Shown: piece after piece, positions 1 to 64,000 of the stretch
Numbering within the stretch: the stretch's first letter is position 1
Layout: each line of letters opens with the position of its first letter
Assembly: GCA_018222585.1 (NCBI GenBank)
Contig: JAAFAB010000012.1
Coordinates: 1 to 64,000, forward strand
DNA: 64,000 bases
From: Paracoccaceae bacterium
Lineage (GTDB): Bacteria; Pseudomonadota; Alphaproteobacteria; Rhodobacterales; Rhodobacteraceae
Reading direction: 5' to 3'
The notes under the pieces: model-generated
The model's database searches: none
What the model saw: the letters and a program-made list of their open reading frames with translations, nothing else
What the model was told of the DNA's origin: nothing
Translations under genes and position numbers: made by a program

Positions 1-301
1 CGCCTCAGCGCCGCCGGTGAGGGGGGTTCTACGGTTAGTGCGGGGCACCCGCAAGCAGAATTTTCGAGAAACCGTCATATTTTTTGCAAAGAGGCGAATT
101 TACGTTAAATAACAGCAACTTAAATCCACACCTTTTTGTCGTCTTCTCCTCCCATGACCCCTTAGGCAGGGCGGATCACCGGCTTATCTCGAGTTTTCCA
201 CAGACTCGGATTCGAAATCGGGTAAGCTTCGGCGCTTTCCTCCCCCGATTCAGCGCCGTTTCGAGGCCGTATCGCGCAGGTTCTCCCGGAATCGACGCTC
301 C
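1..301. other. Intergenic left edge, relatively AT-rich, no gene supported
   Basis: No convincing coding region is seen here. The first 45 bases contain a CCTCA...TGAGG dyad. Positions 75-140 are clearly richer in A and T than the rest of the window. Two stretches resemble a DnaA box (TTATCCACA): 194-202 with one mismatch and 122-130 with two. A short open frame crosses into the end of msrQ, but it has no codon pattern or ribosome-binding site to support it. The gene to the left lies outside the window. Confidence 0.4.
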
Positions 302-937
302 TCAGCGTCGCTTCCGGGCCAGAATCGGCAACCGCAGCACCAGAAGCACCAGAATCGCCGCCATGTAGAGGATCGGCTCCAGCTGGAAGCCTTTCACCAG
401 GATGACGAAGTGCAGCGCGCCAAGGATCGCCACCGCGTAGACCAGCTTGTGCAGCTGCCGCCAACGACGGCCCAGCTTGCGGATCGACCAGGTGTTCGAG
501 GTCAGTGCCAGCGGCAGCATCAGCAGCAGCCCCCCCATGCCGATGGTGATATAGGGGCGCTTCACGATGTCGGCCCAGACCTGGCTGAGGAACTGCACGT
601 CGTAGTACATCCACACCAGCATGTGCAGCGTGATGTAGAAGAAGGTCAGCAGGCCGAGTGCCCGGCGGAACTTCAGCAGCGAGATCCCGGTGACGGTCCG
701 CAGCGGCGTCACCGCCAGGGTGGCGATGATCAGCCAGAGACCCCAGAGGCCCATCTGGTGCTCCATCTCCTTCACCGGGTCGACGCCCAGCCGGTCGTTC
801 AGCGCCGCCCAGTAGAGCAGCGCCGGCGGCACCGCCCCCACTATATAGAGAGGCCAGGCCGGCACCCGCCGCAGCACCCGGTTCACCGGATCCGCGACGG
901 AGCGCTGCACATGGGTCGGAAGGGCAATCACCGCCAT
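302..937 (-). CDS. msrQ: MsrQ, heme-binding membrane subunit of the MsrPQ methionine sulfoxide reductase
   Basis: MsrQ is the inner-membrane b-type heme protein that passes electrons to periplasmic MsrP, which repairs oxidised methionines in envelope proteins. The 211-residue product has about six hydrophobic segments and the ferric-reductase-like arrangement of the YedZ/MsrQ family. Membrane histidines that could bind heme lie near residue 105 (ITLHMLVW) and in the HKLVYAVAILGALH stretch near residues 163-177. Its ATG overlaps the msrP stop by one base (TGATG), so the two are translationally coupled. Length is normal for the family. Confidence 0.93.
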   Translation of the reverse strand: MAVIALPTHVQRSVADPVNRVLRRVPAWPLYIVGAVPPALLYWAALNDRLGVDPVKEMEHQMGLWGLWLIIATLAVTPLRTVTGISLLKFRRALGLLTFFYITLHMLVWMYYDVQFLSQVWADIVKRPYITIGMGGLLLMLPLALTSNTWSIRKLGRRWRQLHKLVYAVAILGALHFVILVKGFQLEPILYMAAILVLLVLRLPILARKRR

Positions 938-1863
938 CAGTAGTTCTTCGCCAGATCGAGGCCGGAATAGAGAGAAGCGACCTCTTCCCCGTAGCCGTTG
1001 AACATGTCGGTTTCCCGGCGCGAGCGCAGCCCGCCGCCGATCACCCGCTCCGTGGCCTGGGACCAGCGCGGATGGCTGACCTCAGGGTTCACGTTGGAAT
1101 AGAAGCCGTACTCGCGGTGGTTGGCGTCCTTCCAGCTGGTGAAGGGCATCTCCTCCTGCAGGGTGATGCGGACAATCGACTTGATCGATTTGAAACCGTA
1201 CTTCCACGGCACCACCAGGCGCAGCGGCGCGCCGTTCTGGTTGGGAAGGTCCCTGCCGTAGACCCCGGTCGCCAGGATGGTCAGCGGGTGCATCGCCTCA
1301 TCCAGGCGCAGGCCCTCGCGGTAGGGCCAGTCCAGCACGCGGCGCGACACACCCCGCATCTCGTCAGGGCGCAGGGCGGTCTCGAAGGCGACGTATTTCG
1401 CCCCGGACTGCACACCGACCTCGTTGAGCAGCGCGCGCAGCTCGAAGCCGTTCCAGGGAATGACCATCGACCAGGCCTCGACGCAGCGCAGGCGATAGAG
1501 CCGTTCCTCGATCTGCTTGCCCTTGAGGATGTCCTCCAGCCCGTAGGTGCCGGGCCGGTCGACCATGCCGTTGATCTCCACCGACCAGGGTGCGGTGGTC
1601 AGGGCCTCGGCATAGCGGGCCGGGTCTTCCTTGCCGGTGCCGAACTCGTAGTAGTTGTTGTAGTTGGTGATGTCCTCGAAGCTGTTCGCCTCCAGGCCCT
1701 GCGGCGCGGCCTCGGCCGGGCTGCCGCCCATGGTCCCGAGGCCAAGCCCCGCCAGCCCCACCCCTGCCACGCCGGCCCCGGCGATCAGGGTGCGGCGATT
1801 CAGGTAGACGGACTCGGGCGTCACGTCGTTCTCGGTCAACTTGCCGTTCCAGTTGCGTCTCAT
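937..1863 (-). CDS. msrP: MsrP, periplasmic molybdopterin methionine sulfoxide reductase
   Basis: This is the catalytic subunit that reduces protein-bound methionine sulfoxide in the periplasm. The 308-residue protein begins with a Tat signal (NRRTLIAG, twin arginines 23-24, followed by a glycine/alanine-rich hydrophobic stretch), as expected for a cofactor-loaded export. Cys127 in RLRCVEAW fits the molybdenum ligand of the sulfite-oxidase fold. The start is preceded by GGAGG at 1866-1870 on this strand. It is the first gene of the msrP-msrQ operon. The 121-bp gap upstream should hold the promoter, but I see no clear motif there. Confidence 0.95.
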   Translation of the reverse strand: MRRNWNGKLTENDVTPESVYLNRRTLIAGAGVAGVGLAGLGLGTMGGSPAEAAPQGLEANSFEDITNYNNYYEFGTGKEDPARYAEALTTAPWSVEINGMVDRPGTYGLEDILKGKQIEERLYRLRCVEAWSMVIPWNGFELRALLNEVGVQSGAKYVAFETALRPDEMRGVSRRVLDWPYREGLRLDEAMHPLTILATGVYGRDLPNQNGAPLRLVVPWKYGFKSIKSIVRITLQEEMPFTSWKDANHREYGFYSNVNPEVSHPRWSQATERVIGGGLRSRRETDMFNGYGEEVASLYSGLDLAKNY

Positions 1864-1984
1864 TGCGGCCTCCTATCGGCTTCCCCTGAGACACGAGTTA
1901 GCAGCCCCGTAGGTTTCGGCAAAATGATGCCTGCTCACACCTGCGACAATGCCCTGAAACATTTACGGCCGGGGCCGGCATGGT

Positions 1985-3526
1985 TCAGGCGTCGGGCGCC
2001 TCGATCGGGGCTTCGTCGGTGCGGCTGGCCTGCGGTGTCTCGTGGCTCTCCACCATCGAGGGCCTGAGCTTGCGCAGCACCACCGAGTTGCCGTCCGCCT
2101 GTACCAGCCGCACGTGGCGGCGGCGCATCTGGCGCGGCTCGGCGACGCCGACCGAATGGGCGATCATCTCGACCTCGCTGATCACCGAGCGGGCGTAGTT
2201 GGCGACGCCCTTGTACTTCTTCTGCACCACCAGGCCGCGCTGCAGGTGCGGGTCATGGGTGGTGATGCCGGTCGGACAGGTGTTCTTGTTGCACTTCAGG
2301 GCCTGGATGCAGCCCATCGAGAACATGAAGCCCCGCGCCGAGACGACGAAGTCGGCGCCCGCGCAGATGGCGAAGGCCACGTCGGCGGGGTTCACCAGCT
2401 TGCCCGAGGCGATGATCCGGATGCGGTCCTTCAGCCCGAAGCGGTCACGCATGTCGACCATGCGCAGCAGCGCCTCGCGCAGCGGCATCCCCACCAGGTC
2501 CATCAGCGGCATCGGAGCGGCACCGGTGCCGCCCTCGCCGCCGTCGATGGTGATGAAGTCGGGCGCGCTCTCGGGGCCACGCGCCAGGATCATCTCGAAG
2601 AATTCCTCGTAGGCATCGGAGGAGCCGATGACCGTCTTGAAGCCGACCGGCTTGCCGCTGACCTCGCGGATGTGGTGGATCATGTCCAGCAGGTCGGCGA
2701 AATCGTCGATCTCGCGGTGACGGTTGGGGCTGATCGCATCGCGGCCCATGGGCACGCCACGGATCTCGGAAACCTCCTGGTCGACCTTGGCGGCGGGCAG
2801 GATGCCACCCTTGCCGGGCTTGGCGCCCTGGGCCAGCTTCAGCTCGAACATCCGCACCTGCGGCTTGGCGGCCATGGCGCGCAGTTTCTCGTCGCTGAGG
2901 GTGCCATCGTGGTCGCGGACGCCGAACTTGGCGGTGCCGATCTGGTAGACCAGGTCGCAGCCCCCCTCCAGGTGATAGGGCGACAGCCCGCCCTCGCCGG
3001 TGTTCAGCCAGATGTTTGCATCCTTCGCCCCCATCGACAGCGCCTCGATGGCCGGGCGCGACATGGCGCCATAGGACATGCCCGAGATATTGAAGATCGA
3101 GGGCGCGTCGTAGGGGTGGCGGGCATGGGGGCCGATCTGCATCGGCTTGGTCACGGCGAACTGGTCATCCAGCGGCGGGAAGACCGCGTTGACGAAGATC
3201 GGCGTGCCGGGGATCGACAGGTTGCGGGTCGAGCCGAAGGCCAGCGTGTTCCCCTTGCCCTTGGCCGAATGGTAGACCCAGTCCCGCTGCGCCCGGTTGA
3301 AGGGCATTTCCTCGCGATCCATGGCAAAGAAGTACTGGCGGAAGAACTCGCCCAGCTTGGTGAACAGCCCCCGGAAGCGCCCGATCACCGGGTAATTGCG
3401 GCGGATCGCGTCCTCGCGCTGGCTGAGATCCAGCAGGAACATGGTGACCACGGCCAGGACCGTCAGCCCGATCGCCATGACGAAGATGAAGACAAGCCAT
3501 TCGACGGCTGGCGCGATGAAATCCAT
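1985..3526 (-). CDS. Membrane-anchored FMN-binding glutamate synthase-family protein
   Basis: The 513-residue product matches the central and FMN domains of the glutamate synthase large subunit but lacks the amidotransferase domain. Residues 3-27 form a hydrophobic anchor. The cysteine pattern C-x5-C-x4-C (CIQALKCNKNTC) is that of the GltB 3Fe-4S cluster, and glycine-rich FMN/substrate segments (DGGEGGTGAAP) are present. I chose the ATG at 3526, behind a GGAGGGAGAG stretch. An in-frame extension to 3715 starts inside an intergenic repeat and has no family resemblance. Such standalone proteins are common but their reaction is not settled; glutamate synthesis from 2-oxoglutarate is not shown. 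Confidence 0.85.
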   Translation of the reverse strand: MDFIAPAVEWLVFIFVMAIGLTVLAVVTMFLLDLSQREDAIRRNYPVIGRFRGLFTKLGEFFRQYFFAMDREEMPFNRAQRDWVYHSAKGKGNTLAFGSTRNLSIPGTPIFVNAVFPPLDDQFAVTKPMQIGPHARHPYDAPSIFNISGMSYGAMSRPAIEALSMGAKDANIWLNTGEGGLSPYHLEGGCDLVYQIGTAKFGVRDHDGTLSDEKLRAMAAKPQVRMFELKLAQGAKPGKGGILPAAKVDQEVSEIRGVPMGRDAISPNRHREIDDFADLLDMIHHIREVSGKPVGFKTVIGSSDAYEEFFEMILARGPESAPDFITIDGGEGGTGAAPMPLMDLVGMPLREALLRMVDMRDRFGLKDRIRIIASGKLVNPADVAFAICAGADFVVSARGFMFSMGCIQALKCNKNTCPTGITTHDPHLQRGLVVQKKYKGVANYARSVISEVEMIAHSVGVAEPRQMRRRHVRLVQADGNSVVLRKLRPSMVESHETPQASRTDEAPIEAPDA

Positions 3527-3721
3527 GGGGGCCCTCTCTCCCTCCAGAGCTACTTGGGCGCACCTTGGCGAAGCCCCGCAGCGGCCGCAACCGCCGTTAG
3601 CGCCAACTTGCCGGAACTCTGCCATGCGGCCCCGAGCGCCACCTCCCGGCGCCACGGACAGGACGGGAGCCTCCGGCGGGAGCATTTGGAGACATCGAAT
3701 GGATGTCAGGGGCACTTAGTG

Positions 3722-3783
3722 CATCACCAGGCTGAAAATACCTCCGGGGGAGTCTCTGGCACGGAGACGGGGGCAGAGCCCCC
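3722..3783 (+). repeat. Intergenic hairpin-bearing repeat, copy A
   Basis: A core, CACCAGGCTGAAAATACCTC plus a G run, is followed by a GTCTC/GAGAC stem and then a perfect GGGGGC-AGA-GCCCCC hairpin. The same core occurs at 12151-12181 (opposite orientation) and, diverged, at 12281-12317. Here it lies between divergent genes, so it cannot be a terminator for both. It is probably a small dispersed repeat typical of Rhodobacteraceae. Confidence 0.6.
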
Positions 3784-3830
3784 TTGCCCCGCCCCGCCCC
3801 GCGCGGCAGGAAGGGCAAAAAGGATCCCCC

Positions 3831-4373
3831 ATGCGCGTCTACCTCGCCGGCCCCGACGTCTTTCACCCCGAGGCCCTCGCCCTTGGCGAGAAGAAGAAGC
3901 GGATCTGTCGCGATCTCGGCCTCACCCCTGTCTTTCCACTCGACGAATTCGTGCCGCCCGAAGGCCGTGCCCCCGTCGAGCATGGCCTGGCCATCGCCGA
4001 AAAGGACTTCCGCCTCGCCCGCTCCTGCGAGGCCGCCTTGGTCAACCTGACCCCCTTCCATGGCCCCTCCATGGATGTCGGTACGGCGGTCGAACTGGGC
4101 TTCATGGTCGCCCTCGGTCACCGTCTTGTCGGCTATTCCAACGATCCCCGGCCCTTCGGCACCCGCGTCGCCGCGACCTACGGCACGATCCCCGGCGATC
4201 GGCGCCCAACGACCCCCGACGGCTATTCCATCGAGCCTTTCGGCCTAACGGACAACCTGATGGTCGACGGCGCGATCCGCGACGGTGGCGGGCAGGTCTT
4301 CCTGCCGGACGACCCCCTGCCCTTCGAGGACCTGTCGGTCTTCGCCGAGGCCGCAAGGTCGCTGCTGGCGTAG
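3831..4373 (+). CDS. Nucleoside 2-deoxyribosyltransferase
   Basis: These enzymes move deoxyribose between purine or pyrimidine bases, or hydrolyse deoxynucleotides, in nucleotide salvage. The 180-residue protein opens with VYLAGPDVF and carries GPSMDVGTAVELGFMVALG, the block that includes the family's catalytic glutamate (VELGF). Length is normal. A purine-rich AGGAAGGGC stretch lies about 15 bases before the ATG. The gene stands alone, convergent with the next one, with which it shares a perfect hairpin at 4418-4439. The exact substrate cannot be deduced. Confidence 0.85.
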   Translation: MRVYLAGPDVFHPEALALGEKKKRICRDLGLTPVFPLDEFVPPEGRAPVEHGLAIAEKDFRLARSCEAALVNLTPFHGPSMDVGTAVELGFMVALGHRLVGYSNDPRPFGTRVAATYGTIPGDRRPTTPDGYSIEPFGLTDNLMVDGAIRDGGGQVFLPDDPLPFEDLSVFAEAARSLLA

Positions 4374-4417
4374 GAGGGGGGTCACCCCGCCATCCGCAAC
4401 ACCAAAGCAGGCCGCGA

Positions 4418-4439
4418 AAGGTGGATTTGCATCCACCTT
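4418..4439. terminator. Perfect 9-bp hairpin between convergent genes
   Basis: AAGGTGGAT-TTGC-ATCCACCTT pairs perfectly, with a four-base loop, in the 98-bp gap between convergent genes. There is no long T run on either side, so termination may be weak. Position and symmetry suggest a shared bidirectional terminator. Confidence 0.55.
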
Positions 4440-4471
4440 CCCCGCCACCGCACCTGGCGCAGACCCTGTCG

Positions 4472-4912
4472 CTACACCCCGGCTGGCGCCAACGGCACCT
4501 TGAAGCTGTGCGAGAAATCCGCAAAGCCGGTGCCCTCGACGCTCATCAGCCATCGGCTTTCGACCCCCAGCATCACGCCGCCCGCGCCGTCCGGCGCAAA
4601 GTCCAGCCGGGTGACATCCACCGGGGTGTGGCAGCCGTGGAAGTAGACGGAGCCGTCTATGTAGCCATCCTCCGGGTTGGCCGGGAACTCCAGGCGGCGC
4701 CCGATCAGGCTGGCAGGGTCATCCGTGCCCAGCTCGATCCCGTCACCGCGGAAAGGGTATGCGAAGGCAAGCTCGCGCGGCTGGCCCTCGGGCGCCTCGG
4801 GCTCCAGCGTGATCGTGAAGGGGGCAAAGTCGATCTCCAGCGACCAATCATTGCCCTGTCCGGTCAGGCGGGCGGTACGGGCGCGCAGGGCGTGGGCGGG
4901 GAAAGTCTGCAT
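4472..4912 (-). CDS. Uncharacterised 146-residue protein
   Basis: I do not recognise the family with confidence. The ATG at 4912 was chosen because the product from there (MQTFPAHALRARTARLTG...) is compact and soluble, whereas the in-frame extension to 5242 reads through the clpB terminator and the clpB 3' end. The sequence is rich in short beta-type stretches with no signal peptide or membrane segment. It sits between the deoxyribosyltransferase gene and clpB but shares no evident operon with either; clpB ends in a strong terminator just upstream. Confidence 0.6.
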   Translation of the reverse strand: MQTFPAHALRARTARLTGQGNDWSLEIDFAPFTITLEPEAPEGQPRELAFAYPFRGDGIELGTDDPASLIGRRLEFPANPEDGYIDGSVYFHGCHTPVDVTRLDFAPDGAGGVMLGVESRWLMSVEGTGFADFSHSFKVPLAPAGV

Positions 4913-4970
4913 GGGGCACCTCGGCAGGACCGCGACGGACCGCGGCCCGCCAGTCATGACACAGACCCTG

Positions 4971-5000
4971 CAAAAGCAAAGGGGCGGCCGAAGCCGCCCC
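4971..5000 (-). terminator. Rho-independent terminator of clpB
   Basis: A perfect GGGGCGGC-CGAA-GCCGCCCC stem-loop (4981-5000) is followed, in the clpB reading direction, by TTTGCTTTTG. It starts 22 bases after the clpB stop codon. Confidence 0.85.
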
Positions 5001-5022
5001 CCCTGTCGCGCGCGATCTGCCC

Positions 5023-7644
<2,622 letters not shown>

Positions 7645-7723
7645 GGCAATTCTCCTTTTCCGAAGCGTCCCACATCTGGCCACCCTCTTCGAGGCATGGC
7701 CGCTTCGGGACCTCACGAGAATG

Positions 7724-7752
7724 AGATGGGGGGCGCTACACGGCGGTTCAAG
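7724..7752 (-). promoter_or_regulatory. clpB: RpoH (sigma-32) heat-shock promoter of clpB
   Basis: Read on the minus strand, CTTGAA (7752-7747) is followed after 15 bases by CCCCATCT (7731-7724). Both elements match the classical sigma-32 consensus (CTTGAA, CCCCATNT) with allowed spacing. The start codon lies 80 bases downstream of the -10 element. Confidence 0.85.
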
Positions 7753-7853
7753 ATGCGCGGGATCAAGCCGGTGGCACCGGAACCCGGAACCGGCCCCGTC
7801 ATGAAAGTGTTTCATAGGTGAACAACAGCCACAGCCCCGTGAGGGAGGCCAAG

Positions 7854-8198
7854 ATGAAAGAGACCCAGAACACACTCGCCACCCAGCACACCAACGGGCG
7901 GCATCTGACCCGCATCGCCTCGATCCGCTACAACGCCGCCGAACGCGCCTTCGAGGCCGCCGTGACCCTTTACGAGGGGCGCGAGGTCTTCACCTACCCC
8001 GTTTCGCTGCGCGCGCCGATGGACATGGGCTATGAAGAGGTGACCCGCGCCCTCTCCGAACTCGCCTGCCGCCGCCATGACCGGGGACAGCCCGGAATGC
8101 GGGCCCGGCGCGAGGAAGCCCTGCTGGAGCATCTGCCGCTACGGGTGCAGCAGGCCACGACAGCCTTGTGGGACCGCATCCTCGGGCGTGCCGCCTGA
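7854..8198 (+). CDS. Uncharacterised 114-residue protein
   Basis: I do not recognise this small soluble protein. It combines a beta-type N-terminal half ([18 protein letters not shown] then [14 protein letters not shown]) with an arginine-rich helical C-terminal half ([19 protein letters not shown]). I chose the ATG at 7854, five bases behind GGGAGG (7843-7848). A GTG at 7818 in the same frame would add 12 residues but has no ribosome-binding site. It is divergent from clpB. No signal peptide or membrane segment is visible. Confidence 0.65.
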
Positions 8199-8250
8199 CG
8201 CAGGCGGGACACGCCCAGGTCCCCCCGGATGGGCCAGGGGTGACGCCCCG

Positions 8251-8298
8251 CCTTGACCTGGCCTTGACCTGGAGGGGCAAAAGGTCGAAGAGGTCGAA
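8251..8298 (+). repeat. Two tandem direct repeats upstream of pyrF
   Basis: CCTTGACCTGG occurs twice back to back (8251-8261 and 8262-8272), and AGGTCGAA occurs twice with one base between (8282-8289 and 8291-8298). Both lie in the 117-bp gap ahead of pyrF, the second ending 17 bases before its start codon. They could be regulator sites or simple slippage products. Confidence 0.5.
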
Positions 8299-8315
8299 AA
8301 TCCGGGAGAGACCTC

Positions 8316-9071
8316 ATGACTGAAGCCCACCAGATCCCCCAATCCCCCCAAGCCCAGGCAGATGACCGACTGATCGTCGCGCTGGACGTGCCCGATGCGC
8401 TCGCCGGGCTCAAGCTGGCAGAGGAGATCGGCGACGCGGTCTCTTTCTACAAGATCGGGCTGGGGATGCTGACCGGGGGCGGCATGGCGCTGGCCAACGA
8501 GTTGAAGCAGGAACACGGCAAGCGCATCTTCCTCGACATGAAGCTGTTCGACATCGGCCAGACGGTCGAGAACGCGGTGAAGGGGATTTCCCAGTACGAT
8601 CTCGATTTCCTGACCGTGCACGGCGATCCGCATGTGGTGCGCGCCGCCAAGCAGGGCGCCGCCGGCAAGGATCTGAAGATCCTCGCCGTGACCATCCTGA
8701 CCTCGCTGGAACGCGCCGATCTGGATGACGGGCTGATCATGCCCGGCGACGTGCCCGAGATCGTGGTGGAACGCGCCGCCCGCGCCTTCGAGGCCGGGGC
8801 CGACGGCATCATCTGCTCGCCCAACGAAGCCGCCGCGATCCGTGCCCTGCCAAATGCCGAGGGCCGCTCGATCGTCACGCCGGGTGTCCGTCCCGCCGGA
8901 GCCGAAAGCGATGACCAGAAGCGCATCGCCACCCCCGCCAGCGCCGTGGCCGCCGGGGCCGATCACGTGGTGGTGGGCCGTCCGATCTGGCGTGCCGAGG
9001 ATCCCCGCGCCGCCGCCCGCGCCGTGGTGGCCGAGCTGCGCTCGCCGCAGGCTGCGCGCCCGAACCGCTGA
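8316..9071 (+). CDS. pyrF: Orotidine 5'-phosphate decarboxylase
   Basis: PyrF converts OMP to UMP, the last step of pyrimidine synthesis. The 251-residue TIM-barrel protein shows the N-terminal LIVALDVPD strand, the catalytic D-x-K-x-x-D motif in LDMKLFDIGQT (about residues 74-84), and the C-terminal phosphate-binding GADHVVVGRPIW. Length is typical of the type I family. A GGGAGAGA ribosome-binding site precedes the ATG. It is followed at 17 bases by the end of a convergent gene, with no clear terminator. Confidence 0.97.
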   Translation: MTEAHQIPQSPQAQADDRLIVALDVPDALAGLKLAEEIGDAVSFYKIGLGMLTGGGMALANELKQEHGKRIFLDMKLFDIGQTVENAVKGISQYDLDFLTVHGDPHVVRAAKQGAAGKDLKILAVTILTSLERADLDDGLIMPGDVPEIVVERAARAFEAGADGIICSPNEAAAIRALPNAEGRSIVTPGVRPAGAESDDQKRIATPASAVAAGADHVVVGRPIWRAEDPRAAARAVVAELRSPQAARPNR

Positions 9072-9087
9072 GAACGCCGGGACCGCC

Positions 9088-9354
9088 TCAATCCTCGTTG
9101 ATGTCGCGGTCCCACATCTTCACCTGCCCCTTGCGCACGCCCATGACCCGGCGCAGCACCGCCCAGGCGATCAGGGAAAACAGCGCAAACAGCAGCAGCA
9201 TCCAGCTGAGCGCAACGGTCACGCCGATCAGCAGCAGCACGCCGACAACCAGCGCGCCTAGGGCGAAGCCGAGGAACAGGAACCCCGGCACCAGCATTTC
9301 CAAAGCCAGCAGCACGACGCCTGCGGCCATCCAGGCCCACCAGAGCAGCAGCAT
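9088..9354 (-). CDS. NfeD-family membrane protein (short form)
   Basis: The 88-residue product consists of three closely packed hydrophobic segments and a short basic/acidic tail, matching the membrane part of the short NfeD form that lacks the ClpP-like protease domain. Such proteins are almost always encoded next to an SPFH-domain partner and are thought to assist it in membrane microdomains. That is the case here: its ATG overlaps the stop of the upstream SPFH gene by one base (TGATG). Confidence 0.85.
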   Translation of the reverse strand: MLLLWWAWMAAGVVLLALEMLVPGFLFLGFALGALVVGVLLLIGVTVALSWMLLLFALFSLIAWAVLRRVMGVRKGQVKMWDRDINED

Positions 9355-10250
9355 CAGCCCCGCCCCTTCAGCAGGGTGAAGGCATCGCGGAAGGCGTCAA
9401 TGGCGTTCGAGGGCACGACGATGGTCTGCTTGCCCTCGCCCTTGCCAAGCGCCACCAGCGCCTCGACCTGCTTCAGCGCCACCTGGTACTGCGCCGCCTC
9501 AAGCCCGTTCTCGGCGATCGCCTGGGCCACCTGGGCGGTGGCATAGGCTTCGGCATCGGCGCTGATCCGGCGCGCCTTGGCGACCTGTTCGGCGGCGTAG
9601 AGCTCGGCATCGGCCTGAAGTTCGACCGCGCGTTTCTTGCCCTCGGCCTCGGTCACTTGCGCCCGGCGGGCACGTTCCGCGTTGAGCTGCTGCAGCATCG
9701 CATCGCGCGTCGCCTGGTCGAGGTTCACGTCCAGGATCTCGGCCCGGGTGACCTCGATCCCCCAGTTGTCGACCGCGTCCATGACGTTCATCTTGATGGT
9801 CGAGATCAGGGCGGCGCGGTTCGACTGCACCTCGTCCAGCTCCATCTTGCCGATCTCGGCACGCACGATCCCGGCCACGGTGGTGGCAATGGCGGCATCC
9901 ACGTCGCGGATCCGGTAGACGGTCTTTTCCGGTTCGAGGATGCGGTAGAAGACGCTGGTCTCGACCTGCACGAGAACGTTATCGGCGGTGATCGCGTCCT
10001 GTTCGGCATTGGGCAGCTGGCGCTCCAGGATAGAGACGCGATGCGCCACCCGGTCGACCACCGGCACGATCAGGTTGATCCCCGGCCCCAGGACCGAGCG
10101 CAGCCGGCCGAAGCGCTCGACCACGTATTTCTCGGACTGCGGCACGATGCGCACGCCCAGAAGGATGGCGATCACCACGGCCAGGGCCAGAAGAATCAGG
10201 ACAATGTTGCTGCCGTCCATCAGGAAGGCTTCAAGATCGGTATTGTTCAT
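9354..10250 (-). CDS. SPFH/Band 7 (stomatin-like) membrane protein
   Basis: The 298-residue protein has one N-terminal membrane segment (about residues 12-34), then an SPFH domain beginning IVPQSEKYVVERFGR, and an alanine/glutamate-rich coiled coil (about 190-260) used for oligomer formation. It resembles QmcA/paraslipins, which organise membrane domains and protein quality control. I chose the ATG at 10250, six bases behind GGAGAG. The downstream partner is the NfeD-like gene, and the pairing supports both calls. Confidence 0.92.
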   Translation of the reverse strand: MNNTDLEAFLMDGSNIVLILLALAVVIAILLGVRIVPQSEKYVVERFGRLRSVLGPGINLIVPVVDRVAHRVSILERQLPNAEQDAITADNVLVQVETSVFYRILEPEKTVYRIRDVDAAIATTVAGIVRAEIGKMELDEVQSNRAALISTIKMNVMDAVDNWGIEVTRAEILDVNLDQATRDAMLQQLNAERARRAQVTEAEGKKRAVELQADAELYAAEQVAKARRISADAEAYATAQVAQAIAENGLEAAQYQVALKQVEALVALGKGEGKQTIVVPSNAIDAFRDAFTLLKGRG

Positions 10251-10325
10251 GGGTCTCTCCGACAGGCCACCCGGCCAGGTTGCGGCCACTATGGCGCGTC
10301 ACGCGGGGTAGCGGAACCGCTTTCG

Positions 10326-10784
10326 TCACCCGGCGCGGGTGGTGGCAAGGTAATCGCCAAGCCGCGCCGCCAGCGGCGGAATGCGCAATGGATGGGCCAC
10401 GTAATCCGCCGGCAACATCAGCGCCCAGCCCTGCCCCTCGCTGCCCAACCGGATCCCCGCCCGACGGCGCGCGGGGATCCGCGCGGCGAAGAACCAGACC
10501 TCGACGCCCGAGGAATCGTTGTAGGACCGGCCATAATGGAAGTCGGTGGGGGCAAGGCGCAGCGACAGCTCCTCTGCCGTCTCGCGGATCACGCAGTCCA
10601 GCGGCGATTCTCCGGGCTCGCGCCCGCCGCCAGGCATGTCCCAGAGGCCCGGAAAGGGGATCGTGGGCAGATCGTCGCGCTGCAGCACCGCCAGCGCCTC
10701 GCCGACGAACAGCAGCGTCTTCGCTCCGTCGAAGTCTCGCCGCCGATCCAGCGCCCCCGCCGGCATTCCTGTTTCGTTCGCCAT
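10326..10784 (-). CDS. Nudix hydrolase
   Basis: Nudix enzymes cleave nucleoside diphosphates linked to another group. The Nudix box is seen at about residues 52-74: GGREPGE, seven residues, then RETAEE; the usual final glycine of the box is a serine (EELSL). The acidic residues that bind metal are kept, so activity is likely. It stands head-to-head with dinB, 46 bases apart, which may hint at a role in cleaning oxidised nucleotides, but the substrate cannot be told from sequence. Confidence 0.9.
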   Translation of the reverse strand: MANETGMPAGALDRRRDFDGAKTLLFVGEALAVLQRDDLPTIPFPGLWDMPGGGREPGESPLDCVIRETAEELSLRLAPTDFHYGRSYNDSSGVEVWFFAARIPARRRAGIRLGSEGQGWALMLPADYVAHPLRIPPLAARLGDYLATTRAG

Positions 10785-10830
10785 GGCCCGGGTATATCAT
10801 GCGACCCTGAGCCCGCCATCGGATTCTCCC

Positions 10831-12096
10831 ATGTCTGCCCTCTGCCGCGACTGCCTGACCGCCTTCGAGGCCCCGCCCGGGGGCCTGATGCGCTGCCCTG
10901 CCTGCGCTTCGCCCCGCTGCGTCGCCCATGAGGAACTGATGTCGCTCTCCATCGCCCACATGGATTGCGACGCCTTCTATGCCTCGGTGGAGAAACGCGA
11001 CGACCCCTCGCTGGCCGACAAGCCTGTGATCATCGGCGGCGGGCGGCGCGGCGTTGTCTCGACCGCCTGCTACGTGGCGCGCATCCGCGGCGTGCGCTCG
11101 GCGATGCCGATGTTCCAGGCGCTGAAGCTCTGCCCCGAGGCGGTGGTGATCCGCCCCCGGATGGAGCGCTACGTCGAGGCCTCCCGTGCCATCCGCGCCA
11201 TGATGGAGGACCTGACCCCGGCCATCGAACCGCTGTCGCTGGACGAGGCCTTCCTCGACCTGACCGGCACCGCGCGGCTGCATGGCAAGCCGCCCGCCGT
11301 GCTGCTGGCCGGGCTGGTGCGGCGGATGCGCGACGAGCTGGGGCTGACCGGTTCGATCGGGCTGTCGCACAACAAGTTCCTGGCCAAGATCGCCTCGGAC
11401 CTCGACAAGCCGCATGGCTTCGCGGTGATCGGCAAGGCCGAGACGGCGGATTTCCTGGCCCCGCAGCCGGTCAGCATGATCTGGGGCGTTGGTGCCGCAG
11501 GACAGGCGGCGCTGGACCGGGCCGGGATCCACACCTTCGCCGACCTCCGACGCTGGGAGCAGACCGACCTCGTGGCGCGCTTCGGCTCGATGGGGGTGCG
11601 GCTCTATCACCTGTCGCGCGGCGAGGATCACCGCCGCGTCTCGGCCCATGCGCCGATGAAGTCGGTGTCCAACGAAACCACCTTCTTCGAGGACACCGGC
11701 GACCCCGATCTGCTGGACGGCCATCTCTGGCGGCTGTCCGAAAAGGTCTCGGACCGGCTGAAGGCCAAGGGCATCGCCGGGCGTACGGTGGTACTGAAGC
11801 TGAAGCGGGCGGATCACTCGCTGCTGACCCGGCGCATCGCGCTGCGCGACGCCAGCCAGCTGGCCGACCGGATCTATCGCGAGGCACGGGGCCTGTTCGA
11901 CAAGGTCGAGGATCGCGGCCCCTTCCGCCTGATCGGCGTCGGGGTGACCGACCTCGGGCCGGCGGGCGATGCAGACCGCTCGGGCGACCTGCTGGACCCG
12001 GAGGCCGGGCGTCGCACCGCGGCCGAGCGCGCCTCGGACGCGATCCGCGAGCGCTTCGGCAAGGATGCGATTCGCAAGGGCCGGGCGCTGCGCTGA
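10831..12096 (+). CDS. dinB: DNA polymerase IV (DinB) with N-terminal zinc ribbon
   Basis: This is a Y-family translesion polymerase. The 421-residue product has, after a 37-residue leader, the catalytic blocks AHMDCDAFYASVE and LSLDEAFLDLT, which hold the metal-binding carboxylates, then thumb and little-finger regions. The leader contains two CxxC pairs (CRDC at 5-8, CPAC near 22-25) that should bind zinc; classical E. coli DinB has none. I chose the ATG at 10831 because it includes this zinc ribbon. I see no LexA-like GTTC-N7-GTTC box upstream. Two hairpins and repeat copy B follow the stop. Confidence 0.93.
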   Translation: MSALCRDCLTAFEAPPGGLMRCPACASPRCVAHEELMSLSIAHMDCDAFYASVEKRDDPSLADKPVIIGGGRRGVVSTACYVARIRGVRSAMPMFQALKLCPEAVVIRPRMERYVEASRAIRAMMEDLTPAIEPLSLDEAFLDLTGTARLHGKPPAVLLAGLVRRMRDELGLTGSIGLSHNKFLAKIASDLDKPHGFAVIGKAETADFLAPQPVSMIWGVGAAGQAALDRAGIHTFADLRRWEQTDLVARFGSMGVRLYHLSRGEDHRRVSAHAPMKSVSNETTFFEDTGDPDLLDGHLWRLSEKVSDRLKAKGIAGRTVVLKLKRADHSLLTRRIALRDASQLADRIYREARGLFDKVEDRGPFRLIGVGVTDLGPAGDADRSGDLLDPEAGRRTAAERASDAIRERFGKDAIRKGRALR

Positions 12097-12108
12097 TGCC
12101 AGTGGCGG

Positions 12109-12181
12109 GAGGGGGCGCCGCCCCCTCTTGAGCCCTCGCGGGCTCAATTCACCCCCGGAGGTATTTTCAGCCCGGTGATGA
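12109..12181 (-). repeat. Intergenic hairpin-bearing repeat, copy B
   Basis: On the plus strand this reads as a GAGGGGGC-GCC-GCCCCCTC hairpin (12109-12127), then a perfect TTGAGCCC-TCGC-GGGCTCAA hairpin (12128-12147), then the shared core ending TCAGCCCGGTGATGA. It is the inverse of copy A. It lies 12 bases after the dinB stop and may also serve as its terminator, although T runs are absent. Confidence 0.6.
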
Positions 12182-12280
12182 GGAGAGCCAGCCCGCTGAA
12201 AGGCCCCCTCGTTCTGCAACCGGGGCGTTGCACGCTCTCCATGGCAAAGGGAGGCCGCTTCTCCGGGCCCTGTCCCGCGT

Positions 12281-12340
12281 CATCACCAGGCCGGAAATAC
12301 TTCCGCCGGAGGCGGTACTCCGGGGCGGGACGGGCAGACG
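12281..12340 (+). repeat. Intergenic repeat, copy C (diverged)
   Basis: CATCACCAGGCCGGAAATAC, then TTCC and a CCGCC-GGA-GGCGG stem, match copy A with several changes. Together with copy B it forms an inverted pair about 100 bp apart in the 247-bp gap between the convergent dinB and amidohydrolase genes. The spacer between the two holds no gene I can support. Confidence 0.5.
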
Positions 12341-12343
12341 GGG

Positions 12344-13204
12344 CTATTCCGCCGCCAGCGGCAGCTCGGCGCCACCGATCTGCACGATCCGGGCGATGAC
12401 ATCGCGAATCAGTCGGGCGAATTCTTCGAAATCGGCGCGCGGCTCGATGCGTGCCTCATCCATGTAGAGTGCCCGGTCGATTTCCACCTGCACCGCGTGC
12501 TGGCCCCGCGCGGGACGACCGTAGTGCTGGGTGACATAGGCGCCGGCAAAGGGTGCGTTGCGGATCACCGAGAGGCCCGCGGAGGTGAAGGCGGCCTCGA
12601 TGCCCTCGACCACATGACCCGCCGCCGATGCGCCGAAGCGGTCGCCGATCACCACGTCCGGGCGGCGCAGCGAGTTGCGCCGCACCGAATCCAGCGCCTC
12701 GTGGGGCATCGAGTGGCAATCGACCAGGATCGCCTCGCCGAAGCTTCGGTGCGAGTCCGAGAGCACCCCCTGCAGGGCACGGTGATAGGGGTGCCAGACC
12801 CGGTCCAGCCGCGACTCGGCCTCGGTCAGCGACAGCTTGCCCTGGTAGATCGGCCGCCCGCCGGCCACGACGCGGGGAATGACCCCCAGCCCCGAAGCGA
12901 TGCGCGGATTGTGCCCGCGCCGCCGAACGCCCTCGATCACCGCCGGGTCCAGTTCGTCGACGGCGCGGTTCAGGTCGACATAGGCCCTTGGTGCCCGGGC
13001 GCAGAGCAGCGGCGCACCCATCTGCGGCGCGGCGGCAAAGAGCCTGTCGATGAAGGCATCCTCGGACGAGCGGATCTCGCGGCGGTCCAGCCGGGTGCGG
13101 CTCAGCAGGTCCTCGGGGTAGTCGCAACCGGAATGCGGAGAAGCGAAAACCACGCTCGTACCAAGCGCGGAAGGCCGGTAAAGATCGAAGGCGCGATGTG
13201 TCAT
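12344..13204 (-). CDS. N-formylglutamate amidohydrolase-family protein
   Basis: Family members release formate from N-formyl-glutamate in histidine breakdown; several act on other N-acyl amino acids. The 286-residue protein shows FASPHSGCDYP (metal-binding histidine) near its start, AYVDLNRAVDELDP, and VDCHSMPHEAL, all typical of the family. The ATG at 13204 follows GGGAGA; the upstream in-frame codons are in the leader. There are no other hut genes here, so histidine degradation is not supported by context. Confidence 0.88.
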   Translation of the reverse strand: MTHRAFDLYRPSALGTSVVFASPHSGCDYPEDLLSRTRLDRREIRSSEDAFIDRLFAAAPQMGAPLLCARAPRAYVDLNRAVDELDPAVIEGVRRRGHNPRIASGLGVIPRVVAGGRPIYQGKLSLTEAESRLDRVWHPYHRALQGVLSDSHRSFGEAILVDCHSMPHEALDSVRRNSLRRPDVVIGDRFGASAAGHVVEGIEAAFTSAGLSVIRNAPFAGAYVTQHYGRPARGQHAVQVEIDRALYMDEARIEPRADFEEFARLIRDVIARIVQIGGAELPLAAE

Positions 13205-13261
13205 GCTGTCTCCCGGAGAACGGAATCGAGTGTAGCGCAAAAAAGGATTGCCAAAAGCCCC

Positions 13262-13290
13262 TTGATCCCCCCGACGACTCCTTTTATAGG
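13262..13290 (+). promoter_or_regulatory. Sigma-70-type promoter for tRNA-Val
   Basis: TTGATC (13262-13267) and TATAGG (13285-13290) are separated by exactly 17 bases, each matching the housekeeping consensus at four of six positions. The tRNA begins about 95 bases downstream. A GCGCGG/CCGCGC dyad lies in the leader. Confidence 0.55.
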
Positions 13291-13386
13291 ACGCGAACCG
13301 GCGCGGTTATCCGCGCTTCTTTAGTGTCAGACTGGGGCCTTTCCGCCTTGGTTCGGAGCGAAAGAAGCAAGGAATTCCAAGCCAGT

Positions 13387-13461
13387 GGGCGATTAGCTCA
13401 GCGGTAGAGCACTTCGTTGACATCGAAGGGGTCACAAGTTCGATCCTTGTATCGCCCACCA
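13387..13461 (+). tRNA. tRNA-Val (anticodon GAC)
   Basis: A full cloverleaf can be drawn. The acceptor stem is GGGCGAT paired with ATCGCCC, the D-arm is in the AGCTCAGCGGTAGAGC stretch, the anticodon stem is CTTCG/CGAAG around loop TTGACAT (anticodon GAC), and the T-arm carries GTTCGATCC. The discriminator is A and the CCA end is encoded. It reads GUC and GUU valine codons. Confidence 0.97.
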
Positions 13462-13544
13462 TCTATTCACCGGGTCCGGGGCCTTCGTGCCCCGCTCCCT
13501 GCACGAAACTGGCGCTTGCCGCGCCGCGACATGAGGAGATGAAC

Positions 13545-13670
13545 ATGAAGGTTCGTAACTCGCTCCGCTCGCTGAAGCAGCGCCATCGCGATTGCCGCGT
13601 CGTGCGCCGCAAGGGCCGCGTCTATGTGATCAACAAGACGCAGCGTCGCTTCAAGGCCCGTCAAGGCTGA
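13545..13670 (+). CDS. rpmJ: 50S ribosomal protein L36, zinc-free form
   Basis: The 41-residue product ([20 protein letters not shown]...) is ribosomal protein L36. It has a single cysteine (residue 17) and lacks the Cys3-His zinc ribbon, so it is the C-minus (YkgO-like) type normal in alphaproteobacteria. AGGAGA stands 8 bases before the ATG. It lies 83 bases after tRNA-Val, and no promoter is obvious between them, so cotranscription is possible. A strong terminator follows. Confidence 0.96.
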
Positions 13671-13692
13671 TCGAAGCACCCGAGCTTACCTG

Positions 13693-13721
13693 AAAAAGGG
13701 TCGCGTTTCGCGGCCCTTTTT
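13693..13721 (+). terminator. Rho-independent terminator of rpmJ
   Basis: AAAAAGGGTCGCG and CGCGGCCCTTTTT form a stem with a TTT loop and end in a T run, 22 bases after the rpmJ stop. The A run on the other side makes it potentially bidirectional. Confidence 0.85.
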
Positions 13722-13769
13722 CGTTGCGCTCCCCCTGTCGGGATGGATGCTGCGCCCTACCCTTTCCCC

Positions 13770-14003
13770 ATGATCACCCGAGAGTTCTCCCGCCTGCGCC
13801 GGGTCCTGGCGCAGCGCCCACCGGGGCCGTTCCATTTCAGCGAGCTGATCGAGGGCTGGACCAGCCTGCCGATCGGCGAGAAGGTGCGCCGCGGCCATGA
13901 TTTCCTGACGGCGGTGCGCGACGGCAGGATGCCCGGCGTAACCGACACCGGGCATAAGGACGCCGCAGGGCGCCGCTATCACTGGGATGGGTCTCAGTCG
14001 TAG
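13770..14003 (+). CDS. Uncharacterised small protein, 77 residues (86 from the upstream ATG)
   Basis: A small soluble protein with a helix-rich middle (FHFSELIEGWTSLPIGEKVRRG) and a charged C-terminal tail. It faintly resembles DUF1413-type or small winged-helix proteins, but this is a guess. Two in-frame ATGs (13743, 13770) exist, neither with a good ribosome-binding site. The shorter one is chosen because the sequence before it is proline-rich and lies close to the rpmJ terminator. Its last 10 bases overlap the convergent ligase gene. Confidence 0.55.
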   Translation: MITREFSRLRRVLAQRPPGPFHFSELIEGWTSLPIGEKVRRGHDFLTAVRDGRMPGVTDTGHKDAAGRRYHWDGSQS

Positions 14004-15229
14004 CTGCGCCGGTCCTCGATCACCAACCCGTCGTTGGGCAGGCTGCCCGGCGCCAGGATCTCGATCTCGGCCTTCAGCTTCATCACCTGCGCGACACTCT
14101 CGCCATAGGCGCCGGCATCGCCGCCGGGGCTTTCGACCTGGACCAGCATCCGGTCGGCCTCGTCCTCGCGCAGGGCGACGACGCGGGCGCGGGTGATCTC
14201 GTCGTGGCGGGCGACGAAGGCGGCGACCTGCTCGGGGCGCACGAACATGCCCTTGATCTTGGTGGTCTGGTCGGCGCGGCCCATCCAGCCACGGATGCGC
14301 AGGTTGGTGCGCCCGCAGGGGCTGGTTCCCGGCATCAGCGCCGACATGTCCCCCGTGGCGAAGCGGATCAGCGGATAATCGGGGTTGAGCGTGGTCACCA
14401 CCACCTCACCCACCTCGCCCGGCGCGACGGGTGTGCCGGTGCCGGGGGTGACGATTTCGACCAGCACGCCCTCGTCGAGGATCATGCCCTCCATCGCCGC
14501 GCTCTCGTAGGCGATATTGCCCAGGTCGGCGGTGGCATAGCATTGCAGGCAGGCGATGCCGCGATCCGCGTATTCGGCGCGCAGCGAGGGGAACAGGGCG
14601 CCGCCACCGACCGCCGCCCGGCTGATCTGCAGCGGCAGGCCATCGGCCTCGGCGCGATCCAGAATCACCTTCAGGTAATCCGGCGTGCCCGCATAGGCCG
14701 TGACACCGAGGTCATGGGCCGCACGGGCCTGCAACTCGGTCTGGCCGGTGCCGGCGGGCAGCACCGTGGCGCCAACGGCGCGGGCGCCGTTCTCGAAGAT
14801 CATGCCGGCGGGTGTCAGGTGGTAGCTGAAACAGTTCTGCACCACGTCGCCACGCCCGATGCCGGCGGCATGAAGGAAACGCCCCATGCGCCACCAGTCA
14901 TGCCCCGCGCCACCCGGCTCGTAGATCGGGCCGGGGCTCTGGAACAGATGGGCGAAGGCCTGCGGTGGCAGGCTGCTGAGCCCGCCGAGCGGCGCGCCGG
15001 GGCGTTGCCGCGCAACGAGGTCGCTCTTGCGCAACACCGGCAGGGCGGCGAGATCGGCCAGCCCGGTGATTGTCGTCGGATCGACGCCGCGCAGGCTGTC
15101 ACCGTAGCCCGGCAGGGCGACGGCGGCGGCCACCTGCCCGGGCAGGGCGCGGGCAATCGCCGCCTCGCGCTCGTCGGCACTGCGGGTTTCCAGCGCATCG
15201 TAATGGCCGGTGCGGGCCTGGCCTGTCAT
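13994..15229 (-). CDS. Phenylacetate-CoA ligase-like (PaaK family) AMP-forming ligase
   Basis: The 411-residue protein has the PaaK-family plan: an adenylating N-terminal domain and a C-terminal domain beginning around GRADQTTKIKGMFVRP, with the conserved aspartate and lysine of adenylate-forming enzymes. The ATG at 15229 is five bases behind GGGAGGGA; a GTG at 15244 is unlikely. It should attach CoA to an organic acid, possibly aromatic. It is the last gene of the ligase/ABC-importer operon, which suggests that the imported acid is activated on entry. The substrate is unknown. Confidence 0.87.
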   Translation of the reverse strand: MTGQARTGHYDALETRSADEREAAIARALPGQVAAAVALPGYGDSLRGVDPTTITGLADLAALPVLRKSDLVARQRPGAPLGGLSSLPPQAFAHLFQSPGPIYEPGGAGHDWWRMGRFLHAAGIGRGDVVQNCFSYHLTPAGMIFENGARAVGATVLPAGTGQTELQARAAHDLGVTAYAGTPDYLKVILDRAEADGLPLQISRAAVGGGALFPSLRAEYADRGIACLQCYATADLGNIAYESAAMEGMILDEGVLVEIVTPGTGTPVAPGEVGEVVVTTLNPDYPLIRFATGDMSALMPGTSPCGRTNLRIRGWMGRADQTTKIKGMFVRPEQVAAFVARHDEITRARVVALREDEADRMLVQVESPGGDAGAYGESVAQVMKLKAEIEILAPGSLPNDGLVIEDRRSYD

Positions 15230-15248
15230 CTCTGTCCCTCCCACTTTT

Positions 15249-16085
15249 TCAACTCAGCCAACGCTTGCGGCGCCGGTACGAGCGCACGTCGCGGAAGCTC
15301 TTGCGCCCCTCGTCGGACATGCCGAGGTAGAATTCCTTCACGTCCGGGTTCTCGCGCAGGGCCGCCGCCGCGCCGTCCATCACCACCCGCCCCGATTCCA
15401 GGATGTAGCCGTAATGGGCAAAGCGCAGCGCCACGTTGGTATTCTGTTCGGCCAGCAGGAAGGTCGCCCCCTGCTCTTCGTTGAGGCTTTTGACGATGCC
15501 GAAGATCTCTTCCACCAGCTGCGGCGCGAGGCCCATGCTGGGTTCGTCCAGCAGGATCGTCTCGGGGCGGGACATCAGCGCCCGGCCGATGGCGATCATC
15601 TGCTGCTCGCCGCCCGAGGTGTAGCCGGCCTGGGATTTGCGCCGCACCTTCAGGCGCGGGAAATACTGGTAGACCATCTCGAGGTCGGCCTCGATATCGG
15701 CCTTGCCGCTGCGGGTATAGGCGCCGGTCAGCAGGTTCTCCTCGACCGTCAGGTGTTCAAAGCAGTGCCGCCCCTCCATCACCTGAATGACGCCCGCCCT
15801 GACCAGGCTGGCCGGATCCAGGTCCTGCACCCGCTGGCCGCGATAGAGGATCGAGCCCTTGGTCACCTCGCCGCGCTCACTGCCCAGAAGGTTGGAAATC
15901 GCCTTCAGTGTCGTGGTCTTGCCTGCGCCGTTGCCGCCCAGCAGAGCGGTGATCCCGCCCTTGGGCACCGACAGGCTGACCCCTTTCAGCACCAGGATGA
16001 CGTGATTGTAGATCACCTCGATATTGTTGACCTCGAGAAGGGTCTCGGCGGTCACTGCGTCGCTCTGCGTTGCTTTGTCCAGCAT
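15249..16085 (-). CDS. livF: Branched-chain-type ABC transporter ATP-binding protein, LivF family
   Basis: One of the two ATPases that power this importer. The 278-residue protein has Walker A GGNGAGKTTT, the signature SGGEQQM and Walker B TILLDEPSMGLAP. It is longer than E. coli LivF (about 237), because of a C-terminal tail rich in basic residues (RSYRRRKRWLS). The ATG follows GAGAGGGG. It is separated from the binding-protein gene by a strong hairpin at 16141-16170, and precedes the ligase gene by 19 bases. Confidence 0.93.
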   Translation of the reverse strand: MLDKATQSDAVTAETLLEVNNIEVIYNHVILVLKGVSLSVPKGGITALLGGNGAGKTTTLKAISNLLGSERGEVTKGSILYRGQRVQDLDPASLVRAGVIQVMEGRHCFEHLTVEENLLTGAYTRSGKADIEADLEMVYQYFPRLKVRRKSQAGYTSGGEQQMIAIGRALMSRPETILLDEPSMGLAPQLVEEIFGIVKSLNEEQGATFLLAEQNTNVALRFAHYGYILESGRVVMDGAAAALRENPDVKEFYLGMSDEGRKSFRDVRSYRRRKRWLS

Positions 16086-16140
16086 GGGCCCCTCTCATCG
16101 GTCGGCCTTTGATACGCTTGTGCCCGCGTCACCACGGGCG

Positions 16141-16170
16141 CCCGGCCCCCGGGAAAATCCGGGGACCGGG
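16141..16170 (-). other. Strong RNA hairpin directly downstream of the binding-protein gene
   Basis: In the minus-strand transcript CCCGGUCCCCGG pairs over 12 positions with CCGGGGGCCGGG around a six-base loop; one pair is G-U, and would be a C-A mismatch on the plus strand. It sits 8 bases after the binding-protein stop, within an operon. It may protect the upstream mRNA from 3' decay or attenuate downstream transcription. Confidence 0.6.
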
Positions 16171-16177
16171 TCCTGTC

Positions 16178-17473
16178 TTATTCGCAGCCCGGCGTGATGC
16201 CGTTTTCCTCGGCATAGGCCATGCTGTCGGCTTCGATCAGCGGATTCAGCACCTCCTCGTCGGCGGGGCCGTAGTCACTGATCAGCGACCAGGTGCCCGC
16301 CGCGGCGTCCCACTGCGCCATGGCGCCCAGGCCATCGCCGCCGTGGTTGCCACAGGTCACCTTGAAGGTCGGACCGAAGTTCGGCAGGCCAAGGGCGGCC
16401 ATCTTCTCTTCGGTGATCTCAAGCGCCTCCATCCCGTCGCGCATCATCGCGGGGGTGATGTCGGGGGTGCCGTGGATCTCCTGCGCGGTGCGCGCGGCCT
16501 CGGCGGCCAGCATCGCGGCATACATGCCCCGGCTGTAGAGCGCGGTGCCCAGCTGGTCCCCGGCCCCTGCGGCCTTGCCCGCGTCGACGACATATTGCTT
16601 CAAGTCGTCGTAGATCGGGTAATCCATGCCGAGGTTGTGGAAGGTCAGAGCCTTGTAGCCATCGGCGCCGTCACCGGCCGGCAGCACGTCGTTCTCGGAA
16701 CCGGACCACCAGATGCCGATGAAGTTCTCCATCGGATAGCGGATGTTCACCGCCTCCTGGATGGCGACCTGGTTCATCACGCCCCAGCCCCACATGATCA
16801 CGTTGTCGGGCCGTTCGCGGCGGATCTGCAGCCACTGGCTCTTCTGTTCCTGGCCGGGGTGGTCGACCGGCAGCAGCAGCAGCTCATAGCCATGCTTGGC
16901 CGCCAGTTCCTCGAGCGTGCGGATCGGCTCCTTGCCATAGGCCGAGTTATGGTAGACCAGCGCGATCTTCTTGCCGCTGATGTCGCCGTCGTTCTGGGCC
17001 AGGATGTGATTGATCGCATGGCTGGCGCCATCCCAGTAGTTCGCCGGGTAGTTGAAGATCCAGCGGAAGACCTCGCCGTTCTTCGCCGAGGTCCGCCCGT
17101 AGCCCATCGAGTGCACCGGGATGCCATCCGCCGTCGCCTTGGGGATCAACTGGTAGGTGATGCCGGTCGACAGCGGCTGGTAGATCAGCGCGCCCTCGCC
17201 CTTGGTGGCCTCGTAGCACTCGACCCCCTTCTCGGTGTTGTAACCGGTCTCGCACTCCAGGATGTTGATCGGCACGCCGCCGATGCCCCCGTCCCGCTCG
17301 TTCAGCAGGGTCAGGTAATCCTGGTATCCGTCCGAGAACGGGATGCCGTTGGCCGCATAGGGGCCGGTGCGATAGCTCAGGTCCGGGAACACCAGATCCG
17401 CTGCGGCAGGTCCTGCCGTCAGGCAAGCCGCTACCAGGGCCGCGCCCGCGGCCTTCAACTTTCTCGTCGCCAT
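16178..17473 (-). CDS. Periplasmic substrate-binding protein of the Liv-type ABC importer
   Basis: A type I periplasmic binding protein that captures the substrate for the importer. The 431-residue precursor has a clear signal peptide (MATRKLKAAGAALVAACLTA, cleavage after AAA near residue 25). It is larger than LivK (about 345 mature), as is usual for binding proteins of aromatic or other organic acid importers in this group. A GGAGGAGA site precedes the ATG. It is bracketed by hairpins, fitting its need for higher expression than the permeases. The ligand is unknown. Confidence 0.9.
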   Translation of the reverse strand: MATRKLKAAGAALVAACLTAGPAAADLVFPDLSYRTGPYAANGIPFSDGYQDYLTLLNERDGGIGGVPINILECETGYNTEKGVECYEATKGEGALIYQPLSTGITYQLIPKATADGIPVHSMGYGRTSAKNGEVFRWIFNYPANYWDGASHAINHILAQNDGDISGKKIALVYHNSAYGKEPIRTLEELAAKHGYELLLLPVDHPGQEQKSQWLQIRRERPDNVIMWGWGVMNQVAIQEAVNIRYPMENFIGIWWSGSENDVLPAGDGADGYKALTFHNLGMDYPIYDDLKQYVVDAGKAAGAGDQLGTALYSRGMYAAMLAAEAARTAQEIHGTPDITPAMMRDGMEALEITEEKMAALGLPNFGPTFKVTCGNHGGDGLGAMAQWDAAAGTWSLISDYGPADEEVLNPLIEADSMAYAEENGITPGCE

Positions 17474-17508
17474 CCTTGTCTCCTCCCTAGGTTTGGACGG
17501 TCCGTGCC

Positions 17509-17575
17509 GGGGCTCCTCTTCCCCGGATGCAGGGCCGGTCCGGGCCCTGCGGGCTGCGGCGGGGCTCCTCTTCCC
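17509..17575 (-). repeat. Direct repeats flanking a hairpin between livM and the binding-protein gene
   Basis: GGGGCTCCTCTTCCC occurs at 17509-17523 and 17561-17575. Between them GCAGGGCC (17529-17536) pairs with GGCCCTGC (17543-17550). The arrangement fills the 119-bp gap after livM. It could be an mRNA processing site that frees the binding-protein message. Confidence 0.6.
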
Positions 17576-17592
17576 TGCCGCATGGCGCCTTC

Positions 17593-18669
17593 CTAGTGCG
17601 GGAAGGGCCAGAGTCTCAGCTTCTCCTTGCCGACGCGCCAGAGCTGCGCCAGCCCGTGCGGTTCCGCCACCAGGAAGGTGACGATCAGCCCGCCGACGAT
17701 CATGAATTCAAGGTGCGCCGCCAGATCCGTCGGCCAGCCGAGGCCGCCGACCAGCACGTTCTTCAGCAGCACCGGCAGCAGAACCAGGAAGGCCGCACCC
17801 ATCAGGCTGCCGGCGATCCGACCCAGTCCGCCGATGATGATCATGAACAGCACCAGGAAGCTCTTGTTGATGCCGAAGGCCTCGCCCACCTCGACCGCGC
17901 CCAGGTAGACGGCGAAGAACAGCGCCCCCGCGATGCCGATGAAGAACGAGCTGACCGCGAAGGCCGAGAGCTTGGCCGAGAGCGGATTCACCCCGATGAT
18001 CTCGGCGGCGATGTCCATGTCGCGGATGCCCATCCAGCTACGCCCCATGGTGCCCCGCGTCAGGTTGCGCGCCACCACGGCGGCGAAGATCAGGAACAGC
18101 AGGCAGAACAGGTAGGTCACCCAGGCCTCGGCGTTCGGGCCGGTCACGGCCTGGCCCAGCACCGTACGTTCGGGCGCGCTGATCTGGCCCGAGGCGGAAT
18201 AGTTGTAGAACCAGGGCACCCGGTTGAACAGCCAGACCAGGAAGAACTGCGCCGCCAGCGTCGCCACCGCCAGGTAGAACCCCTTGATCCGCAGCGAAGG
18301 CAGGCCGAAAAGCACCCCGACCCCGGCGGTGATCCCGCCGGCCAGCAGCACATGCACGATGATCGAGACCTCGGGGAAGGCGGTCATCAGCTTGTAGGTG
18401 GCATAGGCGCCGACCGCCATGAAGCCGCCGGTGCCCAGCGAGACCTGGCCGCAGAAGCCGACCAGGATGTTCAGCCCGATCGCCGCGATGGCGTAGATCA
18501 GGAAGGGCAGCGCCACGGCGTTGGCCCAGTAGTCGTTGATCACGAAGGGCACCACCAGCAGTGCCACGGCCAGCGTGACCTGTACCGCGATCCGGTCGAA
18601 GCGGATCGGGAAGCTCTGTCCGTCTTCCCTGTAGCTCGTCTTGAAGTCTCCGGCCTCGCGGTACAGCAT
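17593..18669 (-). CDS. livM: Branched-chain-type ABC transporter permease, LivM family
   Basis: One of two integral membrane subunits of the importer. The 358-residue protein has about eight to ten hydrophobic segments and the family's core NILVGFCGQVSLGTGGFMAVGAY and later GLGRIAGSLMGAAFL, where it should contact the ATPases. The start ATG at 18669 lies three bases after the stop of a small membrane-protein gene, behind GAGG. Length is normal for this family. Confidence 0.93.
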   Translation of the reverse strand: MLYREAGDFKTSYREDGQSFPIRFDRIAVQVTLAVALLVVPFVINDYWANAVALPFLIYAIAAIGLNILVGFCGQVSLGTGGFMAVGAYATYKLMTAFPEVSIIVHVLLAGGITAGVGVLFGLPSLRIKGFYLAVATLAAQFFLVWLFNRVPWFYNYSASGQISAPERTVLGQAVTGPNAEAWVTYLFCLLFLIFAAVVARNLTRGTMGRSWMGIRDMDIAAEIIGVNPLSAKLSAFAVSSFFIGIAGALFFAVYLGAVEVGEAFGINKSFLVLFMIIIGGLGRIAGSLMGAAFLVLLPVLLKNVLVGGLGWPTDLAAHLEFMIVGGLIVTFLVAEPHGLAQLWRVGKEKLRLWPFPH

Positions 18670-18672
18670 GTC

Positions 18673-18882
18673 TCAGACCTCGCTTTGCGGTGCGATCCGC
18701 TGGTGGGGTTCGATCCGGTTGCAAAGCCCCAGATGGCACAACATGCCGCCCAGGAAGCCCGCGCCGGACAGGGTGGCGGCGCTCAGCTGCTCGCCGGCCG
18801 AGAGATCGGCGAACAGGGCGATCAGGCCGAAACACCAGAAGGCGCCCCAGGCCAGCACGTTGAGGATCGCCAGCAGCTTCAT
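18673..18882 (-). CDS. Small two-helix membrane protein (69 residues) within the importer operon
   Basis: Not recognised. It has two hydrophobic segments (about residues 3-25 and 36-54), with cysteines in or near each, and a polar tail (RIEPHQRIAPQSEV). Its ATG overlaps the stop of the preceding small gene by four bases (ATGA), and livM begins three bases after its own stop, so it is translated as part of the operon. Its first segment resembles that of its neighbour (both W...W/C-rich after MK), suggesting an old duplication. It may be an accessory subunit of the permease; that is inference. Confidence 0.75.
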   Translation of the reverse strand: MKLLAILNVLAWGAFWCFGLIALFADLSAGEQLSAATLSGAGFLGGMLCHLGLCNRIEPHQRIAPQSEV

Positions 18883-19091
18883 GCCTCTTCTCCGCGCGCC
18901 CAGGCGATTCGGCGGCAGGCGACCAGGTAGGTCAGCCAGGCCCCCAGCAGACCGATGGCCAGGATCACGACGTTGACCAGAACGTGATGGCCCGCGACCA
19001 CCTCGGCCTTGGCCGACCAGAAGACGAAGCCCCAGTAGCAGGCCCAGACGACCAGCATGGCGACAAGACGGATACCCTTGATGTCTTTCAT
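18879..19091 (-). CDS. Small two-helix membrane protein (70 residues) within the importer operon
   Basis: Not recognised. There are two hydrophobic segments (about residues 9-27 and 37-58), joined by a short loop with a His-His pair, and a basic end (CRRIAWARGEEA). GGAGGAGA lies eight bases before the ATG at 19091, an excellent ribosome-binding site; a longer in-frame reading to 19157 is rejected. It follows livH by 92 bases and overlaps the next small gene. Coupling between livH and livM suggests a role in assembly or function of the importer, but no function is known to me. Confidence 0.75.
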   Translation of the reverse strand: MKDIKGIRLVAMLVVWACYWGFVFWSAKAEVVAGHHVLVNVVILAIGLLGAWLTYLVACRRIAWARGEEA

Positions 19092-19183
19092 TTCTTTCTC
19101 TCCTCCTTTGCCCCGGTTCCTCGTCCGGGGGCCCCGGGCGGGCGGGTGTCGCGACAAAGTCGCGCAGTCGCCCGCGGGGGTCT

Positions 19184-20170
19184 TTACACTCTCTCGATAA
19201 TCCGTTCCCCGAACAAGCCCTGAGGCCGGAAGACCAGGAAAAGCAGCGCCAGAACGTAGGCGAACCAGTTCTCGGTCGCCCCGCCGACCAGCGGCCCGAC
19301 GAGGAACTCGAACAGTTTTTCACCAACCCCGATGATCAGCCCGCCGACGATGGCGCCGGGAATCGAGGTGAAACCGCCCAGCATCAGCACCGGCAGGGCC
19401 TTCAGCGCGATCAGCGACAGCGAGAACTGCACGCCAGACTTGGTGCCCCACATGATCCCCGCGACCAGCGCCACGAAGCCCGCGATCGACCAGACCAGCA
19501 CCCAGATGAAGTTCAGGCTGATGCCCACCGACAGCGCCGCCTGGTGATCATCGGCCACGGCACGCAGCGCCCGGCCCTGTTTCGAGTACTGGCTGAAGAT
19601 CGTCAGCGCGATGACCAGCGCCGCCGCGATCACCGTCGCCCAGATATCGAGGTTGTCGATGAAGAACCCGTAGCCGAAGGCGTTGAAAGTGGTCTCGTCG
19701 ATCCAGGCATTGATGCCCTGCGGCAGGCCGACATCCAGCTTCTTGATGTCCGCGCCCCACATGATGTCGCCGAGGCCCTCCATGAAATAGGCCAGCCCGA
19801 TGGTCGCCATGAACAGGATGATCGGCTCCTGCCCGACCAGGTGGCGGAAGATCAGCCGGTTCACCGCCCAGGCCAGGGCGACCATGACGACACCGGTCAG
19901 CAGGATCGCGGCCACGGCGGGCAGGTGCCAGCCGAAGTGGTGGATCTCGGTGCCGAAGGCCGCGTTGATCAGGTGGCTGAAGGGCACCTGGCCCTCCATG
20001 ATCCCGACCAGGGTCAGCGCGGCGAACAGTGCCATGACCCCCTGCGCATAGTTGAAGATGCCGCTGGCCTTGAAGATCAGCACGAAGCCGAGCGCCACGA
20101 GCGCATAGAGCACCCCGGCCATCAGCCCGTTGAGGAAGACCTCCATGGCGAAGAGAAGCTGGTCAGGCAT
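19184..20170 (-). CDS. livH: Branched-chain-type ABC transporter permease, LivH family
   Basis: The second membrane subunit of the importer. The 328-residue protein carries the LivH-family N-terminal block EVFLNGLMAGVLYALVALGFVLI and the cytoplasmic-loop block ADDHQAALSVGISLN, typical of the ATPase-contact region. Its ATG overlaps by one base the TAA stop of the preceding secreted-protein gene (TAATG). Length is slightly greater than E. coli LivH (308). Confidence 0.93.
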   Translation of the reverse strand: MPDQLLFAMEVFLNGLMAGVLYALVALGFVLIFKASGIFNYAQGVMALFAALTLVGIMEGQVPFSHLINAAFGTEIHHFGWHLPAVAAILLTGVVMVALAWAVNRLIFRHLVGQEPIILFMATIGLAYFMEGLGDIMWGADIKKLDVGLPQGINAWIDETTFNAFGYGFFIDNLDIWATVIAAALVIALTIFSQYSKQGRALRAVADDHQAALSVGISLNFIWVLVWSIAGFVALVAGIMWGTKSGVQFSLSLIALKALPVLMLGGFTSIPGAIVGGLIIGVGEKLFEFLVGPLVGGATENWFAYVLALLFLVFRPQGLFGERIIERV

Positions 20171-20742
20171 TAGTCACATTCCTCCGGCCAGAGTGCGCAA
20201 GATGCGGGGGTGTCCTTCACGAGTGCGGACAGCAGGATCACCAATCCCGTCTCGCCCCACTCGTGGCGATGCCCGGTGATCTGGACGAACCGGCCGTCCT
20301 GCGGCTTGCTCGCGAAGCCGCTGACGCGCCGGGGAGTCTGCGCGTCGGCAGGCTCTTTCGCCCGGAACCCCTTTGCCGGATCCTGCACATACTCGTTCCA
20401 GCGGGCCGCGAAATCGGCAGCGGTCGCCGTGCCCTCGCCCGCGATCATGCAGGTTTCGGGCGTGGCGTCCTGTACCAGCACCATCGCCGCCCCGCCCGCC
20501 TCGAAGGCATAGGCCTGCCTGACAAGGGTCGGGTCCGCTCCGGTCGTGGCGGCCCAGGCTGCGATCTGATCGCGGCTCATCTTCCGCATTTCAGGTGCCA
20601 GAGCCGCCCCCTGAGCATCCGGGTCGGAAAGGCAGACGGTCTCGAAGGCCGCCATGGGATCATCGAAACGCACCTCGGCCCGCGCCTGCAACGCCCCGAG
20701 CGTCAGCGCAACCGAGGCCAGGGGTCCGAGCGCCCTAATCAT
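20170..20742 (-). CDS. Uncharacterised secreted protein nested between livG and livH
   Basis: The 190-residue product starts with a signal peptide (MIRALGPLASVALTLGALQA, cleavage near ARA-EV) and has four cysteines in the mature part (ETVC, ETCM, ASC, EEC) that could form disulfides. I do not recognise the family. The ATG at 20742 lies inside the last codons of livG (8-base overlap), and its stop overlaps the livH start, so it is firmly part of the importer operon. A second periplasmic component of the system is a reasonable guess. The alternative start is TTG at 20754. Confidence 0.75.
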   Translation of the reverse strand: MIRALGPLASVALTLGALQARAEVRFDDPMAAFETVCLSDPDAQGAALAPEMRKMSRDQIAAWAATTGADPTLVRQAYAFEAGGAAMVLVQDATPETCMIAGEGTATAADFAARWNEYVQDPAKGFRAKEPADAQTPRRVSGFASKPQDGRFVQITGHRHEWGETGLVILLSALVKDTPASCALWPEECD

Positions 20743-21577
20743 GGGCCACCCCAAGGTAGGCGTCGATCACGTCCTGGTTGCTGCGCACCTCGTCCGGGGT
20801 GCCGTCGCCGATCTTGCGACCGTAGTCCATCACCACCACCCGGTCGCTCAGGTCCATCACCACGCCCATGTCGTGTTCGATCAGCGCGATGGTGGTGCCG
20901 AATTCGTCGTTCACGTCGAGGATGAAACGGGACATGTCCTCTTTCTCCTCGACGTTCATGCCGGCCATGGGTTCGTCCAGCAGCAGCAGCTTCGGCTCGG
21001 CGGCCAGCGCGCGGGCCAGCTCCACGCGCTTCTTCAAGCCATAGGGCAGCCGCGCCACGGGCGTCTTGCGAATGCTCTGGATCTCGAGGAAGTCGATGAT
21101 CCGCTCGACCTTCTCGCGGTTCTCGATCTCCTCCCGCTCGGCGCGGCCAAACCACAGGGCCTGCCGGAACACCCCGGATGTCATGTGGTTGAGCCGCCCG
21201 GTCATCACGTTGTCCAGCACCGTCATACCCTCGAACAGGGCGATGTTCTGGAAGGTCCGCGCCACGCCCTGCCGCGCCACCTCGTAGGGGCGCATCCGGG
21301 GCCGGCGCTGCCCGTGGAACCAGACCTCGCCCTCCTGCGGATTGTAGAAGCCGCTGATCACGTTCAGCATCGAACTCTTGCCCGCGCCGTTCGGCCCGAT
21401 GATCGCGCGGATCTCGCCCTGCCGGATGTCGAAGGAGATGTCCTTGATCGCCTCCACCCCGCCGAAGCGCAGGGTGATGTTGCGCATCTCCATCATCACG
21501 GGCCCGATCTGGCGCCCGTCCTGGGTCACCCAGCCCTCGGCCGGCTGGTCGGTAACGATCTGTTCTGCAAGGCTCAT
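20735..21577 (-). CDS. livG: Branched-chain-type ABC transporter ATP-binding protein, LivG family
   Basis: The other ATPase of the importer. The 280-residue protein shows Walker A GPNGAGKSS, a family-specific signature LPYGLKKRVELARAL (in place of the usual LSGGQ) and Walker B LLLLDEPMAGMN, then the H-loop in ALIEHDMGVVM. A polar N-terminal extension of about 25 residues precedes the core. The ATG shares four bases with the stop of the upstream acyl-CoA synthetase gene (ATGA). Confidence 0.93.
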   Translation of the reverse strand: MSLAEQIVTDQPAEGWVTQDGRQIGPVMMEMRNITLRFGGVEAIKDISFDIRQGEIRAIIGPNGAGKSSMLNVISGFYNPQEGEVWFHGQRRPRMRPYEVARQGVARTFQNIALFEGMTVLDNVMTGRLNHMTSGVFRQALWFGRAEREEIENREKVERIIDFLEIQSIRKTPVARLPYGLKKRVELARALAAEPKLLLLDEPMAGMNVEEKEDMSRFILDVNDEFGTTIALIEHDMGVVMDLSDRVVVMDYGRKIGDGTPDEVRSNQDVIDAYLGVAHD

Positions 21578-23550
21578 TCCGCCGCCACCCTTTCCGCACC
21601 GCGATCCACGACCGCCGCGTCACACAGCCTCAGCCTGGCCGAGATATGGCCCTTGCGCCCGTCCTCGTAGGTCACTTCCGTGCGGGTCGAGACCTGTTCG
21701 GACCCGTCGTAGAGCGCGCCAATCAGGTCGGCGTATTTCTCTTCGACGATCTTGCGGCGCACCTTTCGGGTGCGGGTCATTTCACCGTCGTCGGCATCCA
21801 GCTCCTTGTGCAGCACGAGGAAGCGGTGGATCTGGCAGCCCGAGAGCATCTCGTCTTCCGCCACCGAGCGGTTGACCTGCTCGACATGCTCACGGATCGT
21901 TTCCAGCACCTGCGGATGGCCGGCCAGTTCCTGATAGCTGGAATAGGCGATGTTGTTGCGCTCGGCCCAGTTGCCGACGGCGGTCAGGTCGATGTTGATG
22001 AAGGCGGTACAGGTCTCGCGCCCGTTGCCGAAGACCACGGCCTCGAGGATGTTCGGGAAGAACTTCAGCTTGTTCTCGACGTATTTCGGCGCGAACAGGC
22101 GGCCGTCGGCCATCTTGCCCACGTCCTTGGCGCGGTCGATGATCCGCAGATGGCCGCTGCCCTCTTCGATGAAGCCCGCATCGCCGGTGGCCACCCAGCC
22201 CTCGGCATCCTTGGTCGAGGCCGTGCTTTCGGGGTTCTTGTAGTAAAGCTGGAACACCCCGGGGCTGCGATAGAAGACCTCGCCGCTCTCGGCGATCTTC
22301 AGCTCGACCCCGGGAGAGGCCACCCCCACCGTATCCGAGCGCACCTCGCCGTCCGGTTGCTGGGTGATGAAGACCGAGGCCTCGGTCTGGCCGTAGAGCT
22401 GCTTCAGGTTGATGCCGAGGGCGCGGTAGAAATCGAAGATCTCGGGCCCGATGGCCTCGCCCGCGGTATAGCCGACACGGATGCGGCGCAGGCCAAGGGT
22501 ATCCTTCAGCGGGCCGTAGATCAGCACCTCCCCCAGCCGGTATTTCAGCTGGTCGGCCAGCCCCACCCGCTGACCGTCCAGCATCCGCCCGCCCACCTGA
22601 CGCGCATGGGCCATGCACTTGTCAAACAACCACTTCTTGAACCGTCCGGCGTCTTCCATGCGGATCATGACGTTGGTGAGCTGGGTTTCGAAAACTCTTG
22701 GAGGGGCGAAATAGTAGCTGGGGCCGATCTCGCGCAGGTCCGTCGCCAGGGTCTCGGCGCTTTCGGGACAGTTGACGCAGAAGCCCGACCAATAGGCCTG
22801 GCCGATCGAGAAGATGAAGTCGCCGACCCAGGCCATTGGCAGGTAGGCCAGCACCTCCTCGCCCGGGCCGAGATCATCGAAAGCACTGGAATTCTTCGAG
22901 GTCTCGATGATGTTGCGGTTGGACAGCACGACGCCCTTGGGCTTGCCCGTGGTGCCCGAGGTATAGAGCATCACGCAGATGTCCTCGGGGCCCAGGGCAG
23001 CGGTGCGCCGCTCCATCTCGGGGGTCAGTTCCTCCCGGGCGGCCTGGCCCTGCTGCTGGACGTGGCTGTAATCATGCAGATGCGCGTGGTCGTATTTCCG
23101 CATCCCGCGCGGATCGAGGTAGAGGATATGATCCAGCGCCGGCAGCTGCGGCTTGACCTCGATGACCTTGTCGACCTGCTCCTGGTCCTCGGCGACGACG
23201 AAGCGGGCGCCGCAGTGATCCAGCACATAGGCCATTTCCTCGGCGGCACTGTCGGAATAGAGCGGCACGGGAATCGCCCCGACCATCTGCGCGGCCGGAA
23301 TGGTCCAGTAGAGATGCGGGCGGTTGGTGCCGATGATCGCGATGAAATCCCCCGGCTGCACGCCGAGGTTCAGCAGGCCAAGGGCAAGATTGCGAACCTC
23401 GTCCCGGGTTTCGGCCCAGGTCCAGCTTTGCCAGATGCCGAATTCCTTCTCGCGGTAGGCGGTCCGGTCCGGCCAGGTCTTCGCATTGCGTTCGAGCAGG
23501 GCGGGCACGGATGTCACCGGCCCGCCCGCCGCGTGCGAGATGTCTCTCAC
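21574..23550 (-). CDS. Long-chain-type acyl-CoA synthetase (AMP-forming)
   Basis: Activates a carboxylic acid to its CoA thioester. The 658-residue protein has the P-loop-like motif YTSGTTGKPKGV, the A5-type block LYGQTEASV, and ATGDAGF...IDRAKD of the C-terminal hinge. The length and ordering match FadD15-like enzymes. It starts with GTG at 23550 behind GGGGAGGAGA. It heads the ten-gene operon, 265 bases from the divergent sensor kinase gene. With a second ligase at the operon end, the import substrate or its product is likely an acid; fatty, aryl or aryl-alkanoic acids are all possible. Confidence 0.92.
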   Translation of the reverse strand: MRDISHAAGGPVTSVPALLERNAKTWPDRTAYREKEFGIWQSWTWAETRDEVRNLALGLLNLGVQPGDFIAIIGTNRPHLYWTIPAAQMVGAIPVPLYSDSAAEEMAYVLDHCGARFVVAEDQEQVDKVIEVKPQLPALDHILYLDPRGMRKYDHAHLHDYSHVQQQGQAAREELTPEMERRTAALGPEDICVMLYTSGTTGKPKGVVLSNRNIIETSKNSSAFDDLGPGEEVLAYLPMAWVGDFIFSIGQAYWSGFCVNCPESAETLATDLREIGPSYYFAPPRVFETQLTNVMIRMEDAGRFKKWLFDKCMAHARQVGGRMLDGQRVGLADQLKYRLGEVLIYGPLKDTLGLRRIRVGYTAGEAIGPEIFDFYRALGINLKQLYGQTEASVFITQQPDGEVRSDTVGVASPGVELKIAESGEVFYRSPGVFQLYYKNPESTASTKDAEGWVATGDAGFIEEGSGHLRIIDRAKDVGKMADGRLFAPKYVENKLKFFPNILEAVVFGNGRETCTAFINIDLTAVGNWAERNNIAYSSYQELAGHPQVLETIREHVEQVNRSVAEDEMLSGCQIHRFLVLHKELDADDGEMTRTRKVRRKIVEEKYADLIGALYDGSEQVSTRTEVTYEDGRKGHISARLRLCDAAVVDRGAERVAAE

Positions 23551-23656
23551 GACTGTTCTCCTCCCCTTTTCCCAGCCCTCCCCGACCAGGAAAAACCGCC
23601 CTCCTCAAGGCGGGTCGAATAGCCATCATCGCGCCGTCACATTCGCCGCGCGCTGC

Positions 23657-23718
23657 TGACTAGTCAAACATTATCTTCAATTTTTGCGCGATCATTTCCG
23701 TATCCTAACGAATTGTTA
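23657..23718. promoter_or_regulatory. Operator-like dyads in the divergent ligase/kinase intergenic region
   Basis: TGACTAGTCA at 23657-23666 is a perfect 10-bp palindrome. A second dyad, TAACGAATTGTTA (23706-23718), has TAAC/GTTA arms. Both lie in an AT-richer part of the 265-bp divergent region, where a regulator could serve both directions. Which protein binds is unknown. Confidence 0.4.
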
Positions 23719-23815
23719 CGGGTGCTGCGGCGCCGAAATCCTGCTGCGATTGCAAAGCGGGGGGCTGTCCCGAAGAAACCTTTTCCGCTAGCCCTGACAC
23801 AGGGAGAAGATAATT

Positions 23816-25720
23816 ATGCCGAGCCATCAGGCCCGTACGGATCGCATGACCATGGCCGGGCTGAACATGATCCAGCAGGCGCTGTCGATCTACGACCAGG
23901 ACCTGCGGTTGGTGCAATGCAACCGGCGGTTTCGCACCATGTTCGACCTGCCCGAATGGCTGACCCTGCCCGGCGCGCGATTCGAGGACACGATCCACCA
24001 TCTCTGCGCCTCGGGCGAATATGGCCCGCTGGCGGATCTTGAGGCGGCGGTGCGCGAACGGGTCGAGAAGGCCCTCGCCTTCGAGCCGCATTACATGGAG
24101 CGCACCCGTCCCAACGGCCGTGTCGTCAGCGTCGAGGGCGCGCCCCTGCCAGAGGGCGGATGGGTCACCGTCTACACCGACATCACCGACAGCCGCCGCC
24201 AGGAACAGCTGCTGCGCACCCGCTCCGAGGAGCTGTCGGAACAGCTTCTGTCCCGCGCCGAGGAGCTGGCCGCGACCAACCGCCAGCTGCAGGCTACCAA
24301 CTCGGCGCTGGAAGAGGCCAAGCGCGAGCTGATCGGCATGGAGGCCCGCATCCGCCTGATGACCGAGATGCTGCCCGCCCATATCGCCCATCTCGGCCCG
24401 GATCGCATCTATACCTATTCCAATCGCCGTCTCAGCCGGATCATGCCGGGGCGCCCGGCGCAGATCGTCGGGCTGCATATCGCCGACGTGCTGGGCCGCG
24501 CCTCCTACGGTTTCGTGCAACCGCACCTGGACGCAGCGCTGGAGGGGCGACCGTCGGTCTTCGAGTTCGCCGATGCCGAAAGCTCTCGCCGGATCCGTAC
24601 CGCGCTGACCCCGGCGGACAGCGGCGCCTACATCATGTCGATGGATGTGACCGAGGAAACCCAGACCCGTGCCGCCCTGGCCCAGACCAAGCGGCGCGAG
24701 CTGGCGGCGCAGGTGACCTCGGGCATGGCGCATGACTTCTCGAATCTGCTGACGATCATCCTGGGGCTGCAGTCGCGGCTGGCGCGGATGGACCTGGCCG
24801 CCGAGGCGCAGGAGCTGGTCACCGCGACCGCCGCCGCCGCCCGGCGCGGCGGCGACCTGCTGGACCGGATCGCCACGATGACCGGCGGGCGCGATCACCG
24901 CCCCGCCGCGACCCAGTGGGCCGCCTTCCTGCGCGACTTCACCACCCTCGCCCGCCCCTCCCTGCCCGAAACCGTGCACCTGCTGACCGAGGACAGCGTC
25001 GGCGACCAGCGGCTCTGGTTCGATCCGGGGATGCTGCAGGACAGCCTGCTGAACCTGGTGCTGAACGCCCGCGACGCGCTCGGCACGCAGGGCGGTGAGA
25101 TCCGGCTGGAGGCGCGCTGTCGTGCCGGCACCTGGCTGGAGATCACCGTCGCCGACACCGGCCCCGGCTTCACCGACAAGGCGCTGGACCAGGCCATGCA
25201 ACCCTTCTTCACCACCAAGGGAAGCGAGGGATCCGGCCTCGGGCTGTCGATGGTCTTCGACATGACCCAGCGGGCCGGCGGCCAGATGCGCCTGGCCAAT
25301 GACGCCGGCGCCCGAGTGACCCTGCAACTGCCCTGGCGCGAGGCCCCCCGCCCGGCAACGCCCGGCCTGGCCCTGCTGGTCGAGGACAGTGCCGACCTGC
25401 GCCGCTCGGTCCGCGACATGCTGGTGGCGCTTGGCTATTCGGTGATCGAGGCGACCAGCGCCGGCGAAGCCCGCACCATCGTGCGCGACCTTCCCGACCT
25501 GGTGCTGATCCTCTCGGACCTGTCGCTCGAGGGCGGCTCGACCGGGCTGGACCTGCTGGAGGCCCTGCCCCCCGAGGCCCCGCCGCTCTGCATCATGACC
25601 TCGCTGCGTCCCGATCACCCGCTGCACCGCGCCGCCGCGGCCCGGGTGCCGGTGCTGCAGAAACCCTTCGACCAGGCGCGCCTGGCCGCCCTGCTCGCCC
25701 CCGGAGAAGACGCCGCATGA
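23816..25720 (+). CDS. PAS-domain hybrid sensor histidine kinase
   Basis: The 634-residue cytoplasmic sensor has a PAS-7-type domain (about 15-125), a coiled coil (about 128-175), a second PAS domain (about 180-285), a HisKA-type phosphoacceptor segment with His306 (SGMAHDFSN), an ATPase domain with N-box NLVLNARDAL and G-boxes DTGPGF and GSGLGLS, and a C-terminal receiver whose likely phosphoacceptor is Asp568 (SDLSL). No membrane segments are seen. GGGAGAAG precedes the ATG. It overlaps the response regulator gene by four bases and diverges from the ligase/importer operon, its most likely target. Confidence 0.92.
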   Translation: MPSHQARTDRMTMAGLNMIQQALSIYDQDLRLVQCNRRFRTMFDLPEWLTLPGARFEDTIHHLCASGEYGPLADLEAAVRERVEKALAFEPHYMERTRPNGRVVSVEGAPLPEGGWVTVYTDITDSRRQEQLLRTRSEELSEQLLSRAEELAATNRQLQATNSALEEAKRELIGMEARIRLMTEMLPAHIAHLGPDRIYTYSNRRLSRIMPGRPAQIVGLHIADVLGRASYGFVQPHLDAALEGRPSVFEFADAESSRRIRTALTPADSGAYIMSMDVTEETQTRAALAQTKRRELAAQVTSGMAHDFSNLLTIILGLQSRLARMDLAAEAQELVTATAAAARRGGDLLDRIATMTGGRDHRPAATQWAAFLRDFTTLARPSLPETVHLLTEDSVGDQRLWFDPGMLQDSLLNLVLNARDALGTQGGEIRLEARCRAGTWLEITVADTGPGFTDKALDQAMQPFFTTKGSEGSGLGLSMVFDMTQRAGGQMRLANDAGARVTLQLPWREAPRPATPGLALLVEDSADLRRSVRDMLVALGYSVIEATSAGEARTIVRDLPDLVLILSDLSLEGGSTGLDLLEALPPEAPPLCIMTSLRPDHPLHRAAAARVPVLQKPFDQARLAALLAPGEDAA

Positions 25721-26421
25721 CCGCCCCCCTGATCGCCATCCTCGACGACGAGCCCGAGATCCGCGCCATCCTGCAAGGCGCGCTGGAAGAGGCCGGTTTC
25801 CGCAGCCGCGCCTTCGGTCGCGCGCGCGAGTTCGAGGCCGCGCTGTCGGGCATGACCCCGGATCTCTGCCTGCTCGACCTTTCGCTGCCCGACCGCGACG
25901 GGCTGACCCTTGTGCACCGGCTGGCGACCGAGAAGGGCGCCGCGGTGATCATCATCTCGGGGCGGGCGCAGGTGCAGGACCGGGTGACGGGGCTTGAGCT
26001 GGGCGCCGACGACTACATCATCAAGCCCTTCGACCCGGCCGAGGTCGTCGCCCGCATCCGCGCCCGCCTGCGCCGCGACCGCCCGGCGGCCCAGCCCTCG
26101 GGGCAGACCGCCCGCTTTGCCGGCTGGACGGCGCATTTCGACCGCTTCTCGCTGGAGGATGCCGAGGGCACCGAGACCCCTTTCAGCCAGGCCGAGGCCG
26201 AAGTGCTGCGGCTGTTCCTCGAACGCCCCAAGCGGCTGGTCTCGCGCGCGCTGATGCAGGAGGTCCTTGGCGCCGCCGCCGGTGAGGCCTTCGACCGCGC
26301 CATGGACGTGCGCATCTCGCGCCTGCGCACCAAGCTGCGCGAAGACCCGAAGAACCCCCGCCTGATCAAGACGATCTACGGCGCCGGCTATATCTTCCTC
26401 GGGGATGTCGACTGGGGTTAG
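25717..26421 (+). CDS. OmpR/PhoB-type response regulator
   Basis: A 234-residue transcription factor. The receiver domain has the acidic pair in LDDEPE, Asp54 in LLDLSLPDRDG as phosphoacceptor, and the conserved lysine in IKPFDP. A winged-helix DNA-binding domain follows (about 125-230), ending with the family's TIYGAGYIF. The ATG overlaps the kinase stop (ATGA), so the pair is made together. Its last four bases overlap the convergent HNH gene. Confidence 0.95.
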   Translation: MTAPLIAILDDEPEIRAILQGALEEAGFRSRAFGRAREFEAALSGMTPDLCLLDLSLPDRDGLTLVHRLATEKGAAVIIISGRAQVQDRVTGLELGADDYIIKPFDPAEVVARIRARLRRDRPAAQPSGQTARFAGWTAHFDRFSLEDAEGTETPFSQAEAEVLRLFLERPKRLVSRALMQEVLGAAAGEAFDRAMDVRISRLRTKLREDPKNPRLIKTIYGAGYIFLGDVDWG

Positions 26422-27350
26422 GCCACGCTGTACCGGCCGTAGATCTCTTCCCGGTGATAGCGCAGGAATTCCGGATGCGGCCTGTGCCGCGCTTCCTTCG
26501 GGACCATCAGCTTCTGCCCCGGGTCGATCAGCCGCCGCACCACGTCCTGCGGCACCTTGTTGTGCGATACCAGGATCGACATGTCCGCCCCGACCGAGAT
26601 CAGCCCCCGGTCGAACATCCAGTGCAACGTCCCGGACAGCGCCAGCCCGTTGCAGACCGCATCCGGGCCGCCATCGGCCACCGGCATGATATGCGCCGCC
26701 TGAACCTCGGGCCGCCCGCCCCCGTTGCGCAGCGACAGGCCGGAAATGGCGCATTTGCCGCCATAGGCCCGCCGCACCATCCGCTGAAACGCCGGATCAC
26801 GGTACTTGCGCGCCATCAGGATCGTGTCGCGGGGGCCACCAACCGGTGCGGGCCCGTCAAAGGGCGCTTGCTCATCGGCAAAGCCCGGGAAGGCGATGAC
26901 CTCTTCACTGGCCTCGCGGGGCAGCGCATAGGCGTCCGCCTCGTCCCGCAGCCCGGCCGAGACGATGGCATCGAACGCCTCGCGCGTGATGCGCCGCACC
27001 GCAGCCGTATTCGCCCCGCCCGAGATCGGCGTGCCGTCGGTACCTCTCAGTGCCTTCTCATAGGCCACCCCGCGCGGATCGGCCCGCGGCACGACCTGCG
27101 GGAAGTCCAGCAGGGTGCCACGCGACAGCAAGGCGTAGTAGTGCCCCTCCTGCTCGGGATCGGGCACCACCTCTCGCACCTGCTGGGTCGCGACATAGCC
27201 AAAGGCGCCGCGGCGGCCCTCGTAGAAGATCACCCAGTCGCCGACGGTCTCCTCGACCATGCCCAGGTACTGCCGGGGAAAGTGAGAGGAGAGCCCCGGC
27301 CGATCATCGTATTTCGACTCCGGGTTCTGGACGAAAATCGCGTTAACCAT
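26418..27350 (-). CDS. HNH endonuclease with an extra N-terminal domain
   Basis: The 310-residue protein ends with an HNH nuclease domain (about 205-290): CAISGL..., then VQAAHIMPVADGGPD, then NGLALSGTLHWMFDRG, giving the histidine-asparagine-histidine set. The first 150 residues contain VGDWVIFYEGRRGAFGYVA, which is reminiscent of EVE/PUA-like nucleic-acid-binding domains; I cannot confirm that. Such architectures are often restriction enzymes, sometimes specific for modified DNA. No methyltransferase is nearby. The gene is alone, convergent with the response regulator. Confidence 0.82.
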   Translation of the reverse strand: MVNAIFVQNPESKYDDRPGLSSHFPRQYLGMVEETVGDWVIFYEGRRGAFGYVATQQVREVVPDPEQEGHYYALLSRGTLLDFPQVVPRADPRGVAYEKALRGTDGTPISGGANTAAVRRITREAFDAIVSAGLRDEADAYALPREASEEVIAFPGFADEQAPFDGPAPVGGPRDTILMARKYRDPAFQRMVRRAYGGKCAISGLSLRNGGGRPEVQAAHIMPVADGGPDAVCNGLALSGTLHWMFDRGLISVGADMSILVSHNKVPQDVVRRLIDPGQKLMVPKEARHRPHPEFLRYHREEIYGRYSVA

Positions 27351-27388
27351 TGCCGGATAACGCCAGGGAAAGCGCTGCCGCGCAAGGG

Positions 27389-28588
27389 CTATCCGGCCAG
27401 CCGCTCCACCGCTTCGGCCAGCACCTTCAGGCCGGCGACAAGGTCGGCCTCGTCGGTGTCCTCGGCGAAGGCATGGCTGATGCCGTTGATCGAGGGCACG
27501 AAGAGCATCGCCACCGGCATCAGTTTCGCCAGGCTGGTGGCATCGTGCAGCGCGCCCGACTGCATCCGGCGCCAGCGGCCCGGCAGCTGCGTCTCGGCTG
27601 CGCCTTCCAGCGCGGCGCGCAGGGTGGCATCCATCGGCACCGGCTCCAGCCCCAGCATGGCCGAGGTGGTCAGGGTCATGCCCGTCTCGGTCGCGACCTC
27701 GGCAGCAGCGGTTCGGATGATCTCCTCCATCCGGCCCAGCCGGTCGCTGTCACCATCGCGCCACTGCATCGAGAAGCTGCACCGCCCCGGCACGATGGAA
27801 TGGCTGCCCGGATGTACCTCGACATGGCCCGTCGTCCAGACCGTCTGCGGGGTGACCACGTTGCGGAAGCGTTCGGCGATCAGGGACTGGAAGCGCAGCA
27901 TCGCCTGCAGCGCATCCTTGCGGCGGTGCATCGGCGTGGTGCCGGCGTGGTTCTGCTCGCCTTCAAACGTCATGCGCATGTCGCGGATGCCGACGATGTC
28001 GCTGACCACGCCGACGGCCTCTCCGGCCTCGTGCAGCCAGGGGCCCTGTTCGATGTGGCATTCCAGGAAACCGGTGAAGCGCGCGGGATCGACCGGCCCG
28101 GTGACCATTCCCGCCATGGCGGCACGCGCCTCAGCGAAGCTGACGCCGGCGCTGTCGACCAGCGCATCGGCCTCCTCCAGCGTCGAATGCCCGGCCCAGA
28201 CGCGGCTGCCGGTGGTGACGCCGAACCGTCCCTCTTCATCCTGGAACGAGACGGCCGAGATCGGCACCCCGGCCTCGGCACCCGCGCGGGCCAGTTCCAG
28301 CCCGCAGATCACGCCGAGCGCCCCGTCCAGCCAGCCGCCTTCGGGCTGGCTGTCGGAATGCGAGCCGACCAGCAGCGAGCGCCCCGGCGCCATGCCGAAG
28401 ACCGAGCCGCAGGGATCCACCGCGACCTCCAGCCCCGCATCGCCGTATTGCCCCGCCAGCCACTGCCGGGCGGCGATGTCGGGGGCGGAATAGGCGGGCC
28501 GTACGACTCCCTTGCCGACCCCGGCGGCGCCGAAGCTGCGCAGGTGGTGAAGATCGGCCAGGAAACGGTCGGGGTTCACGGGAATCAT
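27389..28588 (-). CDS. Zn-dependent M20-family amidohydrolase (hydantoinase/carbamoylase type)
   Basis: The family includes N-carbamoyl-amino-acid hydrolases, allantoate amidohydrolase and beta-ureidopropionase. The 399-residue protein has [19 protein letters not shown] (metal-binding histidine and aspartate), FQDEEGRFG with the catalytic and metal-binding glutamates, and [17 protein letters not shown] stands at ideal spacing before the ATG at 28588. Context does not settle the substrate: the saccharopine genes diverge from it by 122 bases, and the urate oxidase gene, which would suit an allantoate role, is 7 kb away. Confidence 0.9.
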
Positions 28589-28710
28589 CAGGCTACCTCC
28601 TTGGTTGCCCCAGAGAGAACAGCAGCCACCCCGGAAAGGCAAATCGGCCCCTTCGCGCATTGCATCCCCGGCCCCGGCCCCTCTATCAAGTTCCCGGAAA
28701 GGAGCCCTTC

Positions 28711-29766
28711 ATGACCCACATCTGGCTGCGCGCCGAACAGCGCCCGAACGAGGACCGCGCCGGGCTGACGCCCGAAGGCGCGAAGGCGCTGATCGCCAGG
28801 GGCTTCCGCCTGACGGTCGAGGAAAGCCGCACGCGCATCCTGCCGCTGCAGGGCTATGTCGATGCTGGCGCCGAGGTGGCGCCCGAGGGCTCCTGGACCG
28901 AGGCGCCCGGGGATGCGATCATCTTCGGCCTGAAGGAGCTGCCCGAGGACGGCACACCGCTGCGCCACCGCCACATCATGTTCGGCCATGCCTACAAGGG
29001 CCAGCCCGCCGGGCAGGAGCTGCTGGCGCGCTTCGTCGCCGGGGGCGGCACGCTTTACGACCTGGAATACCTGGTGGATGAAGGCGGCCGCCGCGTCGCC
29101 GCCTTCGGCTACTGGGCCGGCTATGCGGGGGCTGCGGTTTCTCTGATGTGCTGGGCGGCGCAGCAACAGGGCACGATCTGCCCCGCCGTCGGCGCCTACC
29201 CGGACAAGGAGGCGCTGCTGAGCGACCTGCACGAACGCCTTGCCCCCTACGACGCACGCCCCCGCGCCATCGTCATCGGCGCCCTTGGCCGGGTGGGTCG
29301 CGGCGGCGCGGATCTCTGCGAGGCGCTCGGCTGCGCGGTGACCAAGTGGGACATGGCCGAGACCGCCCACGGTGGCCCCTTCCCCGAGATCGCCGAGCAC
29401 GAGATCTTCCTGAATTCGATCCTTGCCATGCCCGGCACCCCGGTCTTCGTGCCGGTCGGGATGGCCGACGGCGCCCGCAGGCTGAGCGTCATCGGCGACG
29501 TGGCCTGCGACCCGACCTCGGACTTCTCGCCGATCAAGGTCTATGACCGCACGACCACCTGGCAGGCGCCTGCCCTGCGCGTGCGCGACACGCCGCCGCT
29601 GGACGTGATGGCGATCGACAACCTGCCCTCGATGCTGCCCCTTGAAAGCAGCGAGGACTATGCGGCCCAGCTGCTGCCCTCCCTGCTGACACTGGATGCG
29701 CTGGACAGGGGTGTCTGGGGGCGCGCGAAGGCCGAATTCGACACTCACACGGAGGCAATGGCATGA
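28711..29766 (+). CDS. Saccharopine dehydrogenase, L-lysine-forming type (LYS1-like)
   Basis: Interconverts lysine plus 2-oxoglutarate and saccharopine. The 351-residue protein is of the LYS1/alanine-dehydrogenase-like fold: an N-terminal domain with LRAEQRPNEDRAGLTPEGA, and a nucleotide-binding domain with VIGALGRVGRGG. The ATG at 28711 follows GGAAAGGAG. It overlaps the next gene, the glutamate-forming partner, by four bases. Together they give the saccharopine route, which in bacteria of this group most likely degrades lysine to glutamate and aminoadipate semialdehyde. Confidence 0.92.
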   Translation: MTHIWLRAEQRPNEDRAGLTPEGAKALIARGFRLTVEESRTRILPLQGYVDAGAEVAPEGSWTEAPGDAIIFGLKELPEDGTPLRHRHIMFGHAYKGQPAGQELLARFVAGGGTLYDLEYLVDEGGRRVAAFGYWAGYAGAAVSLMCWAAQQQGTICPAVGAYPDKEALLSDLHERLAPYDARPRAIVIGALGRVGRGGADLCEALGCAVTKWDMAETAHGGPFPEIAEHEIFLNSILAMPGTPVFVPVGMADGARRLSVIGDVACDPTSDFSPIKVYDRTTTWQAPALRVRDTPPLDVMAIDNLPSMLPLESSEDYAAQLLPSLLTLDALDRGVWGRAKAEFDTHTEAMA

Positions 29767-30917
29767 AGATTCACTGGTGCGGAACCGGGCTTTCCGCGAT
29801 CCCCGGCCTGCGGCGTCTGCTGGAAAGCGACTATCCGGTCGTGGTCTGGAACCGGACCGTCGAGAAGGCCCGCGCCGAGGTCGGAGACCTGGCCGAGGAC
29901 ATCCGGCCCTTCTCCCTCGAAGCACTCGCACAGGCGCTGGAGCCCGGCGACATCGCCGTCTCGATGCTGCCCGCCGACATGCATGTGCCGCTGGCGACCG
30001 CCTGCCTTGAGGCGGATGCGCATTTCGTCTGCTCCTCCTATGTCTCGCCCGAGATGGCGGCCCTGGACGGGGCGGCGAAGGAGAAGGGCCTGAGCTTCGT
30101 CAACGAGGTGGGCCTCGATCCGGGCATCGACCATGTGTTCGCTGACGACTTGGTGGCCCGGCTGAAAGAACTGGCGCCGGAGGCCCCCGAAGTCTCCTTC
30201 ACCTCCTACTGCGGCGGCTTCCCGAAGGTTGCCAACGACTTCCGTTACAAGTTCAGCTGGTCGCCGCTTGGCGTGCTGAAGGCGCTGCGCTCGCCGTCGC
30301 GCTCGCTGAAGGACGGACAGGAGCTGCATGTCGCCCGCCCCTGGGACGCCATCACCCCCTACGAGAACCCGCTACCCGGCGGCGAGGTCTTCGAAGCCTA
30401 CCCGAACCGCGACTCGCTTCCCTTCATCGCGCAATACGGCTTCGACGAGGGCTGGCAGGTGAAGGATTTCGTCCGCGGCACCCTGCGGCTCGGCGGCTGG
30501 TCCGAGGCCTGGGAGGGCCTGTTCCGCGAGATCGAGACCCTGACCGGCCCCGAGGGCGACGCCCGCCTTCGCGAGATTTCCGACGGGCTGTGGGACAGCC
30601 ACGCCTATGACGAAGGCGAGGCCGACCGGGTCGTGATGTTCGTCCGCCTGACCGCTGCGGCGAAGGGCGCGCCGGTCTTTGACCAGGCCTGGGCGATGGA
30701 TGCCTCTGGCCGCCCCGAGGGCAGCGCCATGGGCCGGCTGGTGTCGGTCTCGGTCGCGCTGGCCATCGAGGCGCTGGTCGCCGCGCGGCTGGCGCCCGGT
30801 GTCGTCACCGCCTCCAACGCCGCGGACGAGTTCTTCGCCGAGGACCTTCGCCGCGAATGGCTGTCGGAGGTCGAGGACATGGCCGACGTTCTGGAGCGGA
30901 TCGACTTCCTGGGGTGA
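29763..30917 (+). CDS. Saccharopine dehydrogenase, L-glutamate-forming type (LYS9-like)
   Basis: Converts saccharopine to glutamate and 2-aminoadipate-6-semialdehyde. The 384-residue protein opens with a dinucleotide-binding fold (KIHWCGTGLSAIPGLRRLL) and contains SSYVSPEM...NEVGLDPGIDH, conserved in the family. It is coupled to the upstream gene by ATGA. In animals the two activities are fused; here they are split, as in fungi. The aminoadipate semialdehyde dehydrogenase that would follow is not in the window. A hairpin follows at 30938. Confidence 0.92.
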   Translation: MKIHWCGTGLSAIPGLRRLLESDYPVVVWNRTVEKARAEVGDLAEDIRPFSLEALAQALEPGDIAVSMLPADMHVPLATACLEADAHFVCSSYVSPEMAALDGAAKEKGLSFVNEVGLDPGIDHVFADDLVARLKELAPEAPEVSFTSYCGGFPKVANDFRYKFSWSPLGVLKALRSPSRSLKDGQELHVARPWDAITPYENPLPGGEVFEAYPNRDSLPFIAQYGFDEGWQVKDFVRGTLRLGGWSEAWEGLFREIETLTGPEGDARLREISDGLWDSHAYDEGEADRVVMFVRLTAAAKGAPVFDQAWAMDASGRPEGSAMGRLVSVSVALAIEALVAARLAPGVVTASNAADEFFAEDLRREWLSEVEDMADVLERIDFLG

Positions 30918-30937
30918 CACCCGGCGGCGGGGTCGAA

Positions 30938-30962
30938 GGTGCCTCCCCTGCGGGGAAGCACC
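30938..30962. terminator. Hairpin between convergent genes
   Basis: GGTGCCTCCCC pairs with GGGGAAGCACC around a TGC loop, with one mismatch. It lies in the 55-bp gap between the saccharopine operon and a convergent gene. No T run is present, so termination strength is uncertain. Confidence 0.55.
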
Positions 30963-30972
30963 CTACGGCCAC

Positions 30973-31299
30973 TCAGCCGCCCCGGACCAGATCATCCTCT
31001 GCATCGCTGGCCGACAGGCCAAGCGCGTCGAGCCCGTTTTCCAGGTGGTCCGACAGATGCGGCGTGCCCAGCAGGTAATCGGGCGTCGGCGTCGTCGCCT
31101 CGTCGCGGGCGGTGGCCTTGGCCTCCTCCAGCTCGTCGGCGGCGAAGCTGTCGCGACCGATCCACATCACCGCGACGAGGCTGACCAACTCCTCCTCGTT
31201 GAGGTTCTCCAGAAAGGCGCGCAATTCGCCCTCGGCGCGGTCCAGCTCGCGCGCCATGAGGATGACATTGGCAATCTTGGTGATCGAGATTTCGAGCAT
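30973..31299 (-). CDS. DUF3775-type uncharacterised protein
   Basis: A 108-residue acidic, helical protein without signal or membrane segments. It contains NEEELVSLVAVMWIGRD and TPDYLLGTPHLSDHLENGLDALG, which I associate with the DUF3775 family; function unknown. A GGAGGAAACGCC stretch precedes the ATG. It lies 83 bases downstream of rmuC in the same direction and might be read from it, but need not be. Confidence 0.78.
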   Translation of the reverse strand: MLEISITKIANVILMARELDRAEGELRAFLENLNEEELVSLVAVMWIGRDSFAADELEEAKATARDEATTPTPDYLLGTPHLSDHLENGLDALGLSASDAEDDLVRGG

Positions 31300-31382
31300 G
31301 GCGTTTCCTCCTGTGCGGTAAGCACCTTGCCCCGATCAGGATACGCCCGTCCTTGATTTGCCGCAAATCCTGTGGCGCAGGG

Positions 31383-32618
31383 TCAGCTTTTCGCGTCCCC
31401 CTGCGCCAGGCTTTCCAGCGGGCTGTCGGCCTCGGGCGCCAGTTCCTCGAAGTCGAAGTTATCGAGCTTCGCGGCCCGCTTTCCGGCCCGCTCCGCCGCC
31501 GTGCCGATCCCGTCCAGATCCTTGCGGGCCTGGTTGAAATGGGTGTCCAGCTTGGCGACACGTTCCACCACGATCTCGACGTCGCGGTGCAGCATCGAAA
31601 GAGTCTTGCGGATCGCGCCCGCCTGTTCGCGCATCCGGGCGTCCTTGAGGATCGCGCGCATGGTGTTCAGCGTCGCCATGCAGGTGGTCGGCGAGACGAT
31701 CCAGACCCGGGCGGTGAAGCCCTCGCGGACCACCTCGGGGAAATTGGCGTGCAGCTCGGCGTAGACGGCTTCCGAGGGCAGGAACATCAGGGCGCCGTCG
31801 GCGGTCTCTCCCTCGATGATGTACCGCTCTGAAATCGCCTTGATATGGGCGCGCACGGCCTGGCGGAACAGGGTCTGGGCGCGGGCCTTCTGCTCTTGCG
31901 TCTGGGCACCACGCAGGGCCTCGTAGGCTTCCAGCGGGAACTTGGCATCGATGACGATCGGGCCCGGCGGGTTGGGCAGGTGGATCAGGCAGTCGGCGCG
32001 GCGGTCGTTCGACAGCTTCGCCTGCACCGTGTAGCTGTCCGAGGGCAGGGCCTTGCCGACGATGTCGTTCAACTGGATTTCCCCGAAGGCGCCCCGGGTC
32101 TGCTTGTTCGACAGGATGTCCTGCAGGCTGAGGACATCGCCCGACAGCTTGGTGATGTTCTCCTGCGCGCGGTCGATCACCTGCAGGCGCTGCTGCAGTT
32201 CGGCCAGGCTTTTCGTGGTCTTCTCCGAGCCGCCCTGCAGCTGCTGGTTCATCTTCTCCTGCATCTCGGACAGGGCGCGGGCCTGCTGCATGGCATTGGC
32301 GTGCAGGCGGTCGTTCATCTCCTTCTGCACATGGGCCATGCGGCTCTCCATCATCTGCAACATCTGGGTCTGGCCCTGGTTCTGCGCATTGGAGACGGTG
32401 GAAAGCCCGCCCGACAGCTGCTCCTGTCCCCGGGCCAGCCCCTCGACGGTGCGGCCCAACTGGTTCATCTGCCAGATCACCGGCTCGGAAGCGCGGGCCG
32501 TGGCGCGGATCGAAAGGATCAGCAGGATCAACAGGACAAGAAACGCCGCGCCGCCGATGACGGCGGCGAGGGTGAGCGGATCCGAGGGGTCGATCTGGGT
32601 GGCGCCGATCTGGATCAT
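31383..32618 (-). CDS. rmuC: RmuC-family DNA recombination protein
   Basis: RmuC proteins have a predicted nuclease fold and limit inversions at short repeats. The 411-residue product has an N-terminal membrane anchor (about residues 15-40), a long glutamine-rich coiled coil (about 50-180), and a C-terminal core with [25 protein letters not shown] and [11 protein letters not shown]. The ATG at 32618 overlaps the mutL stop by four bases (ATGA), so rmuC is coupled to mismatch repair here. Confidence 0.93.
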
Positions 32619-34489
32619 GTGCGACCGAAGAGCCTTTCGATGTCGGAGAGCTTCAGCTCCACGTAGGTGGGTCGGCCATGGTTGCACTGGCCGCTGTGCG
32701 GCGTCGCCTCCATCTGCCGCAGGAGTTCGTTCATCTCGGCCACCTGCATACGGCGGCCCGAGCGGATGGAGCCATGGCAGGCGACGCGACTCAGGATCGC
32801 CTCGACCCGGGCCTGCAGGGCGAGGGACTCGTCCTGGTCGGTCAGCTCGTCCAGCACGTCGCGCAGCAGGGCCTCGGCGTTGATCTCGCCCAGGATCGCC
32901 GGGGTCTCGCGCACCGCGATGGCGCCGCCGCCAAAGGGTTCGATGACCAGCCCGAAGCGGGCGAGGTCGTCGGCGGCCTCCAGCAGGCGCTGCGCATCAG
33001 CCTGCGACAGCTCGATGATTTCCGGGATCAGCAGAGCCTGCGAGGCGACGCCGTTCTCGGCCATCTGGCGCTTCAACTTCTCGTAGACAAGGCGTTCATG
33101 GGCGGCGTGCTGGTCGACCAGCACCATGCCCCGCGCGGTCTGGGCGACGATGTAGTTCTCGTGCACCTGTGCCCGGGCGGCGCCGAGGGGGTAATCCTCC
33201 AGCGGGGTCTCGGCGGGGCTCTCGACCACCGGCTCGACCCTGGCCGAGGGGGCGTGATCGAAGCTGCGGAAGCCTTCGGACATGGCCGGTTCGGGCGCCT
33301 GGAAGCTGTTCAGCGGCGCATAGCCCCCCGAGGGGCGGCGTTCGGGCGCCTGGTAGACGAAGGGTTTGCCATCGGGCGTGCGCGGGGCGTCCTCGGGGCG
33401 GAAGGCGCCGAGAGTTGCCGTCGCCACGGTGGTCGAGGCGCGGTGCCCGGCCTCGGCCAGGGCGTGACGCAGGCCCGAGACGATCAGACCGCGCGCGATG
33501 GCCGGATCGCGGAAACGGACTTCGGACTTCGCCGGGTGGACGTTGACGTCGACCAGCTGCGGATCGCAGTCGAGGAACAGCGCGGCAACCGGGTGCCGAT
33601 CCCGCGAGAGGTAGTCGAAATAGGCCGCGCGCAGGGCGCCGGTCAGCAGCTTGTCCTTCACCGGACGGCCGTTCACGAAGAGGAACTGTGCCACGGCGGC
33701 CCCACGCGAATAGGTCGGCAGGGCGGCATAGCCCGACATGCGGATACCGTCGCGGGTGGCGTCGATCTTCAGCGCGTTCTCGGCGAAATCGCGGCCGATG
33801 ACGGTGGCAAGGCGCCCATGCAGCGCGTCGAACAGATCGCCCGATTCCGGGTCGGCGCGGAAGATGGTGCGGGTCTCGCCGCCCGAGGCGTCACGCAGGA
33901 TGAAGCCGACGAAGGGCTCGGCCATGGCGAGGCGCTTGATCACATCGGTGACGGCCTGCATCTCGGCCCGGTCGGTGCGCAGGAACTTCAGCCGGGCGGG
34001 TGTGGCGAAGAAGAGGTCGCGCAGTTCGGCCACCGTGCCCTTGTTCAGCGCCGCCGGCCTGACGGCGCCGATCTGTCCGCCCGAGACCTTGATCTCGGCC
34101 GCGTCATGGCCCTTGGCGCGGGAGGTCAGCGTCAGCCGCCCGACGGCACCGAGCGAGGGCAGCGCCTCGCCCCGGAAGCCGAAGGAATGGATGTTCAGCA
34201 GGTCGCTGCCGTCGATTTTCGAGGTGGCATGACGCGACAGCGCCAGCGGCAGGGCCTCGGGGGTGATCCCGCAGCCGTCGTCGGCGATGCGGATCAGGGT
34301 CTTGCCGCCATCGGCCACCGTGATCTCGACCCGCGTGGCGCCGGCATCGAGGGAATTTTCCACCAGCTCCTTGACGGCGGAGGCCGGGCGTTCGACCACC
34401 TCACCGGCGGCGATGCGGTTGATGGCGGCGTCGTCCAGCTGGCGGATGACGGGCTGGGCATCAAGGATATGGGGGTCAGTGCGGTGCAT
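32615..34489 (-). CDS. mutL: DNA mismatch repair protein MutL, endonuclease type
   Basis: MutL couples mismatch recognition to strand nicking. The 624-residue protein has the GHKL ATPase motifs [17 protein letters not shown], and GFRGEALPS in the first 110 residues. In the C-terminal part [12 protein letters not shown] (459-470) fits the DQHA-x2-E-x4-E endonuclease motif, and QCNHGRP fits the zinc-site motif, so it should nick DNA itself, as expected where MutH is absent. The ATG at 34489 was chosen by family alignment; its ribosome-binding site is weak. The adjoining rmuC overlaps its stop. Confidence 0.96.
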
Positions 34490-34734
34490 ACCGCGAAATG
34501 TAGCATGGGCAGAGTGAGTCGGAAATGGCAGACCGGAGGGAATGCCATGGCGGTCAGAGCCCATGTCAGGCGTGCAGAGAAGAGGGCCGCGACCGACCCT
34601 GGGCGGGCGCATCGCAACCTCTGGCTGGTGTGTTCACCCCGAAGCATCCACGCCGAGACTCTACCTTCCGACATCGCCAATGCGCCCTCCCGGGGGGGAT
34701 GGTCGGGCGCGGCCCGCGCCAGTGAAGCGCATTG
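34490..34734. other. Intergenic stretch upstream of mutL, no gene supported
   Basis: No convincing gene or RNA is seen. An in-frame upstream extension of mutL is open to 34612 but lacks family similarity. A small dyad, GGGCGCGG/CCGCGCC, lies near 34705-34720. The mutL promoter should be here but I cannot point to one. Confidence 0.35.
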
Positions 34735-34800
34735 CGTAGGGTGGGTGACAGCCCACCTCTGGCGGGCGTTGGCAGACGGCGGGCCAAACCCCGCCCTACG
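34735..34800. repeat. 66-bp element with inverted ends (MITE-like)
   Basis: CGTAGGG (34735-34741) and CCCTACG (34794-34800) are exact inverted ends. Inside are GGTGGG...CCCACC and GGCGGG...CCCCGCC arms. Elements of this form (GTAGGGTGGG...CCCTAC) are frequent between genes in many Proteobacteria. It abuts the 3' end of the next gene, whose stop codon it overlaps by a few bases. Confidence 0.6.
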
Positions 34801-35122
34801 GGAGCAAATCCCGTATCACATCCGGCGCGCGGTCCGGGTTCGTCACGCAGATCACCCGATGCGCCTGTTCGGGCTTCGCCCCAAGAAACACCGTCAGGTC
34901 GGCATTGGCCGGAAAGTCGGTCAGGCGGATGACCGTCGCTCCCTCCGCCCCCGCGCAGGTGCCGGCGATATGCCAGACCTCCTGCGCCTCGGCGCGGAAA
35001 CGGCGGATCGAAACGGTGACCTCGGCGTCGAACATCGACCCGAAGGCCACCGGCGCGACAAGTTGCTCGGCTCGCAGGGGCGCCGCGAGAAGGAGCAGTG
35101 CTGCAAGACCCACCCTTCTCAT
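34796..35122 (-). CDS. Uncharacterised secreted protein, 108 residues
   Basis: A short signal peptide (MRRVGLAALLLLAAPLRA-EQ) is followed by about 90 residues of mostly beta-type sequence with two cysteines (GTCAG and VICV), which may form a disulfide. Not recognised. GGGGATGG precedes the ATG. Its last codons overlap the end of the 66-bp repeat element, which may thus have supplied the present C-terminus. It is downstream of puuD's end by 22 bases but reads in the same direction from 35122, so it is a separate upstream unit relative to mutL. Confidence 0.6.
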   Translation of the reverse strand: MRRVGLAALLLLAAPLRAEQLVAPVAFGSMFDAEVTVSIRRFRAEAQEVWHIAGTCAGAEGATVIRLTDFPANADLTVFLGAKPEQAHRVICVTNPDRAPDVIRDLLP

Positions 35123-35144
35123 CTGCCATCCCCAGGATTTCGGC

Positions 35145-36368
35145 CTAGCCGCGGGTTGCGGCCTCGTACCAGTCGCGGATGGCCTGACGTTCCTCCTCTT
35201 CGATGAAGGAAACGTTAGCGGGCGGCATGGCGTGGCTCAGGCCCGCCTGCAGGTAGATGGCACGGGCGTTGCGCAGGATCTGGCCCTGGGTATCCAGGCG
35301 CACGCCCTTGGGCGCCCAGAGGATCCCCTCTTGGAAGGGCTCGGCGGCGTGGCACATCGAGCAGCGGCCCAGCACGATGTCGTGGACATCCTCATAGCCC
35401 TCGGCCTGGGCGAAGCGCTGCAGACCGGCGGGAATGGCGGCTTCGCCCTCGGCCTGGTCGCGCCAGAGCGGCGCGGTCGACAGGAACATCACCAGCAGGA
35501 AGATCAGCGCGGTCAGCAGCCAGGTCCACCAGGGCATCCCCTTGCGGGCGTGCATGGAGTTGAAGAAGTGCCGGATGGTGACGCCCATCAGGAAGACCAG
35601 GCTGGCGATGATCCAGGTATATTCGGTGGAGAACGCCAGCGGGTAATGGTTGGACAGCATCATGAAGATGACCGGCAGCGTCAGGTAGTTGTTATGCGTC
35701 GAACGCTGCTTGGCGATCTTGCCGTATTTGGCCGCCGGGGTGCGGCCCGCCTTCAGGTCCTCCACCACGATGCGCTGGTTGGGCATGATGATGAAGAAGA
35801 CATTGGCCGACATGATCGTCGCAGTGAAGGCGCCGAGGTGAAGCAGCGCGGCGCGGCCGGTGAAGACATGGGTATAGAACCAGGCCAGGCCGACCAAGAT
35901 CACGTAGAGGCCGATCATCAGCCGGGTGTTGTTGTCGCCGAACTTCGACTTGCAGAGGAAGTCATATACCAGCCAGCCGCCCGCCAGCGAGGCGAGGGAA
36001 ATGGCAATGGCGCCCCAGGCCGGCAGGTCCGCGACCGCCGGATCGACCAGGTAGAAATCGGCGCCGAGGTAATAGACCAGCCAGAGCAGGGCAAAGCCCG
36101 ACAGCCAGGTCGAATAGCTTTCCCACTTGAACCAGGTGAGGTGCTCGGGCATCGCCGCCGGGGCCACCAGGTATTTCTGGACGTGGTAGAAGCCGCCGCC
36201 ATGGACCTGCCATTCCTCGCCATCCGCCGGGCCGGCGATATCGCGGTTCAGACCGAGATCCAGCGCGATGAAGTAGAAGGAAGAGCCGATCCAGGCCATC
36301 GCCGTGATCACGTGCAGCCAGCGCACCGCGAATTCCACCCAGGCCCCGATGGCCGCCAAATCGTACAT
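35145..36368 (-). CDS. puuD: PuuD-type urate oxidase with C-terminal cytochrome c domain
   Basis: PuuD oxidises urate at the membrane and passes electrons to the respiratory chain through a fused cytochrome c. The 407-residue protein has about eight membrane segments (AVRWLHVITAMAWIGSSFYF first) and then a heme-c motif, CSMCH, at 336-340, with a possible Met ligand in HAMPP. I chose the ATG at 36368; a longer in-frame reading overlaps the upstream gene and is a shadow. No other purine-catabolism gene is adjacent; two unknown envelope genes lie upstream in the same direction. Confidence 0.92.
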   Translation of the reverse strand: MYDLAAIGAWVEFAVRWLHVITAMAWIGSSFYFIALDLGLNRDIAGPADGEEWQVHGGGFYHVQKYLVAPAAMPEHLTWFKWESYSTWLSGFALLWLVYYLGADFYLVDPAVADLPAWGAIAISLASLAGGWLVYDFLCKSKFGDNNTRLMIGLYVILVGLAWFYTHVFTGRAALLHLGAFTATIMSANVFFIIMPNQRIVVEDLKAGRTPAAKYGKIAKQRSTHNNYLTLPVIFMMLSNHYPLAFSTEYTWIIASLVFLMGVTIRHFFNSMHARKGMPWWTWLLTALIFLLVMFLSTAPLWRDQAEGEAAIPAGLQRFAQAEGYEDVHDIVLGRCSMCHAAEPFQEGILWAPKGVRLDTQGQILRNARAIYLQAGLSHAMPPANVSFIEEEERQAIRDWYEAATRG

Positions 36369-36472
36369 GCTGTCCCCCCGGATCATCCGTTGTTTTGCCA
36401 AGCATAAGCACGGTTTGCGCGGGGCGGCAATGAGCGCGCGACCCGCCGCGCGTCCCCCTGGCGGCGCTGCCT

Positions 36473-37045
36473 TCAGCTTGGGCCGGGCTCGGCCTTCACC
36501 GCCCGGGGAACCGCGCGCAGGGGCCCCTCGCAGTAGCGCGTGAACATCGCTTCGCGGTACTTCAGCAGGGTCACGCTGTCGAAGTCGGGGTCGGCAAAGA
36601 GGGTCAGGCAGAAATCGGTGCGCTCGTTCTCCTGCCGCCAGACCGAGGCGAGGTTGTAAAGCAGGAAGAAGGCGAAGACGAAAGAGAGCCCGTTGGCGAC
36701 GGTGAAATAGCTCGCGGCCTTCTTCTCGCCCAGCAGATAGGCGCCGTAGCCCCCGGCGAGGGAGAAGACGGCGGGCACCAGGTCGCCGGTCACCGTCTCG
36801 CGGGCGCTGCCGCCCAGCTGTCCGGCCATGCCCCCGATCAGCGCCAGTACAGAAGCGGCGAGGAAGAGCCGCAGCCAGAGCCGCGCCTCGGCCCGCCAGC
36901 CCTTCCAGGGCCCGGCCTCCTCCCCCGCGACGCGCAGGTAAAGCCCGAAGAGCAGCGAGACCACCAGCGCCACGGCGAGACTCGCCAGAAGGACCGCCAG
37001 CAGGTACTCGCCGGTGTTCGGATCGTAGAACCGCAGCATCCTCAC
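36473..37045 (-). CDS. Uncharacterised membrane protein, 190 residues
   Basis: Four hydrophobic segments (about 14-38, 60-78, 86-104 and 112-132) are followed by a cytoplasmic or periplasmic tail containing two cysteines (TDFCLTLFADPDFDSV, RYCEG). Not recognised. The chosen start is GTG at 37045, forming a GTGA overlap with the upstream gene's stop; an ATG at 37039 would shorten it by two residues. It is coupled to the preceding secreted protein and lies 105 bases upstream of puuD, so the three may form one transcript. Confidence 0.68.
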   Translation of the reverse strand: MRMLRFYDPNTGEYLLAVLLASLAVALVVSLLFGLYLRVAGEEAGPWKGWRAEARLWLRLFLAASVLALIGGMAGQLGGSARETVTGDLVPAVFSLAGGYGAYLLGEKKAASYFTVANGLSFVFAFFLLYNLASVWRQENERTDFCLTLFADPDFDSVTLLKYREAMFTRYCEGPLRAVPRAVKAEPGPS

Positions 37046-37758
37046 TGGCCCGCAGCCCCGACACCGCTGATCGCCTCGAAGCGGCGGGTCACGGCCTCGC
37101 GCTCGGCGGGGCTGAGGGTGGTGCCCTCTAACACCCGCGCCATCGGCAGGATGGTGATCTGCCGCCCGCCGTAGTCCGCCATCATGCCCTGCCTGCCGCC
37201 GCCCATGGGATAGAGTGTGTCGGGCAGCAGGTAGACGTCCTCTCCCAGGGTCTGATCGAGACCGGAGGCCACCCCGGCCTCTTCCAGCAGCTTGCGGTAC
37301 TGCGGCATCCGGTAGCTCTGGCTGGAGAGCGTGCCCTCATGCTGCAGCAGGAGGTTGACGTCGATCGGCACATCGCTGGACGCGCCGTCCTGAGGGTCGC
37401 CGAGAGACATCCGGATCTGGCCGAAGTAGTCATTTGTCATGCTCTCGGGATTGAGCGCGCCGCCCGGTCCGATCTCGAAGCTCGGCGTGAAGTCCTCGAC
37501 TTCGGCGATGGCCACTCCACTGCCTCCGTAGAGGGAGGTCTGCGTAGTCTCCTCATCCTCGTCGGGCTCCTCGTCGGGCTCCTCGTCGGGCTGCACGGCG
37601 GCGATCAGGCAGAGGATGGTGCGGTCGGCGGTCTCGAGCGACCGATCAAGGTAGTATCCGAAGATCTCGGTGGCACAGACCGTCTGCGCCGAGGCCCCGC
37701 CGCCTGCGCCGCAAAGGGTGATGCAGGCCGTTCCGATCAGTGTTGCCATGCGCATCAT
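37042..37758 (-). CDS. Uncharacterised secreted protein with acidic repeat, 238 residues
   Basis: The product has a signal peptide (MMRMATLIGTACITLCGAGG, cleavage after ASA), then a cysteine-containing segment (VCATEIFGYYLDRS...ILCLIAAVQ), an acidic run built of repeated PDEE units (residues about 56-68), and a longer C-terminal domain ending SPAEREAVTRRFEAISGVG. Not recognised. The ATG at 37758 follows GGGAGAG. It is coupled to the next membrane-protein gene through GTGA. The repeat is also visible in DNA as tandem GGCTCCTCGTC units. Confidence 0.68.
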   Translation of the reverse strand: MMRMATLIGTACITLCGAGGGASAQTVCATEIFGYYLDRSLETADRTILCLIAAVQPDEEPDEEPDEDEETTQTSLYGGSGVAIAEVEDFTPSFEIGPGGALNPESMTNDYFGQIRMSLGDPQDGASSDVPIDVNLLLQHEGTLSSQSYRMPQYRKLLEEAGVASGLDQTLGEDVYLLPDTLYPMGGGRQGMMADYGGRQITILPMARVLEGTTLSPAEREAVTRRFEAISGVGAAGQ

Positions 37759-37937
37759 CTGTCCGCTCTCCCTCTTCCCACCCGGAAAGTAGGCGGCAGG
37801 CTTTGCCCTGACGTCAACCGCCGGCGCTGCGACCTTGGTCGCAAGGGCGGGGCAAATCCGCACCCGCACCCCCGGTGCGGCCCGGGACTGCCTGATCTGT
37901 GAGCGGCAGGGAGCGACGCGGCTCGGGGCGGGCGCCC

Positions 37938-37969
37938 AAACAAAAGACCCGGGCGCTTGCACGCCCGGG
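37938..37969 (-). terminator. Rho-independent terminator of glnK-amtB
   Basis: CCCGGGCG-CTTGCA-CGCCCGGG forms a perfect 8-bp GC stem (37948-37969), followed in the amtB direction by TCTTTTGTTT. It lies 30 bases after the amtB stop. Confidence 0.85.
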
Positions 37970-37999
37970 CCAGGTTCTGGCTGAAGTTTGGAAGGAGGA

Positions 38000-39328
38000 T
38001 CAGCCTTTGGAGAACTCGGGGTAGGCTTCCATGCCCAGTTCGGCCATGTCGAGGCCGGTGATCTCGTCTTCTTCCGAGACGCGGATACCGACGACGGCCT
38101 TCAGGATGAACCAGACCACGGTCGAGGCGACCACGGTGGCAGCACCGATGACCAGGATACCGTAGAGCTGTGCGCCCAGGGTGGCCGAGCCCGAGAAGAC
38201 AACGGCGATGGTGCCCCAGATACCGCAGACCAGGTGAACCGGGATGGCGCCGACGACGTCGTCGATCTTCAGCTTGTCCAGCAGCGGCACGGAGAAGACG
38301 ACCAGGATGCCGCCGATCATGCCGATGATGGTCGCGCCGCCCAGCGAGGGGGCCAGCGGTTCGGCGGTGATCGACACCAGGCCGGCCAGGGCGCCGTTCA
38401 GCACCATGGTCAGGTCGACCTTCTTGTACATCAGCTGGGTCAGGATCGCGGCCGCCACGGCACCACCGGCAGCTGCCGTGTTGGTGTTCGAGAAGATGCG
38501 CGACACGTCAGCGACGTCACCGATCGAGCCCATGGCCAGCTGCGAGCCGCCATTGAAGCCGAACCAGCCGAGCCACAGGATGAACGTCCCCAGGGTGGCC
38601 AGGGTCAGGTTCGAGCCCGGGAAGGCCATGACCTTGCCGTCCTTGTACTTGCCGATACGCGGCCCGAGGATGATGGCGCCGGTCAGGGCAGCCCAGCCGC
38701 CGACAGAGTGCACGATGGTCGAGCCCGCGAAGTCCGAGAAGCCAGCTTCGCCGACGAAGCCGCCGCCCCAGGTCCAGGATGCGGTGATCGGGTAGATGAT
38801 CGAGGTCAGGATGACCGTGAAGATCATGAAGGGCCACAGCTTGATCCGCTCGGCCAGGGTGCCCGAGACGATCGAGGCAGTGGCGCCGCAGAACATCAGC
38901 TGGAAGAAGAAGTCCGAGCCGGTGGAAGCGTAGGAGTAGTCATCCGCCGCTTCGGCGGTCACACCCACGGCTTCCAGGACGCCGGGGCCGAAGACGCCGG
39001 AGAGGACGCCATCCACAGCCCAGGTGCCCAGCGGGTACATCAGGTTGTAGCCGATCAGGTAGTAGAAGATCGACGCGATACCGAAGAGCATGACGTTCTT
39101 GGTCAGCTGCATGGCCACGTTCTTGGAGCGGACGAGGCCCGCCTCGAGCATGGCAAAGCCACAGGCCATGAAGAACACCAGGAAGCCGGCCATCAGGAAC
39201 AGCAGGGTGTTGAGGATGAAGACGACATCGGTCGGCACGACGGCCGGCGCGGCTTCATCTTGCGCAAGGCCGAGGCTCGGCAGCGCGATCACGGCTGCGG
39301 CAAGGCCAAGTTTTGCGAAGGTTTTCAT
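38000..39328 (-). CDS. amtB: Ammonium transporter AmtB
   Basis: AmtB carries ammonium/ammonia across the inner membrane and is blocked by the PII protein GlnK. The 442-residue precursor has a cleavable signal peptide (MKTFAKLGLAAAVIALPSLG, then AQ) and about eleven membrane segments, with family blocks FFMACGFAMLEAGLVRSKN and DFAGSTIVHSVGGWAAL, which holds a conserved channel histidine. The ATG at 39328 follows AAAGGAAA. It is the second gene of the glnK-amtB operon, 31 bases after glnK, and is followed by a strong terminator. Confidence 0.96.
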   Translation of the reverse strand: MKTFAKLGLAAAVIALPSLGLAQDEAAPAVVPTDVVFILNTLLFLMAGFLVFFMACGFAMLEAGLVRSKNVAMQLTKNVMLFGIASIFYYLIGYNLMYPLGTWAVDGVLSGVFGPGVLEAVGVTAEAADDYSYASTGSDFFFQLMFCGATASIVSGTLAERIKLWPFMIFTVILTSIIYPITASWTWGGGFVGEAGFSDFAGSTIVHSVGGWAALTGAIILGPRIGKYKDGKVMAFPGSNLTLATLGTFILWLGWFGFNGGSQLAMGSIGDVADVSRIFSNTNTAAAGGAVAAAILTQLMYKKVDLTMVLNGALAGLVSITAEPLAPSLGGATIIGMIGGILVVFSVPLLDKLKIDDVVGAIPVHLVCGIWGTIAVVFSGSATLGAQLYGILVIGAATVVASTVVWFILKAVVGIRVSEEDEITGLDMAELGMEAYPEFSKG

Positions 39329-39359
39329 TGGATTAGTTTCCTTTCCCCTGTCCGGCGTC

Positions 39360-39698
39360 TCAGAGCGCGTCGTCGTTGGTTTCGCCGGTCCGCACCCGAA
39401 CCGCTTGCTGGACGTCCAGCACGAAGATTTTGCCGTCACCGATCTTGCCGGTCTTGGCGGTGCTGGTGATGGTTTCGACCACCTGGTCGGCCATGGCCGC
39501 GGTCACGGCGATTTCCAGCTTGATCTTGGGCACGAAGTTCACGGCGTATTCCGCGCCGCGGTAGATCTCGGTATGCCCCGACTGAGAGCCGAAGCCCTTG
39601 ATTTCCGTCACCATCATCCCGCGCACGCCGATCTCGGTCAGCGCCTCGCGGACCTCCTCCAGCTTGAACGGTTTGATTGTCGCAATGATCAGTTTCAC
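39360..39698 (-). CDS. glnK: Nitrogen regulatory PII protein GlnK
   Basis: PII proteins sense 2-oxoglutarate and ATP/ADP and, after loss of uridylyl groups, block AmtB. The 112-residue protein is of standard length and carries the T-loop with uridylylation site Tyr51 (YRGAEY) and the B-loop TGKIGDGKIF. It starts at GTG 39698 behind AAGGGG; longer readings from 39791 enter the promoter region. Being upstream of amtB identifies it as GlnK rather than GlnB. Two 12-base direct repeats lie about 85-120 bases upstream. Confidence 0.95.
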   Translation of the reverse strand: MKLIIATIKPFKLEEVREALTEIGVRGMMVTEIKGFGSQSGHTEIYRGAEYAVNFVPKIKLEIAVTAAMADQVVETITSTAKTGKIGDGKIFVLDVQQAVRVRTGETNDDAL

Positions 39699-39782
39699 TA
39701 CTATCCCCTTCCGTTGTCCGGGCTGTCGCGCTTGCAGCACCCGCCCTTTGGCACTGGCACCTAAGCCCCTCGGGTCGTCGTT

Positions 39783-39816
39783 GCGGAGCAAAACCGACCC
39801 TTGCGCGGAGCAAAAC
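39783..39816 (-). promoter_or_regulatory. Tandem 12-base direct repeats upstream of glnK
   Basis: GCGGAGCAAAAC occurs exactly at 39783-39794 and 39805-39816, a centre spacing of 22 bp or about two helical turns. On the glnK strand each reads GTTTTGCTCCGC. An AT-rich stretch (39845-39875) lies just upstream. This looks like a two-site binding region for a regulator, perhaps NtrC or another nitrogen regulator, but the motif is not one I recognise. Confidence 0.5.
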
Positions 39817-39963
39817 GCCGCTCATTCGCCCATTTGATGTGCGGAATGTATTTTTCGCATAAAATTTACTCAGAACTGAATCGCCCTTCGGGGCACGGGG
39901 CGGCTCAACATTGCCGCGCGAAAGCGGTACTCTGGGAAAAAACAAGGGCTCCGGGCAGGCAGC

Positions 39964-42171
39964 ATGAGTGATTCAGGAAAGCGCAGACCGTCGCTGGTGG
40001 CGGACAAACGCTATGGCGGCAAGACGAAGCCCCGCAGCGGTGGCGGACGAGGCGGCAACGGCGGCGGCAAGCGCACGCCGCCGCGCAAGCCCGCCCCCCG
40101 CAAGACCGCGACCCGGCGTGCACCCGCGCGCCGCAGCCCCCGCAAGAAGAGGAATCCCCTGGTGGCCTTCGTTCTGTCGATCTTCGGCTGGGTCTTCGGA
40201 CTGATCTGGCGCGTGCTCTGGCGGCTCGGTGCCGTGTCCGCGGCCCTGGTGATCCTGGCGGCGGGGATCAGTGGCCTGACCATGCCGCCGCTGGACGAGC
40301 TTTATGACGGGCGCATCCGCGGCTCGGTCACCATGCTGGACGACCAGGGCCAGACCTTTGCCTGGCGCGGCGACCAGTTCGGCGGGATGGTCAGTGCCGA
40401 CACGGTCTCTCCGCACCTCAAGAACGCCATCGTCGCCACCGAGGACAAGCGGTTCTACCGCCACTTCGGCGTCAGCCCGCGCGGCATTGCCAGCGCCATC
40501 CGCATCAACCTGAGCGAGGGACGCGGGCCGCTTTCGGGCAACGGCGGCTCGACCATCACCCAGCAGACCGCGAAACTGCTCTGCTTCGGCCAGAGCTACG
40601 ATCCGACGGTCTGGGACAGTGAAGCCGCCTACGAGGCCGACTGCCGCGAAAGCACCCTGATGCGCAAGGCGCGGGAAGCGATCTACGCCATGGGCATGGA
40701 GATGCGGTATTCCAAGGACGATATCCTGACGCTCTACATGAACCGCGCCTACCTGGGTGAGGGCACGCGGGGCTTCGAGGCCGCCAGCCAGCGCTATTTC
40801 GGCAAATCGGCGGCCAATGTGACGCCCGCCGAGGCCGCCATGCTGGCCGGCCTGCTGAAGGCGCCGACGCGCTATGCGCCGACCAACAACCTGCAGCGCA
40901 GCCGCGACCGCGCCTCGGTCATCGTGCGGCTGATGGAGGACCAGGGCTACCTGTCCCATGCCAGCGCCGAGGATGCGATCGCCCACCCCGCGCAACTCAG
41001 CCAGCGCGCGCAGACCCAGTCGGGCGGCTATTTCGCCGACTGGATCATGTCTTCGACCCCCGATTTCCTGACCTCGAAGACGACCGAGGACGTGCTGCTG
41101 ACCACGACGCTGGACCAGCGCCTGCAGAAGGCCGCCGAGGAGGCGGTGGAATGGGTCTTCGACGAGAAGGTGCGCGAGGGCTCCAACGCCCAGGCCGCCG
41201 TGGTGGTGATGAGCGCCGACGGCGCCGTGCGTGCCATGGTCGGCGGCCGCGACGTGAGCGGCGGCGGCGTGTTCAACCGTGCCACCCAGGCGCTGCGGCA
41301 GACCGGCTCAAGCTTCAAGCCCTTCGTCTATGCCACCGCGCTGGAGCTGGGCTTCCACTACAACGACGTGGTCGAGGACAGCCCGCTGACCATCGACATC
41401 CCCGGCTCGGGCCCCTGGAGCCCCGAGAACTACGACCACCAGTTCCGCGGTCCGGTGACCCTGGAAGAGGCGCTGATGAAGTCGCTGAACATCCCGGCGG
41501 TGCGCGTCGCCACCGAGGTCGGGCTGGAGAACGTGCGCAAGATCGCCAGCGACTTCGGTATCGAGAGCGACCTGGCCGCCGGCCCGGCGCTGGCGCTCGG
41601 CGCCTCGGAGAGCACGCTGGTCGAGATGGTCGGCGCCTATGCGGGCATCCTCAACGGCGGCTCCTCGGTCACGCCCTACGGGCTGAAGGAGGTCCGCCTG
41701 CAGGGCGATTCCGATCCGCTCATGGGCAGCGAGGGCGGCATCGGCGAGCGGGTGATCCGCGAGGATGCCGCGCGCGAGCTGATCTACATGATGCGCCAGG
41801 TGGTGACCCGGGGCACCGGCACCCGCGCCGGGCTGGACGACCGCGAGATCGCCGGCAAGACCGGCACCACCCAGGCCGCGCGTGATGCCTGGTTCATCGG
41901 TTTCTCGGCCGACTACGTCGCCGGGGTCTGGATGGGCTACGACGACAACACGCCGCTGACCGGGGTCACCGGCTCGGGACTGCCTGCCGAGATCTTCCAC
42001 GAGGTCATGGCGCGGGTCCACGAGGGCCTGCCGGTGCATGAGCTGCCAATGCTGCACCCGGCGCCGGAGCCGGCGCGCAACCTGGCGGGCCAGCCTTCGG
42101 GCGGGGGCAATCCGCAGCGGCTGGACAACGTGATCGAACGGGCGCTGAAAGACATCTTCGGTCTGCGCTGA
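39964..42171 (+). CDS. Class A penicillin-binding protein (PBP1A family)
   Basis: A bifunctional peptidoglycan glycosyltransferase and transpeptidase. The 735-residue protein has a very basic, proline/arginine-rich cytoplasmic tail (1-65), one membrane segment (about 70-100), the GT51 domain with catalytic Glu160 (EDKRFYRHFG), an insertion with two cysteines (LLCFG...ADCRES), and a transpeptidase domain with the active-site serine in SSFK (Ser449-Lys452), SLN and KTG at 632-634. The ATG follows GGGCAGGCAGC. It is divergent from glnK. Catalytic motifs are intact. Confidence 0.94.
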   Translation: MSDSGKRRPSLVADKRYGGKTKPRSGGGRGGNGGGKRTPPRKPAPRKTATRRAPARRSPRKKRNPLVAFVLSIFGWVFGLIWRVLWRLGAVSAALVILAAGISGLTMPPLDELYDGRIRGSVTMLDDQGQTFAWRGDQFGGMVSADTVSPHLKNAIVATEDKRFYRHFGVSPRGIASAIRINLSEGRGPLSGNGGSTITQQTAKLLCFGQSYDPTVWDSEAAYEADCRESTLMRKAREAIYAMGMEMRYSKDDILTLYMNRAYLGEGTRGFEAASQRYFGKSAANVTPAEAAMLAGLLKAPTRYAPTNNLQRSRDRASVIVRLMEDQGYLSHASAEDAIAHPAQLSQRAQTQSGGYFADWIMSSTPDFLTSKTTEDVLLTTTLDQRLQKAAEEAVEWVFDEKVREGSNAQAAVVVMSADGAVRAMVGGRDVSGGGVFNRATQALRQTGSSFKPFVYATALELGFHYNDVVEDSPLTIDIPGSGPWSPENYDHQFRGPVTLEEALMKSLNIPAVRVATEVGLENVRKIASDFGIESDLAAGPALALGASESTLVEMVGAYAGILNGGSSVTPYGLKEVRLQGDSDPLMGSEGGIGERVIREDAARELIYMMRQVVTRGTGTRAGLDDREIAGKTGTTQAARDAWFIGFSADYVAGVWMGYDDNTPLTGVTGSGLPAEIFHEVMARVHEGLPVHELPMLHPAPEPARNLAGQPSGGGNPQRLDNVIERALKDIFGLR

Positions 42172-42340
42172 GCGGGTCGGGCGGCAAAGAGCCGCCCCGC
42201 CCCCGAATGCAGCAAGTCCTCAATGATCCAGCGCCAGTGCTACAGGCGCTTCCGGTGCGATTCCGGTCTCTGGCAAGGCACGGCGCAGGGCAGGGCTTCG
42301 ACGCCACCGCTCGCCGTCTTGCCTGCGGCCCGGGCCGGGC

Positions 42341-42970
42341 TCAGCCCGCCCGGCGCAGGGCCGTGGTCAGGGCGCCGATGTCACCACGCTGTGCGTCCAG
42401 CATGGCGCCGATCTCGGTCCGTTCGGTGGCGAGCAGCGACACGCCCTCGATCACCATCTCGTAGAACAGCATCGAGCCGCCCCGGTCGGTGACCAGGAAT
42501 TCCACGTCGAAGGGCGCCTGGCCGCGCAGCGCGAAGACGGTGTCGACGATGAAACGGTCCTTGTAGGGCCGCGCGCCGGAGACGCTGATCTGGGCGCCGA
42601 TGAACTCGCGGAAGCGCTTGCCGTACTTGCGTGCGACATAGCCCGAGAAGGCGTCGGTGTAGGCGGCGAGCTGGGCCGGCGAGGCACTGCGCGCCGCCGG
42701 GCCGAGGCAGCTGCGGGCGATGGTCGGCACATCGGCATACTGGTGCAGCATGGCTTCGAAGCGGGCGATCATCTGCGCCTCGGGCTGGCCCGAGTTGATC
42801 ACGCCGTTGATCTCGCGCACCACCTTCTCGACCAGGCCGGTGGCCTGGGGCGCGGTCAGCGCACGGGCGGCAGGCAGCGGCAGCAGCAGGGTGGCCAGGG
42901 CCGCCCCGGCGCCGGTCAGCAGGGCGCGGCGCGTCAGGCTACTGCGCGTAGGGGTCGATGTATGGCTCAT
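42341..42970 (-). CDS. mlaC: MlaC-family phospholipid-binding periplasmic protein
   Basis: MlaC shuttles phospholipids between the outer-membrane MlaA complex and the inner-membrane MlaFEDB pump. The 209-residue precursor has a Tat-like signal (SLTRRALLTGAGAALATLLL, twin arginines) rather than the Sec signal of E. coli MlaC, and the family block ADVPTIARSCLGPAA...YTDAFSGYVARKYGKRFREF. The ATG at 42970 lies inside the end of mlaA (32-base overlap). The pump genes are not in the window. Confidence 0.88.
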   Translation of the reverse strand: MSHTSTPTRSSLTRRALLTGAGAALATLLLPLPAARALTAPQATGLVEKVVREINGVINSGQPEAQMIARFEAMLHQYADVPTIARSCLGPAARSASPAQLAAYTDAFSGYVARKYGKRFREFIGAQISVSGARPYKDRFIVDTVFALRGQAPFDVEFLVTDRGGSMLFYEMVIEGVSLLATERTEIGAMLDAQRGDIGALTTALRRAG

Positions 42971-43739
42971 TGGCTTGCTCACCCGTATCGTCATAGGGGT
43001 CCAGATAGGCATCCGCCGCGGCCTCTCCAAGGGCATGGCGACGGCTTTCAAGGTAGATCAGCCGCAGTTGCGCGTAGCTGTCCGCCGAACCGTAGAGCAC
43101 CGAATCCACCGTCTCGCGGGTGTAGCCGCGCTGGCCGACCCCATGGGCCAGGGCGCTGCCCTGCTTCAGCTGCCGCTCGGAACGGTCCATCAGCGGATCC
43201 AGCGGGTTGGTGAAGATGTCGACGATGCGCCCCGCCGTCGCCCGCTCGGTCGAGGGGCCGAGCACCGGCAGCTCCTGGTAGGCGCCTTCGGGAACACCCC
43301 AGATCGCCAGGGTCTCGCCGAAATCCGTGGCGCGCGGGTGGATCCCGAAGGCATCGGCGGCGTCGATCAGCCCGCCGACACCGATGGTGGTGTTCATCAC
43401 GAACCGCACCGTGTTGATGCCGGCCTCCTTCAGGCGCCCCTGCAGCAGGTTGTTCACCACGTCCGAGGGCGTGCCGAGGTTGGCCGAGAAATTGCCGACA
43501 AGCTGGTTGACCGGCTGCGGCACGACGGTGGCATAGACAGTCCCGGCCGGGCGCAGCACCGCCCGGTCGAGCGCCAGGTTGACCTGGTGCATCTGCCGGT
43601 TCTGCGCCTCGTAGGGATCGAAGGGCGCGCCCTCCCGGGTCACCCCCGGCTCGGGCCGCGTGCAGGCGGCGGCGGTGGCCACCAGCCCGGCGAGGGCCAG
43701 CAGGCGCAGGGTGGCGGAAAGGGAGGGGCGCAGGGACAT
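42939..43739 (-). CDS. mlaA: MlaA (VacJ) family lipoprotein
   Basis: MlaA sits in the outer membrane and removes surface phospholipids. The 266-residue precursor has a lipoprotein-like signal ending VATAAAC and the family blocks DPYEAQNRQMHQVNLALDRAV, NFSANLGTPSDVVNNLLQ and FGIHPRATDFGETLAIWGVPEG. I chose the ATG at 43739; a GTG nine bases upstream is possible. It overlaps mlaC by 32 bases, so the two are co-expressed. Confidence 0.92.
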   Translation of the reverse strand: MSLRPSLSATLRLLALAGLVATAAACTRPEPGVTREGAPFDPYEAQNRQMHQVNLALDRAVLRPAGTVYATVVPQPVNQLVGNFSANLGTPSDVVNNLLQGRLKEAGINTVRFVMNTTIGVGGLIDAADAFGIHPRATDFGETLAIWGVPEGAYQELPVLGPSTERATAGRIVDIFTNPLDPLMDRSERQLKQGSALAHGVGQRGYTRETVDSVLYGSADSYAQLRLIYLESRRHALGEAAADAYLDPYDDTGEQANEPYIDPYAQ

Positions 43740-43921
43740 GTCGGGCACTCTTGGCGGATCGTACGGGGCAGGTCGGTCGGGTCAAACGGGGCGGATGAAA
43801 AGGCGGCAGGTCAAACGGGGGCGCCGGACAGCAGGCCGCCCCGGCATGGGATCCGGCCATGATGCCCGTCCGGCTTTATCTATTCCTTAATGGCTGAGGT
43901 GCCATAGCTCGCAAGCCCCCC

Positions 43922-43938
43922 GGTCACGGGATGTGACC
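43922..43938. promoter_or_regulatory. GGTCAC/GTGACC dyad upstream of the secretion genes
   Basis: GGTCAC-GGGAT-GTGACC is a perfect six-base dyad with a five-base spacer in the 280-bp region between mlaA and the secretion ABC gene. It is about 80 bases upstream of the latter's start. It is operator-like; no binding protein can be named. Nothing else is seen in this gap. Confidence 0.35.
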
Positions 43939-44019
43939 CAGAAGCGACAACCCGCCGGTGCGGGCTGGCGTGGGTGGGGATGTTCCGGGGCCAGGACCGT
44001 CCCCGGCAAGGAGAGCAGG

Positions 44020-45750
44020 GTGCCAAAGGCGGAAACCTCGGCAGGTCAGGCAGAACTGCGGCGGGTGCGGGCGGAGAGCCGCGGCCTCTACTGGCTGGCG
44101 GCGCTGTTCTCGGCCTTCGCAAACCTACTGGTGCTGACCGGCCCGCTCTACATGCTGCTGGTCTACGACCGGGTGCTGTCCTCGCGCTCAGTCGAGACAC
44201 TGATCGCCCTGACGCTGCTGGCGGGATTCCTCTTTGCCATGATGGGCCTGCTGGACGGCGCCCGCGCCCGGCTGCTGACCCGGATCGGCGCGCGCTTCCA
44301 GGCGCGGCTGGACCGGCGCGTTTACGAGGCGGCGCTGAGACAGGCCTCCGAGGGGCGGCGCGGCGGCGAGACCGCGCTGCAGGACCTCGATTCGATCCGC
44401 GCCCTGCTGGGCTCGGCGGTGCCGGGTGCCCTGGCCGACCTGCCCTGGACGCCGGTCTTCCTGGCCGGACTGGCGCTGTTCCACCCCGCTCTCGGGCTGC
44501 TGGCGCTTGGCGGCGGAGCGGCGCTGGTGCTGCTGACCGCCATCGGGCAGACCCTGGGCCGGGGGCGCCAGGCCGAGGGCTATGCCGCCGCCTTCGCCGC
44601 CCAGTCGCAGGCCGATCAGATGCGCGCCGAGGCCGGGCTGGTGCGTGCCATGGGCATGGGCGGGGCCGCCTTCCGCCGCTGGCACGCCGCCCGCATCACG
44701 GCGCTGGAGGCGCTCGGCGCCGCCGCCGACGTGACCTCGGCGCTCTCGGCGCTCAGCCGGGCGCTGCGGCTGTTCCTGCAATCGGCGATGCTTGGGCTGG
44801 GCGCCTGGCTGGTGCTGCACGAGGCGCTCTCGCCCGGGGCGATGATCGCCGGTTCGGTCCTGATGGGCCGGGCTCTGACACCGATCGAGGCGCTGATCGG
44901 CAACTGGCCGCTGCTGGCCCGCGCCCGGCGCGGCTGGCAGGCGCTGGCGCTGCTGCTGGCCGAGGCGCCCCCGGCGGCGCCGCGCACCGCCCTGCCCCGC
45001 CCCGCCGCCCGGCTGCAGGTGCAGCAGGCCAGCGTGGTGCCCCCGGGCGACTCCCAGGCCGCGCTGCGCCTGGTAAGCTTCACCCTGGAGCCGGGCCAGG
45101 CCTGCGGCGTCATCGGCCCCTCGGGCGCCGGCAAATCGACCCTTGCACGCGCCCTCACCCATGGCTGGCCCTGCGCCGGCGGCCAGATCCGGCTGGATGG
45201 CGCGACGCTGGACCAGTACGATCCCGAAGAGCTGGGCCGCCTGGTCGGCTACCTGCCGCAGCGGGTCGAGTTGTTCGATGGCACCATCGCCGAAAACATC
45301 GCCCGCCTGGCCGAGGCGCCCGACGACGCCCGGGTGGTCGAGGCCGCCCGGCGCGCAGATGCCCACGAGATGATCCTGAAGATGCCGCGCGGCTACGACA
45401 CCCGGGTCAGTCCCCACGGCGGGCGGCTCTCGGGCGGGCAGATCCAGCGCATCGGGCTGGCCCGGGCGCTGTACGACGACCCGGTGCTGCTGGTGCTGGA
45501 CGAGCCGAATTCGAACCTCGACAACGAAGGCAGCCAGGCGCTGAACGGCGCGATCCGCGGGCTGCGCGCGGCGGGCGCGGCGGTGCTGATCATGGCGCAT
45601 CGACCTGCGGCGATCCAGGAATGCGACATGCTGCTGATGCTGGATCACGGGCAGCGGGTGGCCTTCGGACCGCGCGACGAGGTGCTGCGCAAGGTGGTGC
45701 AGAATCACGAGCATATCCGCGGCGCCACCGGCACGGGCGGTCTCCGGTGA
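44020..45750 (+). CDS. Type I secretion ABC permease/ATPase (PrtD-like)
   Basis: The inner-membrane exporter of a type I secretion system. The 576-residue protein has a six-segment membrane domain (about 25-310), Walker A GPSGAGKST from Gly366, signature LSGGQIQR, Walker B LLVLDEPNSNLD and H-loop MAHR. It lacks a peptidase C39 domain, so it fits the PrtD/LipB type that handles unprocessed C-terminal-signal substrates. I chose GTG 44020, behind AAGGAGAG; readings from 43933 run through the dyad. It overlaps the HlyD-like gene by GTGA. Confidence 0.92.
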   Translation: MPKAETSAGQAELRRVRAESRGLYWLAALFSAFANLLVLTGPLYMLLVYDRVLSSRSVETLIALTLLAGFLFAMMGLLDGARARLLTRIGARFQARLDRRVYEAALRQASEGRRGGETALQDLDSIRALLGSAVPGALADLPWTPVFLAGLALFHPALGLLALGGGAALVLLTAIGQTLGRGRQAEGYAAAFAAQSQADQMRAEAGLVRAMGMGGAAFRRWHAARITALEALGAAADVTSALSALSRALRLFLQSAMLGLGAWLVLHEALSPGAMIAGSVLMGRALTPIEALIGNWPLLARARRGWQALALLLAEAPPAAPRTALPRPAARLQVQQASVVPPGDSQAALRLVSFTLEPGQACGVIGPSGAGKSTLARALTHGWPCAGGQIRLDGATLDQYDPEELGRLVGYLPQRVELFDGTIAENIARLAEAPDDARVVEAARRADAHEMILKMPRGYDTRVSPHGGRLSGGQIQRIGLARALYDDPVLLVLDEPNSNLDNEGSQALNGAIRGLRAAGAAVLIMAHRPAAIQECDMLLMLDHGQRVAFGPRDEVLRKVVQNHEHIRGATGTGGLR

Positions 45751-47066
45751 AGCTGCCCGGAACAGAGGGGACCACGACGCGACGCGCGCTGTCGATCCGG
45801 GGGCCGGTACTGGCGGGGCTGCTGACGCTGCTGATGCTGGTCGGCGGCTTCGGCAGCTGGTCGGCGCTGTCCCGGATCTCTGGTGCGGTGATCGCCCCGG
45901 GGCGGATCGAGGTGGAAAGCAATCGCCAGGTGGTGCAGCACCCCGAGGGCGGCCTGGTGGCCGAGATCCTGGTCGAGGAGGGGCAACAGGTGGCGCGCGG
46001 GGCGCTGCTGCTCCGGCTCGACCCGGCGCGGCTCACCTCCGAGCTTGCCATCGTCACCGGCCAGCTGCACGAACTGATGGCCCGCCGCGCCCGGCTCGAG
46101 GCAGAGCGGGACGGCGCGGAGACCCCACGCTACGACACCGAGATCGCCACCGATCCGGGCCGGGAGGTGCAGGCGCTGATCATCGGCCAGACGCGGCTGT
46201 TCGAGACCCGCCGCGAGGCGGCCGCCCAGGAGACGGCGCAGCTCGGCAAGCGGCAGGTGCAGATCCGGGCGCAACTTGCCGGCCTGGCCGCGCAGTCCCG
46301 CGCCCTGAGCCGTCAGGCCGGGCTGATCGAGGAGGAACTCTCGGCGCAACAGGCGCTTTACGACCGCGGGCTGGCGCAACTGCCCCGCCTGCTGGCGCTG
46401 CGGCGCGAGGCGGCCCGCCAGGAGGGCTTGCTCGGCGACCTGGCGGCACAGCGCGCCGAGGCGGAGGGGCGGATCACCGAGATCGAGCTGCAGATACTGG
46501 CCCGCGCCACCACCCGCCGCGAGGAGGCCATCGCCGCCCTGCGTGACCTGCGCGTGCGCGAGCTGGAGCTGGCCGAGCGCCGGCGCGCGCTGCTCCTGCG
46601 GCTGGAGCAGCTTGCGGTGACGGCGCCGGTGGCGGGCGTGGTGCACGGCCTGCGCGTTTTCGGCGCCGGGGCCGTGGTGCAGCCGGCTGAGCCGGTGCTC
46701 TACCTGGTGCCCCGGGACCGGCCGCTGCTGATCGCCGCCGAGGTCGCGCCGATCCATGTCGATGCCCTGCATATCGGCCAGCCGGTGCGCCTGCGCTTCC
46801 CCGGCTTCGACCGCCGCACGACGCCGGAACTGGCGGGCCACCTGACCCGGCTCTCGGCCGATGCCTTCACCGACGAGGCCACGGGCCGCAGTTTCTACCG
46901 CACCGAGATCCGCCTCGACGCCGGAGAGATGCAGCGCTTGCCCGAAGGGCTGACGCTGATCCCCGGGATGCCGGTGGAGGCCTTCCTGCGCACCGAGGAC
47001 CGCACGCCGCTGGAATACCTGGTGAAACCCTTCGGCGACTACGTCGCCCGTGCCTTCCGGGAGTGA
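45747..47066 (+). CDS. HlyD/PrtE-family membrane fusion protein
   Basis: The periplasmic adaptor that joins the ABC exporter to a TolC-type channel. The 439-residue protein has one N-terminal membrane segment (about 18-40), a split lipoyl domain (VIAPGRIEVESNRQVVQHPEGG), a long coiled coil (about 100-280, many A/E/R/Q/L), and a C-terminal beta-barrel region with LIPGMPVEAFL. It starts with GTG 45747 in a GTGA overlap. No TolC gene or RTX-type substrate is next to it. Confidence 0.92.
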   Translation: MKLPGTEGTTTRRALSIRGPVLAGLLTLLMLVGGFGSWSALSRISGAVIAPGRIEVESNRQVVQHPEGGLVAEILVEEGQQVARGALLLRLDPARLTSELAIVTGQLHELMARRARLEAERDGAETPRYDTEIATDPGREVQALIIGQTRLFETRREAAAQETAQLGKRQVQIRAQLAGLAAQSRALSRQAGLIEEELSAQQALYDRGLAQLPRLLALRREAARQEGLLGDLAAQRAEAEGRITEIELQILARATTRREEAIAALRDLRVRELELAERRRALLLRLEQLAVTAPVAGVVHGLRVFGAGAVVQPAEPVLYLVPRDRPLLIAAEVAPIHVDALHIGQPVRLRFPGFDRRTTPELAGHLTRLSADAFTDEATGRSFYRTEIRLDAGEMQRLPEGLTLIPGMPVEAFLRTEDRTPLEYLVKPFGDYVARAFRE

Positions 47067-47071
47067 GGCTT

Positions 47072-47093
47072 GGGGAGGGGGCCCGCCCTCCCC
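47072..47093 (+). terminator. Hairpin after the secretion operon
   Basis: GGGGAGGG pairs perfectly with CCCTCCCC around a six-base loop, starting five bases after the HlyD-like gene. No T run follows. The rest of the gap to 47286 is extremely GC-rich and holds nothing I can identify. Confidence 0.5.
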
Positions 47094-47286
47094 GGCGCGG
47101 ATCGCGCGGCGCGCCAGGCCACCGGGACCTCCTCCCGGACCGACGGGTGCGCGGCCGCGCCCCCGGGGGTGCGCCTGCCGCCGCCGCCCGGCGGGGGGCG
47201 GGCGCTTCGCGCTTGCAATCGCGCCGCCAGCGGCTAGCGTCGCGCCCGACACGCGACCCGACCCGACAGCCGAAAGGACCTCTCCG

Positions 47287-47754
47287 ATGACCGCCGCGAT
47301 CGAAACCCGCCTGGCCGAGCTGGGCGTCACCCTGCCCGAAGCCGCCGCCCCCGCCGCCAACTACGTGCCCTTCGTCAAGCTGGGCACGCTGGTCCATGTC
47401 TCGGGCCAGGTCAGCCAGAATGCCGAGGGCCTGGTCACCGGCAAGCTGGGCGCCGACATGGCGCTGGAGGACGGTGCCGAGGCCGCGAAGCTCTGCGCCA
47501 TCTCGTTGCTGGCCCAGGCCAGGGCGGCCTGTGACGGCGACCTGTCGAAGCTGAGGCGGGTGGTCAAGCTGACCGGCTTCGTCAACTCCACCCCCGACTT
47601 CACCGATCAGCCGAAGGTGATCAACGGCGCCTCCGATTTCCTCGTTGCCGCCCTGGGCGAAGCGGGGCGCCATGCCCGGTCCGCGGTCTCCGCCGCATCG
47701 CTGCCCTTCGGCGTCGCGGTCGAGATCGAAGCCATCGTCGAGGTCGAGGCATGA
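47287..47754 (+). CDS. RidA/YjgF-family protein
   Basis: RidA-family proteins hydrolyse reactive enamine/imine intermediates of amino acid metabolism. The 155-residue protein belongs to the longer YjgF-like subgroup (classical RidA is about 128) with an N-terminal helix and blocks LVHVSGQVSQNAEG and RHARSAVSAASLPFGVAVEIEAIVEVEA, including the conserved arginine near RHARSAV. AAAGGA precedes the ATG at 47287. It overlaps the next gene (ATGA) and opens a five-gene coupled string. Confidence 0.9.
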   Translation: MTAAIETRLAELGVTLPEAAAPAANYVPFVKLGTLVHVSGQVSQNAEGLVTGKLGADMALEDGAEAAKLCAISLLAQARAACDGDLSKLRRVVKLTGFVNSTPDFTDQPKVINGASDFLVAALGEAGRHARSAVSAASLPFGVAVEIEAIVEVEA

Positions 47755-48524
47755 ACGCGCCCGCCCTGCCCGCGGTCTTCTCACGCCTGCCCGTCACCCA
47801 CCGTGCCCTGCATGACCGCGACGCGGGCCGTCCCGAGAACGGCGTCGAGGCGATCCATGCCGCGGTTGACGCCGGGTACGGGATCGAGATCGACCTGCAG
47901 CTGTCCTCGGACGGCGTGGCCATGGTCTTTCACGACTACAAGCTGGACCGCGTCACCGCCGAGACCGGCGCGGTCGACGCGCGCAGCGCCGCCGACCTGC
48001 AGGCCATCAAGCTGAGCGGCGGCGAGGCCGGGATCCCCACCTTCGCCGAGGTGCTGGCGCTGGTCGGCGGCCGCGTGCCGCTGCTGGTGGAGCTGAAGGA
48101 CCAGGACGGTCGCGACGCCCATGCCCCCGGCACGCTGGAGGCGCGCGCTGCCGAGGCGGTGGCGGGATACACCGGCCCGCTGGCCTTCATGTCCTTCAAC
48201 CTCGGGATGGTCGCCCGGCTGGCCGAACTGGCCCCCGACGTGCCGCGCGGCATCACCACCTGCTCCTACGAGGGCGAGCATTTCGCCCATCTGAGCGAGG
48301 CGGCCCGCGCCCACCTCCAGGCCATCGGCGACTTCGAACGGGTCGGCGCCAGCTTCATCAGCCACGAGTGGCAGGACCTCGGCCGCGACAGCGTGCAAGC
48401 GCTGCGGGCGCGCGGCATCCCCGTGCTCTGCTGGACCCTGCGCGACCCCGCCGACGAGGCCCGGGCGCGGGCGCTTGCCGAGAACGTGACCTTCGAGCAA
48501 TACCGCGCCGCCTTCCCGACCTGA
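47751..48524 (+). CDS. Glycerophosphodiester phosphodiesterase family protein
   Basis: Hydrolyses glycerophosphodiesters to glycerol 3-phosphate and an alcohol. The 257-residue TIM-barrel protein carries HRALHDRDAGRPENGVEAI, IEIDLQLSSDGVAMVFHD (catalytic histidines and metal-binding acids) and VELKDQ. There is no signal peptide, so a cytoplasmic UgpQ-like role is likely. It is coupled to the upstream RidA gene by a four-base overlap and followed at 34 bases by the FemAB-like gene. Confidence 0.92.
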   Translation: MNAPALPAVFSRLPVTHRALHDRDAGRPENGVEAIHAAVDAGYGIEIDLQLSSDGVAMVFHDYKLDRVTAETGAVDARSAADLQAIKLSGGEAGIPTFAEVLALVGGRVPLLVELKDQDGRDAHAPGTLEARAAEAVAGYTGPLAFMSFNLGMVARLAELAPDVPRGITTCSYEGEHFAHLSEAARAHLQAIGDFERVGASFISHEWQDLGRDSVQALRARGIPVLCWTLRDPADEARARALAENVTFEQYRAAFPT

Positions 48525-48558
48525 CCTCTTGCCATGGGCCTCTTGATCCGGGGGCGGG

Positions 48559-49797
48559 GTGACCCAGATAATCGACGACATGGAACAGCCCTCCCCTCCT
48601 CCTTCTTCCGCCCCCGGCCCGGAGATCACGCTGAGCACGCTCGGCAGCCTCTCGGGCATCGCAGAGGCGGACTGGGACACCTGCGCCTGTCCCGAGGCCG
48701 CCGAGGGCGGACGCGCCGATGATCCCTTCACCACCTGGCGCTTCCTGAAGGCGCTGGAGGACAGCGGCTCCACAGGGTCGGAGACCGGCTGGGAGCCGCA
48801 TTACCTGCTGGCCCATGAGGGCGAGACGCTGATCGGCGTGGCGCCGCTGTTCGCCAAGTCGCACAGCCAGGGCGAATACATCTTCGATTTCAACTGGGCC
48901 CATGCCTACGAAAGCGCTGGCGGACGCTACTATCCCAAGCTGCAGATCGCCGTGCCCTTCACCCCCGCCACCGGGCGCCGCTTCCTGGCGCGGCCGGGAT
49001 ACGAGGCGACCGCCATGTCGGCGCTGATCCAGGGCGCGGTGCAGATCGCGGCGGACAACCAGCTCTCCAGCCTGCATGTCACTTTCTGCACCGAGGCCGA
49101 GGCGCTGGCGGGCGAACAGATGGGCCTGATGCGGCGCACCAGTCAACAATTTCACTGGCTGAACCAGGGGTACGGGGATTTCGACGGCTTTCTCGGCGAT
49201 CTCTCCTCGCGCAAGCGCAAGAACATCCGCAAGGAACGCCAGCAGGCCCAGGCCTTCGGCGGCGAAATCCGGGCGCTGACCGGTGATGACATCCGCCCCG
49301 AGCACTGGGATGCCTTCTGGGCCTTCTACCAGGACACCGGCGCCCGCAAGTGGGGCACCCCCTACCTGACGCGCGCCTTCTTCGAGATCGCCCACGAGAC
49401 CATGCGCGACGACATGCTGCTGGTGCTGGCGGGCTACGGCGACCGGCCCGTCGCCGGGGCGCTGAACTTCATCGGCCGCGAGGCGCTTTTCGGCCGCTAC
49501 TGGGGCGCGCTGGAGCATCACCCCTGCCTGCATTTCGAACTGTGCTACTATCAGGCCATAGACTTTGCCATCGCCGAGGGACTGGCCCGCGTCGAGGCCG
49601 GCGCCCAGGGCGAGCACAAGCTGGCGCGGGGCTACATGCCCAGCCGGACCCATTCGCTGCACTGGATCGGCGACCCGGGCTTTGCCCGCGCCGTGCAGCA
49701 ATTTCTCGATGCCGAGGCGCGCGCCGTCGACGAGGAGGTCGAGGTGCTGACCGCCTATGGCCCATTCCGCCGTGACCACAGGGAGGAACAGGAATGA
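48559..49797 (+). CDS. FemAB-like acetyltransferase-fold protein (PF04339 type)
   Basis: The 412-residue protein resembles the 'peptidoglycan biosynthesis/recognition' family with a GNAT-like double fold. Recognisable blocks are FTTWRFLKALE, HYLLAHEGETLIGVAPLFAKSHSQGEY, SSRKRKNIRKERQQA and EGLARVEAGAQGEHKLARGYMP. The true role is unproven; aminoacyl transfer to a cell-wall or other substrate is the usual inference. The start is GTG 48559 or ATG 48580; neither has a strong ribosome-binding site. It overlaps phhB by ATGA. Confidence 0.85.
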   Translation: MTQIIDDMEQPSPPPSSAPGPEITLSTLGSLSGIAEADWDTCACPEAAEGGRADDPFTTWRFLKALEDSGSTGSETGWEPHYLLAHEGETLIGVAPLFAKSHSQGEYIFDFNWAHAYESAGGRYYPKLQIAVPFTPATGRRFLARPGYEATAMSALIQGAVQIAADNQLSSLHVTFCTEAEALAGEQMGLMRRTSQQFHWLNQGYGDFDGFLGDLSSRKRKNIRKERQQAQAFGGEIRALTGDDIRPEHWDAFWAFYQDTGARKWGTPYLTRAFFEIAHETMRDDMLLVLAGYGDRPVAGALNFIGREALFGRYWGALEHHPCLHFELCYYQAIDFAIAEGLARVEAGAQGEHKLARGYMPSRTHSLHWIGDPGFARAVQQFLDAEARAVDEEVEVLTAYGPFRRDHREEQE

Positions 49798-50090
49798 ACG
49801 ACACCCTTGACCCCACCGTCCGCGAGACGCTGCTGGCGCCTCTCTTCGAAACCGGCTGGAGCCTGGAGGACGACGGCGACGTGCTGTGCAAGACCTTCGA
49901 GTTCGAGGACTTCACCGCCGCCTTCGCCTTCATGAGCCGCGCAGCGCTCTGGGCCGAGAAGTGGAACCACCACCCGGACTGGAGCAACAGCTATGCTCGT
50001 GTAAAGGTACGCTTGACCACGCATGACATGGGCGGCATCACCGCGGCAGATGCGAAACTGGCAAGAAAAATGGATCAGATCAGTCAATGA
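49794..50090 (+). CDS. phhB: Pterin-4a-carbinolamine dehydratase
   Basis: Recycles 4a-hydroxytetrahydrobiopterin. The 98-residue protein is of normal size and has the family signature EKWNHHPDWSNSYARVKVRLTTHDMGG, including the active-site histidine pair. The aromatic amino acid hydroxylase it normally serves is not in the window. It is translationally coupled to both neighbours by ATGA overlaps. Confidence 0.95.
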   Translation: MNDTLDPTVRETLLAPLFETGWSLEDDGDVLCKTFEFEDFTAAFAFMSRAALWAEKWNHHPDWSNSYARVKVRLTTHDMGGITAADAKLARKMDQISQ

Positions 50091-50959
50091 ATGAAGAATT
50101 GAAGAGTTTCCTGGGTACCGAAATCTGGAACGGCAAGACGCTGGGCGACCTGCTGACGCTGGACTTCCTGGCCGGGCTGGCCGGGAATGTTCTAGCCGCC
50201 GTCATCATCCTTTTCCTGGGCTTCGCCATCGCCGGATGGGCCAAGCGCCGCATCACCAGTATCTCGGAACGCTACGCGCAGCTGGATGACACGCTGTTCG
50301 AATTCCTCGGCTCGATCCTGCGCTACGCGGTGATCGCCTTCGCCTTCCTCTTCGTGCTCAATACCTTCGGAGTGCAGACCACCTCTGTCGTCGCCGTCAT
50401 CGGTGCCGCCGGTCTTGCCATCGGCCTGGCGCTGCAAGGCACGCTGTCCAACGTGGCCGCCGGGGTGATGATCATCTTCTTCCGCCCGATCAAGAACGGC
50501 GATTTCGTCGAGGTCGCGGGCGAGATGGGCACGGTGAAGAACATCAACCTCAACTTCACCGAGCTGGCGAGCCTGTCCAACACCCAGATCATCATTCCCA
50601 ACAGCGAAGTCTGGGGGAACACGATCACCAATTACTCGATCTACCCCACCCGGCGCGCCGAATGGACCTTCGGCGTCGGCTATGGTGCGGATCTGAAGCA
50701 GGCCGAGACCGTCATCCGCAACACGATCATGGCCGATCCGCGCGCCCACGCCGCGCCCGAGCCCTTCATCCAGGTCAACAACCTGGGCGATTTCTCGGTC
50801 GACTTCCTGGTGCGGGTCTGGTGCGACAGCGGCGATTACTTCGCTTTCTCGACCGACATGAAGCGCAAGGTGAAGGAGGCGCTGGACGAGGGGGGCGTGG
50901 ACATCCCCTTCCCCACCCGGACGCTGCTGCAGCCCGACATGAACGGCAAGGAAGACTGA
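50087..50959 (+). CDS. Small-conductance mechanosensitive channel, MscS family
   Basis: A tension-gated channel that releases solutes on osmotic downshock. The 290-residue protein has three membrane segments (about 25-50, 70-95, 100-125), the pore helix rich in G and A (VVAVIGAAGLAIGLALQGTLSNVAAGVMII) and the cytoplasmic beta-domain FRPIKNGDFVEVAGEMGTV. Length equals E. coli MscS (286). It is the last gene of the overlapping ridA-mscS string and is followed by a good terminator. Confidence 0.95.
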   Translation: MNEELKSFLGTEIWNGKTLGDLLTLDFLAGLAGNVLAAVIILFLGFAIAGWAKRRITSISERYAQLDDTLFEFLGSILRYAVIAFAFLFVLNTFGVQTTSVVAVIGAAGLAIGLALQGTLSNVAAGVMIIFFRPIKNGDFVEVAGEMGTVKNINLNFTELASLSNTQIIIPNSEVWGNTITNYSIYPTRRAEWTFGVGYGADLKQAETVIRNTIMADPRAHAAPEPFIQVNNLGDFSVDFLVRVWCDSGDYFAFSTDMKRKVKEALDEGGVDIPFPTRTLLQPDMNGKED

Positions 50960-50983
50960 CCCCGAGGCGGGTCGGCAATGGCA

Positions 50984-51012
50984 GGGGTCGCTTCGGCGGC
51001 CCCTTTTTCTTT
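50984..51012 (+). terminator. Rho-independent terminator of the ridA-mscS string
   Basis: GGGGTCGC-TTCG-GCGGCCCC forms an 8-bp stem with a stable tetraloop, followed by TTTTTCTTT, 25 bases after the mscS stop. Confidence 0.9.
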
Positions 51013-51015
51013 GCC

Positions 51016-51060
51016 GATCAGACCTGTCTTGTCAGATCAGAACTCTTATCAGATCAGAAC
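51016..51060. repeat. Short GATCAGA direct repeats
   Basis: TCAGATCAGAAC occurs at 51032-51043 and 51049-51060 (17-bp period), and a shorter GATCAGA at 51016-51022. The last copy overlaps the 3' end of the GntR-family gene. It may be a slippage duplication. Confidence 0.5.
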
Positions 51061-51686
51061 CGGCCCCAGCCGGTTTCCGCGCCGACCACCACGTCGGTCA
51101 TCCGGTTCAGCACCGGTTGCACCGGCCCGGCCTCGGCCAGGCGCAGGGAATCCTGCAGCAACGCCTCGAATTCGACCTGGGCCTCCGCGAGGGCGCCGAA
51201 GCCCGGATGCAGGCACCAGCGCACATGCCGCCAGTAGGCCGAGCGCAGGGCGGTTGAGACGATATGGTCGGCAACCAGCAGCATCAACGCCTCGAGCTGG
51301 GCCGAAAGCGCCTGGATCATGCGGCAGTCCGGCCCCTCGGCGCCGTCCAGCAGGCGGATCGACTCGCGCAGGCAGTCGATCACCCGGCCCGGCACCTCGC
51401 GATCGGGGATCGGACATTGCGCCGCCGCCATCAGCAGCGCCCGGAAGGCGCGCACGTCGGACTTGCGTTGCGCCGGGATCAGTGGCGTGGCGATGGTGCC
51501 GACGCCGGACCGCGTTTCGACGAGGTTCTCGTAGGCCAGCATCTGCAGGACCTGCCGGATCGGGGTCCGCGACACGCCGAATTCCGTGGCCAGCTGGCCT
51601 TCGTGAAGCAGTAGGTTCTCTTCCTGCCCTGCCAGGCAGATCCGTTCCCGTATCACGGCGGCGATTTCGCCGTTCGTCTTGCGCAT
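51054..51686 (-). CDS. GntR-family transcriptional regulator (FCD type)
   Basis: The 210-residue protein has an N-terminal winged helix (LLLHEGQLATEFGVSRTPIRQVLQML, then LVETRSGVGT) and a helical effector domain (about 80-205). The FadR-like C-terminal domain usually binds small acids. It is divergent from a phosphatase gene, with a 132-bp gap. Targets are unknown; autoregulation is common in the family. Its stop codon falls within a short direct repeat. Confidence 0.92.
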   Translation of the reverse strand: MRKTNGEIAAVIRERICLAGQEENLLLHEGQLATEFGVSRTPIRQVLQMLAYENLVETRSGVGTIATPLIPAQRKSDVRAFRALLMAAAQCPIPDREVPGRVIDCLRESIRLLDGAEGPDCRMIQALSAQLEALMLLVADHIVSTALRSAYWRHVRWCLHPGFGALAEAQVEFEALLQDSLRLAEAGPVQPVLNRMTDVVVGAETGWGRF

Positions 51687-51818
51687 ATGCTCTTACTACC
51701 CGACCACACCCGCAGCCGGACGAGACACGGCCCTGCGGGTTATCTTTTACACCCGCCGAGTTATATGGAGCTTTGGGCGCAGTGGCAACGCGAAGCCACA
51801 AGCAGGAGACGAGCGGCA

Positions 51819-52382
51819 ATGAGCGACACAACCGACTGGCTGCCGTTGCGGGCCGAAGTGCCCATGGCTGGGGGCGGCCGGTGCATCATGTCGGGCTTTC
51901 CGGGCCTTGAGACCGGGGTTGATGGCCTGGCCTGGATCTCTCCCGAGATGCTGGAGGCGACGCTGGCCGAAATGACCCGACGGGGCGCGCGGCGCCTGCT
52001 GGTGCTGACCGAACCCGGGGAACTGCCCGAGGGTGCCATGGCGCTTCTGGAGACGGCCCTGGAACGACATCGCCTGCGGGCGCATCTGCTGCCGATCCGC
52101 GATTTCGGTGTGCCCGGCCCCGCCTTTCTTGCAACCTGGCGGGATCTCGGGGCCGAGCTGCGGGCGCTGCTGAAGGCGGGTGGCGTCCTGGCCGTGTGCT
52201 GCCAGTACGGCGCCGGGCGCAGCGGCCTGATCACCGCCCTTCTGCTGATCGAGGGCGGCCTGCAGCCCCGGCAGGCGGTGGCCCGGGTCCGCGATTGCTT
52301 CGGCGAGGCGATCGAGAGTCCCGATCAGATGGACTGGTTGCTGGCCCGGCCGCCAGGTCATCCCGCCGAGACACGAGAATAG
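51819..52382 (+). CDS. Dual-specificity/tyrosine phosphatase-fold protein
   Basis: A 187-residue protein with the cysteine phosphatase loop C-x5-R in CCQYGAGRSG (about residues 126-135), preceded by a general-acid candidate in the IRDFGVPGP loop. The histidine that usually comes right before the catalytic cysteine is replaced by another cysteine. Otherwise the fold signs (ISPEMLEATLAEM..., LLVLTEPGEL) match DSP-like proteins. I chose the ATG at 51819 behind AGGAGA. Its substrate is unknown. Confidence 0.8.
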   Translation: MSDTTDWLPLRAEVPMAGGGRCIMSGFPGLETGVDGLAWISPEMLEATLAEMTRRGARRLLVLTEPGELPEGAMALLETALERHRLRAHLLPIRDFGVPGPAFLATWRDLGAELRALLKAGGVLAVCCQYGAGRSGLITALLLIEGGLQPRQAVARVRDCFGEAIESPDQMDWLLARPPGHPAETRE

Positions 52383-52698
52383 CATACGCTTCCGTTTGGA
52401 TTTGGGATTGACCGCCGCGCTGTGTACAGGCACATTGGCGACAGGCCAGCCCGATGGGACCCGGCTGGCCTGACAGCACATACTGATGCGCATGGAATAA
52501 CCGGAAATTCTGGCCGGTCCTGCGCGTCCGGGTGCGAGGGGTCGAAGCCCGCTCGGGACAGCGGTGCTTCACGCGCCCGGGGCCGCAAGGCTCCGGGCGC
52601 CCCAGACCTTCAGATCCGCTCCGAAAGCCTCCGGCCCGCGCCATGCGGCTGCGATGACACCGGCCGGGCCCCGGTGGGCCCGGCACGGCACTCTGGTC
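52383..52698. other. Intergenic region with three strong hairpins, no gene supported
   Basis: CAGGCCAGCC (52442-52451) pairs with GGCTGGCCTG (52463-52472). GCGCCCGGGGCC (52573-52584) pairs with GGCTCCGGGCGC (52589-52600) around a GCAA loop, with one G-T. CCGGGCCC and GGGCCCGG near 52664-52683 form a third stem. They lie between convergent genes and lack T runs. Terminators, a small RNA or repeat remnants are possible. Confidence 0.45.
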
Positions 52699-53187
52699 TC
52701 AGACCTCGGCCAGCAGGGTCTCGCCGGCGGAAACCTCGCAGGTGCCCGGGCTGTCCTCGACATGCAGCGCGGTGACCTTGCCATCCTCGACCAGCATCGA
52801 GAAGCGCTTGGCGCGGTCGATCAGCCCGGCGGGCGGGGCCGAGAAATCAAGCCCGATGGCCTTGATGAACGCCGAGGAGGGGTCGCCCAGGAAGGTCAGC
52901 CCGGCCTTGTCCGCGCCGGTGGCCTCGGACCAGGCCCCCATGACGAAGGGATCGTTGACCGACACGCAGATGATCTCGTCCACGCCCTTCTCGGCGAAGG
53001 CGGGGGCGGTGCGGATGAAGCTGGGCACATGGGCGGTGGTGCAGACGCCGGTGTAGGCGCCGGGCAGGCCGAAGATCACCACCTTGCGGCCCTTGGTCTT
53101 CTCGGCCAGCGAGACGGGCGCCGGGCCCTCGGCGGTCAGGGTCAGCAGGGTCGCGTCGGGCAGGCTGTCGCCTTTGGTGATGCTCAT
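52699..53187 (-). CDS. Peroxiredoxin, Prx5 family
   Basis: Reduces hydrogen and organic peroxides using a thiol donor. The 162-residue protein has the peroxidatic cysteine in PGAYTGVCTTAHVPSF (about residue 50) and the later conserved arginine region. A resolving cysteine candidate is in the C-terminal DSPGTCEVS. Length is normal for the family. It stands head-to-head with an FAD-dependent reductase gene (81 bp apart), a sensible redox pairing but not proof of partnership. Confidence 0.93.
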   Translation of the reverse strand: MSITKGDSLPDATLLTLTAEGPAPVSLAEKTKGRKVVIFGLPGAYTGVCTTAHVPSFIRTAPAFAEKGVDEIICVSVNDPFVMGAWSEATGADKAGLTFLGDPSSAFIKAIGLDFSAPPAGLIDRAKRFSMLVEDGKVTALHVEDSPGTCEVSAGETLLAEV

Positions 53188-53268
53188 GGGGGATATCCTG
53201 TGCAGGTTTGCGTTTCCTCAGGGAAAGCATATAGCTTGCCCCGCAGCAACAGGAAGCGGGAGATCGCC

Positions 53269-54480
53269 ATGACCCATTTCGCCGTGATCGGCGCCGGACA
53301 GGCGGGCGCCTCGCTGGTGGCGCGGCTGCGCAAGCAGGGGTTCGACGGGCAGATCACCCTGATCGGCGCCGAGCCGGTGCCCCCCTACCAGCGCCCGCCC
53401 CTCTCGAAGAAGTTCCTGCTGGGCGAGATGGAGGAGGAACGGCTCTACCTGCGCCCGCGTGCCTGGTATGCCGAGAACGACATCACCCTGCGCCTCGGCG
53501 ATGCGGTCGAGGCCCTGGTGCCCGCCGCGCGCGAGATCGTGCTGGGCGGCGAGGTGCTGCGCTACGACGCGCTGGCGCTGACCACCGGATCGGTGCCGCG
53601 CCACCTGCCGGCCGCGATCGGAGGCACCCTGCCCGGGGTGTTCAGCGTGCGCGGCCTCCCGGATATCGAGGCCATGGCGCCCCATGTCCGCGGCGGGGCC
53701 CGCGCGCTGATCGTCGGCGGCGGCTACATCGGGCTGGAGGCGGCGGCAGTGCTGGCCGCCAGGGGCGTGCAGGTCACCCTGGTCGAGATGGCCGAGCGCA
53801 TCCTGCAACGGGTCGCCGCGCCGCAGACCTCGGATTATTTCCGCGCCCTGCATCAGGCCAACGGGGTGAAGATCCTCGAGAGCACCGGACTGGAGAAACT
53901 GCTGGGCGAACAGCAGGTGAGCGGCGCCGTGCTGAGCGACGGCACCCACCTGGACCTGGATTTCGTCGTCGTCGGCACCGGCATCCTGCCGGATGAGCGG
54001 CTGGCCGAGGAGGCCGGTCTGCGGATCGAGAACGGCATCGCCTGCGACGCCACCTGCCGCACCTCGGATGCGGCGATATGGGCGGCGGGGGATTGCGCCT
54101 CCTTCCCGCATCGCGGCGCGCGGCTGCGGCTGGAAAGCGTGCAGAACGCCATCGACATGGCCGAATGCGCCGCCGACAACATGATGAACCAGGACAAACG
54201 CACCTACGATCCGAAGCCCTGGTTCTGGTCCGATCAATACGACGTGAAGCTGCAGATCGCCGGGCTGAGCACCGGCTACGACCACATCGTCACCCGGCGC
54301 GACGACAAGGGCGCGCGCTCTCACTGGTATTACGCGGGCGCACAGCTGCTGGCCGTCGATGCGATGAATGACCCGCGCGGCTACATGGTCGGCAAGCGGC
54401 TGATCGATGCGGGCAAGACCGCCGATCCGGCGAAGGTCGCCGACCCGGCGGTCGATCTCAAGGAGCTGATGAAGGGCTGA
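53269..54480 (+). CDS. FAD-dependent ferredoxin/rubredoxin-type reductase
   Basis: The 403-residue protein has an N-terminal FAD-binding fold (FAVIGAGQAGASLVARLR), an NAD(P)H-binding fold (ALIVGGGYIGLEAAAVL) and the second FAD motif IWAAGDCASF, followed by the C-terminal domain of putidaredoxin/rhodocoxin reductases. It should pass electrons from NAD(P)H to a small iron-sulfur protein, not encoded nearby. The ATG at 53269 is chosen, with GGGAGA just upstream. Its stop shares one base with the rsmD start. Confidence 0.92.
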   Translation: MTHFAVIGAGQAGASLVARLRKQGFDGQITLIGAEPVPPYQRPPLSKKFLLGEMEEERLYLRPRAWYAENDITLRLGDAVEALVPAAREIVLGGEVLRYDALALTTGSVPRHLPAAIGGTLPGVFSVRGLPDIEAMAPHVRGGARALIVGGGYIGLEAAAVLAARGVQVTLVEMAERILQRVAAPQTSDYFRALHQANGVKILESTGLEKLLGEQQVSGAVLSDGTHLDLDFVVVGTGILPDERLAEEAGLRIENGIACDATCRTSDAAIWAAGDCASFPHRGARLRLESVQNAIDMAECAADNMMNQDKRTYDPKPWFWSDQYDVKLQIAGLSTGYDHIVTRRDDKGARSHWYYAGAQLLAVDAMNDPRGYMVGKRLIDAGKTADPAKVADPAVDLKELMKG

Positions 54481-55040
54481 TGCGGATCATTGCCGGAGAA
54501 TTTCGCGGCCGCCGACTGGCCTCGCTGGGCAAGGGCGATGCCGGGGCCCACCTGAGGCCGACCACCGACCGGGTGCGCGAAAGCCTGTTCTCGATCCTTT
54601 CGGGCGGGCGCTTCGGCGATCCGCTGGAGGGCGCCGTGGTGCTGGATCTCTTCGCCGGCACCGGGGCGCTTGGCCTCGAGGCGCTGTCGCGTGGGGCGGC
54701 CTCGGCCTGCTTCGTCGACGATGGCCGCGTCGCAGGCCGCCTGCTGTCCGAGAACATACGGGAGCTGGGGGTGAAGGCCCGCACCAGCCTGCTGCGCGCC
54801 AATGCCACCCGCCTGCCCCCCTGCCCCGGCGCGCCTGCGACGCTGGTCTTCCTTGACCCGCCTTACGGCAAGGGGCTGGGCGAGCCGGCCCTGGCCTCGG
54901 CCCTGGCGCAGGGCTGGATCGACGACGGCGCCCTGCTGGTCTGGGAGGAAAGCGCCGCCATCACCCCGCCCGAGGGCTGGCAGGTGCTGGACAGCCGCCG
55001 CTTCGGCGACAGCACGATGAGCTTCCTCGGCAAGGGCTGA
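54480..55040 (+). CDS. rsmD: 16S rRNA (guanine966-N2)-methyltransferase
   Basis: RsmD methylates G966 in 16S rRNA. The 186-residue protein has MRIIAGEFRGRRLA at the start, the AdoMet motif LDLFAGTGALGLEALSRGA and the catalytic motif DPPY (FLDPPYGKGL). TGATG coupling joins it to the upstream reductase. It is convergent with the next gene, with about 30 bases between. Confidence 0.95.
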   Translation: MRIIAGEFRGRRLASLGKGDAGAHLRPTTDRVRESLFSILSGGRFGDPLEGAVVLDLFAGTGALGLEALSRGAASACFVDDGRVAGRLLSENIRELGVKARTSLLRANATRLPPCPGAPATLVFLDPPYGKGLGEPALASALAQGWIDDGALLVWEESAAITPPEGWQVLDSRRFGDSTMSFLGKG

Positions 55041-55070
55041 CACGGCAGAGGTGGGGGACACCCGCCACCC

Positions 55071-55556
55071 CTAGCCCTCGCCGGTCATGTCCTGCCGTAG
55101 CCAGACCATCCGGTCGAGGAACCACAGTTTCGCGCCCATCGACAGCACCAGCCCGGCGACGGTCCAGCCGGGGGACAGCGCCCAGAGGCCGAGGCCCAGC
55201 ACCATGGCGCCGAGCCCCGAGAGCGCCGAGAGGATCATCGCCGCGCGGGCGTGATGGCCGGGAATCGGCACCTTGCGGCGCGCCAGCCAGACACGTTCCC
55301 CCAGCACGCCGCGCGACATCCAGTTGTCGGTGCGGCGCGGCACCGGGAAGAGGCGCGGGTTCAGCCAGACCCAGGCCAGAACCAGCGCCACCGGGGCCCA
55401 GGCCCAGGTGCCGATCCAGACCCGCGACCAGATCGCCAGAGACAGCAGCGGCAGCGTGGCAAGGCGGCTCCAGCCCGACCAGGGGTTCGCATGGCGCGCC
55501 CAGGCGGCCTCATCCATCAGCATCAGCCGTTCGGAGAGGCGCCCGGCGTCCGCCAT
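55071..55556 (-). CDS. Uncharacterised membrane protein (DUF6653-like)
   Basis: The 161-residue protein has about four hydrophobic segments and the block MDEAAWARHANPWSGWSRLATLPL followed by LNPRLFPVPRRTDNWMSRGVLGE, which I associate with the DUF6653 family of unknown role. The ATG at 55556 lies one base after the map stop, so it is likely read with map. The start is clear from the family block. Confidence 0.75.
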   Translation of the reverse strand: MADAGRLSERLMLMDEAAWARHANPWSGWSRLATLPLLSLAIWSRVWIGTWAWAPVALVLAWVWLNPRLFPVPRRTDNWMSRGVLGERVWLARRKVPIPGHHARAAMILSALSGLGAMVLGLGLWALSPGWTVAGLVLSMGAKLWFLDRMVWLRQDMTGEG

Positions 55557-55557
55557 G

Positions 55558-56382
55558 TCACTCTCCGCGATAGGTCGGGTGGTAGAGCCCGCTGGGCGAG
55601 AGGGTGAAGATCTCGCAGCCATCCGCCGTCACGCCGATCGAATGCTCGAACTGGGCCGAGAGCGACTTGTCACGGGTCACCGCGGTCCAGTCGTCCGAGA
55701 GCACCTTGGTCTCGGGGCGGCCCAGGTTCACCATCGGCTCGATGGTGAAGAACATGCCCTCTTCCAGCACCGCGCCGGTGCCCGGACGGCCGTAGTGCAG
55801 CACGTTCGGCGGCGCATGGAACACCCGGCCCAGGCCGTGACCGCAGAAGTCGCGCACCACCGACATGCGGTGGCCCTCGACATAGGCCTGGATGGCGTGG
55901 CCGATGTCCCCGAAGGTGGCGCCGGGCTTCACCGCCTCGATGCCGACCATCAGGCTGTCATGGGTGACCTGGATCAGACGCTCGGACTTGCGCGACAGCT
56001 TGCCGGCGACATACATCCGCGAGCTGTCGCCGAACCAGCCGTCCAGGATCACCGTCACGTCGATGTTCAGGATGTCGCCATCCTTCAGCTTCTTGTCGCC
56101 GGGGATGCCGTGGCAGACGACGTGGTTGATAGAGATGCAGGAGGCGTGCTGGTAGCCCTTGTAGCCGATGGTCGCCGAGGTGGTGCCGTATTCCGTCACC
56201 TTTTCCTCGATGAACTTGTCGATTTCGCCGGTGGTCCGGCCCGGTTCGATCAGCGGGATCACATCGTCAAGGATCCGCGCCGCCACGGCGCCGGCCCGGC
56301 GCATCCCCTCGAAATCGCCCGCCTCGTGAATGCGGATGCCTTCCCGCGTCATGCGGCCATTATGTTCCTGTTCCAAAGCCAT
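55558..56382 (-). CDS. map: Type I methionine aminopeptidase
   Basis: Removes the starting methionine from nascent proteins. The 274-residue protein shows the metal-binding blocks NIDVTVILDGWFGDSSR (two aspartates), FCGHGLGRVFH (histidine), FTIEPMVN and QFEHSIGV (glutamates). The ATG at 56382 follows CAGGGAAC; an upstream ATG at 56403 lacks a site. It is slightly longer than E. coli MetAP (264). It precedes the DUF6653-like gene by one base. Confidence 0.96.
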   Translation of the reverse strand: MALEQEHNGRMTREGIRIHEAGDFEGMRRAGAVAARILDDVIPLIEPGRTTGEIDKFIEEKVTEYGTTSATIGYKGYQHASCISINHVVCHGIPGDKKLKDGDILNIDVTVILDGWFGDSSRMYVAGKLSRKSERLIQVTHDSLMVGIEAVKPGATFGDIGHAIQAYVEGHRMSVVRDFCGHGLGRVFHAPPNVLHYGRPGTGAVLEEGMFFTIEPMVNLGRPETKVLSDDWTAVTRDKSLSAQFEHSIGVTADGCEIFTLSPSGLYHPTYRGE

Positions 56383-56527
56383 GTTCCCTGAAAACCTGCC
56401 CAAAGGGCGCGCGGGCCACTGGCATCCGGCCCGGAAGGGCGGCGCGGGGCACGATGCGCGTCAGGGGCAGAAATAATAGCTTTTGGCGAGAAATGCCAGC
56501 CAAGGGGCAGCTTGCGACGCCCTGACG

Positions 56528-57241
56528 CTACGCCGGCACCGGCGGCGCTGGCAGCGCGCCGCCAAGGGTGATCTCGGCGGGGGAGATGTGGCAGGCGAAG
56601 GCCAGGCATTCGACCCCCGCCGCGCGGGCCGCCGCGAAGCCGGCCGCATAGGCCGGGTCTATGTCGGCGGCCAGTGCCGTGGCGCGCGCATCGGTGCGCT
56701 GGACGAGGAACAGCATCACCGCGCGGTGCCCTGCGGCGGCCATCTGCGACAGCTCGGCCAGGTGCTTCAACCCGCGCGCGGTCACGCTGTCGGGGAACTC
56801 GGCCAGGCCCGGCTGGCGCGAGAGCGTCACGGATTTGACCTCGACATAGCAGTCGGGGCGCGCCGCGTCCCTCAGCAGGAAGTCGATGCGGCTGTTCTCT
56901 CCGTACTTCTGTTCCGGCAGCACCTGCGCATAACCCTCAAGCCCCGGCACCTGCCCCGCCATCAGCGCCTCGCGCAGCGCGCGGTTCGGCACCGAGGTAT
57001 CGACCCCGGTAAAATGCCCGCCCGGGTGCTCGACCAGGCGCCAGCCGTATTTCAGCTTCTTCTTCGGGTCGTCGTTGGGCTCGACCCAGATCCGCATCCC
57101 CGGCTCCGCCAGTCCCATCATCGAGCCGGGATTGGCGCAATGGGCCACGTGTTCGCTGCCGTCCTCCAGCCGGATATCGGCGAGGAAACGCTTGTAGCGG
57201 CGCAGCAGCGTGGCAGGCAGAAGAGGGGTTTGAAAGCGCAT
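56528..57241 (-). CDS. sfsA: SfsA-family protein
   Basis: SfsA was named for stimulating maltose fermentation and binds DNA; its exact job is unclear. The 237-residue protein has the family blocks MRFQTPLLPATLLRRYKRFLADI, AHCANPGSMMGLAEPG and FLLRDAARPDCYVEVKSVTLSR, the latter resembling a restriction-endonuclease-like active site. It is divergent from a CinA-type gene, 48 bases away, and lies about 145 bases from map. Confidence 0.93.
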   Translation of the reverse strand: MRFQTPLLPATLLRRYKRFLADIRLEDGSEHVAHCANPGSMMGLAEPGMRIWVEPNDDPKKKLKYGWRLVEHPGGHFTGVDTSVPNRALREALMAGQVPGLEGYAQVLPEQKYGENSRIDFLLRDAARPDCYVEVKSVTLSRQPGLAEFPDSVTARGLKHLAELSQMAAAGHRAVMLFLVQRTDARATALAADIDPAYAAGFAAARAAGVECLAFACHISPAEITLGGALPAPPVPA

Positions 57242-57289
57242 GTGGCGGGCCTATAGCTTTGAGCGACCACCAGAACAGGGAGAGGTGAC

Positions 57290-58012
57290 ATGGGCAACCC
57301 GAAAGCCGCGATGATCGTGATCGGAGACGAGATCCTGTCGGGCCGCACGCGGGACGCGAACATGCATCACCTGGCGGGCGAGCTGACCAAGATGGGCATC
57401 GACCTCTGCGAGGCGCGTTTCGTCTCGGACGATCAAGGCGCCATCGTCGGCGCCGTGCGGGCCATGTCCGACACCTATGACCATATCTTCACCTCGGGCG
57501 GGATCGGACCCACGCACGACGACATCACCGCCGACTGCGTCGCCGAAGCCTTCGGGCGCTCCATCGACGTGCGCGACGACGCCCGCGCCCTGCTGGAGGC
57601 CCATTGGACCGCCCGCGGCGTCGAGATCAACGAGGCCCGGCTGCGCATGGCGCGCATCCCCGCCGGCGCGCGTCTGATCGACAATCCGGTCTCCATCGCG
57701 CCCGGCTTCACCATCGAAAACGTGCATGTCATGGCCGGCGTGCCCAATGTCTTCGAAGCCATGGTGGCCTCGGTCCTGCCGCAGCTGACGGGCGGCAAGC
57801 CGCTGCTCAGCCAGTCGCTGCGCATCGAGCGCGGCGAGGGCGAGATCGCCGGGCCGCTGGCCGCGCTGGCCGAGCGTTACCCCGAGCTCTCCATCGGCAG
57901 CTATCCGTTCCAGCGGGACGGGATCTACGGCGCCAATATCGTCGTCCGCGGCAGCGACGGTGCGCAGGTCGATGCGGCCATGGCCGAGCTCTCGGGCCTC
58001 TTCCCCGCATGA
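57290..58012 (+). CDS. CinA N-terminal-type (molybdopterin-binding fold) protein
   Basis: The 240-residue protein corresponds to the MoaB/MoeA-like N-terminal domain of CinA (competence/damage-inducible protein A): AAMIVIGDEILSGRTRDANMHHLAGEL, FTSGGIGPTHDDITADCVAEAFG, then PGFTIENVHVMAGVPNVFEAM. The C-terminal nicotinamide-deamidase domain of full-length CinA is absent. CinA-type domains act as ADP-ribose or CoA pyrophosphatases; that is family knowledge, not shown here. Its stop overlaps the GNAT start (ATGA). Confidence 0.9.
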   Translation: MGNPKAAMIVIGDEILSGRTRDANMHHLAGELTKMGIDLCEARFVSDDQGAIVGAVRAMSDTYDHIFTSGGIGPTHDDITADCVAEAFGRSIDVRDDARALLEAHWTARGVEINEARLRMARIPAGARLIDNPVSIAPGFTIENVHVMAGVPNVFEAMVASVLPQLTGGKPLLSQSLRIERGEGEIAGPLAALAERYPELSIGSYPFQRDGIYGANIVVRGSDGAQVDAAMAELSGLFPA

Positions 58013-58749
58013 GCGCGGACCGCACGGCCGAGCTGATGGCGGTGGTGGATGCCACCTGGCCACCGGCCGAGGACATCCGGGCCGCGCCCTTCCTGCTGCG
58101 CCGCGGGGGCGGTGGCGGCAAGCGCGTCTCGGCGGCCTCGACCCTGCGCGACGGCATCACCGGGCCCATCACCGGCCCCGAGATCGACGCCGCCGAAACC
58201 GCCATGCGGGCGATGGAGCAGGTCCCGCTGTTCTCGATCCGCCCCGGCGACGAGGCCCTGGACGCAGAACTCGAGGCCCGCGGCTACGAGGTGGTCGACC
58301 CGGTCTGGATCTACGTCATGTCCGCCCCCGCGATGGCCGCCCTGCCGAAGGCGCGCGAGCGGGTCAGCGTCCCGGCCTGGGAACCGCTGGCCATCCAGCG
58401 CGAGATCTGGGCGGCGGGGGGCATCGGCCCGGCCCGGATCGAGGTCATGGAACGGGTCAGCGGCGCGAAGACCTCCCTCATCGGGCGGTTCGAGAATGCG
58501 CCGGGCGGCACGGCCTTCGTCGCGCTCTCGGGCCGCATCGCCATGCTGCACGCGCTCGAGGTTCTGCCCGAGGCGCGCGGCAAGGGCATGGGCCGCGCGA
58601 TGATGATCGACGCGGCGAAATGGGCCAGCCGCCAGGGCGCCGAGGAAATCTCGGTGGTGGTGACACGGGCAAACGCGGGCGGAAACGCGCTCTACCGGTC
58701 GCTCGGCATGGTGCAGGTCGGACAGTACCATTACCGTCTGGGGTCATGA
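58009..58749 (+). CDS. GNAT-family N-acetyltransferase
   Basis: The 246-residue protein has a GNAT acetyl-CoA site in its C-terminal half: LHALEVLPEARGKGMGRAMMIDAAKWA and then NAGGNALYRSLGMVQVGQYHYR. The N-terminal half is an incomplete duplicate of the fold. The ATG at 58009 is coupled to the upstream CinA-type gene. Its substrate is unknown. Confidence 0.9.
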   Translation: MSADRTAELMAVVDATWPPAEDIRAAPFLLRRGGGGGKRVSAASTLRDGITGPITGPEIDAAETAMRAMEQVPLFSIRPGDEALDAELEARGYEVVDPVWIYVMSAPAMAALPKARERVSVPAWEPLAIQREIWAAGGIGPARIEVMERVSGAKTSLIGRFENAPGGTAFVALSGRIAMLHALEVLPEARGKGMGRAMMIDAAKWASRQGAEEISVVVTRANAGGNALYRSLGMVQVGQYHYRLGS

Positions 58750-58768
58750 ACGGGAGGAGACCCAGACC

Positions 58769-59332
58769 ATGACCCAACAAGTGACAGCCCTCGACCTGCC
58801 GATGCAGGATCCGCTGCCGGAACGGACGCAGAAGTATTTCGACATCTGCCAGGAAAAGCTGGGGATGGTGCCCAATGTGCTGAAGGCCCATGCTTTCGAC
58901 ATTCCGAAGCTGGAGGCCTTCACCGCGCTCTACAATGACCTGATGCTGGGCGAGAGCGGGCTGAGCAAGCTGGAGCGCGAGATGATCGCCGTGGCGGTCA
59001 GCGCCATCAACCATTGCTTCTACTGCCTGACCGCCCATGGTGCCGCCGTGCGCGAGATGGGTGACCCCGAGCTGGGCGAGATGATGGTGATGAACTGGCG
59101 CGTCGCCGACCTGTCGCCGCGCCAGCGCGCGATGCTGGCCTTCACCGTGCAGGTGACCGAGGCCTCATCGACCATCGAGGAAGCCGACCGCCAGGTGCTG
59201 CGCGATCATGGTTTCAGCGACCGCGACATCTGGGATATCGCCAATGTCGCGGGCTTCTTCAACATGACCAACCGGATCGCCAGCGCGGTGGATATGCGCC
59301 CGAACCCGGAATATCACGCGCAGGCGCGCTAA
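58769..59332 (+). CDS. Peroxidase-related (AhpD-like, carboxymuconolactone decarboxylase fold) protein
   Basis: The 187-residue helical protein has the AhpD-type redox motif in NHCFYCLTAH (Cys-x2-Cys with a nearby histidine) and belongs to the uncharacterised peroxidase-related group. It may act as an alkylhydroperoxidase. GGGAGGAGA lies 11-19 bases before the ATG. It follows the GNAT gene by 19 bases and its stop shares a base with the next gene. Confidence 0.9.
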   Translation: MTQQVTALDLPMQDPLPERTQKYFDICQEKLGMVPNVLKAHAFDIPKLEAFTALYNDLMLGESGLSKLEREMIAVAVSAINHCFYCLTAHGAAVREMGDPELGEMMVMNWRVADLSPRQRAMLAFTVQVTEASSTIEEADRQVLRDHGFSDRDIWDIANVAGFFNMTNRIASAVDMRPNPEYHAQAR

Positions 59333-60306
59333 TGGTGTCGGGGCGGGTCCTTGCGCGGCTTGCGCTGCTGCTGGCGCTCTGTGCGCCGCTCGTGCCCGGG
59401 CAGGCCCAGCCGGTCGACAGTCAGCCCCCTGCCGCCCCACCCTTCGACGGCCCGCCCTTCGACACCCTGCCCTTCGCCGCCACTCCCAGTTTCTCGGAGC
59501 GGGGCAACCCGGAGAGCTACGGCTTTCCCACCGGACCCTCGGTCGATCATGCCGCGCCACCGCTGGAGCAGGTCGAAGGCGAGGTGACCCGCCGCGCCTG
59601 GCAGGTCGAGGCGACCGGAACCACCTCGCTGCAACTGCTGAGCCCGATGCGCGCACAGCTGCAGCGGACAGGCTGGGAGGTGGTACTGGATTGCGATGCC
59701 CGCGCCTGCGGCGGCTTCGATTTCCGTTTCGCGCTGGACGTGATCCCGGCACCGGCGATGAATGTCGATCTCTTCGACTTCCGCGCCCTGACCGCGCGGC
59801 GGGGCGCGGCGCGGGTGTTCCTGCTGGTCAGCCACAGCGGCAATACCGGCTACGTGCAGATGACCCACGCCGCGCCGGGCGGGGCGGCGCCCCTGCCCGC
59901 CCCCTCTGCCGAAACGCCTGTGCCGACGGTCTCCGGCCTGCTGACGACACTGCGCAGGGACGGTCACGCGGCCCTCGACGACCTGCGCTTCGCCACCGGC
60001 GAGGTCGCGCTGGAAGAGACCCCCGCGCCGTCGCTGAGCGCCCTGGCGGACTTCCTGCGCGACACCCCCGGAGCGCGGCTGCTGCTGGTCGGCCATACCG
60101 ACAGCGAGGGCCCGCTGGACACCAACAGCGCCCTCTCTCAGCGCCGCGCAGAGGCCGTGCGGCAGAAGCTGATCGACCTCGGCGTGGCGCCGGACCGGCT
60201 GGAGGCCCATGGCGTCGGCTACCTCGCCCCCCGCGCCTCGAACGGGACCGAGGCCGGCCGCCGCGCCAATCGCCGGGTGGAAGCGGTACTGATGGACACC
60301 CCCTGA
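59332..60306 (+). CDS. OmpA-family periplasmic/outer-membrane protein
   Basis: The 324-residue precursor has a signal peptide (about residues 1-25, ending PGQA), a proline-rich linker, a domain with ATGTTSLQLLSPMRAQLQRTG and LDCDARACGGFDFRF that resembles DUF4892, and a C-terminal OmpA peptidoglycan-binding domain (GHTDSEGPLDTNSALSQRRA, then GYLAPRASNGTEAGRRANRRVE). It likely contacts peptidoglycan from the outer membrane. It is joined to the upstream gene by a one-base TAATG overlap. Confidence 0.9.
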   Translation: MVSGRVLARLALLLALCAPLVPGQAQPVDSQPPAAPPFDGPPFDTLPFAATPSFSERGNPESYGFPTGPSVDHAAPPLEQVEGEVTRRAWQVEATGTTSLQLLSPMRAQLQRTGWEVVLDCDARACGGFDFRFALDVIPAPAMNVDLFDFRALTARRGAARVFLLVSHSGNTGYVQMTHAAPGGAAPLPAPSAETPVPTVSGLLTTLRRDGHAALDDLRFATGEVALEETPAPSLSALADFLRDTPGARLLLVGHTDSEGPLDTNSALSQRRAEAVRQKLIDLGVAPDRLEAHGVGYLAPRASNGTEAGRRANRRVEAVLMDTP

Positions 60307-60337
60307 CGAAAGAAAACCCCGGCCAATTGGGCCGGGG
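60307..60337 (-). terminator. Terminator of the LysR-family gene
   Basis: CCCCGGCC (60317-60324) pairs with GGCCGGGG (60330-60337) around a five-base loop. On the minus strand the stem is followed by TTTTCTTTCG, so it fits the LysR gene; on the plus strand no T run follows. Confidence 0.8.
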
Positions 60338-60380
60338 CACGAGGTTCCGTGACTGAGACACGGGGGGAGGAAAGACGGTG

Positions 60381-61286
60381 TCACCAGTCCAGCGGACCCT
60401 TGTCCTGAAAGGCGGCGACGAGAAAATCGATGAAGGCGCGGACCTTGGGCTGGGTGAAGCGGCCCGGTGGATAGACGGCGTAGATGCCCTGAACCTCGAC
60501 CGGCAGATCGGGGATCGCGTCCTCGACCAGCCCGTCGCGCAGCGCCTCGTGGTAGAGGAACGACGGCAGGTAGGCGATGCCCAGCCCCGAGATCGCGGCA
60601 TTGAGCAGCGACTGCCCGTCATTGACCGAAAGCCACCCGGCGGTGCGGATCTGGCGCTTCTCGCCCGAGGGCGCGGTCAGGCGCCAGACATTGCCTGAGG
60701 CCTGCGAGGAATAATGCAGCAGCTTGTGCTCGTTCAGATCGTCGATCTTGGCCGGGCGGCCGTACTTCTCGAAGTAGGCGGGGCTGGCGATCATCCGGTA
60801 GGCGGTCTCGGTCAGCTTGCGGGCGCGCAACGAGCTGTCCTCCAGCTCTCCGATGCGGATCGCCATGTCGAAGCCTTCCGAGATCAGTTCGACGTAGCGG
60901 TTGTTCAGCACCATGTTGACGGTGATCTCGGGATATTCGCGCAGGAAGTCCCCCAGCACCGGCGAGAGATGATTGACGCCGAAATCCGTGGCGACCGAGA
61001 TCCGCAGCAGCCCCGAGGGTGCGGACTGCATCGAGGTCACCAGGGCATCGGCCTCGCCGGCGTCGTTCAGCACCCGGCGGGCGCGGTCGTAATAGGCCAG
61101 GCCGATCTCGGTGGGCGAGACACGGCGGGTGGTGCGGTTGAGCAGGCGTGCGCCGAGGCGGGCCTCCAGCGAGGAGACATGCTTGGAGACGGCGGATTTC
61201 GAGATCCCCATCTTCTTCGCCGCATCGGTGAACCCGCCCTGGTCCACCACGGTGGCGAAAGCCTCCATTTCCGTCAGACGATCCAT
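60381..61286 (-). CDS. LysR-family transcriptional regulator
   Basis: The 301-residue protein has an N-terminal helix-turn-helix (MEAFATVVDQGGFTDAAKKMGISKSAVSKHVSSLEARLGARLLNR region, residues 7-50) and a two-lobed effector domain. Its sequence resembles the CrgA/AaeR subgroup. I chose the ATG at 61286; a GTG at 61304 is possible. The nearest upstream region (61287-61457) has no identifiable partner gene, so the target is unknown. A terminator follows. Confidence 0.94.
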   Translation of the reverse strand: MDRLTEMEAFATVVDQGGFTDAAKKMGISKSAVSKHVSSLEARLGARLLNRTTRRVSPTEIGLAYYDRARRVLNDAGEADALVTSMQSAPSGLLRISVATDFGVNHLSPVLGDFLREYPEITVNMVLNNRYVELISEGFDMAIRIGELEDSSLRARKLTETAYRMIASPAYFEKYGRPAKIDDLNEHKLLHYSSQASGNVWRLTAPSGEKRQIRTAGWLSVNDGQSLLNAAISGLGIAYLPSFLYHEALRDGLVEDAIPDLPVEVQGIYAVYPPGRFTQPKVRAFIDFLVAAFQDKGPLDW

Positions 61287-61457
61287 GTCCCAAACCTGTC
61301 GCACAAGACTGCCCGCCGTTTATTGGCAGCGAACAAGGCACAAAAGCGGCAGACAGCCGACAATATCGGGGTTTTGTTCTGTATCGTTGATGGCGCGGAA
61401 ACAACCCGGATGCGGGTCAAGGGCCTGGAAACAATGGCTTTCCGGCGCCCGGGCGCC

Positions 61458-61844
61458 TCAGTCGGCGCCGGTTTCCACGCAGTGTCGGCGGAAGGCGCGT
61501 TTCAGCATGTCCAGCTCCGCGCGTAGCAGGGCGACCTCGGCCTGCAGCGTGTCGCTGACCATCTCGCCGGCCAGAACGGCGAAGGAGTTCAGCACCCGGT
61601 TCTCATCGGCGCGATCGCGAATCACGAAGACCTGCACCCCGTCCGAAATCGCCTCGGGCGGAATCGGCACCGAGATCGCCCAGGTGCCGGTGGCCTCCAG
61701 CGCGTGCACCTCGACATCCTCGATGCGCAGGTCCTGGCTGAGGACCTCGATCTGCGGCGCCGGGGCGCTTTCGGGGACGCTCAGCACGCCTTCCCACTTG
61801 CCGGCCAGCAGTCGGGTCTTGGTCAGGGTCGTCTCGCGGGTCAT
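61458..61844 (-). CDS. Uncharacterised protein, 128 residues
   Basis: A soluble, beta-rich protein (KWEGVLSVPESAPAPQIEVLS..., ATGTWAISVPIPPEAISDGVQVFVIRD) with a C-terminal helix (LQAEVALLRAELDMLKRAFRR) that looks like a short coiled coil. Not recognised. CCGGAGGAC stands before the ATG. It follows the DUF6478-like gene by 13 bases and is likely in its operon. Confidence 0.7.
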   Translation of the reverse strand: MTRETTLTKTRLLAGKWEGVLSVPESAPAPQIEVLSQDLRIEDVEVHALEATGTWAISVPIPPEAISDGVQVFVIRDRADENRVLNSFAVLAGEMVSDTLQAEVALLRAELDMLKRAFRRHCVETGAD

Positions 61845-61857
61845 CGGCGTCCTCCGG

Positions 61858-62631
61858 TCACAGCTCGGCCCGCGGGCGGCGGCTGAGGGTGAGGTCGCGC
61901 AGGGTGACCTCGTTCATCTGCGGCCGCTCGAAGATCAGGTCGATCCAGGCCCGCTCGATGCGCTTCTCGTTGATGTTGGTATAGGCGAGGTCGAATTCGA
62001 CCATGCGGTCGGCCTCGTGCAGGGGCAGCTCGCGCACCAGCTGCTCGGTATTGGGGCCGTGCTTGATGTTGAGCCGGGCGAAGATCTCCAGCGGCTTCTC
62101 GATCTGCACCATGGGATCGAGGCGGATCAGGTGGCTTTTCTTCAGCCCCTGAAGGGCCTCGTCGGGCAGGTTGACCACCAGCGACAGGAAGGAGCCGTCG
62201 AAGCCGAAGACATCCAGACGCAGCGCGTAGGGGGCCAGGTCGCTCTCGCGCCGGTTGCGCAGCTGGCGCAGGGTCATCTCAGAGGCGGCGCAATCGTGGA
62301 ACAGGGTCAGTTCCTCGCCCAGTTGCGCGCCCGAGCGCAGGGCGGTCAGGCCGCTCTGGGCCAGGGGGCCGCGCCAGGCCTGGGGCCGCCAGGACCAGTC
62401 GGTGCCATGGGGCACCGGGAAGGCCGACGACCCGATGGCGGGCAGGCCGAGGCGACTGTCGGCGACATGGATCAGCTCGTCGAGCTCAGCACGCAGGTCG
62501 CGCGCCTGGCTGCGCTGGCCACGCAGCGCCGAGAGCGGCGTGGCGGCGACCTGGCGGGCGCGGCTGCGCCAGCGGCGCAACTCGCTGCGGTTGACCAGAG
62601 CGGCAAGGAGGGATCTGCGCGAAGCTGCCAT
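61858..62631 (-). CDS. DUF6478-like uncharacterised protein
   Basis: The 257-residue protein starts with a basic region (NRSELRRWRSRARQV), followed by FPVPHGTDWSWRPQAWRGPL and LFHDCAASEMTLRQLRNR. I associate it with DUF6478, a Rhodobacteraceae family of unknown role. It has no signal peptide or membrane segment. It precedes the 128-residue gene by 13 bases, so both probably act together. Confidence 0.75.
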   Translation of the reverse strand: MAASRRSLLAALVNRSELRRWRSRARQVAATPLSALRGQRSQARDLRAELDELIHVADSRLGLPAIGSSAFPVPHGTDWSWRPQAWRGPLAQSGLTALRSGAQLGEELTLFHDCAASEMTLRQLRNRRESDLAPYALRLDVFGFDGSFLSLVVNLPDEALQGLKKSHLIRLDPMVQIEKPLEIFARLNIKHGPNTEQLVRELPLHEADRMVEFDLAYTNINEKRIERAWIDLIFERPQMNEVTLRDLTLSRRPRAEL

Positions 62632-62736
62632 GGGTCCTGTTGTCTGGCTCGCCAGGGGCGGCGGGCCGGGTCTGTCGTTGTCGGGGCAAGCCTACCCCAT
62701 CGGGAAGGCGATACAAGATCCCCCGCGCCGGGGCGG

Positions 62737-63633
62737 CTACTCGGCCGCGACCGAGGGCACGTTCTGCGAGGATCCGAGGCCGGTGGTCTGGTCGATCTCG
62801 GGCGGGGCGGCGGCGGTCAGATCGGGATCGGCTGCCCCCGGGGCGTCGGGGCTGGCGGCGCGGATGGCCCGCGCCATCGCCAGCAGCAGGGGCCGTCCAC
62901 CCGCCTTGGCCACGGCGCTGTCCTGCGGCCCGTAGGCCGCCATGGTCACCGCCTGGCCGTTCAGGGTGAAGACCCCGCGCCACTGGCGGCTGTCGGCGCT
63001 GCCGACGAGGGCATTGCCGCCGCTGGAGAGGTGCAGCAGGCGCACCTCATCCCGTTCGAGACTGTCCAGCACGCCCATCTCGGCCATGTCGGCGGCCAGG
63101 GCCTCGGCGCCCGGCAGCTCTCCGGCGTAGGGGGTGACGGTGACCGTCAGCAGCGCCAGCGCCACCGGGTTGCCCATCTCGCCGCCCGAGAGGATGTCGC
63201 AGCGCGCGAGCAGCGCGAAGGACCGGTCGTCGCGGGTCTTCAGGCTGCGCCCCTCGATGCAATAGTCGTCGGGGCCACGGATCACCACGTCGCCGCCCGC
63301 CGCCGGGGCCGAGACCAGCACCGGCCCCACGGGTCGACGCAGCGACGAAAAGAGACCCAGCCCGCCGCCACCGTTCTCGACCTGTCGGAAGGCCCCGCCC
63401 GAGGCGCCCGTGGGCGTGTCGAGGCAACCCGAGAGAGCGAGACAGGCCGCCAGCGCCGCCAGCGGACGACCGAAGCGGGGGAGGAAACGGGCCGGTGCGC
63501 TGTCGCGGTCGGCCAGTCCCCTCGGCAGGAAACGGGCCGGCGCGCTCTCGCGGTCGGCCAGCCTCTGCGGCAGGAAACGGGCCGGCGCGCTTTTGCGGCC
63601 GGCCCGGGTCTGATCAGAGATCGGCGTAGACAT
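62737..63633 (-). CDS. Uncharacterised lipoprotein with repeat-extended presequence
   Basis: The 298-residue precursor has a clear lipobox, LSGC with Cys70, after a hydrophobic stretch ([14 protein letters not shown]). The presequence is unusually long because a 15-residue unit (SAPARFLP-x2-LADR-E/D) is repeated 2.6 times (residues 15-53). The mature part is rich in alanine and contains [35 protein letters not shown], with two cysteines. Not recognised. The only Met upstream of the repeats is at 63633, inside the end of ilvD (20-base overlap). Confidence 0.72.
63475..63591 (-). repeat. In-frame 45-bp tandem repeat in the lipoprotein presequence
   Basis: Units begin at 63591, 63546 and 63501 (minus strand), each starting AGCGC followed by CCGGCCCGTTTCCT; the third is partial (27 bases). 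The first two differ at only a few positions, which suggests recent duplication. Confidence 0.8.
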
Positions 63634-64000
63634 GCTTTTCAGCCTTGCCGCCGGGGTGGGTGACGGCCCCCAGGTAGGTGCTGCCGACCTGCTGGGCGAA
63701 CTTCCACAGCGCGCCCGAGGCATAGATCGTCTCGCGCGGGCCTTTCCAGTCGGCCTTGCGGGCCGCCAGCTCGTCCTCGGAGAGATCCACGTCGATGCTG
63801 CCCTTGATGGCGTCGATGGTGATCATGTCGCCGGTCTTCAGCAGGGCGATCGGGCCGCAATGGGCCGCCTCGGGGCCGACGTGGCCGACGCAGAAGCCCC
63901 GCGTCGCGCCCGAGAAGCGACCGTCGGTGATCAGCGCCACCTTCTTGCCCATGCCTTGCCCGGAGAGGGCGGCGGTGGTGGCCAGCATCTCGCGCATGCC
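63614..64000 (-). CDS. ilvD: Dihydroxy-acid dehydratase, C-terminal part (cut by window edge)
   Basis: IlvD makes 2-oxo acids in valine, leucine and isoleucine synthesis, using an iron-sulfur cluster. Only the last 128 residues are in the window; the gene continues beyond 64000. The visible part has [47 protein letters not shown] and the C-terminal [18 protein letters not shown], all typical of the family. The downstream lipoprotein gene overlaps its end. Confidence 0.95.

Follow-up and report, generated by a model that had tools for sequence, protein, structure and literature searches.

The window, a 64,000-nucleotide stretch of DNA from a marine Paracoccaceae bacterium, contains a livH/livM-type importer operon on its minus strand that surrounds two small genes, P1 and P2. 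The operon runs in the order FadD-like synthetase, LivG, a 194-aa ORF, LivH, P1, P2, LivM, substrate-binding protein (SBP), LivF and PaaK-like protein. In window coordinates, its features are:

21574 to 23550, minus strand: long-chain acyl-CoA synthetase-like (FadD-like) AMP-binding enzyme, upstream end of the operon
20735 to 21577, minus strand: livG-like ATPase (ABC_tran)
19184 to 20170, minus strand: livH-like permease, 328 aa (BPD_transp_2)
18879 to 19091, minus strand: P1, small membrane protein of 70 aa, divergent second family member; ATG start, TGA stop
18879 to 18882, minus strand: ATGA stop-start overlap of P1 and P2, read from the sequence
18673 to 18882, minus strand: P2, small membrane protein of 69 aa, the member found in the livH-livM slot across Rhodobacteraceae; ATG start, TGA stop
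17593 to 18669, minus strand: livM-like permease, 358 aa (BPD_transp_2; BtuC-like fold)
16178 to 17473, minus strand: periplasmic SBP, 431 aa (Peripla_BP_6; relative of PDB 4ru0)
15249 to 16085, minus strand: livF-like ATPase (ABC_tran)
13994 to 15244, minus strand: PaaK-like AMP-binding protein, downstream end of the operon (Pfam score 28.4 against a cut-off of 29.9)

The Pfam matches of the permeases (BPD_transp_2), ATPases (ABC_tran) and SBP (Peripla_BP_6) are those of a HAAT-type importer; neither permease reaches the NCBIfam cut-off for LivH or LivM. Like HAAT-type (LivFGHM) importers, the operon encodes LivH, LivM, LivG, LivF and a Peripla_BP_6 SBP, here around P1 and P2, but it differs from them in its two CoA-ligase-like genes and in the small proteins of the livH-livM slot. 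The FadD-like and PaaK-like genes are each present in 70 of 70 full loci. The closest named LivM record is that of Oceanicola sp. S124 (99%), followed by Pseudooceanicola species. An importer at 83% LivM identity lies on a contig titled Thioalkalivibrio sp. HK1 (L095), through contamination or transfer. Between livG and livH, the window carries a 194-aa ORF (20170-20754, minus strand; TTG start; signal-peptide-like by eye) with no match at E≤1e-5 among 70 named relatives. The livG-livH gap of S124 (L037) is only 68 bp, so this ORF looks like a recent insertion. The lactate ABC transporter of Phaeobacter (PGA1_c12640 onward), which we had presumed to be a possible match to the importer of the window, was set aside, its tags not being found in the literature searched. 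The passages of PMC9007349 that were consulted contain nothing on this operon.

The preliminary description of this DNA, made from the sequence, read two coupled 70-residue, two-helix proteins between the permease genes. The coupling stands as described, with an ATGA overlap and livM starting at 18669, 3 nt beyond the P2 stop; P1 does have 70 residues and P2 has 69. The livH stop is separated from P1 by 92 nt, and purine-rich, ribosome-binding-like stretches, judged by eye, lie 5' of P1, P2 and livM. Six pairwise comparisons for each gene, among the window and three relatives, put dN/dS at 0.07-0.67 for P1 and at 0.06-0.47 for P2, the highest values being those of pairs with P. marinus, which are relaxed (0.37-0.67). 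Single-gene relatives give 0.05-0.38 over 16 pairs. These codon changes reveal purifying selection, and the P1 and P2 ORFs are coding rather than chance; random mutation of the two frames, which the preliminary description named as an outcome that would speak against its reading, is not what we observe. AlphaFold2 predicts P2 to be a hairpin with helices at residues 2-24 and 29-56, confidently so (block-mean pLDDT 90-96 for residues 1-50 and 72 for 51-60). P2 was modelled within a stop-read-through fusion to LivM, a model scored by pLDDT (mean 76.7) and pTM (0.70) alone. A Foldseek search with it returned only BtuC/PsaC-like importer folds as top matches, none at E≤0.001. For P1, helices are predicted at 4-27 and 37-65 with a mean pLDDT of 74, so two helices are expected there at moderate confidence only.

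The livH-livM gap ranges from 2 to 1221 bp in loci drawn nearly all from 80 + 30 genomes, and many gaps carry one protein of 59-93 aa of a single kind. In a 58-row alignment of this family, F18 is invariant and ten positions are near-invariant, at 90% or above (K2, A5, W12, F15, W16, G19, A22, L38, G42 and G46). Seven of these ten fall in the first helix, whose aromatic consensus is K-x-IAI-x-NV-x-AWSGFWAFGYLAL. P2 fits the family by its helix 1 motif, A-W-x-x-F-W-x-F-G, and by its profile match, with E values of 7.6e-23 in its own genome (profile A1, of which P2 is a row) and 5.2e-18 with profile A4, from which P2 was omitted. It has no Pfam or NCBIfam match at E≤1. The sole Pfam/NCBIfam match of P1 is PilV (E 0.073), whose 13.6 bits fall short of the cut-off of 52.2, and the 58 family members give scattered weak matches only (best E 0.0024). 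A PDB search with the family returned nothing convincing (stannin, E 0.008), and plasmid records gave no match to P1 or to a typical P2. We found no description of the family in a literature search at the level of abstracts, with most subscription papers lying outside it. The 58-row profile matches 119 of 292 genomes in an order sample, in which all listed genomes, matching or not, are Rhodobacteraceae, so that it says little on other families. In a class sample, nine of 337 genomes match at E≤0.01; the three convincing ones are all Rhodobacteraceae, and the six outside the family reach no better than E 5e-4, with four of these matches lying in frames of 268-448 aa. The small-protein family was found here only in Rhodobacteraceae.

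P1 and P2 had been described as weakly alike in the first helix. The weak likeness is borne out, and it extends over the whole hairpin rather than the first helix alone: BLASTP gives 33% identity over 58 residues, and a profile comparison without shared rows (hhalign) gives a probability of 79.5% and an E value of 1.5e-5. An earlier profile comparison (probability 98.9) was discarded because two rows were common to both sides. In 2000 segment-wise shuffles, the scores of four P1s were reached 0, 4, 6 and 17 times, the window P1 being the one reached four times. Among 86 two-helix control ORFs, the best non-family one, judged by eye, scored 2.3 bits, as against 12.8 for the window P1. From these shuffles and controls, we judge a chance resemblance of two-helix proteins unlikely. 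Intermediates (L039, L040) exist as well: in P. spongiae and in P. sediminis, a single protein matches both the P1 and the P2 profile. By hhalign, intermediates and shuffles, the homology of P1 to the P2 family is weak yet above controls, and we read P1 and P2 as paralogues. Among the loci examined, the pair occurs only in the window and in three relatives of Pseudooceanicola type, S124, P. marinus and P. antarcticus; the tandem is a local elaboration and the single gene is the rule. A search with P1 alone matched four of 199 genomes, its own included. Because P1 is divergent and local, few matches are to be had with it, and the searches were re-centred on LivM and the P2 profile.

The position of the small gene is nearly constant. 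We scored it as just upstream of livM when it lay on the same strand within 2.5 kb; livH on the other side was seen in fetched loci only. All 74 checkable genomes of a first set pass, with a distance of at most 61 nt in 62 of them and never above 759 nt; this set is what is left of 113 genomes after 13 without LivM and 26 without a listed LivM position were set aside. With 69 of 71 in a second set, 143 of the 145 checkable genomes with both have the small gene in this position. The exceptions are G465, where it directly follows paaK, and G325, whose weak match (E 6e-4) may be false. The small gene is often stop-start coupled to livM. Presence is associated too: in a family sample of 296 genomes, LivM (E≤1e-60, with at most six candidates scored per genome, as in the distant-importer search below) is found in 225 and the small gene in 113, with both in 100, LivM only in 125, the small gene only in 13 and neither in 58 (odds ratio 3.6). 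Among the 13 is G147, a short contig on which importer pieces still lie.

The preliminary description called for a homology search to see whether the pair always accompanies the operon. It does not; importers without the small gene are common. Out of 155 distinct same-type importer loci, a sample biased in that 40 were fetched for lack of a profile match and 30 for having one, 93 have a family member in the gap; the others have a gap of at most 20 bp (19 loci), of 21-150 bp (28) or longer (15), so the small gene is missing from at least 47. Twelve importer genomes were searched whole: three have a matching slot member, and in the whole of the other nine nothing convincing turned up, the best match having E 0.004 and lying within a 409-aa frame. 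All ten distant importers examined (LivM 53-68%; nine lie outside Rhodobacteraceae, these being the out-of-family matches read for the junction) have a livH-livM junction of 4-66 nt with no ORF of at least 35 codons, another point in which the window operon differs from HAAT-type relatives. A quick LivM tree of 85 rows, built without bootstrap and including 70 randomly drawn from the 155 of type A, requires at least 19 changes in presence or absence of the small gene. An obligate subunit would be present whenever the importer is, and the small gene is not.

The livH-livM junction itself is unusually open to extra genes, judging by gaps above 150 bp in the 70 full loci: 55 at livH-livM, 0 at livM-SBP, 1 at SBP-livF, 4 at FadD-livG, 12 at livG-livH and 21 at livF-PaaK. 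Other small ORFs, hydrophobic by eye, occupy the slot in L074, L195, L202, L210, L228 and L234-L236. VOC/glyoxalase-like proteins (by eye) lie in the gap of L032, L036, L068 and L111. L022, L045 and L220 have long open insertions in the slot, with translations that look similar across genomes and are possibly one mobile element; the insertion interrupts the small gene in L022 and comes after it in L045. In L025 and L071, a 30-residue slot ORF (MKSYFV...FGYFKLSRESE) appears by eye to be what a deletion has left of the small gene (profile E 0.22).

Two kinds of natural change bear on whether the small gene belongs to the permeases. In five mosaic loci, L251-L255, the outer genes resemble those of the window (FadD 73-79% identity, LivG 82-87%, LivF 84-87%, PaaK 69-74%), but LivH (53-54%), LivM (44-54%) and SBP (44-48%) do not to the same degree. 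The small gene lies between the replaced livH and livM in all five. L252, L253 (in two pieces) and L255 have in common a caspase-like/peptidoglycan-binding downstream neighbour. On the quick LivM tree, the five form one clade, and lineages without the small gene stand between this clade and the window's type. A motif search located P2 in 44 of 71 loci, and 40 of these represent the window's type (A) in our comparison of identities. Median identity falls from 84 within type A to 59 between types A and B for LivH, from 85 to 54 for LivM and from 76 to 46 for SBP, with little or no drop for FadD, LivG, LivF and PaaK. P2 shows no split, at 51% within type A and 54% between A and B, for motif-picked P2s, a selection that favours similar ones in both groups. 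A dedicated partner would be expected to diverge or be exchanged with LivH and LivM. On these identities P2 appears to do neither across a drop of 25-31 points in LivH, LivM and SBP, which suggests that the small gene did not travel with the neighbouring permeases. Two separate replacements, or a block replacement followed by re-entry of the small gene, could each account for this.

The second change is loss of the importer. A LivM match is lacking in fourteen genomes that nevertheless carry the small gene: five by a search at E≤1e-30, and nine by one at E≤1e-50 that left out seven order-sample genomes of one genus. We read all 14 loci and found no other importer gene beside the small gene; three have weak local FadD matches to unrelated AMP-binding proteins. 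An obligate subunit would be absent when the importer is absent, and in these 14 genomes it is not. The neighbours of several importer-less small genes are the genes that flank the importer elsewhere. Among 70 named loci, the importer is flanked by a caspase-like/peptidoglycan-binding gene downstream in 30, by an N-formylglutamate amidohydrolase in 36 and by an alanine dehydrogenase/PNT-like protein upstream in four. The clearest case is a pair from one genus. G108 reads dehydrogenase, FadD, LivG, LivH, small gene, LivM, SBP, LivF, antisense gene, PaaK, caspase-like, amidohydrolase; G413 reads dehydrogenase, small gene, antisense gene, caspase-like, amidohydrolase, with an extra 279-aa ORF before the small gene. 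The flanks are equal, all seven importer genes are gone and the small gene is intact. After the small gene, G413 has a 38-nt match (87%) to sequence 3' of livM in G108; the match is hairpin-like and could therefore be a similar terminator rather than a remnant. The antisense gene (L248:12065-12949, L247:6441-7310) has no Pfam match, lies between livF and paaK and remains in G413, where the importer is gone.

Both importer flanks are likewise found in G044, directly beside the small gene, and in G073, with other genes between. One shared flank is found in G087 and G161 (amidohydrolase) and in G122 and G463 (an S49 peptidase that lies beside the importer in L050 and L058). The 14 importer-less genomes thus divide into three with both flanks, four with one and seven not placed; G227 has two neighbours in common with importer locus L079, in unclear orientation. 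The proteins extracted from importer-less genomes keep the motif or close variants of it. Pairwise dN/dS is 0.19 for G122/G463 and 0.15 for G073/G044, the latter with synonymous sites near saturation; G122/G158 is relaxed at 0.53, and two further pairs are saturated.

The preliminary description suggested that the small proteins could be accessory parts of this importer. A near-invariant place, coupling and selection agree with it; frequent absence, lack of divergence with the permeases and survival beyond the importer do not. P1 and P2 are probably not essential parts. Our best explanation, to which we give an even chance, is a lineage-specific small membrane protein with a role independent of this importer. 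When its neighbours change, the small gene goes along with neither permeases nor importer, and for this reason a helper with a wider role is favoured over a dedicated accessory subunit. The latter, a weaker but still substantial prospect, would have P1 and P2 bind LivM or LivH and stabilise or tune them without being essential, importers that lack them being adapted and importer-less copies being relics or having switched to other HAAT permeases. It accounts well for the place that the small gene takes before livM in 143 of 145 genomes, the stop-start coupling, the retention between replaced livH and livM in five of five mosaic operons and the association with LivM over 296 genomes. It is harder to reconcile with P2s that do not split between two permease types whose LivH and LivM differ by 41-46%, with a small gene that outlasted the importer at its locus in G413 and still lies between the two flanks in G044 and G073, with dN/dS values of 0.15 and 0.19 for two importer-less pairs (a third has 0.53) and with absence from ten of ten distant importers. 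The near-constant place beside livM also counts against our preferred reading, as it is expected of a functional partner too, and so does the association in presence. Moving a gene out of an operon is difficult, so constant position is explicable by descent. There may also be other, more distant HAAT permeases in the importer-less genomes, which the small protein could serve.

We consider it unlikely that the livH-livM junction is merely a tolerant landing site, with P1 and P2 as passengers on the importer promoter that have no functional link to it. The gap statistics fit (of 70 loci, 55 have more than 150 bp there, whereas none does at livM-SBP and one does at SBP-livF), as do the small hydrophobic-looking ORFs and VOC-like proteins found there in other genomes. 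Yet one family dominates the slot in the loci examined and its sequence is under selection, and it is not evident why a mere passenger should persist when the permeases are replaced. That the ORFs are a leader or RNA element rather than genes is very improbable: they are short, fast-evolving and sometimes lost, but they have synonymous bias and a conserved protein motif, remain intact in importer-less genomes, and the region from 13500 to 24500 has no Rfam match at gathering score.

For a helper with a role wider than the importer, we envisage the following. P1 and P2 are two paralogues in a Rhodobacteraceae family of small inner-membrane helical hairpins. The gene of this family may have come to lie between livH and livM in an ancestral HAAT-type importer and been inherited there, where its translation would be coupled to that of the permeases. 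That the protein is neither obligate nor permease-specific is indicated by its distribution, by permease replacement and by its persistence where the importer was lost. Through its conserved aromatic first helix, it most likely packs against membrane proteins, which it would stabilise or tune; the importer would be a common partner, though not a necessary one. In the lineage of the window, the tandem pair probably arose by duplication, and P1 and P2 possibly form a heterodimer.

Small hydrophobic proteins with a transporter or an oxidase as their target offer some comparison. KdpF is one of them, on or in its complex, and AcrZ, KdpF and CydX have one helix each. CbiN and NikN are two-helix auxiliary components of ECF-type metal importers and are tied to their transporter. 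As their abstracts describe them, AcrZ and CydX resemble P1 and P2 as short hydrophobic proteins acting on, or part of, a membrane complex. P1 and P2, likened to AcrZ, KdpF and CydX by description, differ in having two helices and in that the small gene is found where the neighbouring complex was lost. They resemble CbiN and NikN as small two-helix proteins encoded within an importer operon, but their family is not tied to a transporter; this separation is again by description, along with the lack of a Pfam match at E≤1.

Taken together, our results describe a small-protein family that neither Pfam nor NCBIfam covers, and indicate that even a near-invariant, translationally coupled place in an operon does not have to imply a dedicated subunit. 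Permease replacement and importer loss are natural experiments able to separate a partner protein from a passenger. We tentatively propose that the importer locus is modular and the hairpin its stable element, with permeases and SBP exchanged around it and the importer itself losable. If true, this would suggest a broad helper of membrane proteins, in insertion, stability or quality control, and other small proteins may replace the hairpin in the slot.
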